From an uncultured Bacteroidota bacterium (lineage in GTDB: Bacteria; Bacteroidota; Rhodothermia; Rhodothermales; Salinibacteraceae), in NCBI GenBank assembly GCA_913055845.1, contig CAJXKO010000003.1, forward strand, positions 1 through 64,000: DNA of 64,000 bases. The letters run 5' to 3'. Below the pieces are notes generated by a model. It had not been told where the DNA came from. It did no database searches and saw only the letters and a program-made list of their open reading frames with translations. Both the position numbers and the translations under genes were made by a program. The stretch's first letter is position 1; the number at the start of each line of letters is the position of its first letter. This document shows, in pieces, positions 1-64,000 of this stretch.

Positions 1-2
1 AC

Positions 3-206
3 CATGTCATTGATGCCATTCCGGTGCAGGACGATCCATCCACAGTTCCGTTCCCCGATCTGTATGATGCCATGTCGGCGGATAAGAAAAATCAGGGCGA
101 TACGATTCGGTTTGTCCTTCTGGAAGAGCTTGGCCACGCCTATGTGACGGGAGACGTAACGGAAGCCGAAGCGGAGCAGGCCTGGGCCTTCGCATGTTCC
201 TCCTGA
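3..206 (+). CDS. aroB: 3-dehydroquinate synthase, C-terminal end (partial)
   Basis: The reading frame is already open at the window edge, so only the last 67 codons or so are present. The run DKKNQGDTIRFVLLEELG matches the conserved C-terminal segment of 3-dehydroquinate synthase, where the DKK...G.IRFVLL pattern precedes a final helix. The enzyme converts DAHP to 3-dehydroquinate in the shikimate pathway in the cytoplasm and is NAD- and metal-dependent. The GTG at 24 offered by the ORF track is internal to the gene, not its start. The catalytic domain lies outside the window, so activity cannot be judged. Family assignment rests on this short tail. Confidence 0.8.
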   Translation, partial: HVIDAIPVQDDPSTVPFPDLYDAMSADKKNQGDTIRFVLLEELGHAYVTGDVTEAEAEQAWAFACSS

Positions 207-300
207 AACGCCGCCCCGATTCAGTCGTGTGAGCAGAGCGTGACTGGATTGATCCACCCGCTCCGGAGGCGCACTTCCCTGTCCGCTACGGTCCGCTCCT

Positions 301-3300
301 GTGCCTGAGCCCCCATCGTCTCGTCGGTCCTCTACCCAACCCCTCTGGCGGTCGCTACGAGTCGCCCTTATCGTGGTGCTCGTCGGCATTGCAATCATCG
401 TAGGGCTTACCCGCACCAAGGCGGGCCGAGACGCCATTCGCCAGCAGGTAGAAACCGCCTTTAACCAGCGGTACGAGGGGCAATTGTCGATTGGGACACT
501 CCGTGGAACTCTTATCGACGATGTTGTAGCGACCAACGTCGAACTCCGAACTCCCTCGGGCGAGCGCGTGGCAGTCGTGGATTCGATTCGTGCCGTCCCG
601 CGCTGGGCCAACCTCCTCACCGCGGAGTTGTCTATGCGCACCCTTATGGTTTACCGCCCCCAGGTCTTCTTGCGGCGCGATTCCAGTGGCACCTGGAACG
701 CGAGACGAGCCCTCGACCGCACAGCCCCGTCGTCCACGACCGCTCAACCCTTTGATCTCACATTTACGAGGCTCGAGGTGCGAGAGGGGACACTGTCCAC
801 AGAACGCGAGGGTACGCCCCCGGACATCGTCGAGGAGGGTTGGCTGTTCGATTATACCCGCACGCAGATTCAGGACTTTTCCCTCCAAGCATCTGCACGA
901 CGGAACGGCCCGAACAGCGTGCTCGACATCAGTGCCGCCTCCTTCAACCTGCCAGGCGCCCCCCTACAACCCTCTTTGTCGCAAGGACTACTCCGACGTA
1001 CTGCCACAGGCTGGTCGCTCGACGATCTTGACCTCACTCTCGGCACCACGCGTCTCCGCGGACGTGCCTCGCTCCAGACCACGTCATCGGACCCCAATGA
1101 CAACTCCTTCTCACTAATTCTCGACCGGAGCCGCATCGATCATGGCGAATTGAAGCACCTCATTCCGCGACTTCCGTTCGCAGATGTCGTCACATTAGAG
1201 GGTGAACTTGGCGGCACCCTTGCTCGGCTTCAGGCCGATGATGTAACGGTGACCCACAATGCTTCCTTTGCAACCCTCGACGGCACAATCGCCCGACAGC
1301 CCGAGACGTTCGCCCTGGACCTACAGTTGCGCGAGAGTGAGATCTCACTGGGGGACGTGGAGGACGTCTGGCCCGGACTTTCAACAGTCCGTCCCGCCAC
1401 CGAGGTCGGGCCGCTCAACGTAGAGGGCACGCTTCAGGGCACGGCAGCGCGACCTCGTCCGAGTCGACGCGGACTCGACTTTCGCACCACCCTTACGGTC
1501 CAGAGTCAACACGGGGCCATACAGGGCTCCCTGAACGTGGCACGGACCGGGGCCGCCCCGCTTCAATACGATGCGTCCATACGCACCGATAGCCTCAACT
1601 TAGCACCTTTCACCGGTCGACCGGAGCTCACCAGTCGCCTGAGCGGACAATTGGATGCGCGCGGTAAGGGTCTGCAGGGAGACACGCTGAGCGGATCCTT
1701 AGACCTGTCGCTGTCCCCTTCCATCCTGGCTGGGCGCCCCCTAGGGTCCGCAGACGGACAAGCCACGTTCACCCACCGCTCGGCCGAGGGCCAGCTCTTC
1801 GTACGCCAAGAGAACGGCGGGTCCGTCCGCGCCGAGGGCTCCGTCGACCGGATGCGCAACCGGCCCATCTATACGGCCGTAGTCTCGAGTTCAGACCTAA
1901 ATCTATCGTCCCTCACCGACGGCCTCCCTCGCACCGAACTCAACGGCCGACTCACGCTTCGCGCCGCCGGGACAGACTGGCAGTCCCTGACGGGCACGCT
2001 CGTGGCAGACGTTGACACATCGAATATATACAGAAGCGATAGCACTGTCGGACTTCCTTCCCACTCGGCGACCGTCCGGCTTTCCGGTCGGAGATCCGAC
2101 CGCCCACGCTTCACTCTCTCAGGTACGGTGGGGACCCTAACGGTAGACGGCAACGCATTGGGCCCTCCGCTCTGGAACGCAGTTCGGACCTGGACCGGCG
2201 CATTCCGAGACGCTTACCGAGAGGAACGTAACAAGCCCGCCCCGTCCAGCCCCATTCCGCCCCCCCGTACGCCGTCCACGTCGGAGGCCGCATCTGCCCT
2301 CTCCCTAACCAGTCGAGATCGTCCAGCAGACGAACTCATGAGGGCGCAGGCGACGCTGCGCGTGCGACAGCCCAGAATTCTGCATGCGTGGTGGGCTGCT
2401 TTTCCGAAACGAACCGAGGACCTTACCGCCGAAGCGCGCCTTTCGCTCAGCACGGACAGCCTCCGAGCCACTGGGCAATTCTCGGCGACCCGTCTCAGCG
2501 GAAGCACGTATGAGACGCGCCAGCTTGACGCCCATTACACTTTGGCAAGTCAGCGGGGAGCGCCCCTGGCCCAATCGACGCAGGCGACCGCCACGGTTTC
2601 GGCTCGGCGTGTCGTCTCCGGATCCCTTCCCATCCAGCAACTCACCGGCTCGCTCGAGTATGGGGGACGTCGGGGTACCCTCCGGCTTACGGCCGACAGC
2701 CTGGGTATCGCAGACTCCGTGCGACTCGCGAGCGAGTTGCGAATCACCCCCCGGACGAACGAAATGCGCGTACACGACCTGTCGATCAACGTGAACGGGG
2801 CAACGTGGAGCAATCCTTCGTCAGGGGCAATCCGAACTTACGCCGGTCAAGTTGTCGTCACCCCCTTTCGGCTAGAACGGCCACACCCACAGACGCCTTC
2901 GTTGCAGAAACTCGAGATTGGAGGAACGCTTTCGTCCGCCCCAACCGATACGCTTACGGTGGAAGCAACCAACGTGTATCTCCCTCCCTTCTCGCAAGCC
3001 CTCGGGAAAACCCTCCTCATCGGGGGCAACTTAGGAGGGCGGCTGGATCTGCAGGGGGGACTGGGCCGCCCTACCCTCACGACCGATCTCTCCGTTCGCC
3101 GACTGTCGTACGACCGGCGCATCCTGGGCGACGCACACCTCCGCACCACGTACTCTGCAGGGTCGCCGACATTGTCTCTTGACGGCTCTCTGCGGGCAGA
3201 AGACATCTCCGTAGACAGCCTGGCTGGTCCGTCCTTGGTTCCCGGTACGCCCCAAAGCGTAGACCCCAACCGGTTGTCCCTCTCGGGAAAAATCCGACTG

Positions 3301-5103
3301 CCTTCGTGGGCCCGGTCCTCCGCCCCCCCGCCATCCACGAGCGACGCCCTGGACCTTTCGGTGGACATCGAACGAGCTGATCTCTTCTTCTTCCGCTACA
3401 TCTTCGAGGAACGGGTGTCGAGGGTTCAAGGATACACCACGGGCGACCTCCACATTGGCGGCCATGTTCGGGATCCTGTCTTTGACGCCAATCTCAGAAT
3501 CGTCAACGGAGGGGTTACCCTGCCGCTGTTTGGGCTGCAGTACGAGGTGGAGGGCCCCGTGATGGTCGACAAGCAGGGCATTCATCCGCGCGGACTGGCC
3601 GTGCGCGACGAAGAGGGGACTGGCACCATTGAAGGAAGCGTTCTGTTCAACGATTATCAGTATTTCTCCTTCGACTTGTCCGCCGACCTCGACGGGATTA
3701 CGGTTATTAACGTGTCCCAGGCCAAGGACCTCCCCTTCTACGGGTACATTCGCGCGACCGGGCCTCTCCATCTAACGGGTCCCCTTTCGGACGCTACCCT
3801 TCGGTCGAACGCAGCCCGCACCACCCCCGACAGCGAGTTGTTCATCCCGGTGACTGGAGAGACCGTGCAGGAAGACACTGGCTTCATTGTTTTCGCCGAT
3901 TCGACGGGCCGCGCACCAGATATTCCGACCTTTACCCGTCGGCAGAACATTCTCGGCGACCGACCCGAAGGGGTCCCCACCTTCGTGGAAGGCCTCAACC
4001 TCGACTTTAACGTGACGGCGCCCGAGGAGTCGACGGTCAACCTCGTGTTCGACCCCATTGTCGGCGACGTGGTGACCGTCGTGGGCTCCGGTCGCGTACA
4101 GCTCCAGCGCAAAGAGGGAGACTTTTCGGTCTACGGCAACTTCCGGGCCACCAGCGGCACCTACTTATTTACCGCCGGGGAGGTCTTCGTACGCCGGTTC
4201 TCCATCGCAGAGGGAACTATCACCTGGGACGGAGATCCCACCAATGCACAACTCGACCTTGATGCCGAGTACCGCACCCGCGCCTCCCCGACCGGACTCC
4301 CCGGCTTCCAGAATGCCCGCGGGCGCATTCCTGTCACTGTCCTGCTCGACATCACAGGCCGGGTAACCACCCCGCGCGTGGACCTCGGGCTCTCCCTCAC
4401 CCGCAGCGAAGAGCGTAACCTCGTAGGCTCCGAGTCGCTCGACGCCATCCTCAACCAGCCGGCCCGCACTACCGAATACGCCACGAGCGTTTTGTTGACG
4501 AACACGTTCCTCCTGACCACCGAATCGATTACCCAACGCGGACGCGGCGGCGAGACCGACAACAGCCTCACAACCGCCGGCAACCAACTGGCGTTTAATA
4601 GTGTCTCCCAACTCGTCTCCAGTCAGCTTAATCGCTACCTCGGCCAGGCCCTTCCGAATGTGGACCTCAACTTCGGGGTTCAGGGAGAAGACCCAGACGA
4701 TCTCGATCTCATCTACGGCGTGGCCCTTCGGTTGCTCAATGAACGTCTTGTCATCCGGGGCGAGGGAGTCTATACGAGCGACACAGAAGAACGACAAGTC
4801 GAAGGCCCACAGGGAGAGTTCGTCCTGGAGGTCCGGCTCAGTTCCAGGGTCAGCGCGAAAGTCTTCTACCGCCGCGACGGTGACGAACTGACTCGCAACC
4901 AGTCGTTGATGAGCAGCCGGGGAGCCGGGGTCTCGTACCAGACCCAGTTCTCGACCTGGCGGTCTCTCTTTCAGCGTCTTTTCGGGTGGTTGCTTCCGTC
5001 CAACGATCCCCCGACCGAAGAGGACGCGCCACCGCCCCAGCCGGTGGCCGAAGAGTCGCCTGCGCCAACAGACTCCACTGCGGCGCGCACGAATCCCCAG
5101 TAG
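301..5103 (+). CDS. tamB: Translocation and assembly module TamB-like protein (DUF490), 1600 aa
   Basis: This very large protein has one N-terminal membrane anchor (about residues 19-37, VALIVVLVGIAIIVGL) followed by a long, repetitive beta-strand-rich body. The C-terminal DUF490/TamB region (about 1150-1550) includes the LTRSEERNLVGSESLDAIL and LNRYLGQALPNVDLNFGV stretches. Known TamB proteins are anchored in the inner membrane and span the periplasm as a lipid-conducting or barrel-assembly groove. The extreme C terminus is a Pro/Glu-rich low-complexity tail. The start is a GTG directly in front of the anchor. No Omp85 partner (TamA/TamL) is adjacent. It lies about 95 bp after aroB and just before rnr on the same strand. 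Family call is confident; exact function is inferred. Confidence 0.88.
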   Translation: MPEPPSSRRSSTQPLWRSLRVALIVVLVGIAIIVGLTRTKAGRDAIRQQVETAFNQRYEGQLSIGTLRGTLIDDVVATNVELRTPSGERVAVVDSIRAVPRWANLLTAELSMRTLMVYRPQVFLRRDSSGTWNARRALDRTAPSSTTAQPFDLTFTRLEVREGTLSTEREGTPPDIVEEGWLFDYTRTQIQDFSLQASARRNGPNSVLDISAASFNLPGAPLQPSLSQGLLRRTATGWSLDDLDLTLGTTRLRGRASLQTTSSDPNDNSFSLILDRSRIDHGELKHLIPRLPFADVVTLEGELGGTLARLQADDVTVTHNASFATLDGTIARQPETFALDLQLRESEISLGDVEDVWPGLSTVRPATEVGPLNVEGTLQGTAARPRPSRRGLDFRTTLTVQSQHGAIQGSLNVARTGAAPLQYDASIRTDSLNLAPFTGRPELTSRLSGQLDARGKGLQGDTLSGSLDLSLSPSILAGRPLGSADGQATFTHRSAEGQLFVRQENGGSVRAEGSVDRMRNRPIYTAVVSSSDLNLSSLTDGLPRTELNGRLTLRAAGTDWQSLTGTLVADVDTSNIYRSDSTVGLPSHSATVRLSGRRSDRPRFTLSGTVGTLTVDGNALGPPLWNAVRTWTGAFRDAYREERNKPAPSSPIPPPRTPSTSEAASALSLTSRDRPADELMRAQATLRVRQPRILHAWWAAFPKRTEDLTAEARLSLSTDSLRATGQFSATRLSGSTYETRQLDAHYTLASQRGAPLAQSTQATATVSARRVVSGSLPIQQLTGSLEYGGRRGTLRLTADSLGIADSVRLASELRITPRTNEMRVHDLSINVNGATWSNPSSGAIRTYAGQVVVTPFRLERPHPQTPSLQKLEIGGTLSSAPTDTLTVEATNVYLPPFSQALGKTLLIGGNLGGRLDLQGGLGRPTLTTDLSVRRLSYDRRILGDAHLRTTYSAGSPTLSLDGSLRAEDISVDSLAGPSLVPGTPQSVDPNRLSLSGKIRLPSWARSSAPPPSTSDALDLSVDIERADLFFFRYIFEERVSRVQGYTTGDLHIGGHVRDPVFDANLRIVNGGVTLPLFGLQYEVEGPVMVDKQGIHPRGLAVRDEEGTGTIEGSVLFNDYQYFSFDLSADLDGITVINVSQAKDLPFYGYIRATGPLHLTGPLSDATLRSNAARTTPDSELFIPVTGETVQEDTGFIVFADSTGRAPDIPTFTRRQNILGDRPEGVPTFVEGLNLDFNVTAPEESTVNLVFDPIVGDVVTVVGSGRVQLQRKEGDFSVYGNFRATSGTYLFTAGEVFVRRFSIAEGTITWDGDPTNAQLDLDAEYRTRASPTGLPGFQNARGRIPVTVLLDITGRVTTPRVDLGLSLTRSEERNLVGSESLDAILNQPARTTEYATSVLLTNTFLLTTESITQRGRGGETDNSLTTAGNQLAFNSVSQLVSSQLNRYLGQALPNVDLNFGVQGEDPDDLDLIYGVALRLLNERLVIRGEGVYTSDTEERQVEGPQGEFVLEVRLSSRVSAKVFYRRDGDELTRNQSLMSSRGAGVSYQTQFSTWRSLFQRLFGWLLPSNDPPTEEDAPPPQPVAEESPAPTDSTAARTNPQ

Positions 5104-5145
5104 CCACGTGGCTCGGCGGTCGGGCCCGTGTGACTTTTTCATGCG

Positions 5146-7383
5146 GTGCGAACGTCCGCCGTAAAGCGGGCGTTGCTTTCTGTTGATGCGTCTCTTCACT
5201 ACCTGCCTTCACGACCCGACGCCGACGCCATTACGAAGACGCAAGCCAACAGTCTCCGCCAGGACATCCTCGAATTTCTTCGCGAACACCCAAATACAGC
5301 CCATCGATCCCACGAGATCTCGGAGGGATTGGGCATCGAAGACAACGAGACCTACCTCCAATTCTGTGACGTCCTCGCCGAGATGACGGCCCAGAAGCTA
5401 GTAAAACGGGAGGGCCGGAAGTACAAGGCCAAGGGTGAAACCCGACATCGGACGGGAATTCTGAGTTGTCACCCCCAGGGCTACGGCTTCGTACAGGCCG
5501 TAGATAGCGAGGAGGAGTTCTTTATTCGGGAGCCCCACATGGGAGAGGCCCTACACGGCGACCTCGTGCGGGTGGCCGTTGCGGCCCGTCCCGCCGACGC
5601 CGGCAAAGGCAAAAAGCGGGAATGCGAAGTGCTAGAGATTGTGGAGCGGCGCTGCACCCAGGTGGTGGGCACCTTCCACCAGCGGGCGGACGTGGCCTTC
5701 GTGGAGCCGGACGACCAGCGTATCCTCCAGGATGTCTACGTGGCGCCCGACGCTGTTGGAGGCGCGAAGGACGGCGAGAAGGTAGTGGTGTCCATCGACC
5801 GATTCGACGATCGCAAGGCCTCGCCCGAGGGCCGAATCCTTCGGGTCATTGGCTCCGCGGATGACCCCAAGGTGCGGGTCCTGTCGCTCGCGATGAGCAT
5901 GAACGTGAAGGCCGACTTCCCGGACGAGGTGGAGGTGGAGGCGGAGGAGATTCCAGTCGCTATTCCGGACGCTGAGATTGAGCGCCGTCGCGATCTGCGC
6001 GAGAAGCCGATCTTTACGATTGATCCGGTCGACGCGAAGGATTTCGATGACGCCATCCACATTGAGCGGCTGGACAATAGCAACTACGAGGTAGGCGTTC
6101 ACATCGCCGACGTAAGCCACTACGTCCAGCCCGACTCGGCAATCGACGAGGAGGCACTGGAGCGTGCTACAAGCGTGTATCTCGTGGACCGCACCATCCC
6201 GATGCTACCGGAAAAGCTTTCGAACAAGGTTTGCTCGCTGCGCCCCCACGAGGACAAGTTGGCCTTCTCCATTTTGATGGAGGTCAATCCGCAGGGCGAC
6301 GTGGTGGACTACGAGATCTGCGAAAGTGTTATCCACTCTAAGGAGCGCCTCACCTACGACCGAGCCCAGGATTACATCGAAGGTGGATATCCCGACGACA
6401 AAATGGCATCGGAGGTGGTGCAGGCCAATCGGCTCACCAAAACCCTTACTAGGCGCCGGATGCAAGAAGGCGCCATCGACTTTGGATCCGACGAAGTCAA
6501 TGTGATCCTCGATGAGGATGGGACCCCCACCAATATTATCCGGAAGGAGCGCACGCGGGCCAACCGGCTCGTTGAGGAACTCATGCTGCTGGCCAACCGG
6601 ACGGTTGCTCAGCACATCGCCGATCCCACCCATTTGAAGCGTCACCGCACGAACGGTGAAGACGAACCGCTTCCCTTTATCTACCGGGTGCACGACACAC
6701 CGGACGGGGAGCAGATCCGTCAACTCGCCGAGTACGTCCGCGTGTTCGGTCACGAACTTCCCTTGACCGACGGCAACGTTCAATCCTCCGATCTAGGCGA
6801 CCTAATTGATGCAGTACAGGACCAACCCGAAGAGCAGGTAATCGTGCGGGCGGCGCTACAGGCCATGTCGAAGGCCAAATACGCCGTTGGCAACATTGGC
6901 CACTACGGCCTGGGGTTCAATCACTACACTCACTTCACGAGTCCCATCCGCCGCTACCCGGACCTCATTGTGCACCGCCTCCTCAAGCGCTATGCGCGTG
7001 GGGAGGGGCCGGCCGACGTGGAGGAGCTCGCGGCCCGCTGTGAACATTGCTCCGAGCAGGAGCGCAACGCCGAGGAGGCCGAGCGAGAATCGGTGAAGCT
7101 CAAGCAGGTGGAGTACGTGAAGAACCACGTGGGCGATACCTTCGACGGCGTCGTAAGTGGCGTTACCAAGTTCGGCGTGTTTGTGGAGATCACCGACCTA
7201 CTCGTAGAAGGCCTCGTCCACGTCCGCGAGATGGACGACTACTACACCTACGACGAGTCGACCTATACCCTACGAGGAGAGAGCAACGGAAAAACCTATC
7301 GTCCGGGCGACTCAGTTACCGTGAAGGTGGCAAGCGTGAGTGTTGAGGACCGGGAGATCGATCTCCTGTTTGAAGAGGACTAG
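5146..7383 (+). CDS. rnr: Ribonuclease R
   Basis: This is a processive 3'-5' exoribonuclease that degrades structured RNA. The domain order is classical: an N-terminal winged helix (about 33-90), cold-shock OB domains (about 100-235), an RNB catalytic domain with the DPVDAKDFDDAI acidic cluster (about 293-304) and the GLGFNHYTHFTSPIRRYPDL motif, then a C-terminal S1 domain (GDTFDGVVSGVTKFGVFVEI). At 745 aa it has normal family length, but it lacks the long basic C-terminal tail of E. coli RNase R and ends in an acidic EED, fitting a halophile. The GTG start at 5146 is the ORF track's choice. Conservation begins near residue 33, so the true start could be slightly downstream. Confidence 0.93.
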   Translation: MRTSAVKRALLSVDASLHYLPSRPDADAITKTQANSLRQDILEFLREHPNTAHRSHEISEGLGIEDNETYLQFCDVLAEMTAQKLVKREGRKYKAKGETRHRTGILSCHPQGYGFVQAVDSEEEFFIREPHMGEALHGDLVRVAVAARPADAGKGKKRECEVLEIVERRCTQVVGTFHQRADVAFVEPDDQRILQDVYVAPDAVGGAKDGEKVVVSIDRFDDRKASPEGRILRVIGSADDPKVRVLSLAMSMNVKADFPDEVEVEAEEIPVAIPDAEIERRRDLREKPIFTIDPVDAKDFDDAIHIERLDNSNYEVGVHIADVSHYVQPDSAIDEEALERATSVYLVDRTIPMLPEKLSNKVCSLRPHEDKLAFSILMEVNPQGDVVDYEICESVIHSKERLTYDRAQDYIEGGYPDDKMASEVVQANRLTKTLTRRRMQEGAIDFGSDEVNVILDEDGTPTNIIRKERTRANRLVEELMLLANRTVAQHIADPTHLKRHRTNGEDEPLPFIYRVHDTPDGEQIRQLAEYVRVFGHELPLTDGNVQSSDLGDLIDAVQDQPEEQVIVRAALQAMSKAKYAVGNIGHYGLGFNHYTHFTSPIRRYPDLIVHRLLKRYARGEGPADVEELAARCEHCSEQERNAEEAERESVKLKQVEYVKNHVGDTFDGVVSGVTKFGVFVEITDLLVEGLVHVREMDDYYTYDESTYTLRGESNGKTYRPGDSVTVKVASVSVEDREIDLLFEED

Positions 7384-7427
7384 TCCTTTCCCTCGGTGAG
7401 ACTTGATTGGCGTCTGAAGCACCTCCG

Positions 7428-8693
7428 TTACACCGCCGGCGTGACGGAATGGTCGTCGGGGACATCCTCTGCGAAGTCGTGCACCAGGAGCCCGCTCCGC
7501 AGTTTGGGCTCGAACCATGTGGATTTGGGCGGCATCAGGCTGCCCTCGTCCGACACCGCCGCGAGCTCTTCGATACTCGTGGGATACATGCTAATCGCCA
7601 ACTCCGCATCGCCCTGATCCACCCGGACTTCCAGCGCTTCTGTTCCGCGGATGCCTCCTACGAAATCAATGTTTGGGTCCCGACGCTGATCAGTAATGCC
7701 CAGGTGCGGCTCGAGAAGATGCACGCTCAGACGTGACACGTCGAGGCTGTCTACCACTCGATTGCCAGCCGGCGGCGGCAACACCAACCGGTGCCAGTTT
7801 CCCTGCACGTAGAGACAGACCTGGCCTTTCTCCTCCGGCACTGGTTCGTCGACGCCTCTCTCCAACGTGAAGTGAGTCTCCAGGCGGTCCAAAAAGTCGA
7901 CCGGGGACATAGGTAGTTCCCGAACGACCCGATTATAGGCCATAATGTGCATGTGGCTCATCGGGAAGAGAACCGCCGTGAACATCTCATACCCCGGGAT
8001 GTCCGTCCCCCGACTTCCTCCCTCGTGTCGCAGTTCGGCCGCTGCCCGGCTGGCTGCCTTGCACCGGTGATGACCGTCCGCAATGTATAGGTGCTCTACC
8101 GCACGGAAGGCTTGAACAAGCAGATCGGGCGCATCGCTCTTCCAGACAGTATGGCGCACCCCGTCGTCCGCTTCAAAGTCATATAGGGGCTGCTCTTCCT
8201 GTATGCGCGCTACGTGCGCGGCTATGGCCTCCTCATCCCGGTACGTAAGCATCACCGGCTCGGAGTGAGCCCGCTGCGCCAGCACGTGACGCGTACGGTC
8301 CTCCTCTTTGTCAGGACGCGTCTCCTCGTGCTTCACGATGGTGCCGTCGTCGTACTCACGGACCGGCACGCAGCCGAGCACGCCGGTCTGCGCCCGCCCG
8401 TTCGTCACCAGCCGGTACACATACACCGATGGCGTCGACTCCCGAATTGTATAATCGGCCTCCACAAACTGTCGCAGGTTGATGGCCCCCTGCTTGTACA
8501 CCGCGTCGTCGTACTCGTCGGTTCCGGGGGGGAGGTCGATCTCGGGCCGAGCGACATGCAAAAAGCTGCGGGGGCGATCGTCGGCCTCTCCTCGGGCCTC
8601 TGTGCGGTCCACGACGTCGTACGGCACAGAAGCAATTTCTTCGGCGTGCTGAGGAAGGGGGCGCACGGCCCGAAACGGAAGAAGAGTGGCCAT
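7428..8693 (-). CDS. DUF1015 family protein
   Basis: This 421-aa soluble protein begins with MATLLPFRAVRPLPQHAEEIASVPYDVVD, the hallmark N terminus of the DUF1015 family, and carries the internal signature YIADGHHRCKAA. The ORF track starts 26 codons earlier, but the ATG at 8693 opens directly into the conserved domain and is preferred. DUF1015 members are widespread and often sit near serine-biosynthesis genes. Their biochemical role is not established, and the HHR-type motif with neighbouring acidic residues only hints at an enzyme. It faces rnr convergently with a 44-bp gap. No ser genes are visible here. Confidence 0.85.
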   Translation of the reverse strand: MATLLPFRAVRPLPQHAEEIASVPYDVVDRTEARGEADDRPRSFLHVARPEIDLPPGTDEYDDAVYKQGAINLRQFVEADYTIRESTPSVYVYRLVTNGRAQTGVLGCVPVREYDDGTIVKHEETRPDKEEDRTRHVLAQRAHSEPVMLTYRDEEAIAAHVARIQEEQPLYDFEADDGVRHTVWKSDAPDLLVQAFRAVEHLYIADGHHRCKAASRAAAELRHEGGSRGTDIPGYEMFTAVLFPMSHMHIMAYNRVVRELPMSPVDFLDRLETHFTLERGVDEPVPEEKGQVCLYVQGNWHRLVLPPPAGNRVVDSLDVSRLSVHLLEPHLGITDQRRDPNIDFVGGIRGTEALEVRVDQGDAELAISMYPTSIEELAAVSDEGSLMPPKSTWFEPKLRSGLLVHDFAEDVPDDHSVTPAV

Positions 8694-8904
8694 CGGAGGG
8701 CGTATGCTGATCGGAAAAAAGACTGACCGCAAAGGAATACCAAGTATAGCATTTAGCGCCCGAAGACGCACACAGAACCCCTGTCTGCACCAGGTCTATA
8801 ACCTGATTCCACAACGTCAGGACTCCAAGGCTCTCCCTAACCCCGACCGCATAGCCCCTCACCGCTCATCCCGCCTCCCAGTTCCACCATTCTCTACTTC
8901 TCCA

Positions 8905-9279
8905 ATGAACGTGACCGCCCAGAAGACTTACCGCGATGAGGAGATCATCCTCGACTACCACAAATACGTAGAATGCACCTTCCAGGACTGCACAATCGTC
9001 TATCACGGCGACGGCCCCACCGCCGCGGACGAGTGCAAGTTCCAGGACTGCCGGTTTGACTTTCGGGAATCGGCCTCGTCCACCTTCAACACTTTACGGT
9101 CCTTTTTGCACGGCGGCCTCGAGGAGGTGGCCGTCGATGTGCTCGCCAGCATCGTAGCCCCGGACGAAGAGACCTCCCCCCTGCGGGTCCTGGAGCAAGA
9201 AGGCAACGCGCGCTTAATGCTGGATCTCGGCCGCGTGGACCCGAACGACTTCAGCGGAAATGGACAGCCTGCCCCCTGA
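8905..9279 (+). CDS. Small conserved-looking protein with a repeated ECxFQDC motif
   Basis: This is a 124-aa acidic soluble protein of unknown function. It contains two near-identical blocks, ECTFQDCTIVYHG and ECKFQDCRFDF, spaced about 20 residues apart, which resemble turns of a pentapeptide-repeat or beta-helix fold. A helical C-terminal half follows. The ATG at 8905 was chosen because the ORF-track start at 8686 runs through the 5' region of the divergent DUF1015 gene and encodes low-quality sequence. It stands alone between divergent and convergent neighbours. I do not recognise the family. Confidence 0.6.
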   Translation: MNVTAQKTYRDEEIILDYHKYVECTFQDCTIVYHGDGPTAADECKFQDCRFDFRESASSTFNTLRSFLHGGLEEVAVDVLASIVAPDEETSPLRVLEQEGNARLMLDLGRVDPNDFSGNGQPAP

Positions 9280-9319
9280 CGTCCTCCTATTGTCATCGCC
9301 CCTCCCCCACGGTATCTCT

Positions 9320-10081
9320 TCAGAACTGCATCCGAAGGACGAGGGGCGGTGCCCGCAGCCTCGATGTGCCCGGTGAAGCCTGAAGGCGCGCTGGAGTGAG
9401 TGCGCGGCGAAGCTCATGGACTAGTACGGCGATGCCTGCCCCAAGCAAGCTCCCCGCAAGGATGTCACTCGGGTAGTGTACTCCGAGGTGGAGACGACTT
9501 AACGCCACACTTGTGGCCCACACGGCCCCGGGCCCAATCACGTACCACCGCGAATATGATAGGCTCCAAGAGGTCACCAGTGCTGCCGAGAGTCCCGCGT
9601 GTCCGGAGGGAAAGGAGAGCCACGCTTCTCCCGGGGACGGGTGGCGCTCGACCCGGGCCTTGAGGGGATGGGTGACGTACGGGCGTGGCCGTCCGATGAG
9701 GTGCTTCAGGCCCGTGATGAGTCCGTAGGAGAAGCTCTGCGTCAGTGTGAGGCGGTACGCAGAGGCCGCCAGCTGGGCCTCTTGAGTGACCCCAGCACCG
9801 ATCCAAGCAGCCGGTACGGCCCCATAGAAGGCGGGACGGGCTGAGGCATGGGCCGCCCGTAGCGGAGCGGTGATACCCGGCTGAGACGCGCAATAGATGA
9901 GGGAAAGCCCTCGGGCATCCAGCGAGCCCTCCTCTGGTCCCGTCGTGCAAAAATGCCTCCCGGTCGAAACCGCTGAGGACGCCGACGCTGGAGCGGACTG
10001 TGCCGTGGCTTCCCCCCCACCGCACCAAACAACGACGAGGAGCAGCAGCCCCCCCTGAATACGGCGCCCCAGTGTAGCCAC
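9320..10081 (-). CDS. PAP2-family membrane-associated phosphatase
   Basis: This 253-aa protein has an N-terminal Sec-type signal (GGLLLLVVVWCGGGEATAQS) followed by the three PAP2 phosphatase motifs: KHLIGRPRPY (K-x6-RP), PSGH, and SRLHLGVHYPSD (SR-x5-H-x3-D). Such enzymes dephosphorylate lipid phosphates such as undecaprenyl pyrophosphate or phosphatidic acid at the outer face of the cytoplasmic membrane. The ORF track extends 81 codons into recA in another frame. The GTG at 10081 begins four bases after the recA stop and leads straight into the signal peptide, so it is preferred. Translational coupling to recA is likely. The precise substrate is unknown. Confidence 0.85.
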   Translation of the reverse strand: MATLGRRIQGGLLLLVVVWCGGGEATAQSAPASASSAVSTGRHFCTTGPEEGSLDARGLSLIYCASQPGITAPLRAAHASARPAFYGAVPAAWIGAGVTQEAQLAASAYRLTLTQSFSYGLITGLKHLIGRPRPYVTHPLKARVERHPSPGEAWLSFPSGHAGLSAALVTSWSLSYSRWYVIGPGAVWATSVALSRLHLGVHYPSDILAGSLLGAGIAVLVHELRRALTPARLQASPGTSRLRAPPLVLRMQF

Positions 10082-10085
10082 GATG

Positions 10086-11156
10086 CTATACGTCTTCGGT
10101 GGTGGCTTCGACCTCTTCCTCTTCTCCCTCTTCGCTCCCCTCCTCTTCCCCCTCCGACGACAAGCCGATTTCCTTCCGAATGGCCGACTTGATTTCTTCA
10201 AGTTGCTCCGGGTTCTCCTCCAGCCACTCTTTCGTATTCTCACGGCCCTGCGCGATGGTCTCGTCGTCGTAGGAGTACCACGAGCCGCGCTTCTCCAAGA
10301 TGTCGTATTCGGTCCCAAGGTCAATGATCTCCCCCAGCGAGGAGATGCCCTCGCCGTAAATCAAGTCGAATTCTGCCTCCTGAAACGGCGGCGCCACCTT
10401 GTTCTTCTTGACCTTGACTCGGGTGCGGTTGCCTACGACGTCCTGCCCGTCCTTCACGGCGCCGATGCGACGTATGTCCATGCGAACCGAGGAGTAAAAC
10501 TTCAGGGCGCGCCCCCCAGACGTCGTTTCCGGATTGCCAAACATCACGCCAATCTTCATCCGGATCTGGTTGATGAAAATGAGAACGGTCTTCGTCCGGT
10601 TGATGGTGCCGGCCAACTTGCGGAGTGCCTGGCTCATGAGACGCGCCTGGAGGCCCACGTGGGTGTCGCCCATATCGCCCTCCAGTTCCGCCTGTGGCAC
10701 CAGAGCCGAGACCGAGTCGATCGCAATTACGTCCAGGGCGCCGCTTCGCACCAGCGTATCTGCGATGTTGAGGGCCTGTTCGCCCGTGTCCGGCTGCGAG
10801 ATCAGCAACTCGTCAGTGTCCACTCCCAACTGCTCCGCGTAGTTGGGATCGAAGGCATGCTCAGCGTCAATGAACGCACACGTGCCGCCCTTCTTCTGCG
10901 CTTCCGCCACGATGTGAGCCGCCAGCGTTGTCTTGCCGGACGACTCCGGGCCAAAAATTTCGATGATGCGGCCGCGGGGCACACCCCCCACCCCCAGCGC
11001 GTTATCGAGGGCAAGCGACCCGGTGGGAATCGCCTCGACCTGTTGGTGCGGGTCGTCACTCAGGCGCATGATCGACCCTTCTCCGTGCTCCCGCTGAATC
11101 TGTTCCACAGCAAGGTCGAGGGCTTTCTCCTTCGCTTCTCCGTCTTTGTCTGACAT
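10086..11156 (-). CDS. recA: Recombinase RecA
   Basis: RecA forms ATP-dependent filaments on single-stranded DNA for homologous recombination and SOS induction. The 356-aa protein has the Walker A motif GPESSGKTT (69-77), the [24 protein letters not shown] loop region and normal family length. The C-terminal tail (about 330-356) is a run of Glu/Ser/Gly ending EATTEDV and is markedly more acidic than in mesophiles, as expected in a salt-in cytoplasm. The ATG at 11156 starts the canonical N terminus. A PAP2 phosphatase gene follows after four bases. A LexA-like dyad lies about 200 bp upstream. Confidence 0.97.
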
Positions 11157-11353
11157 ATCGTAGCTGGCGCGACTAAATCAAAAAGAGTTTGCAGACCGCT
11201 GCCCCGCGGGCAAACGCATCTCCGGAGCAATGACGCTCGGTAGACACGGACGCGCCGCGGATCTAACGTGACGTTGAGACACCTTACCAACCGCAGGACT
11301 GAACGAGGGACGCATCGGGTTGGTCCCTACTATTCGCCGTATACACATGCATT

Positions 11354-11365
11354 GAACATGTATTC
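11354..11365. promoter_or_regulatory. Candidate LexA-type dyad upstream of recA
   Basis: GAACATGTATTC matches the Gram-positive-type LexA box GAAC-N4-GTTC with one substitution. It overlaps a second short inverted repeat (ACATG at 11345 with CATGT at 11357). It lies about 200 bp before the recA start in the otherwise featureless 288-bp gap 11157-11444. The LexA consensus of this lineage is not known to me, so this is a weak call. I see no E. coli-type CTGT-N8-ACAG box in the same gap. Confidence 0.25.
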
Positions 11366-11444
11366 TGACGATGCAATGAGCTGTCCGTTCCGAACCGGGG
11401 CACGCACCGCACGACTGGGGACAGATTCTTCAGGGACTCCGAGA

Positions 11445-12353
11445 CTACTGAACTAGCTTATCGTACTCAGAGGAATGAGACGGGTCCATTTGAACGAGCA
11501 GACTGTGTGCCTGGCTCGCCCGATCGCTGTCCGAAAAGAACGCGGTGAGTTCCTGGTATTTGGTCTGAAAAAAGACGTTGAGCGCAAAAGAGCGCGAGAG
11601 CCGCTGATTCAGGGACTGGAGAGTTTCCAGAACCCCCATCATGTGTTTTCGGGCCGTTTCCGTCCCCCGCACAAATCGGTCAAGTCCTTTCCGGTGGTAG
11701 TTGTAGTACACTCGGCGTAACGGCTCGTGACGCTGAGCAAGCAGGTTGGACAGAAGTTGCACCCGGTTCTGCTGCGTTCCTACGGACGACCAGCCGGGGT
11801 CTCCACTTCCCTCCGCCTGGTTAGCCACGGTCCGCGCCTGCTCAAAATAGGGAGTTCCCCCCAGCGGACTAAAGGTATCACGGTCATAGCCGAGGATCAG
11901 GTAGGCATAAAAGTCGAGTACCGACGTGAGGGAGTTGTAGCGGTTGATGTCGTAGCTGAGCGAGGAGCCACGGCTGTAATCGAATTGCCACTCCGAATCA
12001 TTGATGCGTGCGACGACGGACGACTGGGACGTGCCGTAAATGGGGCGCCGCAAAGTGACGACGAGCCGGGCACGGAATTCCGAGATGCTTAGGGACTCAA
12101 GCACGACGACCTGCATCGAGCAGGAGATTCGCTCATGCCGAAGATATTCATCGTCCGTCCAGGAGCGGGTGTTCATGTACTCCCGAATTTTTCGCTCCAG
12201 GTTCCCCAAGAACGAGAGCTCCGAGTCCGCCCCACCGATCTGTGAGACATCGACCTGTACCCGACAATCCAATTCCTGCCCCGCCGCCGAGGGAACGACA
12301 AGGACGAGAAGCAAAAGGCCCAGAAGCCAGGACGAAGGGGACGACTCATCCAC
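11445..12353 (-). CDS. DUF4835 family secreted protein
   Basis: The mature region ELDCRVQVDVSQIGG, the stretch VTLRRPIYGTSQSS and the segment YDINRYNSLTSVLDFYAYLILGYDRDTFSPLGGTPYF are characteristic of the Bacteroidota-specific DUF4835 family, which has no established function. A signal peptide (SSWLLGLLLLVLVVPSAAGQ) indicates export, probably to the periplasm or outer membrane. The GTG at 12353 was chosen because it leaves a normal-length signal. The ORF-track start would add 39 unconserved residues, although the region between the two starts cannot be excluded. The protein is 302 aa. It is divergent from the PorV/PorQ-like gene. Confidence 0.75.
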   Translation of the reverse strand: MDESSPSSWLLGLLLLVLVVPSAAGQELDCRVQVDVSQIGGADSELSFLGNLERKIREYMNTRSWTDDEYLRHERISCSMQVVVLESLSISEFRARLVVTLRRPIYGTSQSSVVARINDSEWQFDYSRGSSLSYDINRYNSLTSVLDFYAYLILGYDRDTFSPLGGTPYFEQARTVANQAEGSGDPGWSSVGTQQNRVQLLSNLLAQRHEPLRRVYYNYHRKGLDRFVRGTETARKHMMGVLETLQSLNQRLSRSFALNVFFQTKYQELTAFFSDSDRASQAHSLLVQMDPSHSSEYDKLVQ

Positions 12354-12499
12354 AGTCAAGGGAGAAAACGGTGAGTGCCACAAGACAGCACGTTGCAACC
12401 TTCGATTCGGGCGAGAGGTTTCCCATTCCGTTTGATTCTTTTCAAATCGCAGATTATTATTTGTGTCCATCTCCTTAACGCACCGTCTTAGCGTTCCGT

Positions 12500-13333
12500 A
12501 TGCGCGCGCTGCTGAGACTCGTTCTCACCGGCCTCGTGTTGTTGCTGATGGGGGCCGGGCCGGGGTACTGCCAGTCGGGATACGACCTGTACGGAAGCCC
12601 CCGCGCCGCGGGGCTTGGGTACGCCTCCACAGCTCTCACATCTGGAGCGGGCGTACACACGAATCCGGCGTCTAGTGCCCTCCGCCAGCAGTGGAGCTTC
12701 TCGTTTTTCGCCCGCGAAAGCTACGGACTCGCTGCGTTTCGCTACGGGGCGGCCCACGGAACGTGGCCCACAAGCTGGGGGACGGTATCCGGCGGCGCAA
12801 GCACATTCGGCGGGGACGAGTACCGCGAACTCCACTACAGTCTTGGGTATGCGCGAGGTCTCCAATTCGGGACCTCGCGAACCGTCTACGTGGGCCTGAC
12901 AGGGCGGTATTACCATACCCGAATTGATGGATACGGGAGCGCCGGTGCCATCGGTCTACACCTCGGGCTTTTGCTCCCTCTCCTGCCTTCACTGTACCTG
13001 GGCGCCCATGCGACGAACGTGAATGCCCCGACCCTTACGGACGGGGAGGCCCTGCCCCAGACGTTATCGGTAGGGCTTCAGTACCGCGTAGGACCACGGG
13101 TCCGAATTTTGACCGATGTATTTAAAGACCTCTCGTTTCCAGTCTCCGTCCGGTCCGGGATAGAGGTGCGTCCCATCTCGATGCTTGCTCTCCGTGCCGG
13201 GGTAACCACCGCTCCCGTCCGCTTTACTGGTGGCGTTGGCATTCGCCTCGGGCGGCTTCGAGCACACGTGGCCGCGGAGCAGCATCAGGAACTGGGCTGG
13301 TCCCCCTCCGCCTCTCTTGAACTTCGCTGGTAA
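12500..13333 (+). CDS. PorV/PorQ-like outer-membrane beta-barrel protein
   Basis: This 277-aa protein has an N-terminal signal peptide (LRLVLTGLVLLLMGAGPGYCQS) followed by YGSPRAAGLGYASTALTSGAGVHTNPAS. That motif, with alternating aromatic strands and a terminal Trp, is typical of the PorV/PorQ/UPF0164 group of Bacteroidota outer-membrane barrels. Members include type IX secretion components and general barrels, and I cannot tell which applies here. The ATG at 12500 opens directly on the signal peptide. It is followed after 13 bases by the helix-hairpin-helix barrel gene, a pairing that suggests co-expression. Confidence 0.7.
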   Translation: MRALLRLVLTGLVLLLMGAGPGYCQSGYDLYGSPRAAGLGYASTALTSGAGVHTNPASSALRQQWSFSFFARESYGLAAFRYGAAHGTWPTSWGTVSGGASTFGGDEYRELHYSLGYARGLQFGTSRTVYVGLTGRYYHTRIDGYGSAGAIGLHLGLLLPLLPSLYLGAHATNVNAPTLTDGEALPQTLSVGLQYRVGPRVRILTDVFKDLSFPVSVRSGIEVRPISMLALRAGVTTAPVRFTGGVGIRLGRLRAHVAAEQHQELGWSPSASLELRW

Positions 13334-13346
13334 CACTCTCGCTACC

Positions 13347-15476
13347 ATGGTACGGCCCTGGATACGGCGCGCGGGTGCCTGTTTGGTCGCGCGCGCAGTC
13401 CAAATCAGCCTCCTAACCATCCTGCTCGGGGGATGCATGGGGAGCTACGCCCAAACCAGCGATTCAGTGGCCGTCGACACGACCGTACTCCGTCCTCGAT
13501 TGGAACGCGTGCTAGACGCCTTTGGGGGCGCAGATCAAACCACCGCACAGGCGGCGGAACGCTTCACGGCCCTCGCTAAGTCCCCGCTCGACCTGAACAA
13601 CGCTTCGGCCGGCGATCTGTCGGTTCTTCCGGGACTCTCGGGCAGCGACGCCTACCGGATCGTCCAGCACCGAAGAAAGCAGGGGCCCTACCAGGCCTGG
13701 ACGGAGGTCCGTGAAGTGAGCGGAATTACACAGACCACGGTTGGAGCAATCCGTCCGTTTTTGACCTTGACCCCTCCCGATCCAGGCATCTTTCCTGGCT
13801 TCGACACGGTCATCTCAAACCTGGATTTCAGCTTGATTCAGCGGTATTCCCGAGATCTCGATTTGGGACGTGGGTATCGAACCGGTCGATTCTTGGGGGC
13901 ACCAGGCCGCCTCACCACACGGCTGCGGTTGGAGCATCGGCGTCGCCTGCAGCTGGCCATGACGCTCGACAAAGATCCGGGCGAGCCGCTCCGGTGGTCG
14001 CCCTCGACGGACACCTACGGGTTTGACCACATTTCGGGAAGCCTCACGTTGCGCGATCTTGGCCCCATCGAAACGTTGGTGTTGGGAGATTTTACGGGCC
14101 AGTTTGGCCAAGGGATCGCGCTGTGGCAGGGGCTCCGGTTCGGTAAGGGACGTGATCCGGTTTCGCCTGCCCTCCAAACGGGCCGTGGGGTCGTCCCGTA
14201 TCATTCGGCGTCGGAGGCCAACTTTTTTCGGGGCATCGCGGCCACCATCTCTTTGCCCGCTGGGCTTTCTCTCACGGCCTTTGCGTCGCATCGGCACCGC
14301 GATGCGTCTCTCGATTCGTCGGCGGCCCCATCAGGCCCCTCGTCATCCTCCATTCCGGTTCGTACCGTTTCCGTGGGGGGACAGCACCGGACCCCGTCGG
14401 AAATTGCCCGCAAGGGAACCTTCGGAGAAAGGACGATGGGAAGTGCTCTCGAGTACCGCGCCTCCATTCTGCACGTGGGCATGGTCGGGTACCGGGCCCG
14501 TTTCGATCGCCCACTCCGGCCCGGAGACCGGCCCAGCAGACGCTACCGGGTTGATGGTCGTGGAACGTCGATGGTTAGTGCGTACGCGACGGCCTTCCTG
14601 GACGACTACACCTTGTTTGGAGAAGTAGCGCGGACGCCAAGCGGGACATATGGCGGCCTCTTTGGCGCGGCCCTGAACGCCAACTCCATCGCCGATGCCA
14701 TCCTGCTAGGCCGCTGGTATCCGCCACAGTTTGCGGGACTCTACGGCGGGGCATTCGGGAACGGAAGCCGCCCGCAAAACGAAATTGGAATCTACACCGG
14801 CCTCAACCTTCAGATCGCACGGGACTGGACACTGGGGGTGTACTTCGACCAGTTTCGCGCTCCGTGGCTCCGGTTCAATATCCCCCGCCCCACTACTGGT
14901 TGGGAAACACGGGCGGTCCTCGACTACGAACCTCGTCCGTGGCTATCCACCTATCTTCAGGTCCGCACCCAAAGCCAGGAAGAAGCAACCGAACAGCAGG
15001 GACCCGGCGGACGGTTGCTCGAAGCCGTGCAGCGCGAACGACGCTCTTCCCTTCGCTGGCACACCGAGTACACATTCAGCGACGCCCTCACCGCCCGCAC
15101 TCGCATTGAGCTTTCAAGACGCACCACCCCCGCATCCAGCGCGTCGGGCGTCTTTCTCTCGCAAGGCCTGCGCTGGACCCCGCACCCTCGAGTACAACTC
15201 GATGCCCAACTCGCATTTTTTGACACCGACGGATTCGCGGCCCGAATTTACGCGTATGAGCGAGACCTTTTGTACAGCTTTTCTGTGCCGGTTTTCTTTG
15301 ACCGGGGACGACGCTCCTATGTGCTGATCCGCTACGAACCCGTTCCGTCCCTCACAATTGAGGCCAAGTACGGAATTACGACCTACGACAACCGCTCACG
15401 GATCGGCTCAGGGCTCAACGAATTTCAGGGATCTAGTCGGCGAGAGATTCGGGCTCAGATCCGGTGGACGCTTTAA
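13347..15476 (+). CDS. ComEA-type helix-hairpin-helix protein with C-terminal outer-membrane barrel
   Basis: This 709-aa protein has an N-terminal export signal (about 15-36; LLGGC is lipobox-like but an Ala-Gln cleavage site is also present). A helix-hairpin-helix DNA-binding module of ComEA type follows at about 80-140 (LDLNNASAGDLSVLPGLSGSDAYRIVQHR...GPYQAWTEVREVSGI). A long beta-strand-rich region with many aromatic strand ends resembles an outer-membrane barrel. Proteins of this architecture occur in Bacteroidota, and a role in DNA uptake or surface DNA binding is only inferred. The ORF track begins inside the upstream gene; the ATG at 13347 begins the signal. It is probably in an operon with the PorV-like gene. 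Confidence 0.72.
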   Translation: MVRPWIRRAGACLVARAVQISLLTILLGGCMGSYAQTSDSVAVDTTVLRPRLERVLDAFGGADQTTAQAAERFTALAKSPLDLNNASAGDLSVLPGLSGSDAYRIVQHRRKQGPYQAWTEVREVSGITQTTVGAIRPFLTLTPPDPGIFPGFDTVISNLDFSLIQRYSRDLDLGRGYRTGRFLGAPGRLTTRLRLEHRRRLQLAMTLDKDPGEPLRWSPSTDTYGFDHISGSLTLRDLGPIETLVLGDFTGQFGQGIALWQGLRFGKGRDPVSPALQTGRGVVPYHSASEANFFRGIAATISLPAGLSLTAFASHRHRDASLDSSAAPSGPSSSSIPVRTVSVGGQHRTPSEIARKGTFGERTMGSALEYRASILHVGMVGYRARFDRPLRPGDRPSRRYRVDGRGTSMVSAYATAFLDDYTLFGEVARTPSGTYGGLFGAALNANSIADAILLGRWYPPQFAGLYGGAFGNGSRPQNEIGIYTGLNLQIARDWTLGVYFDQFRAPWLRFNIPRPTTGWETRAVLDYEPRPWLSTYLQVRTQSQEEATEQQGPGGRLLEAVQRERRSSLRWHTEYTFSDALTARTRIELSRRTTPASSASGVFLSQGLRWTPHPRVQLDAQLAFFDTDGFAARIYAYERDLLYSFSVPVFFDRGRRSYVLIRYEPVPSLTIEAKYGITTYDNRSRIGSGLNEFQGSSRREIRAQIRWTL

Positions 15477-15664
15477 CCCTTGGTGCGGGCCTTTTTGCAA
15501 CGTGGCATGGTGATTGATAATACCATAGGGCCCACGGATCCTCGACTCCACGTGTCCATTCGCGTGGTGAGGCTGTGGGGATCTTTCCCTGATGGACATA
15601 TGCGTCTCAGGGAGCGCCCATTGGCCTTTTGCATTCCGGTTGTCCCCCACCTATGTACGAACCT

Positions 15665-16048
15665 ATGAGCAACTCGGAGAGCCCGCGCATCCTCGCCGTT
15701 GAGGACAACTCAGAAACCCAACTTCTGCTTGAGCATCTGCTGAAGGGATCCTACGATGTCGAGGTCGTACCCGGCGTCGAGGATGCACTCGAGGCCATCG
15801 ACACCGGTTCGTTCGATGTCTTGTTGCTCGATATCAACCTGAGCGAGGACCAAACCGGTACGGATCTTCTCCATCTCATTCGAGACCGCGATGGAATGGC
15901 GGGGGTCCCGGCAGTTGCCCTCACGGCTTACGCCATGCCAGGCGACCGGGAAGACTTTTTGGAAGAAGGGTTCAACGAGTATGTAAGTAAACCCTTCACC
16001 CGAACGGATCTCACGGAAGCCATTGAAAACACCCTCAACCCGGCGTGA
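15665..16048 (+). CDS. Single-domain response regulator (CheY-like)
   Basis: This 127-aa receiver domain has no output domain. Visible features are the acidic pair in AVEDN (13-14), the phospho-acceptor Asp56 in LLLDINLS, the conserved Thr87 in ALTAYA and Lys109 in VSKPF. Such proteins relay phosphate from a histidine kinase to a partner or phosphorelay. The start ATG at 15665 gives the usual short N terminus; an in-frame ATG at 15653 is an alternative. No histidine kinase is nearby, so it is an orphan regulator. The 188-bp gap upstream holds only weak short inverted repeats. Confidence 0.88.
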   Translation: MSNSESPRILAVEDNSETQLLLEHLLKGSYDVEVVPGVEDALEAIDTGSFDVLLLDINLSEDQTGTDLLHLIRDRDGMAGVPAVALTAYAMPGDREDFLEEGFNEYVSKPFTRTDLTEAIENTLNPA

Positions 16049-16095
16049 TTTCGCCATCGGTCATGGATCGTGCACGGGTGGACCTGTGTGCACCC

Positions 16096-16476
16096 TCAGT
16101 TCACACACGTGGCCTTCAAGGTATCGCGGCGACTCGAAAGGACCGACTCCCACTCAGATTCCGCTACGGGTTCCTCTCCCTTAAAGTACTCCCACTCCTC
16201 GACGCTCTCATCGGAGACGACGACGGAGTTCGACATGTAGGCCACGCGTTTGAGCACGGGAGACGTTCCCATTTGGTGCACAAATGTAATCGTGCACTTT
16301 CCGTCCGCGGTTTTCTGCTTCACTGACAACCAGTTGTCCCCACATACCTGACAGCTGTAGAAGCGAGACTCCTGTTCTTCCCCGGGCAGGTTATCGATCA
16401 CGTCTTCATCGTCGAGCACAACCTGCATCGGTTGCAGGCTTTCACACCCGCACGTTTTGCAGTGAAGCGTTTCCAT
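16096..16476 (-). CDS. Small zinc-ribbon protein
   Basis: This 126-aa protein carries CKTCGC (Cys6, Cys9, Cys11) and CQVCG (Cys42, Cys45), a treble-clef or zinc-ribbon-like arrangement. An acidic C-terminal part follows with no recognisable domain. The ORF track extends 149 codons upstream into the preceding gene in a wrong frame. The ATG at 16476 directly precedes the first Cys motif and fits the 88-bp spacing from the upstream fusion gene. Function is unknown; a nucleic-acid or protein-binding role is only a guess. Confidence 0.6.
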   Translation of the reverse strand: METLHCKTCGCESLQPMQVVLDDEDVIDNLPGEEQESRFYSCQVCGDNWLSVKQKTADGKCTITFVHQMGTSPVLKRVAYMSNSVVVSDESVEEWEYFKGEEPVAESEWESVLSSRRDTLKATCVN

Positions 16477-16564
16477 ATGTGATGTTGAAGGTTGGTGTGG
16501 GAATTCCTCGGTTCTTGCACGCCTACATCCTGACGAAGTTCGTACAGGGGGTCTCAAACGGACC

Positions 16565-19498
16565 TTACCGCCACACCACATCAGCGTCCTGTGGCCCCAG
16601 TCGAAACGCAACCCCGAACCGAAGGTCAAAATCGAGCACATAGAAAAATCGGAACTGCAGCCCAATACCGCCACCGACGGAGGTTCGGAACTCCGAGGCG
16701 CTTCCCACAGGTGAAAGGGTCTCCCCAAACCCGTAGCTGTACAGGGCTTTGGCGTAAAACGGCACGAGGGTGGAGCCATCGTCGATGTACCACAACGGCT
16801 GCGTAACCTCTGCGCCAAGCCGTACAAAGGAACCGGACCCGAGAACCGTGTTCTCGTAGCCCCGGGGGAGGAACTGGCGGGTACTGAGAACGGACCCCAC
16901 GTTCTGCGAGAGGACTCCGGCACCGATCCGGACGCCGGTATGACTACGGAGCGCTAAGGGCAGATACACGTCCGCGCTGGCACGGACCGCCCGGCGCGCC
17001 GACACGCCGTCGGTCCATGCATCAAGCTCGGCGGTAGTTCGAAAAATTAGCCCTTGGTTGGGCACGAGGTCGCGGGGATTTTGCTGCACCCGATACCCGA
17101 AGACGCCTTGCGGCGTGAGGGTCACACGGTCGCGCCACTGCCGGAGCCCTGCGGCCCTCGACGGCGGCAAGGCGTCGAGAGGTGACCCGAAGAAACGAGT
17201 CTGGCGATACTCCGCACGCATTCGCACGGCGGCGACCGTCTGGTAGACATTGGATTGGAGCCGTACGGGCAGACGGGTCCCCAGCGCAACCCCTCGCTCC
17301 TCAAACCCCACCCGTCCCGGACGGGCCCCCTCGGGGGTTTGCAGCGTGATCGGAATCGTTTCCGGTGTATTGAACGCCGTCAGGGACGGTCGCAGGCGCC
17401 AGCGCCCGGACCGCACGGTGGCCGCCCCCCAGAGCCGTCCGTCTTGCCAGTACGTCGTGCCTTGATACTGCCAGCGCCCCAACGGGTCGTTGCCCGTCAC
17501 CCCCAGTCCCACGCCCAACCCAAGTTGTTCGTATTGCGTCCCTTGGGGGCGGTCCCACTCGTCGACATCAAACGCGATCGTGGGATGCACAGCACGCGGT
17601 GCGAGGTGCTTCCAAGCCTGATAGGGCGAGCTTTCGACGAACTTTTTTTCATCCTGCGCCGACGTGCGTGTTCGCGCCGGAGGCCTAGGGGACTCGTCCC
17701 CAATTATTACCCGCGACGAATCGACCGTGGGGGCAGACTCGGGACGAAACGGAATCCGGACGAGTTCGTGGCGCTCGTGTTGGTATTCAACGAACACGAC
17801 CGACGAACGGTCGGGGGACAGCGCCGGCTCAAGGGCCCCAAACGGGACGTTCGTCAGTCGATGCACGTCGTTCGTTTCCGTATCGAACGCGAAGACGTTC
17901 GGCGTCCCGGTGAGGTCGGCGGAGAATAGCAAATAACGGCCTTTGGGCCCCCAGCACACGTCGTAAATGATTGTGTTCTCGAGGCCGAGCCAGTGCCGGA
18001 GCCGGTCGCCCTCACGGCGCTCAGGATCCACCCGGTAAAGACGCTGGGTGCCCTCCACGTTTAGCAGCACTGCAACCCTCCGTCCGTCAGGTGACGGGGC
18101 AATTTGCTTGAAACGGGCCGCCTCGAAGTCCGTGCGCCGGCGGACTTCGGGAGACTCCACGACTGCCCACTGGCTGAAGGCCCCGTCGTTTTGGATGGCC
18201 CAGACGGATCCGTTGGGGGCCTCTACGGGACCAAATACCCGTCCCCCGTCGGTGAGCCGCGTCGCCCTTCCAGTGGTCAGGTCTACGCGCTCAGCCTCCG
18301 CCACGTCCTGCGTGGGCACCCAGGAATCTGGGACGTAGCGGGCGGCATAGAGGGCACTCGTGTCCCGCCCCAAGCTGTACGTGTAGTCCTCCGTAAGGGA
18401 CTGCACACGAATCAGCGAGCGCTTCCCCGTCTTCACATTGATCCGGTAAAAGCCACGGCGCACGTCGTAGCCATGCAGGTAGGCGACCACTGTGGTGTCG
18501 TCGAGCCAGTAGGGACGCCGGTAGTTCCGCCCCGTCTTGGCGGCGACGGCCTCCCTATCGGTAAAGGGCCTGCGACGATTCAACTCCCGCTGATACCGAG
18601 TGCGCAACGTTCGGCGGAGGGAATCGTCGAGCGCTCCGGGCCACTGCCCGAGCCCTACCCGGAGCCCAATCCCGGCCCCCAGAAGCGGAATTCGATTGTG
18701 TAGCGCCATGGCCTCCTGAAAAAACGCGGTACTCGTTGAGTCTCCTCGTTCGGCCCACGCCTCGAAAGCGTGCGCGCCCCCGATGTAGAAGCGGTTGGTC
18801 GGCTGCGTGTAGCGGGGCGGCTCCAACATTTGCGTGAGGGACCACGGATCGTCCGAGAGCATGGCCGCCCGCATCTTCATGGTGAAAAGAGGCGCGTTAA
18901 GGCGTCCGGCGTTGTCCCCAAGCCGGCTCTCGCGGTACACCGCCACTCCCTCCACGAGCCCACGTGGCACGGTCAGGTTTCCGGCTCGCACCACGTCCGG
19001 CGCAAAAGGGCGTACGATCCCCCCCAGCCCAAAGCCCGGATCGATCTCGCTGTGCATGGCGTGGACGAGTTCGTGGGGCCCCACAATGGCGGGCCAGGAT
19101 GACGACCGGGCTACGAGCGCGTCATCCCGGAGACTTGACGCTTCAATCTCTTGCTTGAACGGAAAGGGCGTGACAAACCCATTGGACCGGTCGGAGAAGC
19201 CATCTACGACCACTGGCATATCGATGGGACGGGACGTGAGCCCCACGAGACGATCTGTTTCCATCCGGTTCTGGCGCAGGGCCCGCCGGATACGCCAGGC
19301 GGCCGCTTCGGTACTCTCCTGGTAAATGAGATCAAAGTACTCCCCTTCAACGGTGCGATACTCGGCGTCGATGGGTCGGTAGGTGATTGGGTATAAGTCA
19401 GTCCCGAGTTGAGTTACGCCCTGTCCCTGCCCGGTGTGGGGTCCAAGGAGGAAGAGAAGGGCCCCCACAAGAACGAGGCCTTGGAGCGTCGACTTCAT
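16565..19498 (-). CDS. Secreted gluzincin-type peptidase / TolB-like propeller / beta-barrel fusion
   Basis: This 977-aa exported protein has a signal peptide (LVLVGALLFLLGPHTGQGQ). A zincin-like domain follows with HELVH (His142, Glu143, His146) and a downstream PRGLVEGVAVY whose Glu183 could be the third zinc ligand, as in peptidase MA-type gluzincins. The middle (about 330-620) has TolB/WD40-like propeller strands (YTYSLGRDTSALYAARY, IAPSPDGRRVAVLLNVEG, LSPDRSSVVFVEY). The C terminus (about 680-977) resembles a surface-antigen barrel and ends in a Trp-Arg strand. The ATG at 19498 was taken; the ATG at 19507 is equally possible. The 203-bp gap upstream has no clear feature. Domain calls come from motifs, not searches. 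Confidence 0.7.
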   Translation of the reverse strand: MKSTLQGLVLVGALLFLLGPHTGQGQGVTQLGTDLYPITYRPIDAEYRTVEGEYFDLIYQESTEAAAWRIRRALRQNRMETDRLVGLTSRPIDMPVVVDGFSDRSNGFVTPFPFKQEIEASSLRDDALVARSSSWPAIVGPHELVHAMHSEIDPGFGLGGIVRPFAPDVVRAGNLTVPRGLVEGVAVYRESRLGDNAGRLNAPLFTMKMRAAMLSDDPWSLTQMLEPPRYTQPTNRFYIGGAHAFEAWAERGDSTSTAFFQEAMALHNRIPLLGAGIGLRVGLGQWPGALDDSLRRTLRTRYQRELNRRRPFTDREAVAAKTGRNYRRPYWLDDTTVVAYLHGYDVRRGFYRINVKTGKRSLIRVQSLTEDYTYSLGRDTSALYAARYVPDSWVPTQDVAEAERVDLTTGRATRLTDGGRVFGPVEAPNGSVWAIQNDGAFSQWAVVESPEVRRRTDFEAARFKQIAPSPDGRRVAVLLNVEGTQRLYRVDPERREGDRLRHWLGLENTIIYDVCWGPKGRYLLFSADLTGTPNVFAFDTETNDVHRLTNVPFGALEPALSPDRSSVVFVEYQHERHELVRIPFRPESAPTVDSSRVIIGDESPRPPARTRTSAQDEKKFVESSPYQAWKHLAPRAVHPTIAFDVDEWDRPQGTQYEQLGLGVGLGVTGNDPLGRWQYQGTTYWQDGRLWGAATVRSGRWRLRPSLTAFNTPETIPITLQTPEGARPGRVGFEERGVALGTRLPVRLQSNVYQTVAAVRMRAEYRQTRFFGSPLDALPPSRAAGLRQWRDRVTLTPQGVFGYRVQQNPRDLVPNQGLIFRTTAELDAWTDGVSARRAVRASADVYLPLALRSHTGVRIGAGVLSQNVGSVLSTRQFLPRGYENTVLGSGSFVRLGAEVTQPLWYIDDGSTLVPFYAKALYSYGFGETLSPVGSASEFRTSVGGGIGLQFRFFYVLDFDLRFGVAFRLGPQDADVVWR

Positions 19499-19701
19499 AG
19501 GAGACATCAGTTGTCCAAAAAAGTGACTGCTTTTCTTGACATCACTCCACATCGTCTCGGAAGCGGACGGACGTCTTCCTTCAGCACGAAACCTCTAGAC
19601 TGTTCCCGCTTCCATCACTACCAGTCCTGTTTCGATTCCATCGCGCCCCTCCTCTCTACCCCCTTTCCGGCGTCCTGCAATTCCCAGCGCCTCTCTGCCC
19701 C

Positions 19702-20346
19702 ATGATTCACACCCTCGAAGTCCGTTGGTTCGGTACACCCCCGCTTCCCCCAGCTCTCCACGAGTGGTTCCAGACTCTAGGCGAGGTGCAGACCACGTCC
19801 CAAACTCATTTGTACCTGCCCGCAGAGGACCCGGCGCTGAACGTGAAGGTGCGAGATGGCCAGCTTCAGATCAAGCGCCAACTGGGCGGTCCTTTCCGAA
19901 AGGCCTTTGGCACGCAGGCAGACGGCCACTGCGAGCAGTGGGGAAAATGGAGCTTCGACCTCGCCGCGGAGCGGTCTGTGCTCTGGGATGATGATCCCTC
20001 AAACCTATGGGTAGCTGTTCAGAAAACCCGTCACCAACTGAAGATTCCCGCCGCCGACCAACCATCGCTTACCGACGCACTTCCGACCACTCCGCCTGCA
20101 CTGGTCGCGGCAGAACTCACAACCCTGCAGGTCCAAGACACCTCGGCGTGGACCTTCTGCGTCGAGGCGGAAGGACCCGTCGAAAGCCTCGTGGAGACCT
20201 TGCTCACCGCCGCTCCCCAACTGCTAAATGATACCCTTCCCTTTTCCCTTTCCCCCGATGAGTCGTACGGATATGTCCGGTGGCTGCAGCAATTGCCAAC
20301 AGTCCATACTCGCCCCGCCTCCGAGATCCAAATTCCGTCCCTTTAG
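19702..20346 (+). CDS. Hypothetical protein, 214 aa
   Basis: This is a soluble acidic protein with no signal peptide or membrane segment. I do not recognise it. The stretch LNVKVRDGQLQIKRQLGGPF resembles a strand-turn-strand of a CYTH or triphosphate-tunnel fold, but the diagnostic ExExK motif is not visible, so no function is assigned. The start ATG follows a C/T-rich leader typical of this genome. The gene is followed by a perfect inverted repeat that should terminate its transcription. Confidence 0.6.
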   Translation: MIHTLEVRWFGTPPLPPALHEWFQTLGEVQTTSQTHLYLPAEDPALNVKVRDGQLQIKRQLGGPFRKAFGTQADGHCEQWGKWSFDLAAERSVLWDDDPSNLWVAVQKTRHQLKIPAADQPSLTDALPTTPPALVAAELTTLQVQDTSAWTFCVEAEGPVESLVETLLTAAPQLLNDTLPFSLSPDESYGYVRWLQQLPTVHTRPASEIQIPSL

Positions 20347-20369
20347 GCAGGCGGGCATCCCTAAACAAG

Positions 20370-20402
20370 AAAACGCCCTCCAGTGGAGCTAGAGGGCGTT
20401 TT
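20370..20402. terminator. Bidirectional intrinsic terminator
   Basis: AAAACGCCCTC and GAGGGCGTTTT form a perfect 11-bp inverted repeat separated by 11 bases, with A/T tracts on both ends. On the plus strand it terminates the 214-aa gene. On the minus strand it lies just beyond the degenerate tRNA-Ser copy, where a T-rich run (TTTTCTTGTTT) follows. Confidence 0.8.
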
Positions 20403-20417
20403 GAGTGGTATTTGAGG

Positions 20418-20487
20418 CGGTGGAAGAGGGATTCGAACCTCCGGGTTTCGAGACCGGTGTATTCAACCAGGCTCTACCCATCGGGCC
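20418..20487 (-). pseudogene. Degenerate tRNA-Ser copy
   Basis: On the minus strand the sequence aligns with the intact tRNA-Ser(CGA) at 22194-22282. The anticodon/D-arm block differs by one base in 30, and the T-loop block GGTTCGAATCCCTC is kept. The long variable arm of about 18 bases is deleted, the top anticodon-stem pair is mismatched, and the 5' acceptor strand (GCCCGAT) no longer pairs with the 3' strand (TTCCACC). It is therefore very unlikely to fold as a tRNA. A terminator hairpin lies 16 bases beyond its 3' end. Confidence 0.7.
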
Positions 20488-20542
20488 GAATCTACTCCAC
20501 GGCAAACGATCCACATATCCAGTGATTCTGTGTCTCGCCATG

Positions 20543-21898
20543 CTACTGAGCAACACTGATACGTCTCGTACGGGTGAAGCCGTCTCCATGGACACGCAAG
20601 AGGTACACGCCGCTTGACAACGAGGACGCATCAATCCTCACTCGTTGGGAGTGCCCGCCCGACACGCGCCCCGCGAAAAGCCGGTTTATTTGACGACCAA
20701 GCACATCGTACAGAGTGACAGTTACGTCCCCGCTCTCGCGCGGCGTAAACCGCAGCGTGGCTGTTGATTGGACGGGATTCGGGGCGACCTTTTCAATGCT
20801 GACTGTCTCTTTGGGACGCACTTTAGTTTTGACAACGCTGCTCAAAGTCGTGCTCCCATCCAGATCCTCCTGTAGCAGACGAAAGCGGTGAGTGCCTGCC
20901 GAAAGGTCCTCGACGGTAAATGAGTAATTCTGCGATTCTGCGGTGGTGCCAGTTCCGTCCACCCAACCAACTTGTTCAAAGTTGCTGGAACCTACGGCAT
21001 GTTGGACTGAAAAGCCCGCATTGTTTACTTCGGTGGCTGTCACCCAATTCAGAACGGCGTTACCGCCATCGGTACGGGCCTCGAAGGAGGCAAGCTCGAC
21101 CGGGAGCACCTGCGCTCCGGTTGCCTGCTTCCCAGTCACGGCCGTCCAGTCTTCCGAGTTGCTGTAGAGGGTTTTTTCTCCATCATCGGGAATGAGAGTT
21201 GCCGATACGGTGTCCGGCATGAACCCGTAGATGGCAAAAAACTGAAATTGATCGTCCTCAGAGGTTCCCAGTTGGTCGTGTGGAATGGCGAACTCGAATC
21301 CGGTGTCGTCAACCGTGGTTACGTCGGAGGTATCATCGTAGGCGTATCTACCAGGAGCATCCCCCGTTGACGGCGTGCCGTCCAATGATTCGAGTATAGT
21401 GTCTCCGACATCTTTCACCTTTCCATCGCTGGTACTGTCCCCAGCCGCGTATCCCGCGTAGTCGGCGATGCTAGCAAAGGCCTGTGGAGACTCCGCGTCA
21501 CCTGTGATCCGTACACCAAAATCCGTCTCCATGTCCATCTGCATACTATCGACGAAGGCAAACGGCGAACTGGAGTTTGATCCAGTCGGAAGGGGAGTAC
21601 CAGCCGCGACACCATCTACGCTGGCAGAGTTGATAAATACAACCATTTCGGGGGTATCGGCTCCGGTGTCATTTTCCACCTTTCCTTCAACAGCCACATA
21701 GAGAGAGTCTGGTCCCGCGTAGGCCTTAAGTCCCACCACGCCTCCAGTGTATGAGCCCCCAGGTTCAGGGGGCGACGTGCCCACAAGCAGATATTCACTA
21801 TCGGTCGTCTGACCGTCAACGGTAGGCTGAGCCTCTACGACGGAGGGGGCGCTAAGAAGAATTGCTACAGTTAAGAGGAGAGCCGTAACATTTCTCAT
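20543..21898 (-). CDS. Secreted surface protein with type IX secretion C-terminal sorting domain
   Basis: This 451-aa protein has a signal peptide (RNVTALLLTVAILLSAPSVVEA), a carbohydrate-binding- or DOMON-like beta-rich N-terminal half, a second domain starting LPVELASFEARTDGGNAVLNWVTATEVNNAGFSVQ, and a type A sorting domain at the C terminus (VEKVAPNPVQSTATLRF...VTLYDVLGRQI...SSGVYLLRVHG...). The sorting domain marks cargo of the Bacteroidota type IX secretion system. The ATG at 21898 begins the signal; the track start adds 25 poor residues. Base composition is visibly more A/T-rich than the neighbours, and the gene sits alone between the two tRNA-Ser copies. Specific ligand unknown. Confidence 0.78.
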   Translation of the reverse strand: MRNVTALLLTVAILLSAPSVVEAQPTVDGQTTDSEYLLVGTSPPEPGGSYTGGVVGLKAYAGPDSLYVAVEGKVENDTGADTPEMVVFINSASVDGVAAGTPLPTGSNSSSPFAFVDSMQMDMETDFGVRITGDAESPQAFASIADYAGYAAGDSTSDGKVKDVGDTILESLDGTPSTGDAPGRYAYDDTSDVTTVDDTGFEFAIPHDQLGTSEDDQFQFFAIYGFMPDTVSATLIPDDGEKTLYSNSEDWTAVTGKQATGAQVLPVELASFEARTDGGNAVLNWVTATEVNNAGFSVQHAVGSSNFEQVGWVDGTGTTAESQNYSFTVEDLSAGTHRFRLLQEDLDGSTTLSSVVKTKVRPKETVSIEKVAPNPVQSTATLRFTPRESGDVTVTLYDVLGRQINRLFAGRVSGGHSQRVRIDASSLSSGVYLLRVHGDGFTRTRRISVAQ

Positions 21899-22155
21899 AA
21901 ATAAATGATTTCGGGGTTTATGGGAGAAAAATAGAAGCAAAGTAGTAGTGTCACTATCGAGCCGTGAATGCAAAGGGGCCGAGGTTCTCTGTCTACCCCA
22001 AACCGATACATCAATCGGTTTCTCTCAGCACTCCCCCACGAGAGACTGAATCAATTATCCGAGGGGAACTCATACCTGCATCCGTCGCTGGGTCACGCTC
22101 CTCGCTACCTAGTCGTCCTCCGCCCGCCCATCACAAAAAGTAGCCCAAAAACATA

Positions 22156-22186
22156 AAAACCCCCTCTCAGGAATGCTGAGAAGGGG
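22156..22186 (-). terminator. Intrinsic terminator of tRNA-Ser
   Basis: Read on the minus strand, ACCCCTTCTCAG and CTGAGAGGGGGT form a 12-bp stem with one mismatch and a 5-base loop, followed by TTTTTATGTTTTT. It starts eight bases after the 3' end of the tRNA. The rest of the 295-bp gap 21899-22193 shows an A/T-rich leader before the sorting-domain gene (about 21899-21960) and no ORF I can support. Confidence 0.85.
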
Positions 22187-22193
22187 TCTTCAG

Positions 22194-22282
22194 CGGTGGG
22201 GGAGGGATTCGAACCCCCGGGACCCGTGAGGGCCCTCCGGTTTTCGAGACCGGTGCATTCAACCAGGCTCTGCCACCCCACC
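22194..22282 (-). tRNA. tRNA-Ser (anticodon CGA)
   Basis: On the minus strand this reads GGTGGGG...CCCCACC-G with a perfect 7-bp acceptor stem, a D arm around AGAGCCTGGTTGAA, an anticodon loop CTCGAAA in a CCGGT/ACCGG stem, a long class II variable arm (AGGGCCCTCACGGGTCCC) and a T arm GGGGGTTCGAATCCCTC with one G-T pair. The anticodon is CGA, reading UCG serine codons. CCA is not encoded. The gene is 89 bases long and lies 110 bp beyond the alaS stop on the same strand. Confidence 0.95.
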
Positions 22283-22392
22283 AGAAGTCACGCAGCGATG
22301 GCTCCACAAGTATGTGCGAAGATCACCTACATGCCCCTTCACGACTCGTTCCTGAATGCCGGCGGGACCGGCCTCAAAAAGGCCGTGAAGGC

Positions 22393-25287
22393 CTAGGCCC
22401 CTTCCCTCAGTGCCGACGCGACGATGGACGGTACTGCGTTGAGCACAGCGTCCAACTTTTCGGTGTCGCGTCCTCCGGCCGAGGCCAGTGCGGGACGCCC
22501 GCCCCCACCCCCACCCAACCGCTCACCGAGATCGCCAACAATAGCCCCAGCCTGCAGGTCGCGCTCCGAAAGGACGTCGTCGGCCACGGTAGCCACGACG
22601 TAGGCCTTTTCCCCCTCCTCCCCGAGACTGCCCAGTACGCCCACAGCCCCCTCGCCCAATTTGTCGCGGAGCTGCTGCCCAAGCGCCTGCAGGTCGTCCA
22701 TGCTGGCCCGGTCAAGACGACCCGTCACCACGGTGACGCCATTGACGGTCGTGGCATTCTCGGCAATGAAGGTGTCGAGTCGGTCCGCGAGTTGGGCGCG
22801 TCGGAGCTGTTCTACTTCATCCTGTAGCTGGTCGCGCTCACGCTGCAACTCGGCAACCGCATCTGGCAGCGAGTCGGGACGGGACCGAAATTGTCGGCGT
22901 GCCCGGTTCAATTGATCGAGTTCGGTCTCAACATGCTTCAACGCAGCGTCGCCCGCCACCGCCTCCACACGGCGCACGCCCGAGGCGACAGAGCCTTCTG
23001 AGAGGAACCGAAAAAGCCCAATCTCACCGGTGGCGCTGACGTGCGTCCCGCCGCAGAGCTCCATCGAGAAATCAGGGTCAAAGGCAATGACGCGAACTCG
23101 ATCGTCGTATTGCTCGTCAAATAGGGCAATTGCGCCACGGTCGAGGGCCTCGTCGATGGGCACGTCACGGTGCTCCTGTTTCGGGATGTTGCGCTGAATC
23201 GCAGCGTTCACGCGTCGCTCGATGTCGCGTAGCGTATCTGCCTCCAACGCATCGAAGTGGCTGAAATCGAACCGGAGCCGATCAGGCGCCACGAGTGATC
23301 CTTTCTGTTGCACGTGGTCGCCCAGCGTGTCACGAAGTACCGCGTGCATCAGGTGAGTAGCTGTATGGTGAGCGCGGATGCGACGACGGCGATCCGTGTC
23401 CACGCGGGCCTCTACCGGTGCGTCCAGCGCATCTGGCAGCGTGTCGATGGTATGGGCGATGCGTTCGCCCTCGTATTGCGTGTCGAGCACCCGGACCTCC
23501 TGGTCGCCGATGCGCAATGTGCCGGTATCTCCTACCTGCCCCCCCGCCTCTGCGTAGAAGGGGGTCTGACTGAGCTCCACCTCATACTGACGACCGCCAT
23601 CGGTTTCTACCACGCGCAATGCCCGGATTTCTGCATCCTCCACGCGCTCCTGATCATACCCAACAAACTCAGAGGCTTCCCCCTCCGTGATAGCCTGCCA
23701 CGCGTGCACATCACTCTGGTCAACTGCAAAGTCCGATGCTGCCCGGGCCCGACGTTGTTGCCGCTCCATGAGCGTCTCGTAGCCCTCCATGTCCACCTGC
23801 AGGTTCCGCTCCCGAGCCATCAACTCCGTGAGGTCGATCGGGAAGCCGTAGGTGTCGTGCAGGAGAAAGGCTACCTCGCCCGGAAGAGCACCATCGCGGG
23901 CCGTGCGAGCAAAGTCGCGGAGTATCTGTCCTCGATCTTCGGTGTCGACGTACGCCTTTTCCAGCAAGTCCATTGCCCGTCGGTCCTGCTGGAGCTCTCC
24001 GAGGAGCCGATCCGTGACCTCGCCGTCTTTCTCGCGAAAACTGGTCACGTGCGGCGCCACGCGCTCGAAGAACTCGATTCCCGTTCCCAGCGTCTCCAGA
24101 AAGCTCTCCTCCTCCGACTGGATGGCCTCCTCGATAAACTCCTGCTGCTCCACGAGCCCATCGAACTGTCCCCCCATTTTCTCGATGAGGGGATCGACGA
24201 GACGGTAGAGAAATGGCTCCTCGAGAGCGAGCGTCTGGTAGCCGTACCGGACGGCGCGGCGCAGGATGCGACGGATGACGTACCCCCGGCCCTCATTGCT
24301 CGGCATGACACCATCGGAAATGGCAAAGGCGATGGCCCGGATGTGGTCGGCCACTACGCGGAGAGCGATGCGGACACGCTCACGCTCCTCCGCATCGTCG
24401 ATCTGAAGATTGTCGTACCCCTGCACGTCGTCTCGGGGCGAGAGGGCGGCAATGGCCCGCAGGAGCGGAGCGAAAAGGTCGGTATCGTACGTCGATTCTT
24501 TGCCCTGCAGGACCGCCACCATGCGCTCGAAGCCCATGCCCGTGTCCACGTGCTGGTCGTCCAGCGGCTCCAGGGTGCCGTCGGACTGTGCGTTGTACTG
24601 GATAAAAACCAGGTTCCAGAGCTCCATCACCTGAGGATGGTCCTCATTTACGAGGGCGTAGCCAGGCGTTTTCACCCGGTCGGCCTCGGGCCGCAGGTCT
24701 ACGTGGATTTCGGAGCACGGCCCACAGGGCCCAGTGTCGCCCATCATCCAAAAGTTTTCCTTAGAGGGCTCGTAGAGAACACGCTCGTCGGGAAGTGGCG
24801 TGTGCTTACGCCAGAGATCGTAGGCCTCCTCGTCCCTGCCCACCCCGAAGTCCTCATCTCCCTCGTGGACCGTGGCGTAAAGCCGATCCGGGGCCAATCC
24901 CCACCGCTCCACCAGCAGTTCCCACGCCCACTGAATGGCCTCCGCCTTAAAGTAGTCGCCGAAGCTCCAATTGCCGAGCATCTCGAAGAAGGTGTGGTGG
25001 TAAGTGTCGTGCCCCACCTCTTCCAGGTCGTTGTGCTTGCCGGACACCCGCAGGCACTTTTGAGTGTCCACCGCCCGCATGTAGGGACGCTGGCCAGCCC
25101 CCAGGAACACGTCTTTAAACTGGTTCATGCCAGCGTTTGTGAACAGGAGCGTGCTGTCGCCCTCCGGGACGAGCGAGGCGCTAGGAACGATTTCGTGGCC
25201 CTTGTCCTCAAAGAACTGCAGAAAGTCTCGCCGAAGCTCTTCAGAGGTACGGGGGGCATCGGTGGTAGATTGGAGATGCGGGTTCAT
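22393..25287 (-). CDS. alaS: Alanine-tRNA ligase
   Basis: This cytoplasmic enzyme charges tRNA-Ala and edits misactivated serine and glycine. The 964-aa protein has the class II catalytic core (TSEELRRDFLQFFEDKGHEIVPSASLVPEGDSTLLFTNAGM), the editing-domain zinc motifs HHTATHL and CGGTH, and a C-terminal DHHA1 domain with the glycine-rich LGERLGGGGGGRPALASAGG. Length is slightly above E. coli AlaRS (876 aa). The ATG at 25287 gives MNPHLQSTTDAPRTSEELR; the track start adds four residues. A 152-bp gap upstream shows no T-box or other recognisable leader. A long antisense ORF (23308-25365) is a composition shadow. Confidence 0.97.
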   Translation of the reverse strand: MNPHLQSTTDAPRTSEELRRDFLQFFEDKGHEIVPSASLVPEGDSTLLFTNAGMNQFKDVFLGAGQRPYMRAVDTQKCLRVSGKHNDLEEVGHDTYHHTFFEMLGNWSFGDYFKAEAIQWAWELLVERWGLAPDRLYATVHEGDEDFGVGRDEEAYDLWRKHTPLPDERVLYEPSKENFWMMGDTGPCGPCSEIHVDLRPEADRVKTPGYALVNEDHPQVMELWNLVFIQYNAQSDGTLEPLDDQHVDTGMGFERMVAVLQGKESTYDTDLFAPLLRAIAALSPRDDVQGYDNLQIDDAEERERVRIALRVVADHIRAIAFAISDGVMPSNEGRGYVIRRILRRAVRYGYQTLALEEPFLYRLVDPLIEKMGGQFDGLVEQQEFIEEAIQSEEESFLETLGTGIEFFERVAPHVTSFREKDGEVTDRLLGELQQDRRAMDLLEKAYVDTEDRGQILRDFARTARDGALPGEVAFLLHDTYGFPIDLTELMARERNLQVDMEGYETLMERQQRRARAASDFAVDQSDVHAWQAITEGEASEFVGYDQERVEDAEIRALRVVETDGGRQYEVELSQTPFYAEAGGQVGDTGTLRIGDQEVRVLDTQYEGERIAHTIDTLPDALDAPVEARVDTDRRRRIRAHHTATHLMHAVLRDTLGDHVQQKGSLVAPDRLRFDFSHFDALEADTLRDIERRVNAAIQRNIPKQEHRDVPIDEALDRGAIALFDEQYDDRVRVIAFDPDFSMELCGGTHVSATGEIGLFRFLSEGSVASGVRRVEAVAGDAALKHVETELDQLNRARRQFRSRPDSLPDAVAELQRERDQLQDEVEQLRRAQLADRLDTFIAENATTVNGVTVVTGRLDRASMDDLQALGQQLRDKLGEGAVGVLGSLGEEGEKAYVVATVADDVLSERDLQAGAIVGDLGERLGGGGGGRPALASAGGRDTEKLDAVLNAVPSIVASALREGA

Positions 25288-25439
25288 CGACGCGGTCAAG
25301 AGTCAGTTCTCGGTGAGCGTGGTTGTATCGTGGAGCGTGGAATAGGACTCTTCGTGTACGGCTGAGTGCAACGAGGATTCCGACACCGGGAGACTGGAGG
25401 GGGCGGCGCCGGACCTCCTGCCCCCGGACGCTGTGAGTC

Positions 25440-26066
25440 TCAGCACTGATCGCTGGGCGTGCCGTTCGAGACAAACCGGTTATCGGCCAGGTACCAGCGC
25501 CACGGCCGCTTCACGCCGCTGGAGATGCCGATTCGGGACGACTGCGCAACCTCTTCTTCCTTTATAACCTGCCCTTCAGCGAAATACACTGGTGGGGCCG
25601 TGAGCCGTGCCCCGTGGAGACCCTCTGCAATATCGAAGGCTTCTGTCAGCTTGCCCGGACCATTGGTAAGCTCCACATCTCGCGGACGTTCACGGCGGTT
25701 CTGCATGAAGGACTCCCCGGACACCGGCTCGACCGCTCGGATGAGCACAGCGCCCGCGGTGCCTTCTGGCTCGGTTACGACATTGAGGAGCCAGTGGACA
25801 CCATAAATGAGATAGACGTAGGCGGTCCCCGGCGGCGCAAACAGATCGCGGCCGCGCCCTTGTCCGGTCACGGCACCGGTCTCCGGGTCCGTCGCCAGAT
25901 GCGCGGCGTGGCAGGCCGGATCGTCTTCGGTGTAGGCCTCCGTCTCCACGATGCGTCCGACCAGTTGTCCGGCCTCGGGGTGCTCGTGGATGAGGAGCCC
26001 CCCAAGCAAGTCTTGCGCGACTGGGAGCGTCGGGCGATCAAAAAACGAGGACGGAAGTGGCTTCAT
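25440..26066 (-). CDS. Putative 3-methyladenine DNA glycosylase (AAG/MPG family)
   Basis: This 208-aa protein matches the alkyladenine DNA glycosylase family. It starts with FFDRPTLPVAQDLLGGLLIHE, has VETEAYTEDDPACHA with the catalytic-type Glu, then GTAYVYLIYGVHWLLNVVTEPEGTAGAVLIRAVEP, and normal bacterial length. Such enzymes excise 3-methyladenine, hypoxanthine and other alkylated purines to start base-excision repair. It follows alaS upstream on the same strand with 152 bp between them. It is divergent from the next gene. Substrate range cannot be read from sequence. Confidence 0.9.
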   Translation of the reverse strand: MKPLPSSFFDRPTLPVAQDLLGGLLIHEHPEAGQLVGRIVETEAYTEDDPACHAAHLATDPETGAVTGQGRGRDLFAPPGTAYVYLIYGVHWLLNVVTEPEGTAGAVLIRAVEPVSGESFMQNRRERPRDVELTNGPGKLTEAFDIAEGLHGARLTAPPVYFAEGQVIKEEEVAQSSRIGISSGVKRPWRWYLADNRFVSNGTPSDQC

Positions 26067-26135
26067 CGAAGGCGAACAGTTTGGTAGGCAGGCCAGTAGG
26101 TCGAGTGTTCACTGATCTTGGGAAGCTTGTCGTCC

Positions 26136-27065
26136 ATGTCTTCCTCTCCCTCCCCGGCCGCAACCGCGATGGACGCGGTCTTCGAGGCCGACACATTCCA
26201 AACCCTGACCCTGAACCTCCCCGAGGCGCACGTCACGCTGCGCCCCCACGACGAGGCCGATCGGGTGCATGTTCGCGGGGGGATCCCCGACGCCGCCCCG
26301 GAACAGGCGCAACGGGCCTTCGACCGCACAAACATCGCCGCGCGCCAATCGGGCGATCGCCTGCTTGTTCACGGTGAGGGACCTTCAGCCACCGTAGAGG
26401 ACTGGCGGTGGCGCCAGCGCGGCCTCACGGCGGTCCATCTACTTGTCCATCTGCCGCCCGAGTTGGCCGTAGATGCCTCTCTGCCCGGTGGGTCCGTGGA
26501 CGCCTCCGGACTTGCCGGCGTCCTCGACCTGACGGTACACGGCGGGTCGGTCCACACTGCAAACCTGCAGGGACCTCTGCGGATCCAGGGCAGCGGCGGG
26601 GCGCTCACGGTGTCGAACAGCAGTGGGCCCGTGGCCCTTGACTGGGCCGGTGGGGAGGTCACGTTGAGCGGCACTCGCGACGAGGTTGCACTCCGGGCAC
26701 GGGCCGCCCCGACCACTCTTTCTGATGCCCAGGCCCCCGTAGACCTCGCCGTGCACGGCGCCCCACTTTCCTTGCAGGACGTAAACGGTCCCTGCGACGC
26801 GATGGTGCACGGCGCGTCCCTAACCTACCGCGGCGCCCCGCAATGGGACACGACGCTCCGGGTCGCGGGCGGTCCGCTCTACGCGTACCTCCCAGCCGCC
26901 CACGAAGCATCCGTGTCTCTCTCGGGCAGTCAGGTGGCGCTAGACGACGCCTTTGAGTTTGCGGGCACCCAGACAGATGGGCACGCCACCGGCACCCTAC
27001 AGGGAGGCGGCGTTTCTCTCACCTTCCAGGCTGTACAAGGCCTGGTTGCCTGCCGCGCCCAATAG
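26136..27065 (+). CDS. DUF4097-like beta-helix protein
   Basis: This 309-aa protein lacks a signal peptide. After a short lead (FEADTFQTLTLNLPEAHVTLRPHD) it consists of repeated short strands such as GSVDASGLAGVLDLTVHGGSVHTANLQGPLRIQGSGGALTVSNSSGPV. This is the right-handed beta-helix pattern of the DUF4097/DUF2807 adhesin-like families. The ATG at 26136 is preferred over the TTG at 26118. Function is unknown. It converges with the thiolase gene with only eight bases between the stops. Confidence 0.65.
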   Translation: MSSSPSPAATAMDAVFEADTFQTLTLNLPEAHVTLRPHDEADRVHVRGGIPDAAPEQAQRAFDRTNIAARQSGDRLLVHGEGPSATVEDWRWRQRGLTAVHLLVHLPPELAVDASLPGGSVDASGLAGVLDLTVHGGSVHTANLQGPLRIQGSGGALTVSNSSGPVALDWAGGEVTLSGTRDEVALRARAAPTTLSDAQAPVDLAVHGAPLSLQDVNGPCDAMVHGASLTYRGAPQWDTTLRVAGGPLYAYLPAAHEASVSLSGSQVALDDAFEFAGTQTDGHATGTLQGGGVSLTFQAVQGLVACRAQ

Positions 27066-27073
27066 CACCCGCG

Positions 27074-28261
27074 CTAGGTCCGCTCAATGGCAAGGGCCAC
27101 GCCTCCACCCGTGCCGTGGCAAATTGAGGCGAGCCCCAGCGTGCCGTCGTGCTGGTGCAGGGCGTGCAGGAGCGTAACAGTGATGCGGGTGCCCGATGCC
27201 CCGATGGGGTGGCCGAGCGCAATGGCCCCACCGTGCACGTTCAGTTGATCGTACGGGACGTCTAGCTCGCGGTGGAAAAGAATGTTGTTGATGGCGAAGG
27301 CCTCGTTGTTCTCGAAGAGGTCATAGTCGCCAATCTCAGTACTCGTAGCGTCGAGCACATCGCGGACCGCCGGAATAGGGGCCTCCGGAAACCGCCACGA
27401 CTCGCGCGCCGACCAGCCGCCGCGATGCACCTTGGCAAGCGGCGTAAGGCCGTGCGCCTCGATGGCGTCCGCACTGGCCAACAGCATCGCTGCCGCCCCG
27501 TCGGAAATCTGGCTGCTGTTTCCTGCCGTCAAGACGCCGTCTTTCGTAAACGCGGGGCTCAACTTGGAGAGGCCCTCGGCGGTCGTCCCCGGCCGAATGC
27601 CTTCATCCTCCGCCAGCGTTTCAGGGCCCGATCGGTCTTCGTACTCGACGGGGGCAATCTCGTCGTCGAATCGTCCCTCGTCGGTGGCCGTGGCGGCCCG
27701 CTGCTGCGACGTGGCGGCAATCTCATCAAGCGCGTCGCGGGGGATGCCGTGCTCTTCACAGAGTCGCTCGGTCTGCTCACCCATGGCTTCCCCGCTCATC
27801 GGATCGCTGAGGCCGTCCCGCTGCATGATGTCTTGTACCTGCTCCCCTCCCGGCGAAAGTGTGTACCCCCACCGCGCCCCGGAATCAAGATAGTACCCGG
27901 CGTCGGACATCGCCTCGACGCCCCCCGCCAGGATAAGGTCTGCCTCGCCGGCCTTAATCATCGTCGCGCCGTTCATAATCGACATCATGCTGGATGCGCA
28001 CACCATGTCCACAGCGTAGCCGTCCACGTGCTCGGGAATGCCGGCCTGTAGGGCCGCCTGCCGTGGCACGAGTTGACCGTGCCCGGCGCGCAGGACGTTG
28101 CCGAAAATGTAGAGATCCAGTCCCCCACCGTCCACGTCGGCACGGTCGAGGGCCGCCCGCATGGCAGGCGCCGCGAGGTCCACAGGCGAGTGGTCCTTCA
28201 GGGCACCGCCGAAGCGGCCAATAGGGGTACGAACGGCGGAGGCAATGTAGACGTCACGCAT
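27074..28261 (-). CDS. Thiolase (acetyl-CoA C-acetyltransferase type)
   Basis: This 395-aa thiolase has all active-site motifs: the nucleophile Cys88 in VDMVCASSM, NNEAFAINN, the catalytic His in HGGAIALGHPIGASGTR and the C-terminal Cys in CHGTGGGVALAIE. It condenses two acetyl-CoA or cleaves 3-ketoacyl-CoA in the cytoplasm. Whether it serves fatty-acid oxidation, ketone or mevalonate chemistry cannot be decided, as no beta-oxidation or HMG-CoA genes are nearby. Length is typical. It lies 57 bp before the YyaL-type gene on the same strand order. Confidence 0.92.
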   Translation of the reverse strand: MRDVYIASAVRTPIGRFGGALKDHSPVDLAAPAMRAALDRADVDGGGLDLYIFGNVLRAGHGQLVPRQAALQAGIPEHVDGYAVDMVCASSMMSIMNGATMIKAGEADLILAGGVEAMSDAGYYLDSGARWGYTLSPGGEQVQDIMQRDGLSDPMSGEAMGEQTERLCEEHGIPRDALDEIAATSQQRAATATDEGRFDDEIAPVEYEDRSGPETLAEDEGIRPGTTAEGLSKLSPAFTKDGVLTAGNSSQISDGAAAMLLASADAIEAHGLTPLAKVHRGGWSARESWRFPEAPIPAVRDVLDATSTEIGDYDLFENNEAFAINNILFHRELDVPYDQLNVHGGAIALGHPIGASGTRITVTLLHALHQHDGTLGLASICHGTGGGVALAIERT

Positions 28262-28317
28262 GAGGAACTGGGGAGTGGTGGAACAGAAATCGGTTGGGAG
28301 AGCAAAAGGCCGCTCCG

Positions 28318-30414
28318 TTAGGGAGCCCGCAACTGCTCTCGGAGGCGTGCGGGATCCGTGGTGGGCGCCTCACACTGGAAGTCCCGACACACGTAAGCGG
28401 CGGCCCCTTCATTCAGCGGGGGCTGCGCGGCTGTAAACGGAGCCAGTTCAGTAATCTCAGGGGCGTCGCCGGGCGGTCGATGCAGAGTGACAGTGGTCGG
28501 CGAGTAGGCGTCGCGCATCACCTCGATTAAGGCGGTTGTGTCGTCGGCGTCAGCAGCGCCCGCCACAACAACCTCGCGGGGGCGTCCCAGCGCCCAATGA
28601 AGCCCCATGAGGAGCGCCGTAAATCCGGTTGGACGGCTGTGGACGTCCGCCCCCGTCCAACGGCTCAGCGCCGCAGCCTTGTCCTCATAGGCCGTTCGTC
28701 CCGTAAAACGCGCCAGCCGCAGCAGATTCATGAGCTGCACGGAGTTGCCAGACGGCCGAGCCCCATCGCTTGCCTCCTTGGGGCGTACAATAAGGGTCTC
28801 CCCGTCGTCCGGGGTCAGGTAGAAGCCCCCAGCATCCGCGTCCCAAAATCGGTCAAGGCATGCGTCCATGTGATCGCGGGCGGCGCGGAGCCAGCGGGGG
28901 TCAAAGGTTGTCTCGTAGAGTTCCAGCAGGCCCCAGGTCAGGTACGCATAGTCGTCAAGCGTGGCCCGAATGCCTGCTTCCCCATTACGGTAGCGATGCA
29001 GCAGGCGTCCCTTCGCATTGTGCATTGTGTCCGCCAGGAACTCGGCGGCGTCGACGGCAACTCTCTCGTATTCGGGCTCATCGAAGGCGCGCGCTGCGGT
29101 GGCGAGGGACGCCACCATGAGGCCGTTCCAGTCGGTGAGCACCTTGTCGTCCAGACCAGGACGGGGTCGGTCGTCCCGGGCGCCAAACAACGCGTTGCGG
29201 GCGGTGTCCAGACGCTCGCGGAGGACCTCTTCATCCATGCCGCGCCGTTCCGCCTCCTCGGCCAAGGAACGGTCGAGGTGGAGCACGTTTTTGCCCGTTC
29301 GTTTCCCGGTGCTTTCGTCCTGGTAATTGCCCTCCGGACTCATGTTGTAGACGTCAATCGCGAGCTCCGCGAGGTCCGGCTCAAGCAGATCGCGGACTTC
29401 GTTGGTCGACCACACGTAAAACGCGCCCTCCTCCATCTCACCCTCCTCGTTCTCACTGTCGGCGTCCTCGGCCGAGTAGAAGCCGCCCTCCGGCGCCCGC
29501 AGGTCTCGTAACACATACGTGAGCGTCTCGCGGGCCGTCGTTTCGTAGCGGGCTTCTCCGGTAACCTGGAAGGCCTCCGTGTACGCCAGGACGTGCATCG
29601 CCTGGTCGTAGAGCATCTTCTCAAAGTGCGGCAGGGTCCACTGCGGGTCGGTGGAGTAGCGGTGGAAGCCGTAGCCTACCTGGTCAAAGAGGCCGCCGAG
29701 GCGCATTTGGTCGAGCGTCTCGGTAACCATGCCTAGTGCTCGCCCCTCGCCGGTGCGGTGCCAGTGGCGCAGGAGAAAAAGCAAATTGTGCGGGGCAGGA
29801 AACTTCGGCGCTGACCCGAAGCCCCCGTGCGTTCGGTCAAATTGGCGGGCGAGCTGCCGGGCTGCCTCATCAAGGAGCTCAGGGCCGGGCGCATCCCCGT
29901 CCTCTTGTCCCTCCATGGAGCGGCGCAGCAAATCGGTCACCTCCTCGGCGTCGTCAAGCAGCTTGTCACGGTCGTTTTGCCAGAGCGACCGTACGCGTGG
30001 AAGCAGGTCCATGAGCCCCGTCTGCTGGAAGCGACCCTCTTTGGGCAGGTATGTCGCTGCGAAAAAGGGCTTGCGGTCCGGCGTGAGGAGTACCGTGAGC
30101 GGCCAGCCCCCCTGTCCCCGCATCATCTGGCATACGTCCATGTAGATGCTGTCCACGTCGGGCCGCTCCTCACGATCCACTTTGATGGCGACGTAACCGT
30201 CATTGAGTAGGGCAGCCACCTCCTCATCCTCGAAGGACTCCCGCTCCATGACATGGCACCAGTGGCACGTGGAGTACCCGATCGACAGAAAAATCGGTTT
30301 ATCCTCGGCCCGCGCCTTCGCAAAGGCCTTCTCGCCCCACGGGTACCAGTCCACAGGATTGTCCTGGTGCTGACGGAGGTAGGGACTCTGCTCGTCGGCG
30401 AGGCGGTTGGGCAT
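28318..30414 (-). CDS. YyaL/SPATA20-type thioredoxin-domain protein (DUF255)
   Basis: This 698-aa protein opens [34 protein letters not shown], the diagnostic N terminus of the YyaL/spermatogenesis-associated-protein-20 family. A thioredoxin-like domain follows with CHWC ([12 protein letters not shown]), and then an (alpha/alpha)6 barrel-like region resembling N-acyl-glucosamine epimerases. The physiological reaction is not established. The ATG at 30414 begins the conserved block; the track start adds ten residues. It lies 85 bp downstream of the M14 carboxypeptidase gene on the same strand. Confidence 0.9.
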
Positions 30415-30499
30415 GGCACTGGAGAGAATGGGACTGGCGAACACGGATCAGGCCGCGCGGCTCCAAGACGATTCCTCACACATCACGAGGCACGCAGCA

Positions 30500-33085
30500 C
30501 TACAAAATTTGGCCAAGGTGGACAGCATTGAGGAAGAGGCCATTGGTGCCGTACCAGAACGCACGGAAATTGGGATTGTCCATGAACAAGATCACCTGTC
30601 CTCCACCCACCTCGTGGGCCTCTATAGAAGCGGCGCCCTGGGCCTTCTCGGCCTGCTCCTCCGAGAGGTAGCCGCTTAGGCGGGGACTGTCCGCATCGTA
30701 GGTACCCACGCTGGCGCCTGGCTCATCGCTCGGGGCGTAGAACCCGGTGCCCACCCGAAAGACCGGCACTGTCTCATCGTAGCCATAGGCGACGGGGTGC
30801 GTGGTGTCGAGATGCGTTTCGAAGATGGAGCCCCCAATCCCATGCGCACCATAGGCGTTGGGGAGATTGGCGTACGGCTGATCTTGTACCAGCGAGTCGA
30901 CATCCAGGGAGCGCTCTTCCAGGTCCACCAGCCCGTGCTCGATGGGCCACTCTACGGCGTCCTCGATGCCGATGAGCGTTCCTCCGTTCTCGATCCACTC
31001 CGTGACTTTCTCCTCCGGCAGGTCCTCGAAGCTGCCGCCCGCAAGGACCATCGTGTTGTAACGGTCCAGATCGGCGTACTGCACATCTCCGAGATCTACG
31101 AGCGAAACCGGCACGTTCATGCGCTCACTCAGCAGGTGCCACACCTCCCCGGCGTTGTAGGCGCTGGTGCCACTGTAGCGCGAGCCGCCGCCCGTGCCGG
31201 TGATAATCGCCACCTTCGGCGGATTCAGAATGGGGGAGTTGCGACTGCCGAGGTCCGGCCCCTGCGGCGTCAGACCGCGGTCCACGGCATAGACGTCCAC
31301 GTAGTCCTGCGCCGCAATGCGCTGAACCACCTGATGCACCGTGTCGGCCGGCACACCGCGCTGCTGCACCTGAATGACGACGGCCCCGCGGCCAAACTCC
31401 TGCGTGGTGCCCCCCACGCGCGCCGCGAACGGATCGGTCATGACACGGGGGCGGATGTCATTGTTGTGGAGGCGCTGCACGGCTCGTGGCGAAAAGTAAC
31501 GGCCCCATGGGAGGACGTAGGTATAATCCGAACGGCCGCCCACGACCTCTCCACTCTGGTAGCCAGGATCCTGAAGCTGCGAGCCGCGATCGGGCGCGTC
31601 GGTCACGGCGGCGTGGTCGACGCCAAACGCGAGGGGCAGCGACCAGGTGGACACGTCGTAGAAGATAGAGTCGGGGTACGCAGAGGTTCGTTCCATGGCC
31701 GCCTTTACGAAGCGGCCCTGCGGCTGGTCGAGCGGCACCATGTAGGCCTCACCCGGCCGAAAGATTTGGCCGTTGGCCTGCACCTGTTCATTGAGATCAA
31801 ACATACGCACGTCGTGACGGGCCAGGGTTTGCGCCAGGGCGTGGGCGCGGGCCGGCGTGGTCGACCGATCCACGAGGTACGCCTCCGTCTCGGTGTTCTG
31901 GAGCGCCTCGTCCCGATTGGCGAAGAAGTCGCGCTGGTAGGTGAGCAGATCCATCCGCATTTCCACCACGCCCTCGAGAGTGGAGAGCGACGTGAGGAAT
32001 TGGTTGCGGACGGTGAAGGCGTACGTCATCACGCCCTTCTCCGTCTCGTGCTTCAGGGCGCGGGAGGAGGCCTGCTCGAAGAGAATGCCCACCGTCCCGT
32101 TTACGTCGGGGTACGTGGACCCCTTCCCGTAGTAGAAGTCGTCGAAGGTTTCGCGGGTGTAGAAAAGCGACCCGACCCGCTCCAGGTAGTCGGCGTGGAA
32201 CGTGGCCATCTCACCGGTCAGTTCCTGATTCCGGGCGGGAGTGTTCGGGTTGGTGCGACTGGGAACGCCGGGCTGGAAAAAGTAGGTTGCTTCCTTCCCC
32301 ATCTCGTGGAAGTCGGTGAGAAACTGCGGCTTCCAGCGGTGAAAGTACTCCAGGCGCCCCTGCGACGAGGGGTGCTGGGCCGGAAGCCAGTCGCGGTTCA
32401 GGTCGAACCAGTAGTGGTTGGTGCGCCCGCTGGGCCAGGACTGGTTGTGCTCACGGTCCTGGGGGTCGGCCGTGGGCGTGCCGCCCCGGTTGCCGTTCAC
32501 CCAATCGACGAAGCGGTCGCGCCCGTCGGGGTTAAACATCGGATCGATAAGTGTGACGGTGTTCTGAAGCATCGCGCTCACGTCGGGCCCACTTCCAGCC
32601 GCCAGGTGGTAGAGCAGCAGCATCGCTGCCTCCGTGCCGCTCGCCTCGTCGCCATGGATGCTGTAGCCCATCAGAACCACCGCGGGCCGATCCTCCAGTT
32701 CGGCGTCCGACACCTGCCCCGGGGCAATGGTGGTCTGCCGATTGGCTCGACGAATTTGCTCAAGGTTGTCGTGGTTGCCCGTGCTCGTGACGACGGCGTG
32801 GATGAGACGGCGCCCTTCGTAGGTACGCCCGTGCCCACGGAGATCCACCCGATCGCTGACCTCAGCAACCGCCTCGAAGTACCGCACCACCTGAGCAGGG
32901 CGCGTGTGACGAGTACCAATCTCGTGGCCTATCACTTCGGTGGGCGTCGGAATCGCATCGTCATACCCCTCCGTCCCCGGCACCGGAGTGTCAATGGAAA
33001 GCGGCAAATCTTGCGCAGCCGCCGGCAAGGCGAGCCCGCAGCACAGTAGCACTGCAATAAGAGGCGAGGAGAGGCGGGAAAGCAT
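30500..33085 (-). CDS. Secreted M14-family zinc carboxypeptidase
   Basis: This 861-aa exported peptidase has a signal peptide (SSPLIAVLLCCGLALPAAAQ) and an M14 domain with the zinc motif HGDE (His144, Glu147), the substrate-binding NPDGRDRF and NHYWFDLNRDW, and FHEMG. A C-terminal domain from about residue 640 (VAIITGTGGGSRYSGTSAYNAGEVWHLLSERMNVPVSLVDL) looks like a class I glutamine-amidotransferase or DJ-1 fold, common in large secreted M14 enzymes of Bacteroidota. It probably trims peptides in the periplasm or outside the cell. It follows the macroglobulin gene by 116 bp on the same strand. Confidence 0.9.
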   Translation of the reverse strand: MLSRLSSPLIAVLLCCGLALPAAAQDLPLSIDTPVPGTEGYDDAIPTPTEVIGHEIGTRHTRPAQVVRYFEAVAEVSDRVDLRGHGRTYEGRRLIHAVVTSTGNHDNLEQIRRANRQTTIAPGQVSDAELEDRPAVVLMGYSIHGDEASGTEAAMLLLYHLAAGSGPDVSAMLQNTVTLIDPMFNPDGRDRFVDWVNGNRGGTPTADPQDREHNQSWPSGRTNHYWFDLNRDWLPAQHPSSQGRLEYFHRWKPQFLTDFHEMGKEATYFFQPGVPSRTNPNTPARNQELTGEMATFHADYLERVGSLFYTRETFDDFYYGKGSTYPDVNGTVGILFEQASSRALKHETEKGVMTYAFTVRNQFLTSLSTLEGVVEMRMDLLTYQRDFFANRDEALQNTETEAYLVDRSTTPARAHALAQTLARHDVRMFDLNEQVQANGQIFRPGEAYMVPLDQPQGRFVKAAMERTSAYPDSIFYDVSTWSLPLAFGVDHAAVTDAPDRGSQLQDPGYQSGEVVGGRSDYTYVLPWGRYFSPRAVQRLHNNDIRPRVMTDPFAARVGGTTQEFGRGAVVIQVQQRGVPADTVHQVVQRIAAQDYVDVYAVDRGLTPQGPDLGSRNSPILNPPKVAIITGTGGGSRYSGTSAYNAGEVWHLLSERMNVPVSLVDLGDVQYADLDRYNTMVLAGGSFEDLPEEKVTEWIENGGTLIGIEDAVEWPIEHGLVDLEERSLDVDSLVQDQPYANLPNAYGAHGIGGSIFETHLDTTHPVAYGYDETVPVFRVGTGFYAPSDEPGASVGTYDADSPRLSGYLSEEQAEKAQGAASIEAHEVGGGQVILFMDNPNFRAFWYGTNGLFLNAVHLGQIL

Positions 33086-33201
33086 AGGGGTGAGACAACT
33101 GTGAACAGAGAACGCAGCGGGACGACCCGCTCAAAAACCGCTTTCAGTATACGAAATTGCCCCGGCAGGTGAAATGACAGCACCGTGAAGATCGCCCAAG
33201 C

Positions 33202-36200
33202 CTACTCGGCTGCCGTTGCCCCTGCCGCCGGCTCCACCACCACCGTCCCGGTCGCGGTGTGGCCCCGCGTCTCCGGCTGGTACATCATCTCTGCCTCCGC
33301 GGGCGGGTGCTCGAACGTGCCGGCCGTCGTGGCGCGGGCGACGTAGCTATAGGTGTGCTCCCCCTGTTCCAGGTAGTCGGCGAAGAGCACCACGCGATCG
33401 TCCTGCATCTCGGTGTGTGTGAAGGAGCCCCACCACCGATCCGAGCCGGTGTCCGCCTCGTCGAGCACACCCTCCGCGCTGGTTACAAATGCCTCGTTGA
33501 CCGGCTCCAATCCCGCGGGGAGCGCATCGTCGACCACCACGTAGGTGCGGCTCGTGGGCGAGGTGAGGCGCAGGGTCACCTTCACGAGTTGGCCGGACTC
33601 TAAGGTGATCGTCTCGTTGCCGGTTGACAGCGGCGCCCCGACGGCCTTTCCCCGACTGTCGAGCCGCTGCATCGTGCGCTCGACCCGGAGTCCCTGGTTG
33701 AGGGCATCCTGCGGCGCGCTCGTGTAGGTCGCGAGCCGGGCCGAGTAGTAGAGGTCCCCCGTGCCGCTTTTCGTCATGGCGAGGGGCAGCTCGCGGCCCT
33801 GAAGGCCTTCGGGGAAGGCGTCGGCCCCAATCGTCGTGCCGGTCGTGCGCAGACTGCGCCCCCGGAAGGTGTCGTCCAGGATCGTCTTGCCTGCCAGCTG
33901 GACGGACGCCGCGAAGTCGGGCGTCTCTTCCTCGTAGGCATCGACGTAGCGCTGAAAGGCCGTTACCACCGCGGCGTTGTCCTGCGTCGACGACCAGTGG
34001 CCCTGCTGGCGCCGGTCCATCAGGTAGCGGATCATGCGCTGGGCGAGCGGGCGGAAGTCGTCGGACGGCGTGGCCTCCAGGAGCGCCGTGAGGCCGAACG
34101 CAGTGGAGCGCACGTCGCTGCTGAAGATCCAGCCGTAGTCGTCGTCTTCGGACGCCTGCAGGTAGGCAGTCGTCGCCTCCACCCGGATCCGCTGCCGTAG
34201 CTGCTGGACCAGCCGCGCCTGGACGTCGGGGAGATCGGGCTGGTCGGTGATGAGGAGGGTGCGGAGAAGGTGACTTTGCCCCTCCACGCTCGTCGGCGGA
34301 TTTCCGGCGAGCCAGTTGATCTCGCTCTCCAGCACCTCGCCGTGCCGGGCGAGCGCAAACAGCATGAACGCCCGCGTGTCGCGCCACACGTCCTCGTCGT
34401 AGTAATCGGGCCGGTCGCTCCGATTGCGCACCATGTTCGCCACCGCATCGATCGCGTTCTGGGTGAGCGGCTGCGGCACGTCGTACCCCGCAGCGTCCGT
34501 CTCGGCCAGCGCCATCAGTGTGTAGGCGGTGACGTACGGGTTGACGTGTGAGCCGCCTTCCCAGAGGCTGAAGCCGTCGCCCGTCCAGTACGACTGCAGC
34601 GAGCCCATCCAGTCCCGGACTACCTGATCGCGGTTCTTGTCTTCGAACGCCTCCAGGTCGAACGCGTCGAGGAGCGCCCCGCCCGCCACGAGGGGCCGGA
34701 CGCGGGAGGTGGTCTGCTCCAGGCAGCCGTACGGGTACTCGAAGAGGTACTGCACGGCGCCATCGAGTCCCACGAGTGCCGTGCTGGCGAGGGTCACGTC
34801 GAACTGCCCGAGGCCGGGCACGCGCTGCTCGGGAAGCTGGAGGGCCTCCCGGGCAGTGTCCTGTGTGGAGGCAAACGTGGCGCTCGCACGCTTGGTGGTG
34901 GGCCGCTTCACCGGAAGCGAGGTCGACAGCGCGTCCGTCTCACCGTTCAGCCGGGCACGGAAGGTGACGCGGGCCGTGTCCGCCGTGGGCGCCGTCCAGT
35001 CGAATCGCACCTCCCGTGTGGCGCCGGCTCTCAGCTGCACGGTCTGGGTCGAATCGTTTCGCAGCGTCAATCCTTCGGTGGAGGCCGAAACGGTGGCCGT
35101 GCCGGCCTCGTCCGACCGGTTCGTGACGAGGACGCCGGCGGAGAACCGGTCGCCGATCCGGGCGAAGCGGGGGAGCGCGGGCGTCTGCACCAGCGGCTTG
35201 GTCACGACGATGTCGGTCTGTTCCGCGCCGAAGGTGTGATTTTCCGTGAGGGCCGACGCCATGAGGCGGAAGGTCGTGAGGCTCTGCGGGAGCTCGAACG
35301 TAATCGACGCCTCGCCATCGTCGTCGGTTTGCACCGCAGGGGCCCAGTGTGCCAGTGGGCGGAAGTCCTCTCGCACCTCCGACTTCTGCATCGTGCCGCC
35401 CCCGCCCACGTCCTCGGCCTTCTGCCCGTAGCTGCGCTGTTCTACGAGCGCGCCCCGCGTTTCGGCGGTGGTGACGCCGAGCGGGCGCGAGCCGTAGAAG
35501 GTGTTGAACGGATCGGGCAGGCGGTAGCCGATGAGGTCGAGCACCCCCGCATCCGCCGCGCTGAACGCAATCTCGCCCGGCACCCCGTCCCCCGCGGCGT
35601 TCGTGAGCTGGAGATCCACCGTCACCTCCTCCCCGGGCCGATACTGTTCCTGATCGGCCTCCAGGTCGACACGCAGGTGCTTCTGATCGGGGTCGACCGA
35701 GAGGCTCGCGTAGCCGATCTTGAAGCTGGGCGCGCCGGGGTCGCTTCCGGCCTTTGGCGGCGCGGTGCGGCCCTTCAGCAGAATCACACTCACGTGGATA
35801 TTCGGGAGGTAGCTGTCTTTGATCGGGACCTCAACCATCGGCGTGCTCCCCTCCAGCGTCGTCACGCGACTCTGCAAAATCCCCTCCCGCTCCACCGTGA
35901 TGAGCGCGGTGGCCTCCTCGTAGGGCGACTGTACCATGAGGCGGGCGGTCTCGCCGGGGGCGTAATCGGTCTTCTCGGGGACGAGGTCGATCCGGTCGTC
36001 GTTGTCGCGCTGCCACGCGACGTACCCCTCGCCCGAGGCGTACAGGTAGGTCTCGGTGCGAATCGCGTTGCCGCGCACGTCCTGACTCGTGGCGCGGAGG
36101 CGGTACTGCCCACCTGCGGGGACGATCATGCGGAGGCGGCTCGCCTGTCCCGGCTTCGTCGTGACGGACGCTGAGCGAACGACCTCTTCCGTGCGCTCAC

Positions 36201-38919
36201 TGCGCCAGCGGAGACGCCCGTCGGCCCCCACCTCGCGGACACTGTTCCACTGAATCCGCACCAGCTCCACGGACACATCCCTGTCGGCGACGGGGGCACC
36301 GTTCGGGTCCACCGTCACCACGTCGACGCTCAGCGTGCTGTCCTGCGTGAGGTCCATGAACGAGGTGCTCGGTTTGAGGCCGACGTAGAAGCGGCCCGGG
36401 TGGAGGGTCGCGGTCGTGCGGTCGGAGATCTGCTGCTCGGAGGGAGCGGTGACGGTCCCGCGCCAGGTGAGCCACGCCGGGGCACCCTGTGGGTTGCCGG
36501 GGAGGCGCGTCCGCGGGGCCTCGGCGCTGCTCGTGCTGTCGAGGGTGGTCTCATGGCGGAGGAGCGTCTCGCCGAGGTAGTCGGTGTCGATGGGACCGAA
36601 GCGGTAGCCGCTGTAGCCGGGCGGCGAATAGGATCCGTTGTCTCGCTCCAGCTCGATCGTTGCGGGCTGTCCCTCCATCCCTGCCCCGAACAGGTATCGG
36701 GCCGACACACGCCCCTCGAAGAAGTCCCCCGCCACGTATTCGTCGCGGGCGGACCGGGCGGTGACCTCGAAAGTGGCGCGGCGGAAGGCATTCACCTGGA
36801 AGGAGCCGGTGGTGATGCCTTCCCGCTCGTATTGCCGCTCAGCGGTGAGCGTCTCGTCGCCGGCGTATCCGACCCGGACCCGATAGTCGCCAAGAGAGGC
36901 ATTCTGCGGGACGGACCAGTCGAGGTCGAACGTGCCGAGATCGCTGGGCTGGAGGCGGCGGTCGAGGACGAGTTCGTCGCGTGGGCTGCGAGCCACCACC
37001 CTCACGCTGTCCTCAATCGACTGCCACCCGTCGTCCGTCTTGCTCCGCAGCATGCCCTTCAGGTGAACGGTTTCGCCGGTCTTGTAGAGGCCGCGGTCGG
37101 AGAAGATGGTGCCCGTCTCCGTCACCGCGTCCGGCCGCCACGAGTAGTTCACGTCGAACCGGTACGGCTCCGTCCCGTCGTCGTAGCGACTGCTGGTGAA
37201 GGCCACGTCCCCCTCGTGCTCCACGATGGCGTATTGGGCCGGCGCGTCGTACTCGTTGGGCTTCTCCATCCCGAGCACGTGCCAGCCGGGCGTTTGCACG
37301 CGGCCCTCGGCGTCGGTCTCCCCCGTCCAGTGGACCCGGTTGCTGTCGCCGCGGAGGGTGACCGTCGCATCCTTGACCGGCTCTCCCGTGGCTAGTTCAC
37401 TCACGACAATCACGTTCTGGTGTGGGCTGAATTTGCCGGTGATGCCGAGATTGGTCACCTGCGCGAGTGCCCGGAGGTCGCCTTCGCGGTCGTCCTCGTG
37501 GAGCGGCGGCCGAATCAGGCGCACGCCCACGATGCCCGTACCGGCCTCCCCCGTCAGTATCGAGTCGAGGCGGAGCGGGACGGTCTGCAGCGTGTTGCGC
37601 TCGATGGGCATCTCGACGGTGCGGCGGGCTGTGACGGGCGCACGCGTGAGGGCATCGTCGGGGCGATTGTAGTTGTGGCGCTGATCGTAGGTCGCAAGTG
37701 CAGGCACGATCTCGTCCGCGGAGAGCCGCTCCATGCCGAGCCGCACCGATTCGACATTCGTCACCTGCAAGGGCACCACCGGGTGCTGGTCGGCTTCGAT
37801 GACCATCATGCCCCGGTCCATGTGGAAGTGCGGCTCGTAGGGCCCCGTCCGAAATGAGCGCCGCGCAACCGACAGCGTCTGCCCGAACTGATCCTTCAGA
37901 TTCCGAATCGTCAGCGTGTATTCCGTCTCTGGCTCCAGCTTTACGGGCAGCGTGTGTTGCACATCTTCGTTCGCCTCCCGGGCGTTCGCTCCCGCCGACC
38001 ACTCCACCGCCGGCTCAAACGAAAGCGCCTCCCGCAAATCGCCAAAGCGAACCGGCGTGCTGAAGTGCAGGCTGATGTCGCGGTCCGGCGCGTACGGCCC
38101 GTCGTCAAAATATCGTCGGAATTGGGCGATGCGAGTTAGCTCCGGCTCGGGCCACACCCGGAACCCCAAACTCCGCTCCGCCCCGAGCCCGAGTTCATAG
38201 CCTTTGCTGGGGAGCCCTTCCTTCAGCGTCACCGTGTACGATCCCCCTTGCTCCAGCCTCTCGGCAGGCACCACGACCAGCGTGCTATCTCCATCGTTGG
38301 TGACGGAGCGCACTAGAAAACTCGCCTCCACGAAGTCCCGCGCCGTTTCGGCCGCCACGGGCAGGCTGAACGAGAGGCGAACCGAGTCGTCGGGCGCGGC
38401 AAACTCGGCCCCGTCCGCGGGCGAGGATTTTACGAGTTGCGGGCGTGGGGTCTGGAAGGTCCAGGTGTACGACTCCGAGAGCGTGTTGCCGTCGAGATCC
38501 GAGACGGTCGGCGCCAGCGTGACGGTGTACTCCGTGGCGGGTCGCAGGGGCTCGGACGGCTGGTAAACGAGCGTCTGCGTCCCCTCCCACCGCAGCGATC
38601 CCGGCACGGCGGGCTCGATCGTGAGGGCGTCCTCGGGCGGTGGTGTTGCCTCACCGAGCGGCACCATCGGGCGGCTGAAGGTGACCGAGATCGGCTGCCG
38701 CTCCTGCAGCGTCTGCAGTTGTCCGCCCGGCGTGGCGCTGAGGATGCGGAGCGGCCCCTCCAGCGTTGGCACGTAGTTCTGCGCCTGCTCGGGGGCATTG
38801 AGCGCGACCTGCTCCACGGCTACCTCGTCGCCGGACGGGGCGGGCGCGCCTCCGCCGCAGGCGGCGACGAGGGTGGTGAGAATGATGAGCGTGATGGCCT
38901 GGAGGAGGCGGGTGGGCAT
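33202..38919 (-). CDS. Bacterial alpha-2-macroglobulin lipoprotein
   Basis: This 1905-aa lipoprotein has a lipobox (LVAACGGG) at the N terminus, repeated macroglobulin beta-domains, a bait-region/ANA segment and the thioester motif CLEQ (Cys1399-Gln1402, YPYGCLEQTTSR) followed by an alpha/alpha-barrel thioester domain. Family members (YfhM type) are thought to trap foreign peptidases in the periplasm through the reactive thioester and are typically encoded with penicillin-binding protein 1C, as here. The ATG at 38919 leads into the lipoprotein signal; the track start adds five residues. It lies 149 bp after pbpC, with a palindrome between them. Confidence 0.93.
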   Translation of the reverse strand: MPTRLLQAITLIILTTLVAACGGGAPAPSGDEVAVEQVALNAPEQAQNYVPTLEGPLRILSATPGGQLQTLQERQPISVTFSRPMVPLGEATPPPEDALTIEPAVPGSLRWEGTQTLVYQPSEPLRPATEYTVTLAPTVSDLDGNTLSESYTWTFQTPRPQLVKSSPADGAEFAAPDDSVRLSFSLPVAAETARDFVEASFLVRSVTNDGDSTLVVVPAERLEQGGSYTVTLKEGLPSKGYELGLGAERSLGFRVWPEPELTRIAQFRRYFDDGPYAPDRDISLHFSTPVRFGDLREALSFEPAVEWSAGANAREANEDVQHTLPVKLEPETEYTLTIRNLKDQFGQTLSVARRSFRTGPYEPHFHMDRGMMVIEADQHPVVPLQVTNVESVRLGMERLSADEIVPALATYDQRHNYNRPDDALTRAPVTARRTVEMPIERNTLQTVPLRLDSILTGEAGTGIVGVRLIRPPLHEDDREGDLRALAQVTNLGITGKFSPHQNVIVVSELATGEPVKDATVTLRGDSNRVHWTGETDAEGRVQTPGWHVLGMEKPNEYDAPAQYAIVEHEGDVAFTSSRYDDGTEPYRFDVNYSWRPDAVTETGTIFSDRGLYKTGETVHLKGMLRSKTDDGWQSIEDSVRVVARSPRDELVLDRRLQPSDLGTFDLDWSVPQNASLGDYRVRVGYAGDETLTAERQYEREGITTGSFQVNAFRRATFEVTARSARDEYVAGDFFEGRVSARYLFGAGMEGQPATIELERDNGSYSPPGYSGYRFGPIDTDYLGETLLRHETTLDSTSSAEAPRTRLPGNPQGAPAWLTWRGTVTAPSEQQISDRTTATLHPGRFYVGLKPSTSFMDLTQDSTLSVDVVTVDPNGAPVADRDVSVELVRIQWNSVREVGADGRLRWRSERTEEVVRSASVTTKPGQASRLRMIVPAGGQYRLRATSQDVRGNAIRTETYLYASGEGYVAWQRDNDDRIDLVPEKTDYAPGETARLMVQSPYEEATALITVEREGILQSRVTTLEGSTPMVEVPIKDSYLPNIHVSVILLKGRTAPPKAGSDPGAPSFKIGYASLSVDPDQKHLRVDLEADQEQYRPGEEVTVDLQLTNAAGDGVPGEIAFSAADAGVLDLIGYRLPDPFNTFYGSRPLGVTTAETRGALVEQRSYGQKAEDVGGGGTMQKSEVREDFRPLAHWAPAVQTDDDGEASITFELPQSLTTFRLMASALTENHTFGAEQTDIVVTKPLVQTPALPRFARIGDRFSAGVLVTNRSDEAGTATVSASTEGLTLRNDSTQTVQLRAGATREVRFDWTAPTADTARVTFRARLNGETDALSTSLPVKRPTTKRASATFASTQDTAREALQLPEQRVPGLGQFDVTLASTALVGLDGAVQYLFEYPYGCLEQTTSRVRPLVAGGALLDAFDLEAFEDKNRDQVVRDWMGSLQSYWTGDGFSLWEGGSHVNPYVTAYTLMALAETDAAGYDVPQPLTQNAIDAVANMVRNRSDRPDYYDEDVWRDTRAFMLFALARHGEVLESEINWLAGNPPTSVEGQSHLLRTLLITDQPDLPDVQARLVQQLRQRIRVEATTAYLQASEDDDYGWIFSSDVRSTAFGLTALLEATPSDDFRPLAQRMIRYLMDRRQQGHWSSTQDNAAVVTAFQRYVDAYEEETPDFAASVQLAGKTILDDTFRGRSLRTTGTTIGADAFPEGLQGRELPLAMTKSGTGDLYYSARLATYTSAPQDALNQGLRVERTMQRLDSRGKAVGAPLSTGNETITLESGQLVKVTLRLTSPTSRTYVVVDDALPAGLEPVNEAFVTSAEGVLDEADTGSDRWWGSFTHTEMQDDRVVLFADYLEQGEHTYSYVARATTAGTFEHPPAEAEMMYQPETRGHTATGTVVVEPAAGATAAE

Positions 38920-39002
38920 GGAGGCGAAAAGCACTGCCGGGAGAAAGAAGGAGTCTGTGTTGTGTCGTTTGCTACACTTTTCGGATTGGTCTCTCCGTAA
39001 CT

Positions 39003-39052
39003 CGTGAGGCGTGAAACGTGAGGTTGGGTTATCTCACGCATTACGCCTCACG
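39003..39052. repeat. Imperfect palindromic element between pbpC and the macroglobulin gene
   Basis: CGTGAGGCGTGAAACGTGAG (39003-39022) pairs with CTCACGCATTACGCCTCACG (39033-39052) to give a 10-bp perfect outer stem, a 4-base internal loop and a 6-bp inner stem around a 10-base loop. The left arm itself repeats CGTGAG. There is no adjacent T tract, so it is not a standard intrinsic terminator. It occupies most of the 149-bp gap between two genes of one strand. I see no second copy in the window. Confidence 0.7.
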
Positions 39053-39068
39053 CTTCACAACGCAACAC

Positions 39069-41489
39069 TCACCGTTCGGCGGGCCGACCGCTCGTTTTCG
39101 AAGCGGAGACAACTCGAATTTGAACTGCCGGACTACGAACAGCCTGCCCATCGCGTCGCGCCCGCAGCTCGATGCGATGCGTCCCGGGCTGCAGCTGCCA
39201 CGTCGCCCGCCCGGCGCCGGAGGCGTGTCGCTCCCCGTTCACAACCCAGTGCACATCCCGAAAGGCGTCCGGCGCCGTGCCCTTCAGGGAGAGCCGCTGA
39301 TAGCGGTCGCGCAGGACCGGGTCGACGTAGAAGAGCGCTTCGTCTGCGGGGTAGCGGATGCGGAGGCGATCCGTGACCTGGAGACTCCCCGGCGCAGCGG
39401 TTGGCGCCTGGGACGCGGTGTGTGGCGCTTCCGGCGGCAGAGGCATGTCGTGCTCGCGCATCCAGGCGTGGTAGCGCTCGGAGTACACTGCGTAGCGCTT
39501 CTGCTTCATGTAGCGTGATGCCGTGCCGGGAGCGGCGCGGTGGCCGGTTCGCTCGTCAATAGCCACGACGCGGTGGACCGTGCAGGTGTCCGTCGGGACC
39601 GTCCCAGACAGAAACAGCTCGCGCTGGGGCGCCGGGCAGTGGGCGCCGGGGCGCGTGCCGCTGGCGGGGCACACCTGTGCGGTCCGGAGCCCGAGCGGAC
39701 GCTCGAAGGTGCCCCCGCTCCCCAGCGTACGCATGATGCTGTGGAAGAGGGGCGCGGCCCCCGCGACGCCGCTCATCCGGTCCATCGGCGTCCCGTCGAA
39801 GTTGCCCGCCCACACCGCCACCGTGTGCCGCGGCGTGTATCCGACGGTCCAGCTGTCGCGGTAGTCCTTCGAGGTGCCCGTCTTGACCGCCACCGGGAAC
39901 GGCAGTTCGAGCGGCCCGCCCCGCCCGAAACCCGGCGCCCGAGCGGCCGGATCATCCAGAATGTCCGTGATCAGGTGGGAGACGCCCTGTGAGAGTCCGG
40001 TCTGTTTCGGGGTCGGGAGGTCGGCGTGTAGGGTGTCCCCCTCTGCGGTGCGGGCCCAGCGCACGGCGTGGACCGGGGGTAAGGTCCCTCCCCGCGCCAG
40101 CCCGGCGTACGCCCGGGCCAGTTCAATCGGCTGCACCTCCCCGTTCCCTAGCGTAAGGCCGACGCCGTAGTACGAGGGGGCGCGGTCGAGCGACGCAAAG
40201 CCGAACTCGTGCAGCGTCTCCAGAATCTTGGCAGGCCCAAATTCCCGCGCTAGCCGCACGGCAGGCACGTTGAAGCTAGAGGCGAGGGCCTGGCGGAGAG
40301 GCGTGGGGCCGTGGTACGTTTCGTCGTAGTTTTCCGGAGTGAAGGCGCCGCTCGCTTCCGGCACGTTCAACTCAATGTCGGCCAACACCGAGGCGGGCGT
40401 GTAGCGGCGTGAGACGAGCGCATGAGCGTAGGTGAACGGCTTCAGCGCACTGCCCGGTTGCCGCAGCATGCGCACCCCGTCGTTCTGGCCGCCGTGCCGG
40501 GCGTCCCAGAAGTCCGCACTCCCCACGTAGGCCCGAATCGCCCCGGTGCGGTTGTCGAGCACCACCGCCGCCGCGTTCGTCAGCGTCTCCTGCCGGAACG
40601 TCTGCACGTGCCCTTCCACAAGATCGGCAACCGTCCGCTGCAACTGCGGGTCGAGGGTGGTCCGGATCTCAGCAAGCGGCGACCCGGACTCGGGATGGCG
40701 GTGCTGGAGCACCCAGCGCGTGAGGTGCGGCGCGCGGAAGACGGGGTCCGGTTCCTGTACGTCGATCGGCACCGCGGCGAGGTGCTTGCGCTCAGAGGCC
40801 GAAAGAACTCCGGCGTCCTGCATGGCGCGGAGGACGCGGTGCTGGCGCTGCTCGGCACGCTCGGGATGGCGGAACGGGTTGTAGCGACTCGGAGCCCGGG
40901 GGAGCCCCACGAGGTAGGCGGATTGGGCGGGCGTGAGGTCACGGGCCGACTTGCCGAAGTAGCCCTGGGCAGCGGCCTCGATGCCGTGGAGACGATTGCC
41001 AAAGGAGACCCGGTTAAACCAGAGCGACAGAATCTCTCGCTTCGACCGCCGCACCTCTAGCCGGAGCGCGAGGTGCATCTCCACGAGCTTGTTCCAGATT
41101 GTCGGCGACGGAGTGCCACGGAGTTGCTCCGCCACCTGCATCGTGACGGTGGAGCCGCCGCTCACGATGCGGCCGTGTCGCAGGTTGCTCCAGAGCGCCC
41201 GCCCTAGTGCGATCGGGTCAATGCCCGGATGCGAGTAGTACCGCCGGTCCTCGATCGCGGTCAACCCCTGGGCCACACTCTCCGGAAGCTCGTCCACGGC
41301 GATCGGTTCACTTCGCCCCTGCGGATGGGCACGGCGCAGCAGGGTCCGATGTTGAGCCGTGACCTCCAGACTGGCGCGAGGGGCTTCAGGAGAAACAGAC
41401 TCCGGTAGAGGCCAGCACAGGGAGAGCCCCCCCCCTAGCAGCACCAGGACAATCGCTCCGGCAATGGGATGCCTAGCAAGAACAGACAC
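39069..41489 (-). CDS. pbpC: Penicillin-binding protein 1C
   Basis: This 806-aa bifunctional peptidoglycan synthase has one N-terminal membrane anchor (IAGAIVLVLLGGGLSLCW). A GT51 glycosyltransferase domain (about 55-225) follows with AIEDRRYYSHPGIDP and GGSTVTMQVAEQL, then a transpeptidase domain with SALK (SxxK), SSFN (SxN) and KTGTS, and a C-terminal PBP1C-specific beta domain. PBP1C is thought to repair cell wall together with the alpha-2-macroglobulin encoded next. The start at 41489 is the only good one. The 128-bp gap to the next gene upstream holds nothing recognisable. Confidence 0.94.
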   Translation of the reverse strand: MSVLARHPIAGAIVLVLLGGGLSLCWPLPESVSPEAPRASLEVTAQHRTLLRRAHPQGRSEPIAVDELPESVAQGLTAIEDRRYYSHPGIDPIALGRALWSNLRHGRIVSGGSTVTMQVAEQLRGTPSPTIWNKLVEMHLALRLEVRRSKREILSLWFNRVSFGNRLHGIEAAAQGYFGKSARDLTPAQSAYLVGLPRAPSRYNPFRHPERAEQRQHRVLRAMQDAGVLSASERKHLAAVPIDVQEPDPVFRAPHLTRWVLQHRHPESGSPLAEIRTTLDPQLQRTVADLVEGHVQTFRQETLTNAAAVVLDNRTGAIRAYVGSADFWDARHGGQNDGVRMLRQPGSALKPFTYAHALVSRRYTPASVLADIELNVPEASGAFTPENYDETYHGPTPLRQALASSFNVPAVRLAREFGPAKILETLHEFGFASLDRAPSYYGVGLTLGNGEVQPIELARAYAGLARGGTLPPVHAVRWARTAEGDTLHADLPTPKQTGLSQGVSHLITDILDDPAARAPGFGRGGPLELPFPVAVKTGTSKDYRDSWTVGYTPRHTVAVWAGNFDGTPMDRMSGVAGAAPLFHSIMRTLGSGGTFERPLGLRTAQVCPASGTRPGAHCPAPQRELFLSGTVPTDTCTVHRVVAIDERTGHRAAPGTASRYMKQKRYAVYSERYHAWMREHDMPLPPEAPHTASQAPTAAPGSLQVTDRLRIRYPADEALFYVDPVLRDRYQRLSLKGTAPDAFRDVHWVVNGERHASGAGRATWQLQPGTHRIELRARRDGQAVRSPAVQIRVVSASKTSGRPAER

Positions 41490-41617
41490 GTTTTACGAAT
41501 CGGACGGCAGACGGAAAGGACGGGCCGAATAAGCTAACCAAAACGTCAGGCGATTTGAAGCAGTGTCCCCCAACTGGGTCCGCCCTCCCTTCTGGGGCAC
41601 GCATGGGCCTTTCCTGC

Positions 41618-42955
41618 CTACCGCCTGGGACGCACGAGACCCACGTGCACGTCCATGACGTTCGTGTGGGTAGGCCCTGTCCGCAACAGCTGACCAATCG
41701 CATCGAACAGCCGATAGGCGTTGTTCTCCGAGAGATGCTGTTCCGGATCGCATCCTTCCCTGCGGGCTTTCTCGATCGTCTCCGGCGTCGCCCAGGCTCC
41801 CGCCGCGTCCGTGGGCCCATCGATGCCATCGGTTCCCCCACTCAGCAGTACGGCTGGGGACTGTACCTTGTCCAACACGAGCGCGGCACCGAGCGCCACC
41901 TCTTGGTTACGCCCTCCCTTCCCCTTCCCGGTCACTGTAACGGTCGGCTCTCCCCCCCAGAGCCAACACGTCGGCACGGTGGGGTCAGCCTTAAGCAACC
42001 TGTTGGCGTGATGCGTGCCAACCGCCCGGGCCTCCCCTTCGACGTCCTCGGTCACCCCACGCACCACGTAGCCATGAGCTTCTGCTGCCGCCTTGGCCGA
42101 ATCAAGCGCCGTGCGGTTGGTGCCAAGCAACGTGTTTTTGGTCCTCTCGAAGCATGCGTCGTCCGACCCTGGGGTCTCAGGGTGTCCCCCTCGTGCGCCT
42201 TCCGCAAGGTGGGAGCGGAGAGGACTGGGAATGTCATGCCACAGTCCATGGGTGTACAGCACCTGCATAGCGTCCGGGTACGTGGTGGGATCTGGGACGG
42301 TTGGTCCACTTGCAATAACGGACATATCGTCCCCAACGACGTCCGACACCACGAGGCTGCCTACATCGGCCGGGGAAGCCGCCCGGGCAAGTTGTCCTCC
42401 GCCCACCTGCGTCAGGTGTTTGCGGACCGCGTTCATCTGGTGCACCTTGACGCCGCCAGTTAACATGCGGTGGTAAGTCGTCTTCAGATCGGCCAACTCT
42501 AGGCCGGGAGCTGGAAGCGTACTGAGCGCCGTTCCGCCCCCTGACACCAGGACGAGCACTAGTTCGTCGGGCCCTGCCGCTTCGGCCTGCGCCATGATAC
42601 GCCGGGCCGCGTGTATGCTTTCTTGCGACGGCAACGGATGTCCTCCTTCCCGCACCTCGATGACCGTCGGCCTCGACAGGTCTTTAGGGAAGGTGTCTGG
42701 ATAACCCTCCGGCACCACCACACATCCCTGCACGCGGGACACCCCGAGACGGCGTTCCACTTCGCCGGCCATTGCGAGAGCCGCCTTGCCCATGCCCAAC
42801 ACCCGGATGACGTCGTACGCATCGGGAGGCGCCGGGGCCCAGATCGACGCGTCCCTTTGCGACAGGAGGGCCGGGGCCTGTACGCGTTCTACCGCCGCCG
42901 AAAACAAAGATTTTGCATCCTCAACCAGGGAGTTCTGGACGGACCTCTGCGTCAT
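41618..42955 (-). CDS. Glycerate 2-kinase (class II, DUF4147/MOFRL)
   Basis: This 445-aa protein has the GckA-type architecture. The N-terminal DUF4147 domain carries VIRVLGMGKAALAMA, VREGGHPLPSQESIHAARRI and LVLVSGGGTALSTLP. The C-terminal MOFRL domain carries GGEPTVTVTGKGKGGRNQEVALGAAL and SGGTDGIDGPTDAAGA. These enzymes phosphorylate D-glycerate to 2-phosphoglycerate. It is divergent from thiE, with a 177-bp gap in which I looked for a TPP riboswitch and found none. There is no glyoxylate or serine-pathway gene nearby to fix its pathway. Confidence 0.92.
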   Translation of the reverse strand: MTQRSVQNSLVEDAKSLFSAAVERVQAPALLSQRDASIWAPAPPDAYDVIRVLGMGKAALAMAGEVERRLGVSRVQGCVVVPEGYPDTFPKDLSRPTVIEVREGGHPLPSQESIHAARRIMAQAEAAGPDELVLVLVSGGGTALSTLPAPGLELADLKTTYHRMLTGGVKVHQMNAVRKHLTQVGGGQLARAASPADVGSLVVSDVVGDDMSVIASGPTVPDPTTYPDAMQVLYTHGLWHDIPSPLRSHLAEGARGGHPETPGSDDACFERTKNTLLGTNRTALDSAKAAAEAHGYVVRGVTEDVEGEARAVGTHHANRLLKADPTVPTCWLWGGEPTVTVTGKGKGGRNQEVALGAALVLDKVQSPAVLLSGGTDGIDGPTDAAGAWATPETIEKARREGCDPEQHLSENNAYRLFDAIGQLLRTGPTHTNVMDVHVGLVRPRR

Positions 42956-43132
42956 GATGCCGAATTTCTCGGACTGTGTTTGAGGGAGATACTGGACATC
43001 GAAAATCCCCGCGGTCTCTTCAGCCCTCGCAATAGCTTTGAACCATCGACCAACCGCTTGGGTGTAGGGAACTGCGTACGACCTCAGATGTGCAGTCTCC
43101 GACGCATTTTTTCAACCGGTTCGCCGCACATC

Positions 43133-43813
43133 ATGGAGGATCCTTCGCCAAATGGGGCGCCTGCCGTAGACGCTGAATCAATCGGACGTCTGCATGTCCT
43201 CACCGATTTTCATCTTCAGCAGGACCATTCTCACGCTGATCTTGCCCGGTTGGCCATCCGGGGCGGGGCCGATACGATTCAGTTCCGCCAGAAACATGGG
43301 GGCATTCAGAATCAGATCGTGGAAGCCCGGCACGTGGCTTCGGTCTGTGCCGACGCCTCCATACCCCTCATTGTCGACGATCGTCCCGACATCGCCCAGA
43401 CGGTTCACGCCACTGGGGTCCACCTCGGGCAGAGAGACTTTCCGATAGACGCTGCCCGATCGGTCCTCGGCCCGGACCGCATCATCGGAGCCACCGCTAC
43501 CAAACCCCACCAGGCCTCGGCGGCGTACGAACTGGGGGCGGACTATATCGGGTTCGGACCGGTCTTTCCCACAACCTCAAAGCGAAATCCAAAGTCGGTG
43601 AAGGGACCCGAGGGACTGGCAAAAACGTGCGAGGCGGTCCCCATTCCAGTTATCGCCATCGGGGGCATTACGAACGATCGCGTTCGGGCGGCCCTTGAGG
43701 CCGGCGCGCACGGAGTCGCCGTGCTCTCGGCCGTGGCGACGGCAAGCGATCCGGAGCGCGCGACTGCTCGCTTTCGGGCCGCCATCGACGGCGTATTGCG
43801 GGAATCTGAATGA
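43133..43813 (+). CDS. thiE: Thiamine-phosphate synthase
   Basis: This 226-aa TIM-barrel enzyme couples hydroxymethylpyrimidine pyrophosphate with thiazole phosphate to form thiamine phosphate. Recognisable motifs are GGADTIQFRQK, LIVDDRPDIAQTVHATGVHLGQRD, GADYIGFGPVFPTTSK and PVIAIGGITNDRV. The ORF track starts 174 codons too early inside the divergent kinase gene. The ATG at 43133 gives the family's normal length. It stands alone, with no other thi gene in the window. It converges with hemD with eight bases between the stops. Confidence 0.93.
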   Translation: MEDPSPNGAPAVDAESIGRLHVLTDFHLQQDHSHADLARLAIRGGADTIQFRQKHGGIQNQIVEARHVASVCADASIPLIVDDRPDIAQTVHATGVHLGQRDFPIDAARSVLGPDRIIGATATKPHQASAAYELGADYIGFGPVFPTTSKRNPKSVKGPEGLAKTCEAVPIPVIAIGGITNDRVRAALEAGAHGVAVLSAVATASDPERATARFRAAIDGVLRESE

Positions 43814-43821
43814 CGCCTCTT

Positions 43822-44553
43822 TCACCCCTCCGTTTCCTCGTAGATCGCGGACACGAGCCCATCGGGCGAGGGGGTGTCGGCAACGGCCTCGACCCCATGT
43901 CCGGCGTCCTCCAGGGCCCCTCCCGTCGTAGGTCCGATTGCGGCCAGGCGATACGTATCAAGGGCCACCGTCCCGGATGCCTCTACAGCGTCGATCCCTG
44001 ACGGACTGAAGAAAACGAGCCACGCAGACCCGTCGGAGGAGGGCAGCGTCAGGTCCGTTCGAGGATGGGTTTCGTAGACGACCATCTCCTCAAACGGAAT
44101 GTCCGCGTCCCGGAGACGGCGGGGTATTGTGTCGCGGCGCCGGTTTCCACAGAGGAAAAGCAGTGGGGCCGTGGGCGCATCGTCGATGATTCGCGCCGCC
44201 AGTGCATCTGCTGAGCCAGCGTCCGCCCCCTTGGGATCCAGCCCTACGTCCCGAATCCGTCCAGCCGTCTTGGGACCCACGGCGTAGACCGGAGCGCCAC
44301 GCCAGGCCTGGGCCAGTGCCTCTTGCTCCTCGAAAGCACGCCCAAGCGCTGCCGCTACACGCGGGCTCGTGGCAACCACTCCCTCATAGTCCGCCCGGCG
44401 GGTAAGGCGGTCCGTAAAGGCGTCCTGCCGGGGAAACGCAAAAGAAAGAACCGGCTCACAGACGGCCCGGAGGCCAACCTCGTCGAAGGCAGCGAGATAC
44501 CCATCCGGCGGATCCGCCGATCGTAAGAGAATCGCGTCGGGAAGGTCAACCAT
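43822..44553 (-). CDS. hemD: Uroporphyrinogen-III synthase
   Basis: This 243-aa protein closes and inverts hydroxymethylbilane to uroporphyrinogen III. The HemD family is poorly conserved, and the call rests on PDAILLRSADPPDGY, YEGVVATSPRVAAAL, APVYAVGPKTAGRIRDVG, FFSPSGIDAV and AAIGPTTGGALEDAGH plus the position directly after hemC. The ATG at 44553 starts the conserved domain. The track start adds 51 Ser/Pro-rich residues that look non-coding. It is the last gene of the hem run. Confidence 0.88.
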   Translation of the reverse strand: MVDLPDAILLRSADPPDGYLAAFDEVGLRAVCEPVLSFAFPRQDAFTDRLTRRADYEGVVATSPRVAAALGRAFEEQEALAQAWRGAPVYAVGPKTAGRIRDVGLDPKGADAGSADALAARIIDDAPTAPLLFLCGNRRRDTIPRRLRDADIPFEEMVVYETHPRTDLTLPSSDGSAWLVFFSPSGIDAVEASGTVALDTYRLAAIGPTTGGALEDAGHGVEAVADTPSPDGLVSAIYEETEG

Positions 44554-44721
44554 TGAGGCGTTCGTCGATATGGAGGCTGGAGTCGCGGATGGGAAAAGCC
44601 GTAACGGGAGTGCCCCTGACGAGGAATCCCTTTCCTCAGCGAAGTCTTTCAGAACCCAAGGCGTGCGATCACCGACCAAAAAACCCTTGGTGAACCGCCG
44701 CCCCAAGATCAGCGGAAAACT

Positions 44722-45693
44722 TCACGGCTGAAACGGCGACCCGGTTGGCTTCTGGCGCCGATCCCCAAGCACCTCGTCGAGGATGTGGTCACCTCCGGCC
44801 CCCAGCAGATCACGCGCGAGTTCGCGCCCCATCTCTTCGCCTTCCGCCGGAGCGCAGCGGCGCTGATCGCGGTAGTACTCGTCTCCGTCGAGGGCCGCGA
44901 TACAGGCATCGAGAACGAGCGCATCATCCTCCAAGTGCGCCCAGGCGCCAAGAGGCACTTGGCACCCGCCCCCCACTTCTCGCAGAAAAGCCCGTTCAGC
45001 CCTGGTGGCGTAGCCGCTGGCGGCGTGGTGAAGCACGTCGTGCAGAAGGGTTTTTACCTCGCTGCTGCCCTCCCGACAGGCAATCCCGAGAGCCCCCTGT
45101 CCCACCGCCGGAACCATGAGATCGGGATCAATGCGGTCTCGGATGTGCATCGAGAGGCCGAGTCGTACAAGGCCGGCCACCGCAAGCACCATTCCCGTCC
45201 AGTCACTCTGTCGGAGCTTGTCAAGGCGCGTATCCACGTTTCCGCGCACGGGGACCACGTCAAGATCCGACCGCCACGCGAGCAGTTGAGCAGTACGACG
45301 GAGCGAAGCCGTGGCTACGGTGGCTTCCTCCGGCAGGTCGTGCACGTGTCCGTCGAATGACGGATGCGCGACGAACGCATCGCGGGGATCTTCTCGTTCC
45401 CCAGTGGCAGCGAGAACGATGCCCGATGGTACGCGCGACGGGATGTCCTTCAATGAATGCACGGCCAGGTCCACATCCCCCTGGAGCAGGGCGCGGTCCA
45501 GTTCCTTCGTAAAGACCGCCTCGTCCCCGATCTCCGAGATCGGCGTGTCGGTCGATTCGTCGCCCCGTGTCGTAATCGTAGTTAGGCGCACCCGGTAGCC
45601 GGCGGCCTCCAACCGAGATCGAACCCCGTTGGCCTGTCGAAGGGCCAGGTCGCTTCCTCGCGTGCCAAGAACGAGCGGTTCCGGGATGGACAT
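44722..45693 (-). CDS. hemC: Porphobilinogen deaminase (hydroxymethylbilane synthase)
   Basis: This 323-aa enzyme polymerises four porphobilinogens into hydroxymethylbilane using a covalent dipyrromethane cofactor. The motifs LGTRGSDLALRQAN, FTKELDRALLQGDVDLAVHSLKDIP and VPAVGQGALGIACREG are intact, and the cofactor Cys lies in the GGGCQVPLGAWA segment. It starts 92 bp after hemA on the same strand and is followed by hemD, forming a hemACD run. Typical length. Confidence 0.95.
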   Translation of the reverse strand: MSIPEPLVLGTRGSDLALRQANGVRSRLEAAGYRVRLTTITTRGDESTDTPISEIGDEAVFTKELDRALLQGDVDLAVHSLKDIPSRVPSGIVLAATGEREDPRDAFVAHPSFDGHVHDLPEEATVATASLRRTAQLLAWRSDLDVVPVRGNVDTRLDKLRQSDWTGMVLAVAGLVRLGLSMHIRDRIDPDLMVPAVGQGALGIACREGSSEVKTLLHDVLHHAASGYATRAERAFLREVGGGCQVPLGAWAHLEDDALVLDACIAALDGDEYYRDQRRCAPAEGEEMGRELARDLLGAGGDHILDEVLGDRRQKPTGSPFQP

Positions 45694-45784
45694 CGCAGAA
45701 TCAGAATCATTCGTAGGAGACGCCGCTGCGCGGTCCCTAGGCGGACGGCTTCAAAAACACCTGCGTGGTGGGGGCAGGAGGTCG

Positions 45785-47233
45785 TCACTCTGCATTCTCA
45801 GGGTCCTCAGTCCGCTCCGTCGACGACGAGCGATCGGACATGCGAAGCGCATGCTGGACGTTTTTTGTCTCTGCATCCTCGGGACCTGAGTCATGGGTAA
45901 GGTACGGACAGCGCGAGGGCGCGTCCCCCAGATTGGGTCGTCCCGAGTCGGATGCGCGGGGGAGAGACCGGGCCGCCTCTTGCTCATTCGAGGGCGCGAA
46001 GAGGGCATGAAGAAGCTCGATGCCCTGCACAAAGTCAATACTTTCCGGGTCGACATTTTTTAGGCGGACGATGGGAACCGCCAAGAGTTTTTGCATAATG
46101 GACTCCGTGAGGCGGTCCACCTCCTCCCGGTCCATGTCGGTACGATGGGCGTGGCGGTCCACCTCCTGTTCTCGAATCGTGTCGAAGGTGCTGCGAATGG
46201 CCTGGATCGCAGGCTGGAGGGCCTGCTGGTGGAAGAACCAGGTCACGAAGTCTTCGAGCAACTCCTCGCAGATCGACTCCGCTTCCGGAACAGCGGTCGC
46301 GCGGCGGTCGCGCACCTCCTCGGTCCACGACTGTAGGTCGTCGAGGTCGTAGACACGGTAGCCCGGACGGTCGGCCACGGTGGGATCCACGTTGCGGGGC
46401 ATGGCCACGTCGACGACGAGGGTGGTACCGGCATCCGGGACGGGAAGAGAGGCAGACGTGAGGATTGGATCTGGAGCACCGGTGGCCACCAGGGCAAGGT
46501 CGGCCGAGGCCACGGCATCGTGCCGGTTCGCCCAAGCACGCGTGCACCCGCCGTACGAGTGGGCCACCTCCTGGGCGCGCTCCGGCGAACGGTTGACCAC
46601 AGTGACCGACCGAGGCGCTTCGTCGGCAAGAGCCTCCAGGGCGAGCTGTCCCATCTTGCCCGCCCCAACCAGCACGACGTCCGTTTCGGAAAGCGACGAC
46701 GCATCGGTATGGGCCGCAAGGTCCTGCCGCGCCATTTCCACGGCGGCCGTTGAGACCGACGCGGCCCCACGGTCGAGCCCCGTTTCGGAGGAGACGCGCT
46801 TGGCGGCCCGGAATGCGGTGTGGAAGAGCCGATGCATCACGGAGTGCAATGCCCCGGCATCCACCGCCCGTTCGTAGGCCGCCTTCACCTGCGCAAAAAT
46901 CTGCCGCTCTCCAAGAACCACGGAGCGCAGCCCGCTGGTCACCTGCAGCAGGTGTCGAACAGCAGCCTCGTCCCGCACGCGAAATGCCGCCTCGGCCGGC
47001 CACTGCCTGCTGGCAGCCTGACCCAGTAGCGCCTGCATCTGACGCACATCCGCCTCGGTGCCGTACAAATAAGCCTCGGTGCGATTACAGGTTGACAGCA
47101 CCACCGTCTCAGCGTCGGCACTCAGGCTCAGGTTTGCGTAGAGGGCCTCCTGGTCGTCTGCATCGAGCGCATAGTTTTCGGTACGCTCCAGCGAGGCGCA
47201 CTCATGGTTGAGACCGACGGCAAAAAACCGCAT
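45785..47233 (-). CDS. hemA: Glutamyl-tRNA reductase
   Basis: This 482-aa enzyme reduces glutamyl-tRNA to glutamate-1-semialdehyde, the first step of the C5 route to haem. It has the nucleophilic Cys in VVLSTCNRTEAYLYG, the NADPH-binding region VVLVGAGKMGQLALEAL and a C-terminal dimerisation domain. The last 60 residues or so are a Glu/Ser/Arg-rich extension beyond the usual end. The ATG at 47233 gives MRFFAVGLNHECASLE; the track start adds 15 residues. Haem-dependent turnover is known in other bacteria, but no leader signal is visible here. Confidence 0.94.
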   Translation of the reverse strand: MRFFAVGLNHECASLERTENYALDADDQEALYANLSLSADAETVVLSTCNRTEAYLYGTEADVRQMQALLGQAASRQWPAEAAFRVRDEAAVRHLLQVTSGLRSVVLGERQIFAQVKAAYERAVDAGALHSVMHRLFHTAFRAAKRVSSETGLDRGAASVSTAAVEMARQDLAAHTDASSLSETDVVLVGAGKMGQLALEALADEAPRSVTVVNRSPERAQEVAHSYGGCTRAWANRHDAVASADLALVATGAPDPILTSASLPVPDAGTTLVVDVAMPRNVDPTVADRPGYRVYDLDDLQSWTEEVRDRRATAVPEAESICEELLEDFVTWFFHQQALQPAIQAIRSTFDTIREQEVDRHAHRTDMDREEVDRLTESIMQKLLAVPIVRLKNVDPESIDFVQGIELLHALFAPSNEQEAARSLPRASDSGRPNLGDAPSRCPYLTHDSGPEDAETKNVQHALRMSDRSSSTERTEDPENAE

Positions 47234-47346
47234 AGAGGCAATCAAAGTCCGCGAGCACGTGATTCGGAATTGATACAACGCCTTGGCTGATCTGTTCGCC
47301 TACAGGGGGTTGAATAAGGCGTCAACGCGGGCGTCGATGGAAACTG

Positions 47347-48069
47347 TTAGGGGGTGGCGGAGGACGCAAACCCGGGCGAAAGGGCATCGAGCATCTGCAG
47401 AACGATCTGAGAGGAGGACCGCGCAGCATCCTGAAGGAAAGACTCAAAGTCAATGTCCGACGTTCCGTCGGCCCGGTCCGAAATGGCCCGTACCACCAGG
47501 TAGGGAACCTCGTTTACCGTACAGACCTGCCCCACGGCCGCCCCTTCCATTTCGACACAGTGGCCGTGCAGGTCCTCCTGAATCTGCCGCCGGTGTCGGT
47601 CGTCCTCTACAAACCGGTCCCCCGTGAGGATGCGTCCTTCGACGATGTTGTGCTCGGGGAGGGAGGCCTCCAGGGCGTAACGGCGAAGCATGGGATCCGT
47701 CTCGAAAAATCGGTGGTGGGTGAATGGGACCTGGCCACGGGGCAGTCCCATGAAATTTACCACCAGGTCGTGCTGTACACAGTCGGTTCCCACCACAATG
47801 TCGCCGATGTCGAGGGATGGGACGAGGGCACCCGCCGATCCCGTACAGAGCACGGCCGTGGCCTCAAAAGCATCGATTAGAAGCTGCGTGCAGAGAGCCG
47901 CATTGACCTTTCCCACTCCCGCCTTTACCAGCACGAGGTCGTGCCCGCCCCATGCAGCCTCGTGGACCGTGAGCCCCGCCCGCTGGACGGACCGCTGAAT
48001 CTCACAGCGATCAAGATACAGTTCCATCTCAATGTCCATTGCGGACATGATGCCCACGGACATAGCCAC
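47347..48069 (-). CDS. mtnN: 5'-methylthioadenosine/S-adenosylhomocysteine nucleosidase family protein
   Basis: This 240-aa purine-nucleosidase-fold protein begins SVGIMSAMDIEMELYLD. It has VLCTGSAGALVPSLDIGDIVVG, the substrate/catalytic segment HCVEMEGAAVGQVC and VVRAISDRADG with the catalytic Asp. It cleaves methylthioadenosine and S-adenosylhomocysteine to adenine and the thiosugar. The start at 48069 (MAMSVG) and the internal ATG at 48063 are both possible. It sits between metG and hemA on the same strand. Confidence 0.9.
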   Translation of the reverse strand: MAMSVGIMSAMDIEMELYLDRCEIQRSVQRAGLTVHEAAWGGHDLVLVKAGVGKVNAALCTQLLIDAFEATAVLCTGSAGALVPSLDIGDIVVGTDCVQHDLVVNFMGLPRGQVPFTHHRFFETDPMLRRYALEASLPEHNIVEGRILTGDRFVEDDRHRRQIQEDLHGHCVEMEGAAVGQVCTVNEVPYLVVRAISDRADGTSDIDFESFLQDAARSSSQIVLQMLDALSPGFASSATP

Positions 48070-48140
48070 ATTAGCCTCAATGAAAGCATCACTTGAAATC
48101 TCCGCGACAACCGGGCGGGCTTCGTGACTAGCGACGGACT

Positions 48141-50285
<2,145 letters not shown>

Positions 50286-50427
50286 CAGAAAAGATGAGGC
50301 TTAATAGAAACGATTTTTAAACTGGGGACACTCGGGACGCAAAATCCCGCCCAGCATCCCGAAGCCCCACCGAAGCCCCGTTTAGAAACGGATAGGAATT
50401 CCTCAAGCCGCCTCCCGCCCAGTTCCC

Positions 50428-50754
50428 TTAGTTGAAGCTCACACCATCGAGTGGGTCGCCTTCTTTTTTTCGGAGGGCTTCCTCAGCGAACCAGGCCTCT
50501 TTCACCTCCTGAGTGGTGTCCGGTAGGTCTTCGTGGGGCTTCTCGTAGCCCTCGATGTCTTTGAGCCAGACGAGGGTCTTGGTACGCATGGTGCCGTCCT
50601 TCGCCTCGAACTCGACACTTTCCTCGCGGGCCGCGCAGGTCCCTTCCGCCTCGTCGTAAACGCCGCCCAGTTTGGGGTGGCGCAGCAGGATGCGGACGCG
50701 TTCGCCGTAATTGAAGCGGCTGTCCTCAAAGTCGGCCTCGCTGTAAGTAGCCAC
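50428..50754 (-). CDS. Small hypothetical protein, 108 aa
   Basis: This short acidic soluble protein (MATYSEADFEDSRFNYGERVRILLRHPKLGGVYDEAEG...) has no recognised domain. The FNYGERVRILLRHPKLGGVYDEAEGT segment resembles a small SH3-like barrel, but this is only an impression. The start is a clean ATG and the frame has normal codon use. It is divergent from hisB with 171 bp between them. Confidence 0.6.
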   Translation of the reverse strand: MATYSEADFEDSRFNYGERVRILLRHPKLGGVYDEAEGTCAAREESVEFEAKDGTMRTKTLVWLKDIEGYEKPHEDLPDTTQEVKEAWFAEEALRKKEGDPLDGVSFN

Positions 50755-50925
50755 GATTCGTGGGGATCCTTCGTCAAGAACACGTTCAGCCGCAAGACCG
50801 CGGCACTTTGTCTACGGGGGAGTATAAAAACCAAATGGCACTTGTGCGTGTTCGAGCGTCGTGAGCCGCTCGTGAAAAGCGGCATTCCGTTCCAATCTCC
50901 CTCCGTCTCCCGCCTTCGCTCCGCC

Positions 50926-51534
50926 ATGTCCGATCCATCATTTCCCCCCCGCACGGCTACCGTTGAGCGCACAACGGCTGAAACAGAGGTCTCGATCGAA
51001 TTGACCCTCGACGGCAACGGCACATACGACGTGGAAACCGGGGTCGGGTTCTTCGACCACATGCTGAATCTCTTCGCCAAGCATGGCGGACTGGACCTCA
51101 CGGTGCGGTGCGACGGGGATCTGGTCGTCGACGAGCACCACACTGTAGAGGACGTGGCCATTGGGTTGGGCCAGGCGCTGCGACGCGCCCTTGGGGACAA
51201 GGCTCACATCGCCCGGTACGGCCACGCCTACGTGCCGATGGACGATGCCCTGGCCCGCGCCGTCATTGACCTCTCCGGACGCAGCTACGCCCGGCTAGAT
51301 GCCTCGTTTGGGCGGGAACAGGTGGGCGACCTCTCCACCGAAATGGTGCAGCACCTCTGGCGCTCGCTGGCCGCACACGCCCGCTGCAACCTCCACCTGA
51401 CGGTCCTGCACGGCCACAACGCCCACCACAAAATCGAGGCCCTCTTCAAGGCCGCCGCTCGGGCCCTCCGCACCGCCGTGGCCCGCCGTGCCGATCACGC
51501 CGAGGTCGCCTCCACGAAAGGCACCCTTTCGTAG
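50926..51534 (+). CDS. hisB: Imidazoleglycerol-phosphate dehydratase
   Basis: This 202-aa monofunctional enzyme performs the sixth step of histidine synthesis. The duplicated metal-binding motifs are present: FFDHMLNLFAKHGG and DEHHTVEDVAIGLG in the first half, HLWRSLAAHARCNLHLTVLHGHNAHHKIEALFKA in the second. There is no fused histidinol-phosphatase domain. The track start at 50533 lies in the divergent gene; the ATG at 50926 is preferred. It heads a plus-strand histidine gene group. Confidence 0.96.
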   Translation: MSDPSFPPRTATVERTTAETEVSIELTLDGNGTYDVETGVGFFDHMLNLFAKHGGLDLTVRCDGDLVVDEHHTVEDVAIGLGQALRRALGDKAHIARYGHAYVPMDDALARAVIDLSGRSYARLDASFGREQVGDLSTEMVQHLWRSLAAHARCNLHLTVLHGHNAHHKIEALFKAAARALRTAVARRADHAEVASTKGTLS

Positions 51535-51633
51535 GGTGAGACGTTCGGGAAGGGATTTCCCCTCCACACACCCGCCATGCACGACCGTCTCCCCCGCTGA
51601 GTTCTTCATCCACAACCCCCAGCCTACCTCCCT

Positions 51634-52452
51634 ATGCTTTCTGACGAAACGGTGGCCGTTATCGGGGCCGGCAACATTGGACGAGCCCTCATCGGGGGCA
51701 TGATCGGCAGTGACCTGATCGCCCCCGAACACGTGATCGCCACTCGACGCACGGCCTCGGCCCTTGCGGACATGGCCGAGGAGTTTCCAGGCCTCCGCAC
51801 CACGACCGACAATGTGGAGGCGGTGCGAGACGCCTCCATCATTTTGCTCACCATCAAGCCTCAGAGTCGGGCGGAGGTCATCACAAATCTCCGCGATCAC
51901 GTCGAGCGCGACGTGCTTGTCATTAGCGTCCTGGCAGGCATTACAAGCGAGCGGCTCCAGCTCGGTTTCGGTCAGGACCAGCCGGTGATCCGGGCCATGC
52001 CCAACACCCCGGCCCTCGTGGACGCCGGGGCCACTGCCCTTTCCGCCGGGACGTACGCGACGGAAGAGCACGTGGCAAAGGCACAGTCCATTTTCGAGGC
52101 CGTCGGCGATGCGGTGGTCGTCTCTGAAGAATACATGGACGCCGTGACCGGTCTGTCTGGCAGCGGCCCAGCCTACGTGTACATGTTCATTGAGGCCCTC
52201 ACGGATGCGGGCGTGAAGCAGGGACTCTCGCGCTCCGACGCCGCCGACCTGGCTGCGCAGACCGTCTACGGCGCCGCTAAACTCGCCATTGATACGGGCA
52301 AACACCCGGCCATTCTGCGCGATGAAGTGACCACACCCGGCGGAACGGCCATCGCGGCCGTTTCATCACTCGAAGAACACGGCCTCCGCACGATGCTCAT
52401 CAACGCCGTGGGCACCGCTACGCAGCGCTCAAAGGAACTGAACGAGGAGTAA
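51634..52452 (+). CDS. proC: Pyrroline-5-carboxylate reductase
   Basis: This 272-aa NAD(P)H-dependent enzyme makes proline from pyrroline-5-carboxylate. It shows the Rossmann motif VAVIGAGNIGRALIGG, the VIRAMPNTPALVDAGATAL segment and the dimer-domain signature SGSGPAYVYMFIEALTDAGVKQGL with DEVTTPGGTAIAAV. It sits between hisB (99 bp upstream) and hisH (60 bp downstream), which suggests co-transcription of proline and histidine genes. The 99-bp gap contains a 7-codon ORF (MHDRLPR) that I do not annotate. Confidence 0.96.
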   Translation: MLSDETVAVIGAGNIGRALIGGMIGSDLIAPEHVIATRRTASALADMAEEFPGLRTTTDNVEAVRDASIILLTIKPQSRAEVITNLRDHVERDVLVISVLAGITSERLQLGFGQDQPVIRAMPNTPALVDAGATALSAGTYATEEHVAKAQSIFEAVGDAVVVSEEYMDAVTGLSGSGPAYVYMFIEALTDAGVKQGLSRSDAADLAAQTVYGAAKLAIDTGKHPAILRDEVTTPGGTAIAAVSSLEEHGLRTMLINAVGTATQRSKELNEE

Positions 52453-52512
52453 AGCAGCGTCCCCCGTGATTTTTCGTGCGTTCCTCGCCTTCCCTTCCAT
52501 CCTCTTCCGCCT

Positions 52513-53160
52513 ATGATCACGATCATCGACTACGGCATCGGCAACCTCCGCTCCATCGAGAAGGCGTTCGAGACGGTCGGCGTCACGGTCCGCCGCACGG
52601 ACGACCCGCACGCGATCACCGACGCCGAGCGGTTGGTGCTCCCAGGCGTGGGAGCCTTCCGGGCGTGCATCGACGAGATTCGGGAGCGCGACCTGGAGGC
52701 CCCGATCCACGACGCGATCGATCGAGACATTCCCTTCTTAGGGGTCTGCGTGGGGATGCAATTGCTTTTCGAGACTGGGTACGAGAAGGGTGAGCACGAG
52801 GGCCTCGGCGTGCTGCCGGGCCATGTGGCGCATTTTCGGGCGGTGGACGCCGAGATGCCGGAGGACCTCTCGGTGCCTCACATGGGATGGAACACGATCG
52901 AGCCGACCCGCTCTCACCCAATCCTGGAGGGCCTGGGAGAGACGCCGCATGTGTACTTTGTACACTCGTATCATCCTGTAGCCGCGGCGGCGAGCGATGT
53001 GCTGGCGACTACCACCTATGGTCACTCATTCCCGTCGGTCGTGCAACGGAGGAACGTGTTTGGGGTGCAGTTCCACCCGGAGAAGTCTCAGGCCGCCGGG
53101 CTGGGCCTGCTGGAAAACTTCGCCACCCTTCCTATCGAGGCCGACGAACCGGCGGCGTAA
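52513..53160 (+). CDS. hisH: Imidazole glycerol phosphate synthase, glutaminase subunit HisH
   Basis: This 215-aa class I glutamine amidotransferase supplies ammonia to HisF for the ring-closing step of histidine synthesis. It has the nucleophile Cys in GVCVGMQLLFE and the catalytic His/Glu in GVQFHPEKSQ. The start ATG opens the conserved MITIIDYGIGNLRSIEKAFE. HisF is encoded about 2 kb downstream after an interruption by two minus-strand genes. Confidence 0.96.
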   Translation: MITIIDYGIGNLRSIEKAFETVGVTVRRTDDPHAITDAERLVLPGVGAFRACIDEIRERDLEAPIHDAIDRDIPFLGVCVGMQLLFETGYEKGEHEGLGVLPGHVAHFRAVDAEMPEDLSVPHMGWNTIEPTRSHPILEGLGETPHVYFVHSYHPVAAAASDVLATTTYGHSFPSVVQRRNVFGVQFHPEKSQAAGLGLLENFATLPIEADEPAA

Positions 53161-53186
53161 CACGATCTGTCCGCTCCCCTTCTCCC

Positions 53187-53603
53187 TTATAGGTCAACCG
53201 TTTCGCTGGAGATGTCTCCGGGGGTGCGGTCCGCCCCGCGCCCCACGGCTCCCCACCAGAACACGACCACTTGATTCTCCGTCTCGTCCATTGGCACCTC
53301 GCGCAGGGGCACAGTCCACTCGCTGCCGGGCGTTACGCTCGGGGCCGTAAGGGTGGGCCGCCACAGAATGCGGGCCAGGACTGATCGTCCGTACTGTGCG
53401 GTCCAGACGGTATCGGGACCCTGATTCTTGACAACAATCATGCTGTCTGAGCGGTCCACTTGAACCCGAACAGACTGACCGTACGAGCCTCCATCGGTCA
53501 GTCCTGAACAGGCCGTGCCACCAAGCAGGCCGAGTAAAAGCAGCGGGAAGATGAACGGCGCGCCATGGAGCAGGGGAGGCCACCAACATTTGTGGGCGAA
53601 CAT
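53187..53603 (-). CDS. Putative small lipoprotein, 138 aa
   Basis: The N terminus is hydrophobic (LHGAPFIFPLLLLGLLGGTAC) and ends in a lipobox-like LGGTAC, with Cys32 followed by SG. The mature part is about 105 aa, beta-rich, and ends EWTVPLREVPMDETENQVVVFWWGA. I recognise no domain. The start at 53603 yields an unusually long pre-lipobox segment; an internal start is possible. It lies on the opposite strand inside the histidine group. Confidence 0.55.
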   Translation of the reverse strand: MFAHKCWWPPLLHGAPFIFPLLLLGLLGGTACSGLTDGGSYGQSVRVQVDRSDSMIVVKNQGPDTVWTAQYGRSVLARILWRPTLTAPSVTPGSEWTVPLREVPMDETENQVVVFWWGAVGRGADRTPGDISSETVDL

Positions 53604-53716
53604 GGCGAGAGGTCATTTCGGAGAGAGTGACTCGCCTGGGATACACCTGGCCGGACCCGAACACCCAATGACGGACCTGTGGCGTCGAGATCGAAAGAAC
53701 GCCCAGCCCCCAACAG

Positions 53717-53748
53717 AAAAAGCCCGCCCCGGCAAGGGGCGGGCTTTC
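53717..53748 (-). terminator. Intrinsic terminator downstream of the cold-shock gene
   Basis: AAAGCCCGCCCC (53719-53730) and GGGGCGGGCTTT (53736-53747) form a perfect 12-bp stem around GGCAA, followed on the minus strand by TTTTT. It terminates the minus-strand cold-shock transcript and may also act on the plus strand. It begins about 35 bases after the cold-shock stop. Confidence 0.88.
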
Positions 53749-53781
53749 GATCTTCCATCTGCCAGAAGGGCGTCCGGCGCG

Positions 53782-53991
53782 TTACCCAACCGGTGAGGCA
53801 TTGAGGGCGCTCAGGCCCTTGTCGGTTCGCTCGGTTTCAAAGGCCATTTGCTGCCCATCTTGCAGGTCATCGCCCCGGGTGGAGCCGGTAATGTTACTGA
53901 CGTGAAGGAAGACGTCCTCGCCACCCTCTTCGGGCTCGATGAAGCCAAATCCCTTCTCGCTGTCAAACCACTTAATCGTTCCGCGTTGCAT
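53782..53991 (-). CDS. Cold-shock domain protein
   Basis: This 69-aa protein is a single cold-shock OB domain with the RNP1-like KGFGFIEP and RNP2-like DVFLHVSNI motifs. It is an RNA/DNA chaperone by family. The track start (54330) would add 113 unrelated residues; the ATG at 53991 gives the canonical MQRGTIKWFDSEKGFGFI. The 285-bp region 53992-54276 upstream has no supported ORF and is long enough for the extended 5' leader usual for csp mRNAs. No specific structure is claimed. Confidence 0.95.
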   Translation of the reverse strand: MQRGTIKWFDSEKGFGFIEPEEGGEDVFLHVSNITGSTRGDDLQDGQQMAFETERTDKGLSALNASPVG

Positions 53992-54276
53992 AGTGTGTTC
54001 TACTTGGTGTTGGTTGGTGCGCTCCCCCGATGCAGCGTGAACGACAAAGAGGTTTCCCGGCGCGACGACGCAACGACAGAGGCGCAAAGTACTGTAGAGT
54101 TGATAATTCCACACGCCCCATACTCGCACAGTTCCTCTCCGGGATTGGGGACGGATTATTTTCATGGAGTCCGCGTCTCTCTTCCGATCGCAGGGCCCGC
54201 CATGCGACGAACCTCCGTCCCCGATGAGCAATATGAGAACCTGTGATTCGTCCTCGCTTCCCTGCCCCGTATCTCT

Positions 54277-55050
54277 ATGCTCATTATTCCCGCCATCGAC
54301 ATCCGTGACGGCCGGTGCGTGCGCCTGCACCAGGGGTCATACGACGACGAAACTGTTTACTTCGACGACCCGGTCAAGATGGCGAAGCTGTGGCGTGTGC
54401 AAAACGCTCAGACACTGCACGTGGTGGACCTTGATGCGGCGCGCGGGGAAGGAGCCCACAACCGGGACGTCATTGGCCAGATGTGCGACGCCCTCGATAT
54501 TCCAATCCAGTTGGGCGGCGGCATCCGGTCGATGGAGCAGATTGAGGCGGCACTGGACAGGGGTGTGTACCGGGTCATCCTGGGGACCGCGGCCGTGCGG
54601 TCGCCCGACCTCGTAGCACAGGCGATTGACGAATTCGGCGCTCAGCGGGTGGTCGTAGGCCTCGACGCTCGTGACGGGGAGGTGCGGGTGCAGGGCTGGA
54701 CGGAAGGCTCGGGCCTTGACGCCGTGGAGTTCGCCCGGGACATGGAAGCGCGCGGTGTGCGCCGCTTCATCTACACCGATATTAGCCGCGACGGGACGCT
54801 CGAAGGCCCCAATATTGCGGCCTACCGCACGCTGGGCCAACAGTTGTCGGCGGCTAAGATTACGGCCTCGGGCGGTGTGGGCGAGCACAACGATCTTCTC
54901 GATGTTCAAACCCTCGAGCCCTACGGCGTCGACTCGGTCATTGTGGGCACGGCGCTCTACGAGAACCGCTTCCCCTGCCAGCAGTTTTGGGCGTGGCAGG
55001 ACAAGGAAAACGTGGACCTCGACACGTTTTCGACAGCGTCCCTCCGCTGA
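54277..55050 (+). CDS. hisA: Phosphoribosylformimino-5-aminoimidazole carboxamide ribotide isomerase
   Basis: This 257-aa TIM-barrel isomerase acts in the fourth step of histidine synthesis. It has the N-terminal phosphate motif [18 protein letters not shown], the second phosphate site [18 protein letters not shown], and [13 protein letters not shown] in the second half. Catalytic Asp residues lie in PAIDIRDG and [12 protein letters not shown]. hisF follows after 56 bp. Confidence 0.96.
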
Positions 55051-55106
55051 TTTCGGGACCGCTGGTGCCCGCCTGTTCTCCTTATCCCCTTCCTCTCTCC
55101 AACACC

Positions 55107-55910
55107 ATGCCCCTCGCCAAACGCATCATCCCCTGCCTTGATGTCGACGAAGGACGCGTCGTAAAGGGCATCAACTTCGTGGACATTCGCGACGCGGGCG
55201 ATCCGGTGGAGCAGGCCCAGACCTACGACGCGGCCGGGGCCGACGAGCTGGTGTTCTTGGACATCACTGCCACCCACGAGGAGCGCGACATCATGCACGA
55301 CGTGGTGCGCCGCACGGCGGATCAGGTGTTCATTCCTCTCACCGTAGGCGGCGGCCTCCGCTCGGTCGACGATATGCGAGCGATGTTGCACGCGGGGGCC
55401 GACAAGGTGGCCATCAACTCCGCCGCGGTGAAGGACCCGAGCCTTATTGCCCGCGGCGCCGACGCTTTTGGCAACCAGTGCATCGTGGTGGCCATCGATG
55501 CGAAACGGCGCGAGGACGAGGGGGGGTGGGAGGTCGTGATTCATGGCGGCCGCAAGCACACGGGCCGCGACGCGGTGCAGTGGGCCGCGGAGGCCGAAGC
55601 GCGGGGGGCGGGCGAGATTCTGCTCACCTCCATGGATCGGGACGGGACCAAGGACGGCTACGACCTCGACCTGCTACGGGCCGTCACCGACGCGGTGCAG
55701 ATTCCGGTCATTGCCTCCGGCGGGGCAGGTACACTCGAACACCTACGCGAGGGGCTGGTGCAGGGCCGCGCCAGCGCCGTTCTCGCGGCGTCGATCTTTC
55801 ATTTCCGCGAATACACCGTGGGCGAGGCGAAGGAGTACCTCCGCGACGCTGGACTCCCGGTTCGCCCACCCTCCGAAGAATGGACCAGTCGCCATGTCGC
55901 CACCGAGTGA
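55107..55910 (+). CDS. hisF: Imidazole glycerol phosphate synthase, cyclase subunit HisF
   Basis: This 267-aa TIM barrel, half-barrel-homologous to HisA, uses ammonia from HisH to form IGP and AICAR. It has [17 protein letters not shown] (first catalytic Asp), [31 protein letters not shown] (second catalytic Asp) and [13 protein letters not shown]. The track start at 54987 overlaps hisA; the ATG at 55107 is canonical. Its last 17 bases overlap the next gene. Confidence 0.97.
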
Positions 55911-56211
55911 TCGATCCACCACCCAGGCGCGCCTGCTCAAGACTGCCGCCGTGGTGTTTGCCGCCATTGGGGGTTCAATGGCGGCCTGGGGACTCGACAA
56001 GTGGGTTCGCTACCCCGAGGCCCGTGCGAGTCAGTTTGGATTCGACGCCCCTATCTGGCCGGCCTTTACGCTGTTCGTAGTGTTCGCCACCGGGGTCGGC
56101 GTACTGCTACTTTGGTCGGCCGCCGGGCGTGTGGAAGACGGGGAAGATCTCTTCGCACAACGGCACCGGCGTCACCCGTCGAACACCGAGGACGAACCAG
56201 ACTCCGGCTAA
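55894..56211 (+). CDS. Small membrane protein, 105 aa
   Basis: Two hydrophobic segments are present ([20 protein letters not shown] and [19 protein letters not shown]), linked by a short loop and followed by a charged cytoplasmic-type tail ([19 protein letters not shown]). It overlaps the hisF stop by 17 bp, so translation is probably coupled. I recognise no family, although AtpZ-like two-TM proteins are of similar size. No role in histidine synthesis is implied. Confidence 0.6.
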
Positions 56212-56243
56212 TCCCGCACCCACAGCGAGCAGGTATCTCTCCA

Positions 56244-56726
56244 TTACGAATCGGCACGCGATGTCTTGGAGTGTGCCGCGAGCAACGCCTCTATGAGTGC
56301 CCGCGCCTGGTCGTAGATGCCCGGCTCCTCACTGGCCCGCGGCCCGGCCACGTTTAGCACCTGAATGTCGTTTTCGCTGCCCCAGGCCCGAATCATCGGT
56401 ACCGGGACGGGGTCGCTGGGGCGAACGTGCAGCACCGGACGTTCCTGGGCCTCCGCTTCGCTTCGGGTGTGGGCCGTGCCGCCAGTCAGCGGGGCCGGCG
56501 CAATGATGAGCGTCCCGTCGCTGTCGCGGACGTTCCAGGCGGTGCGCTGCGCGTACTCGTCGGACGGCGTCTCGCGGAGAGGGTACTGCTCGGGAATGGG
56601 ACCGTCTTCGGCGCGCCGGCCTCGCGGGCACCATCCCCCCACGGGCACGTCGTAATGACGGGCTGCGTCGAGTGCGGCGCGATCCACCCCAGTCTGGCCA
56701 CCAGAGATGATTTTTTGGAGATGCAT
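56244..56726 (-). CDS. Putative molybdenum-carrier/SLOG-type Rossmann protein
   Basis: This 160-aa protein begins LQKIISGGQTGVDRAALDAARHYDVPVGGWCPRGRRAEDGPIP, the signature of the putative molybdenum-carrier family of the SLOG superfamily. The glycine-rich GGQTGVDRAALD phosphate-binding motif is intact, along with NVRDSDGTLIIAPAPLTGGTAHT. Members are thought to bind nucleotide-derived ligands or molybdenum cofactor, but the function is uncertain. No molybdenum-cofactor genes are nearby. It converges with the hisF-linked membrane gene. Confidence 0.85.
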   Translation of the reverse strand: MHLQKIISGGQTGVDRAALDAARHYDVPVGGWCPRGRRAEDGPIPEQYPLRETPSDEYAQRTAWNVRDSDGTLIIAPAPLTGGTAHTRSEAEAQERPVLHVRPSDPVPVPMIRAWGSENDIQVLNVAGPRASEEPGIYDQARALIEALLAAHSKTSRADS

Positions 56727-56825
56727 GGCAAAAACGTGTCGGGAAGGGTCCGGCGGATCTCCTGAACCTTCCCTGTCGCCTCCGGTTTCCCTCAGGCGCT
56801 GACGCTCAGCAGCCCTCGGTTCCCC

Positions 56826-57365
56826 ATGCGGCTCTTCACAGCGCTCGATCCGCCCGACGATCTTCGTACCGCCCTATCTACCCTCCAGAACGCCCCGTCA
56901 TTGCCAATGCGGTGGACCAACCCTGATCAGTTTCACGTCACCCTCCGTTTTATTGGCGACGTGGACCTTCCCCAGGCCCGCCGATTTGAGGACACCCTGC
57001 GGGCCATCAACGGACCTAGGGGATGGTGCGTCCCCTACGGCCTCGACGTGTTGCCGTCCCGCCGCACCCCTCGCGTGCTAATGGTGGGTCTGGAACCCAC
57101 CGACTCGATCATCGCCCTTCACGACGCGGTGAGTGATGCCCTCGAGGCCGAAGACCTTGCCCCCGAAGACCGAGACTATCGTCCCCACATTACCCTTGGA
57201 CGACTGGACAACCCGGACCCCGAAGCAGTTCACGCCTTCCTTCAGACGCACGACGAAATATCGCTGCCTGCGTTCCGGGCCGATCAGATTGTACTGTACG
57301 AAAGCACCTTGACACCCAATGGCGCCCGACACGAGCCCCGGGCCACCTATCCGCTCAGCGCGTGA
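56826..57365 (+). CDS. thpR: RNA 2',3'-cyclic phosphodiesterase (LigT/ThpR family)
   Basis: This 179-aa member of the 2H phosphoesterase superfamily has two HxTL motifs, FHVTLRFIGD and PHITLGRLDN, at the expected spacing. It hydrolyses 2',3'-cyclic phosphate ends of RNA. It begins MRLFTALDPPDDLRTAL, a typical ThpR N terminus, and is divergent from the SLOG gene with about 100 bp between them. Confidence 0.93.
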   Translation: MRLFTALDPPDDLRTALSTLQNAPSLPMRWTNPDQFHVTLRFIGDVDLPQARRFEDTLRAINGPRGWCVPYGLDVLPSRRTPRVLMVGLEPTDSIIALHDAVSDALEAEDLAPEDRDYRPHITLGRLDNPDPEAVHAFLQTHDEISLPAFRADQIVLYESTLTPNGARHEPRATYPLSA

Positions 57366-57478
57366 GGTGATGGCCATGCACGTCAAATTTTTATGCCCCG
57401 ATCGTGCCACCACCATAATTCGCTGCGTCCGTCGTTACGTTCATGCCGCGTCACGCTCCCACCATTCACCACTCACCA

Positions 57479-58126
57479 ATGCTCCGTCGCCTCTTTTTCC
57501 TTGGGCTTCTCGTGGGACTGGGACTTGCCACTCCCACAAAGGCCCAGGACGCGCCGTCGTTGGACGCACTGCAAGCCCGGTACGACCGTCTGACTAGCCT
57601 CCGCGCCACCTTCACACAGGTTAGCGCGTCGGAGTTTGCCAGCGACTCCACCCGCATGAACGGCCGCGTACTGCTGGCTGGTAATCAGTACCGTGTCGAG
57701 ACGCCCTCTCAGACCGTCGTGGCCAACGATACGACCACGTGGATCTACTCCCCAGCCGACAGCCAGGTAGTGGTCAACGACGCGGACACAGACGCGTCGA
57801 CCCTAACACCACAGACATTCCTCGCCACCGCGTCGACGAAATATGACGTAGCCGAGACCCGCTCAGTACAGCGCCGGGGCATTCCCCATCACGTTTTCGC
57901 CCTCACTGCAACCACCGAGGCCGCCCGCTTCCGCCAAGCCACTCTCTGGGTGCGACAGTCCGATCAGATCGTGACACGGCTCCGCGCCACCGACCGCAAC
58001 GGCTCTACCTTAGACCTCCGCCTGAACAACATCACGGTAAATCCGACATTCGAGGGGTCGCCGTTCACCTTCTCAGCGCCCCCTGAAATCGAAGTGGTCG
58101 ACCTACGCCAGACCGCGTCGCAGTAG
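57479..58126 (+). CDS. lolA: Outer-membrane lipoprotein carrier protein LolA
   Basis: This 215-aa periplasmic chaperone carries lipoproteins from the inner to the outer membrane. It has a signal peptide (RLFFLGLLVGLGLATPTKA), the LolA motif LDALQARYDRLTSLRATFTQVSASEF, FTF-type strands and DLRLNNITVNP. The ATG at 57479 starts the signal peptide; the track start (57443) adds 12 His-rich residues. The next gene starts four bases after the stop, so an operon is likely. Confidence 0.9.
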   Translation: MLRRLFFLGLLVGLGLATPTKAQDAPSLDALQARYDRLTSLRATFTQVSASEFASDSTRMNGRVLLAGNQYRVETPSQTVVANDTTTWIYSPADSQVVVNDADTDASTLTPQTFLATASTKYDVAETRSVQRRGIPHHVFALTATTEAARFRQATLWVRQSDQIVTRLRATDRNGSTLDLRLNNITVNPTFEGSPFTFSAPPEIEVVDLRQTASQ

Positions 58127-58130
58127 CGTT

Positions 58131-59345
58131 TTGCCTTCTACACTCAGCCCCACACGCCTGGTGACTCGACGCCGACTCTTTCAAATTGGCAGTTTCGTCC
58201 TGGCCGGCGCACTGCTCGGCTTGGCTTTATACGGCGTCGATCTCAGTAACATTTGGGCTGCGTTCTCGGAGGCCGACTACCGCTATCTCCTGCCGTTGAT
58301 CGCCTTGATTCTTGGCAGCAACCTTCTGCGGGCCTGGCGATGGCAAATCCTGGTGGAGGCGCTCCCCCCACCCAAGGGCTGTGAAGACGACCGGCTTTCC
58401 ACGGGGCGCATGTTGGAGGCGTCGTTCTCCTCCGTCATGATCGGATACATGGTCAACTACGCCGCCCCCCGGATGGGCGAGGTCGCCCGCACGGCCAACC
58501 TCTCGGCCCGGACCGACTACCGATTTAGTAGCCTGTTTGGGACGGTGGTGTCGGAGCGAATTTTTGATACGGCCGTCCTGGGCGTTGCACTGTTGAGCAC
58601 CGTGGGCCTACTCTTCCAGCGTCTCGACGTGCTTCAAACGCAGTTCTTTGCGCCGGCCTGGGCCCGTCTGCAATCCATCCCGACCGGATGGGTGGTGGGC
58701 GTTGTCGTAGGCATAGTGCTGGTGGGCACGGTGTTCTTCCTGGGCGTTCGGGGACTCCTGCGACGCGAGGATTCGTGGCTGGGTCGGACGTGGAGAAACC
58801 GCCTCAAGCCCGCCCTCCTGTCATTCAACGAAGGGATGGGAACACTTCTCCACTCCCCGCGGCGGATCGGGATCTTCGTGTCGACAGTGGGGATGTGGGG
58901 CGGGTATCTACTCATGGCCTACCTTCCTTTCCGCATGCTCCACCTGGCAGAGCCCTACGGCATCGGCATCCTCGATGCGTGGGCGCTCATGGCCATCGGT
59001 GCCCTGGGCATCCTGGTGCCGTCCCCCGGGGGCATCGGCTCGTACCACTACATCACCGAGCAGGCACTGGTCCACCTCTACGGCGTGCCGGCGGCCGAAG
59101 CGCTCACCTATGCCGTGCTCACCCACGGGGCACAGCTCGTCTTTTACACCCTGTCCGGCGGCGTGGCCGTGCTATATCAGGGTGCGGGCCTGCGTCCCCT
59201 CCTGGCGTTTTTGGACGACGACGCCTCCTCGGAGCCCTCATCTAAGAGCGCGCCCGCCGCCGCGGCAGACACGACAAAGACGCCGGACGAGGCCTCGTCC
59301 GCCCCAGTCCGGGCGGACCGGGACGGCCTGCCGACGAACGAATGA
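58131..59345 (+). CDS. UPF0104/lysylphosphatidylglycerol-synthase-type membrane protein
   Basis: This integral membrane protein has about eight helices. The flippase-like UPF0104 domain covers most of the protein (FVLAGALLGLALYGVDL, LIALILGSNLLRAWRWQILVEAL, SVMIGYMVNYAAPRMGEVARTANLS, IGALGILVPSPGGIGSYHYITEQAL). It lacks the C-terminal catalytic domain of MprF and may be a lipid flippase or polyprenol-associated protein. It starts with TTG at 58131, four bases after lolA; GTG at 58161 is an alternative. The C-terminal 45 residues are Ala/Ser/Asp-rich. Confidence 0.87.
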   Translation: MPSTLSPTRLVTRRRLFQIGSFVLAGALLGLALYGVDLSNIWAAFSEADYRYLLPLIALILGSNLLRAWRWQILVEALPPPKGCEDDRLSTGRMLEASFSSVMIGYMVNYAAPRMGEVARTANLSARTDYRFSSLFGTVVSERIFDTAVLGVALLSTVGLLFQRLDVLQTQFFAPAWARLQSIPTGWVVGVVVGIVLVGTVFFLGVRGLLRREDSWLGRTWRNRLKPALLSFNEGMGTLLHSPRRIGIFVSTVGMWGGYLLMAYLPFRMLHLAEPYGIGILDAWALMAIGALGILVPSPGGIGSYHYITEQALVHLYGVPAAEALTYAVLTHGAQLVFYTLSGGVAVLYQGAGLRPLLAFLDDDASSEPSSKSAPAAAADTTKTPDEASSAPVRADRDGLPTNE

Positions 59346-59474
59346 GCCAGGCTGATAGCCCCCCCAACCTTGACACTTTTCGCATAATATTGCTGGCAGG
59401 GCACCCCACATTTTCCTTGTTTGAGGGATGCACTTTCGCGTCGCTACATCCTGCTCATATCCCCTCAGATACCC

Positions 59475-60419
59475 ATGAAAGTAACTGTAATTGGCGCCGG
59501 CAACGTGGGCGCGACCGTCGCGGACTGTGTCGCCCAGAAAGACATGGTCCACGAGGTCGTGATGGTCGACATCAAGGAAGGCATGCCGCAGGGCAAGGGC
59601 CTCGACATGATGGAGTCGAGCCCGGTCCACGGCTTCGACACCACCGTGACCGGCACGAACGACTACGGCCCAACCGAAGACTCGGAGGTCTGCATCATTA
59701 CCGCCGGCCTGCCGCGCAGTCCCGGCATGAGCCGCGACGACCTGCTGGCGAAAAACACGGAGATCGTGGGCGGCGTGACGGAGCAGTTCGTCGACGGCAG
59801 CCCGGACAGCACCATCATTGTGGTGGCCAACCCACTTGACGTGATGACCTACGTCGCGTACGAGGCTAGCGGCTTTCCCTCAAATCGCGTAATGGGCATG
59901 GCCGGCGTCCTCGACACGGCGCGCTACCGGTCCTTCATCGCCGAGGAACTGGATGTGTCGGTGCGCGACATCCAGGCGCTCCTCATGGGCGGCCACGGCG
60001 ACACAATGGTGCCCCTCCCGCGCTACACGACCATCGGCGGCATCCCGCTCCCGCAGTGGCTCGACGACGACACGATCCACGACATCGTGGAGCGGACCAA
60101 GGGCGGCGGTGGCGAGATCGTTGACCTGATGGGCACCTCGGCCTGGTACGCCCCTGGCGCGGCGGCGGCCGAAATGACGGAGGCCATCATCAAGGACAAC
60201 AAGCGCATCCTCCCCGCCGCGGCGTACTGCGACGGCGAGTACGGCGTGGAAGACCTCTTCATCGGCGTGCCCGTGAAGCTGGGGGCCGACGGGGTCGAGG
60301 AGATCATTGAGGTGGAGCTGACCGAGGACGAGCAGGCGCAGTTTGAAACCTCCGCTGAGCACGTCCACAGCAACCTCGAGGATCTGGAACGCCTCCGCGA
60401 CGCCGGCAAAATTGGGTAA
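59475..60419 (+). CDS. mdh: Malate dehydrogenase (LDH-like type)
   Basis: This 314-aa NAD-dependent enzyme of the TCA cycle has the Rossmann motif VTVIGAGNVGATVA, the Asp-containing VVMVDIKEG for NAD specificity and the catalytic His segment GGHGDTMVPLPR. It also has substrate-binding Arg residues in the ITAGLPRSPGMSRDDL loop. The ATG at 59475 starts the canonical MKVTVIGAG. It is rich in Asp/Glu with an acidic C terminus, in line with a halophilic enzyme. It converges with a cation diffusion facilitator. Confidence 0.96.
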   Translation: MKVTVIGAGNVGATVADCVAQKDMVHEVVMVDIKEGMPQGKGLDMMESSPVHGFDTTVTGTNDYGPTEDSEVCIITAGLPRSPGMSRDDLLAKNTEIVGGVTEQFVDGSPDSTIIVVANPLDVMTYVAYEASGFPSNRVMGMAGVLDTARYRSFIAEELDVSVRDIQALLMGGHGDTMVPLPRYTTIGGIPLPQWLDDDTIHDIVERTKGGGGEIVDLMGTSAWYAPGAAAAEMTEAIIKDNKRILPAAAYCDGEYGVEDLFIGVPVKLGADGVEEIIEVELTEDEQAQFETSAEHVHSNLEDLERLRDAGKIG

Positions 60420-60481
60420 TGCTCCCATGGGGGGCGGGATGAAGGGATGGGCGCGATGCGTCCCTCCCTCTCCTACGCCCC

Positions 60482-61459
60482 CTACCCCGAAAAGACATCG
60501 CGGAGCGGATCGGCCGGTTCACGATGGTCCTCAGGATGGTTGTCGTCGTGACGACGGGGCTCTAGGTGGGCCGTCACGTGTACCTCGTCGTCCGGAAAGA
60601 GGGCATCCACCTGGTCCTCCACGTCGTGAGAGCGGGCGTGGGCCTCTTCGATGGTCATGTCGCCCGGAAACATGAGGTGGTATTCCACCCACACTTGGTC
60701 GCCGGAGCGACGGTGCCGCACCTGATGAAATTCTGCGATGGTTCCATCTGTCTTCGCGTTGGCTAGCTCATCGAGCAATGCCTGCGTGGCGTCCGGGTCG
60801 GCCTCGTCCATGAGCCCGTAGACCGAGCGACGGAGCAGACTGGTGGCGGTCCAAAGAATGTTGACGGCCACGAGAAGCCCTACGACGGGGTCTAGCCAGG
60901 CGATACCGGTGCCCCAGACGAGCCCTACTCCCACGAGCACGCCAAGGCTCGTCCACATGTCCGTCATCACATGCTGCCCGTTCGACACCAGGACGAGGCT
61001 GTTGGTGCGACGCCCGGTGCGAATGAGGTAGCGCCCCAGGGCAAAGTTCACAACTGTGAGACCGCCAAGCAGGAAAAGCCCAGTGTCGAGATCACGCAAT
61101 TGGGTTCCCGTCATCAGGTCGTGTACCGCCATCCACGCAATGCCCACAGCGGCTGCGAGGATGAGAGCGCCCTCTACGGCGGAGGCAAAGTACGCGACTT
61201 TTCCGTGGCCGTACGGATGCTCTGGGTCCGGGGGCGTGGTTGCGTACCAGAGACTGAAGCCCGCAAAGCCGGTAGCAAAGAGGTGAATGACCGATTCCGC
61301 TGCGTCGGAGTAGATGGCGGTGCTGCCCGTGAGGACGGCCGCCGTGAGCTTGCCCACTAGCATTAGGACCGATACGAGCAGGCTTGCCGTCATGGCCCGA
61401 CGCGCGGCCCCCCGGGTCGCGGGGGTGGCATCGTTCTGGGACGTGGGGGTCCTGGTCAT
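60482..61459 (-). CDS. Cation diffusion facilitator family transporter
   Basis: This 325-aa CDF protein has about six helices. The first half includes IYSDAAESVIHLFATGFAGFSLWYATTPPDPEHPYGHGKVAYFAS (SDxxxS plus HPYGHGK) and QHVMTDMWTSLGVLVGVG, the metal-binding H-x3-D of helix V. A cytoplasmic ferredoxin-like C-terminal domain (EVHVTAHLEP) is followed by a His/Glu-rich tail (RRHDDNHPEDHRE). It exports divalent metal such as Zn or Mn in exchange for H+. The track start at 62092 overlaps the next gene; the ATG at 61459 is preferred. Confidence 0.92.
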   Translation of the reverse strand: MTRTPTSQNDATPATRGAARRAMTASLLVSVLMLVGKLTAAVLTGSTAIYSDAAESVIHLFATGFAGFSLWYATTPPDPEHPYGHGKVAYFASAVEGALILAAAVGIAWMAVHDLMTGTQLRDLDTGLFLLGGLTVVNFALGRYLIRTGRRTNSLVLVSNGQHVMTDMWTSLGVLVGVGLVWGTGIAWLDPVVGLLVAVNILWTATSLLRRSVYGLMDEADPDATQALLDELANAKTDGTIAEFHQVRHRRSGDQVWVEYHLMFPGDMTIEEAHARSHDVEDQVDALFPDDEVHVTAHLEPRRHDDNHPEDHREPADPLRDVFSG

Positions 61460-61576
61460 GGTAGAAGGTCCAACATCGGACGCCGGGCTCAGGTTCGCCC
61501 TTTGCCCTGATTTTGCCTCGCCGTTCGCCCCGGCGAATTGTCCCGCACGTTTCCTTCGCACCCCATCGTACAGCTC

Positions 61577-62737
61577 ATGCACGTCGAACACATCGGCCTG
61601 GCCGTCGACGAGGTCGCGACCGTAGTAGAGACCTTCGAGAAGCTTCTTGGGAGAGAGCCCTATAAGTCTGAAACGGTGTCCTCCCAACAGGTTCGTACGC
61701 ACTTCCTGGACGCAGAGACCACGAAGCTGGAGTTTCTGGAGGCACTGGGGGCCGAGTCTCCGATCCAGAAATTCTTGGACCGTCGAGGCGAGGGCCTCCA
61801 CCACGTAGCCTTCGCGGTGTCGGACCTGGAGGCCACCATGGCGCGGCTGCGAGACGCGGGCTTCGAACTGCTGAGCGAGACCCCACAGACTGGGGCCGAC
61901 GACAAGGCGGTTGTCTTCGTGCACCCCCAACAGACCCATGGCGTGCTCGTGGAGTTTTGTGCGTCGCAGACGCCCGACTGGTCCCCCACCCGTATCCCCC
62001 GACACAACGACCACTTGTCGGTTTACGAACGGGGGCCAGACAACTGTCCGCCGCTGCTGGTGCTGCACGGCGCCGCCGGTACCACGCGCCACGAGATGGC
62101 GCCTCTCATTCGGCGGCTAGAATCCTCCTTCCACGTGGTGGGGGTCGACCTGAGCGGGCACGGGGCATCGGCGATGCCGGACGGGGCATTTGCCCTCGAC
62201 CTCTTCGCAGCGGACGTCCGCACTGTGTTGGATGCGCTCGATCTTCGCGATGCGCACGTCTTTGGCTTCTCCCTCGGGGGCGGCGTGGCCCTGCACCTGG
62301 CAGCCGAGACCCCGGACCGGGTGCGACGCTTGGCTGTCCTCCAGACCACAGTGGACTGGACGGAGGCCCAGGCCGCGCAAATGAAACAACGCCTGGCCCT
62401 TGACACCCTCAAGGAACAGGCCCCAGGCCGGGCCGAACAGCTGCACTCCCGACATGCAAATACGGCCCGCCTCCTGCGTCGCCTCCAGGCCTTTGTGGAC
62501 ACGCTTCCGGCCGCCTCTGCGACCCTGGCGGACGCGTTTCCGACCCTCACCGCACCCACGCTCGTCGCGGCGATGGACCGAGACCCCCTGTTTGAACTCG
62601 ACGATGCGCTCGCGCTTCATCGGCGTCTCGACAACGCACGCCTCACCATCCTCCCCGGTACGCGACACAACTTCGCCCAGGTGCCGCTGCCGTCCCTTAC
62701 CCCGCTGCTCACCCGCCACTACCTCGACGCCGAGTGA
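61577..62737 (+). CDS. Fusion of methylmalonyl-CoA epimerase-like VOC domain and alpha/beta hydrolase
   Basis: Residues 1-135 form a VOC/glyoxalase domain of methylmalonyl-CoA epimerase type: MHVEHIGLAVDEV (His5), GEGLHHVAFAVSDLEATM (His75/76) and HGVLVEFC (Glu126) are plausible metal ligands. Residues 145-386 form an alpha/beta hydrolase with an oxyanion-region LVLHGAAGTT, the nucleophile Ser232 in GFSLGGG, an acid near Asp334/336 and His364 in PGTRHNF. The ATG at 61577 is preferred over the track start. Standard Mce proteins stop after the first domain, so this is a genuine fusion or a read-through of two genes with no stop between. Reaction of the hydrolase half unknown. Confidence 0.85.
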   Translation: MHVEHIGLAVDEVATVVETFEKLLGREPYKSETVSSQQVRTHFLDAETTKLEFLEALGAESPIQKFLDRRGEGLHHVAFAVSDLEATMARLRDAGFELLSETPQTGADDKAVVFVHPQQTHGVLVEFCASQTPDWSPTRIPRHNDHLSVYERGPDNCPPLLVLHGAAGTTRHEMAPLIRRLESSFHVVGVDLSGHGASAMPDGAFALDLFAADVRTVLDALDLRDAHVFGFSLGGGVALHLAAETPDRVRRLAVLQTTVDWTEAQAAQMKQRLALDTLKEQAPGRAEQLHSRHANTARLLRRLQAFVDTLPAASATLADAFPTLTAPTLVAAMDRDPLFELDDALALHRRLDNARLTILPGTRHNFAQVPLPSLTPLLTRHYLDAE

Positions 62738-62777
62738 TTCCTCCACCACGACCATTTTTCCCGCACCAAGCCCCGCT

Positions 62778-63779
62778 ATGGCTCTTCCTTCCCATCGATA
62801 TCTCGGCGACACCGGTGTCAAAGTGTCCCCCTTGTGCATGGGTACCATGACCTTCGGCAACCCTGCAGATCCCGACACCTCGGCGGCACTCTTTCGGCGC
62901 TGTCGGGAGGCCGGCATCAACGTGTTCGACTGCGCAGACGTGTACGCAAATGGCCGCTCCGAGGAGATTCTCGGCGACCTCGTGGCCGACTGTCGGGATG
63001 AAGTCGTGCTTACCACCAAGGCGTACTTCCCCACCGGCGATGATCCCAATGCCCGCGGGGCAAGCCGCTACCACCTGGTGCGGGCCGTGGAAAACAGCCT
63101 ACGGCGGCTCGGCACCGATCGGATCGACGTGCTGTTCGTGCACCGCTTCGACGCGAAGACGGCCCTCGACGAAACCCTCCGCGCCCTTGACGACCTAGTG
63201 CGGCAGGGCAAAGTGCTCTACCTGGGCGCCTCCAACTTCGCGGCGTGGCAGGCCATGAAGGCACTCGGTCGGCAACGGGCCGAAGGATGGACGCCATTCC
63301 ACGTGCTCCAGCCCATGTACAACCTGACGAAGCGACAGGCGGAGGTTGAGCTACTGCCCCTGGCCGCGAGTGAAAACCTCGGGGTGCTGTCGTATAGTCC
63401 CCTGGGCGGCGGCCTGCTTACCGGCAAGTACGGCGTGGGCCACCGCCCTGACGACGGACGGCTCGTGGAGAACCCCATGTACCAAACCCGCTACGGCGCT
63501 AAGGTCCACTACGAGGTGGCCGATCGGTTTGCGACCTTCGCAAGCGATCACGGATACGACCCTGTGGCGCTGGCGGTAGCTTGGGTGGCGCATCACCCCA
63601 CCGTTACGGCCCCCATCATCGGCGCCCGGACGCCCGAGCAACTCGCAGACTCGCTTGGCGCGCTGGAGATTGATATGTCCGAGGATCTTCGGGCTGCAAT
63701 CAGCGATCTTGCCCCCACCCCGCCCCCGGCTACCGACCGAGTAGAAGAGCGCTCAGAGCACACCTACGGCGCTCGATAA
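62778..63779 (+). CDS. Aldo/keto reductase
   Basis: This 333-aa NADPH-dependent TIM-barrel oxidoreductase begins YLGDTGVKVSPLCMGTMTFG. The catalytic tetrad is visible as Asp and Tyr in DCADVYANGRSEEI, Lys in VLTTKAYFP and His in VLFVHRFD, and the cofactor segment is ASNFAAWQAM with ARTPEQLADSLGALE near the end. It follows the epimerase-hydrolase fusion by 40 bp. The track start overlaps that gene out of frame; the ATG at 62778 is preferred. Substrate unknown. Confidence 0.92.
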   Translation: MALPSHRYLGDTGVKVSPLCMGTMTFGNPADPDTSAALFRRCREAGINVFDCADVYANGRSEEILGDLVADCRDEVVLTTKAYFPTGDDPNARGASRYHLVRAVENSLRRLGTDRIDVLFVHRFDAKTALDETLRALDDLVRQGKVLYLGASNFAAWQAMKALGRQRAEGWTPFHVLQPMYNLTKRQAEVELLPLAASENLGVLSYSPLGGGLLTGKYGVGHRPDDGRLVENPMYQTRYGAKVHYEVADRFATFASDHGYDPVALAVAWVAHHPTVTAPIIGARTPEQLADSLGALEIDMSEDLRAAISDLAPTPPPATDRVEERSEHTYGAR

Positions 63780-63807
63780 CCCCCATCTTCCCCCTTCCCT
63801 AAACACC

Positions 63808-64000
63808 ATGACCTACTACACGCCCCAGGACGGCACGTGGACCCCGTCCGACACCGCCCCCGACACCCCGCCGTATATCATGATCGATGCGGACTCCCCA
63901 ACGGTGCATTTGGTGGGCCCGGACACTGTCCACGATCTCTCCGGCGCACCGGCCCGGACCGCAGTGGAAACGGTGCATACCGTCACTATTGCCTCCTCGT
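63808..64000 (+). CDS. Hypothetical protein, N-terminal fragment (partial)
   Basis: An open frame from the ATG at 63808 reads MTYYTPQDGTWTPSDTAPDTPPYIMIDADSP without a stop to the window end. It lies 28 bp after the aldo/keto reductase on the same strand, with the C/T-rich leader usual before starts in this genome. Too little is present to assign a function. Confidence 0.45.
   Translation, partial: MTYYTPQDGTWTPSDTAPDTPPYIMIDADSPTVHLVGPDTVHDLSGAPARTAVETVHTVTIASS

What the first reader, a model, noticed from the sequence alone, without database searches (positions are those of the whole stretch)
61577..62737. Methylmalonyl-CoA epimerase fused to an alpha/beta hydrolase
The standard epimerase is about 135-150 aa and stands alone. 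Here a complete VOC domain runs in frame into a complete hydrolase domain with a catalytic triad. Fusion suggests the two activities act on one CoA-linked pathway or share regulation. The adjacent aldo/keto reductase may be related.
Basis: partly seen in the sequence, partly recalled or inferred. Interest (0 to 1): 0.55.

Follow-up and report, generated by a model that had tools for sequence, protein, structure and literature searches.

The report
Epimerase fused to an eroding hydrolase
One bacterial gene joins a complete methylmalonyl-CoA epimerase to a complete serine hydrolase; the joined gene is old and shared across the order Rhodothermales, and in many sister families only the hydrolase half has decayed into a catalytically dead stub or disappeared, while the epimerase half stays intact.

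Summary
One uninterrupted ORF (61577-62737, +, 386 aa, 42.3 kDa) joins a full methylmalonyl-CoA epimerase (TIGR03081 above its cut-off) to a full alpha/beta hydrolase with triad S232-D334-H364. It is no artefact: the full-length fusion recurs in families f1, f6, f9, f10, f11 and f13 of the order, while every epimerase examined outside the order stands alone. It is the genome's only epimerase; mutase and carboxylase genes lie on other contigs, and the adjacent aldo/keto reductase is conserved only in the genus.

The unexpected part is in the relatives. In 34 intact fusions the triad is invariant. In 34 other order members the C-terminal part is a 109-194 aa hydrolase remnant without lid, and none keeps the triad. 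In 15 it is absent. Epimerase ligand positions stay invariant. The rpoB tree rejects a single eroded clade (p=0.00013), so erosion probably recurred; remnants still evolve under purifying selection. No free copy of this hydrolase subfamily was found in eroded genomes. Best reading: an ancestral Rhodothermales bifunctional protein with an indispensable epimerase and an accessory hydrolase, repeatedly lost (domain atrophy). The hydrolase substrate is unknown.

The parts
61577..62737 (+). Fusion gene: methylmalonyl-CoA epimerase + alpha/beta hydrolase, 386 aa, with stop codon
61580..61960 (+). Epimerase (VOC) domain, aa 2-128; positions H5, E52, H76, E126 invariant in 86 sequences of the order
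   Evidence: TIGR03081 125.5 bits; residue table; domain tree
61961..62047 (+). Linker and first two strands of the hydrolase sheet, aa 129-157
   Evidence: secondary structure of the AlphaFold2 model
62048..62734 (+). Alpha/beta hydrolase domain, aa 158-386; nucleophile S232 (GFSLG), D334, H364, H164-G165 loop
62363..62545 (+). Helical lid (aa 263-323), the segment missing from the eroded relatives
   Evidence: AlphaFold2 helices; profile alignments of remnants
60485..61459 (-). Divergent cation-efflux (CDF) gene upstream; conserved neighbour in the order, not part of the fusion
   Evidence: PF01545; neighbour clustering
62778..63779 (+). Aldo/keto reductase downstream; neighbour only in the window's genus
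   Evidence: PF00248; neighbour clustering

Best explanation
The gene encodes a bifunctional protein. The N-terminal domain is the genome's only methylmalonyl-CoA epimerase. It would interconvert (2S)- and (2R)-methylmalonyl-CoA between propionyl-CoA carboxylase and B12-dependent mutase by metal-assisted two-base (Glu/Glu) proton transfer. The C-terminal domain is a serine hydrolase (S232-D334-H364) under a helical lid, most likely an ester or thioester hydrolase; its substrate is unknown. The fusion arose before most families of Rhodothermales diverged. Because the hydrolase is accessory, it was later lost repeatedly: lid and triad first, leaving a lid-less stub, then further shrinkage, then complete loss. 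SHOWN by computation: the frame, the domain assignments, conservation of the fusion, the triad pattern, remnant homology, rejection of one eroded clade. INFERRED: both catalytic activities, the substrate class, the order of the decay steps, and any structural role of the remnants.
For: Domain models and model structure. Only epimerase above cut-off in the genome; mutase and carboxyltransferase genes present elsewhere. Fusion in 34 genomes with full length, plus 3 copies cut by contig ends or N, in families f1, f6, f9, f10, f11, f13. Outside the order the 12 epimerases extracted end within 0-7 aa of the domain, and the phylum search lists no full-length match there. Triad 34/34 in intact fusions, 0/34 in remnants. 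Remnants align to the intact hydrolase profile: E 1.6e-25 (f12/f7/f9), 1.3e-7 (f4), 2.3e-6 (f15), 6.7e-6 (f2), 6.8e-6 (f5), 0.0016 (f14); reversed controls at probability 0.8% or lower. Order epimerases form one lineage (except G057) with intact, remnant and bare forms intermingled. A single eroded clade is rejected on rpoB, p-AU 0.00013; family f9 alone holds both states. Remnant dN/dS 0.12-0.56 in the close pairs where it could be estimated.
Against: No activity has been measured. If loss is not assumed irreversible, parsimony needs only 3 changes, so regain of the intact gene by transfer is not excluded. Deep nodes of both trees are weakly supported. The hydrolase matches no curated family above its cut-off, so its substrate is a guess. 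Homology of the f14 remnant is only weakly supported.
Confidence: 0.7

Rival explanations
1. Pathway valve: the hydrolase acts on a thioester of the methylmalonyl-CoA pathway (for example stalled methylmalonyl-, malonyl- or propionyl-CoA) and frees CoA, so the fusion couples two activities on one pathway. This is a narrower version of the best explanation.
For: Fusion to a CoA-thioester enzyme; invariant triad over wide divergence in intact fusions; esterase- and thioesterase-type folds among structure matches.
Against: Loss of the hydrolase while epimerase and mutase stay; no mutase or carboxylase gene linked; the closest free relatives are scattered and their neighbours show no link to the pathway.
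Confidence: 0.3
2. Fusion without functional coupling: two unrelated genes were joined; the hydrolase performs an unrelated small-molecule ester or lactone hydrolysis and is kept or lost by niche. Also a narrower version of the best explanation.
For: Patchy free-standing relatives across Bacteroidota; repeated loss; weaker selection on the hydrolase half than on the epimerase half in most pairs.
Against: The fusion has persisted over the divergence of an order, and no free copy of this subfamily was found in the order.
Confidence: 0.4
3. The intact fusion was gained late and spread by horizontal transfer, or the lid-less C-terminal parts are a separate, never-catalytic domain family rather than decayed hydrolases.
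For: Unordered parsimony needs only 3 changes; the C-terminal parts have almost no Pfam match.
Against: Profile homology spans the whole hydrolase with the lid deleted in f12/f7/f9 and most of it in f4; outgroups have bare epimerase; epimerase and rpoB trees agree roughly on where the intact lineages sit.
Confidence: 0.15
4. Assembly or frame error, or two proteins from an internal start.
For: In-frame TTG, GTG and ATG codons near the junction.
Against: Same continuous frame in many independent genomes, including the G003 chromosome.
Confidence: 0.02

Closest known systems
Methylmalonyl-CoA epimerase (TIGR03081; PDB 3oa4, 6wf6, 3rmu, 1jc4)
   Same: Full VOC domain, score above the curated cut-off, conserved ligand positions, only copy in a genome with mutase
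   Different: The solved chains matched here are 134-161 aa; here about 250 aa of hydrolase follow in frame
Alpha/beta hydrolase fold (PF00561/PF12697), near PcaD-type enol-lactonases, Est1, PDB 3om8 and valacyclovir hydrolase 2ocg
   Same: Canonical sheet, GxSxG nucleophile, Asp and His, helical lid; Foldseek TM-score up to 0.86 by target length (2ocg)
   Different: Below the cut-off of every specific NCBIfam family (PcaDC 103 of 390 bits; PcaD 88 of 256); function unassigned
Free-standing ~230-aa Bacteroidota hydrolases (L195, L196, L197)
   Same: Best-scoring free relatives of the fused hydrolase profile (158-182 bits against at most 124 for the order's own free paralogues)
   Different: Separate genes, start at the third strand, not linked to an epimerase gene
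Domain atrophy (Prakash and Bateman 2015, PMC4432964)
   Same: Loss of core structural elements from a domain inside a retained protein
   Different: That survey reports rare cases, mostly sparing functional sites; here one fused enzyme domain loses its active site, apparently several times in one order, in graded steps down to absence
PcaDC / PcaCD fusions
   Same: A known case of an alpha/beta hydrolase fused to a pathway partner; best NCBIfam hit of the hydrolase half
   Different: Partner is 4-carboxymuconolactone decarboxylase; score far below cut-off

Membership tests
Methylmalonyl-CoA epimerase | Score above the curated equivalog cut-off of TIGR03081 | tested here: met
   125.5 (129.1 for the domain alone) against 114.95 bits
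Methylmalonyl-CoA epimerase | Metal-ligand and base positions conserved (ligand identities from general knowledge; Glu/Glu bases per PMC8142540) | tested here: met
   H5, E52, H76, E126 invariant in 86 order sequences; E32 invariant in the 8-sequence alignment
Methylmalonyl-CoA epimerase | Genome encodes methylmalonyl-CoA mutase | tested here: met
Methylmalonyl-CoA epimerase | Epimerase activity | not testable with these tools
   needs an enzyme assay
Alpha/beta hydrolase fold | Fold and sequence family | tested here: met
   PF00561 85 bits against 25.8; Foldseek best match 3om8, E 1.7e-18
Alpha/beta hydrolase fold | Ser-Asp-His triad | tested here: met
   S232, D334, H364 invariant in 34 of 34 intact fusions; geometry in the model not measured
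3-oxoadipate enol-lactonase (PcaD) | Score above the TIGR02427 cut-off | tested here: not met
   87.9 against 255.85 bits
MenH, BioH, RutD, BchO and the other specific hydrolase families listed | Score above the curated cut-off | tested here: not met
   all far below cut-off
Acyl-CoA thioesterase (as a function) | Hydrolysis of acyl-CoA | not testable with these tools
   needs an enzyme assay
Domain atrophy (remnants in relatives) | Homology to the full domain with core elements missing | tested here: met
   weak for f14
Domain atrophy (remnants in relatives) | Not a truncated annotation or a pseudogene | tested here: met
   open frames of near-constant length within f4, f14 and most of f15, dN/dS below 1

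The most novel reading that the evidence does not exclude
An ancestral epimerase-hydrolase fusion in Rhodothermales underwent independent, graded erosion of one catalytic domain in several families, and the eroded stubs are not junk but are kept by selection as structural parts of the epimerase. That would give a natural series for watching an enzyme domain turn into a non-catalytic appendage.
Probability: 0.42. Interest if true: 0.6.

Novelty: new variant of a known kind. Interest (0 to 1): 0.45.

Why it matters
Fused proteins are often read as evidence that two activities belong to one pathway. Here the fusion is real and old, yet one partner is discarded again and again while the other is kept, which warns against that inference in annotation. 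It also offers a graded natural series (intact, lid-less and triad-less, short stub, none) within one order for testing how an enzyme domain decays inside a protein that must stay functional, and whether the stub gains a structural role.

Tried and rejected
Sequencing error or split gene: rejected. Neighbouring mutase: none, it is on other contigs. Aldo/keto reductase as partner: adjacency only in the genus. Assigning the hydrolase to PcaD, MenH, BioH or a dehalogenase: all below cut-off. Neighbours of the free-standing relatives as a functional hint: nothing linked to propionate metabolism. The first rpoB tree used two antisense frames (G044, G036), corrected; a first IQ-TREE run failed, and the later tree file carries no support values, so FastTree supports are quoted. 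The bare epimerase of G057 falls among outgroups (a likely replacement) and was left out of the one-clade test. Literature searches found no report of this fusion, in an open-access library only.

Full report
OBSERVATION. The ORF 61577-62737 on the + strand starts with ATG, has no internal stop and gives 386 aa, 42.3 kDa. Residues 2-128 score 125.5 bits against the equivalog model for methylmalonyl-CoA epimerase, TIGR03081, above its cut-off of 114.95. Residues 158-366 match the alpha/beta hydrolase families well above gathering scores. The AlphaFold2 model has mean pLDDT 88.7 and pTM 0.72. It shows an epimerase-type domain followed by a canonical hydrolase strand order with a helical insertion at residues 263-323, the lid. 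Foldseek puts the C-terminal half among many serine hydrolases without a clear functional match.

ORGANISM AND GENOME CONTEXT. Genome G003, of the same genus, has a chromosome of 3,551,823 bases, which I recall as Salinibacter ruber DSM 13855, so the window is probably Salinibacter. Named records that bear the fusion are 'Bacteroidetes bacterium QH_7_62_13' and 'Rhodothermales bacterium IP29b_bin.81'. The fusion is the only epimerase above cut-off in its genome. Mutase and carboxyltransferase genes are present on other contigs. Family f3 of the order, which lacks an epimerase match at the threshold used, also lacks the canonical mutase and keeps only a longer mutase frame of about 1159 aa. That co-occurrence supports the epimerase assignment.

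DISTRIBUTION. In the order, 96 of 114 genomes match. I extracted 86 epimerase ORFs and measured what follows the epimerase domain. Thirty-four carry 245-263 aa of hydrolase, and three more are cut by a contig end or a run of N. Thirty-four carry 109-194 aa, and fifteen carry 0-17 aa. Outside the order the 12 epimerases that I extracted end within 7 aa of the domain, and the phylum search lists no full-length match there. Intact fusions occur in f1, f6, f10, f11, most of f13 and two of three f9 genomes; remnants in f2, f4, f7, f12, f14, part of f5, most of f15 and the third f9 genome; bare epimerases in f8, most of f5, G072 and G057.

THE TRIAD IS ALL OR NONE. In the 34 intact fusions S232, D334 and H364 are invariant, as is H164 before the oxyanion loop. 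In the 34 remnants no sequence keeps all three, and only the three f4 sequences keep even two by alignment. The epimerase positions H5, E52, H76 and E126 are invariant in all classes. The remnants are homologous to the hydrolase by profile comparison (E from 1.6e-25 to 6.8e-6; f14 only 0.0016), while reversed profiles give probabilities of 0.8% or lower. In the best-preserved remnants the alignment runs through the whole domain with the lid deleted; the f15 stubs align only with the last part of the domain, where the catalytic His is missing. Pfam barely sees them.

POLARITY. On an rpoB tree the order is one clade and outgroups have bare epimerase. If an intact hydrolase, once lost, is never regained, eight or nine eroded groups are counted, including the loss inside f9. 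One of these groups, G057, is probably a gene replacement, because its epimerase sits among outgroups, and one in the IQ-TREE version is f3, which has no epimerase match at all. Deep branches are weakly supported, so the exact number is uncertain; a single eroded clade is nonetheless rejected (p-AU 0.00013). Unordered parsimony needs only three changes, so regain by transfer of the intact gene is a formal alternative. The epimerase tree places all order sequences except G057 in one lineage with the three states intermingled.

SELECTION AND COMPENSATION. In close pairs the remnants have dN/dS of 0.12-0.56 where it could be estimated, mostly higher than the epimerase half and below 1, so they look translated and constrained rather than freely decaying. 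The nearest free-standing hydrolases are about 230-aa proteins scattered in Bacteroidota, including other orders of the class. In this order every match to that subfamily at E 1e-15 is the fusion itself (37 of 37 genomes), and no eroded genome has one. The threshold is tight (the weakest fusion scores 6.5e-17), so a diverged copy could be missed.

HOW IT PROBABLY WORKS. The epimerase half would deprotonate methylmalonyl-CoA bound through its carboxylate to an active-site metal, using two glutamates (mechanism from PMC8142540). The hydrolase half would attack an ester or thioester through S232 under the lid. Nothing identifies its substrate. The conserved gene neighbours are a cation-efflux gene and uvrC, which are uninformative, and the downstream aldo/keto reductase is conserved only in the genus.

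NOVELTY. Each half is an ordinary family member. The combination was not found in the open-access literature searched. The erosion of one fused catalytic domain fits the published idea of domain atrophy (PMC4432964), but it differs in that the functional site is what is lost, apparently several times within one order. I rate it a new variant of a known kind.

Noticed in passing
L047, L048, L049, L051, L052, L054, L057-L060, L069-L076, L083-L097: C-terminal stubs after epimerase domains that are lid-less, triad-less hydrolase remnants, nearly invisible to Pfam.
   Followed up: yes
L195:2995-3681, L196:2998-3684, L197:2992-3693: A ~230-aa free-standing hydrolase subfamily, patchy across Bacteroidota, that starts at the third strand of the usual fold; function unassigned.
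   Followed up: partly
genomes G028, G042 and relatives (family f3): A family of the order without an epimerase match at the threshold used and without canonical mutase, keeping only a ~1159-aa mutase frame.
   Followed up: partly
L062 (G057): Bare epimerase that falls among outgroup sequences, probably a horizontally acquired replacement of the fused gene.
   Followed up: partly
L048:1522-2961 and similar: A pyridine-nucleotide disulphide oxidoreductase lies beside the cation-efflux gene next to the epimerase in about a dozen loci of the order; a link to CoA metabolism was not examined.
   Followed up: no
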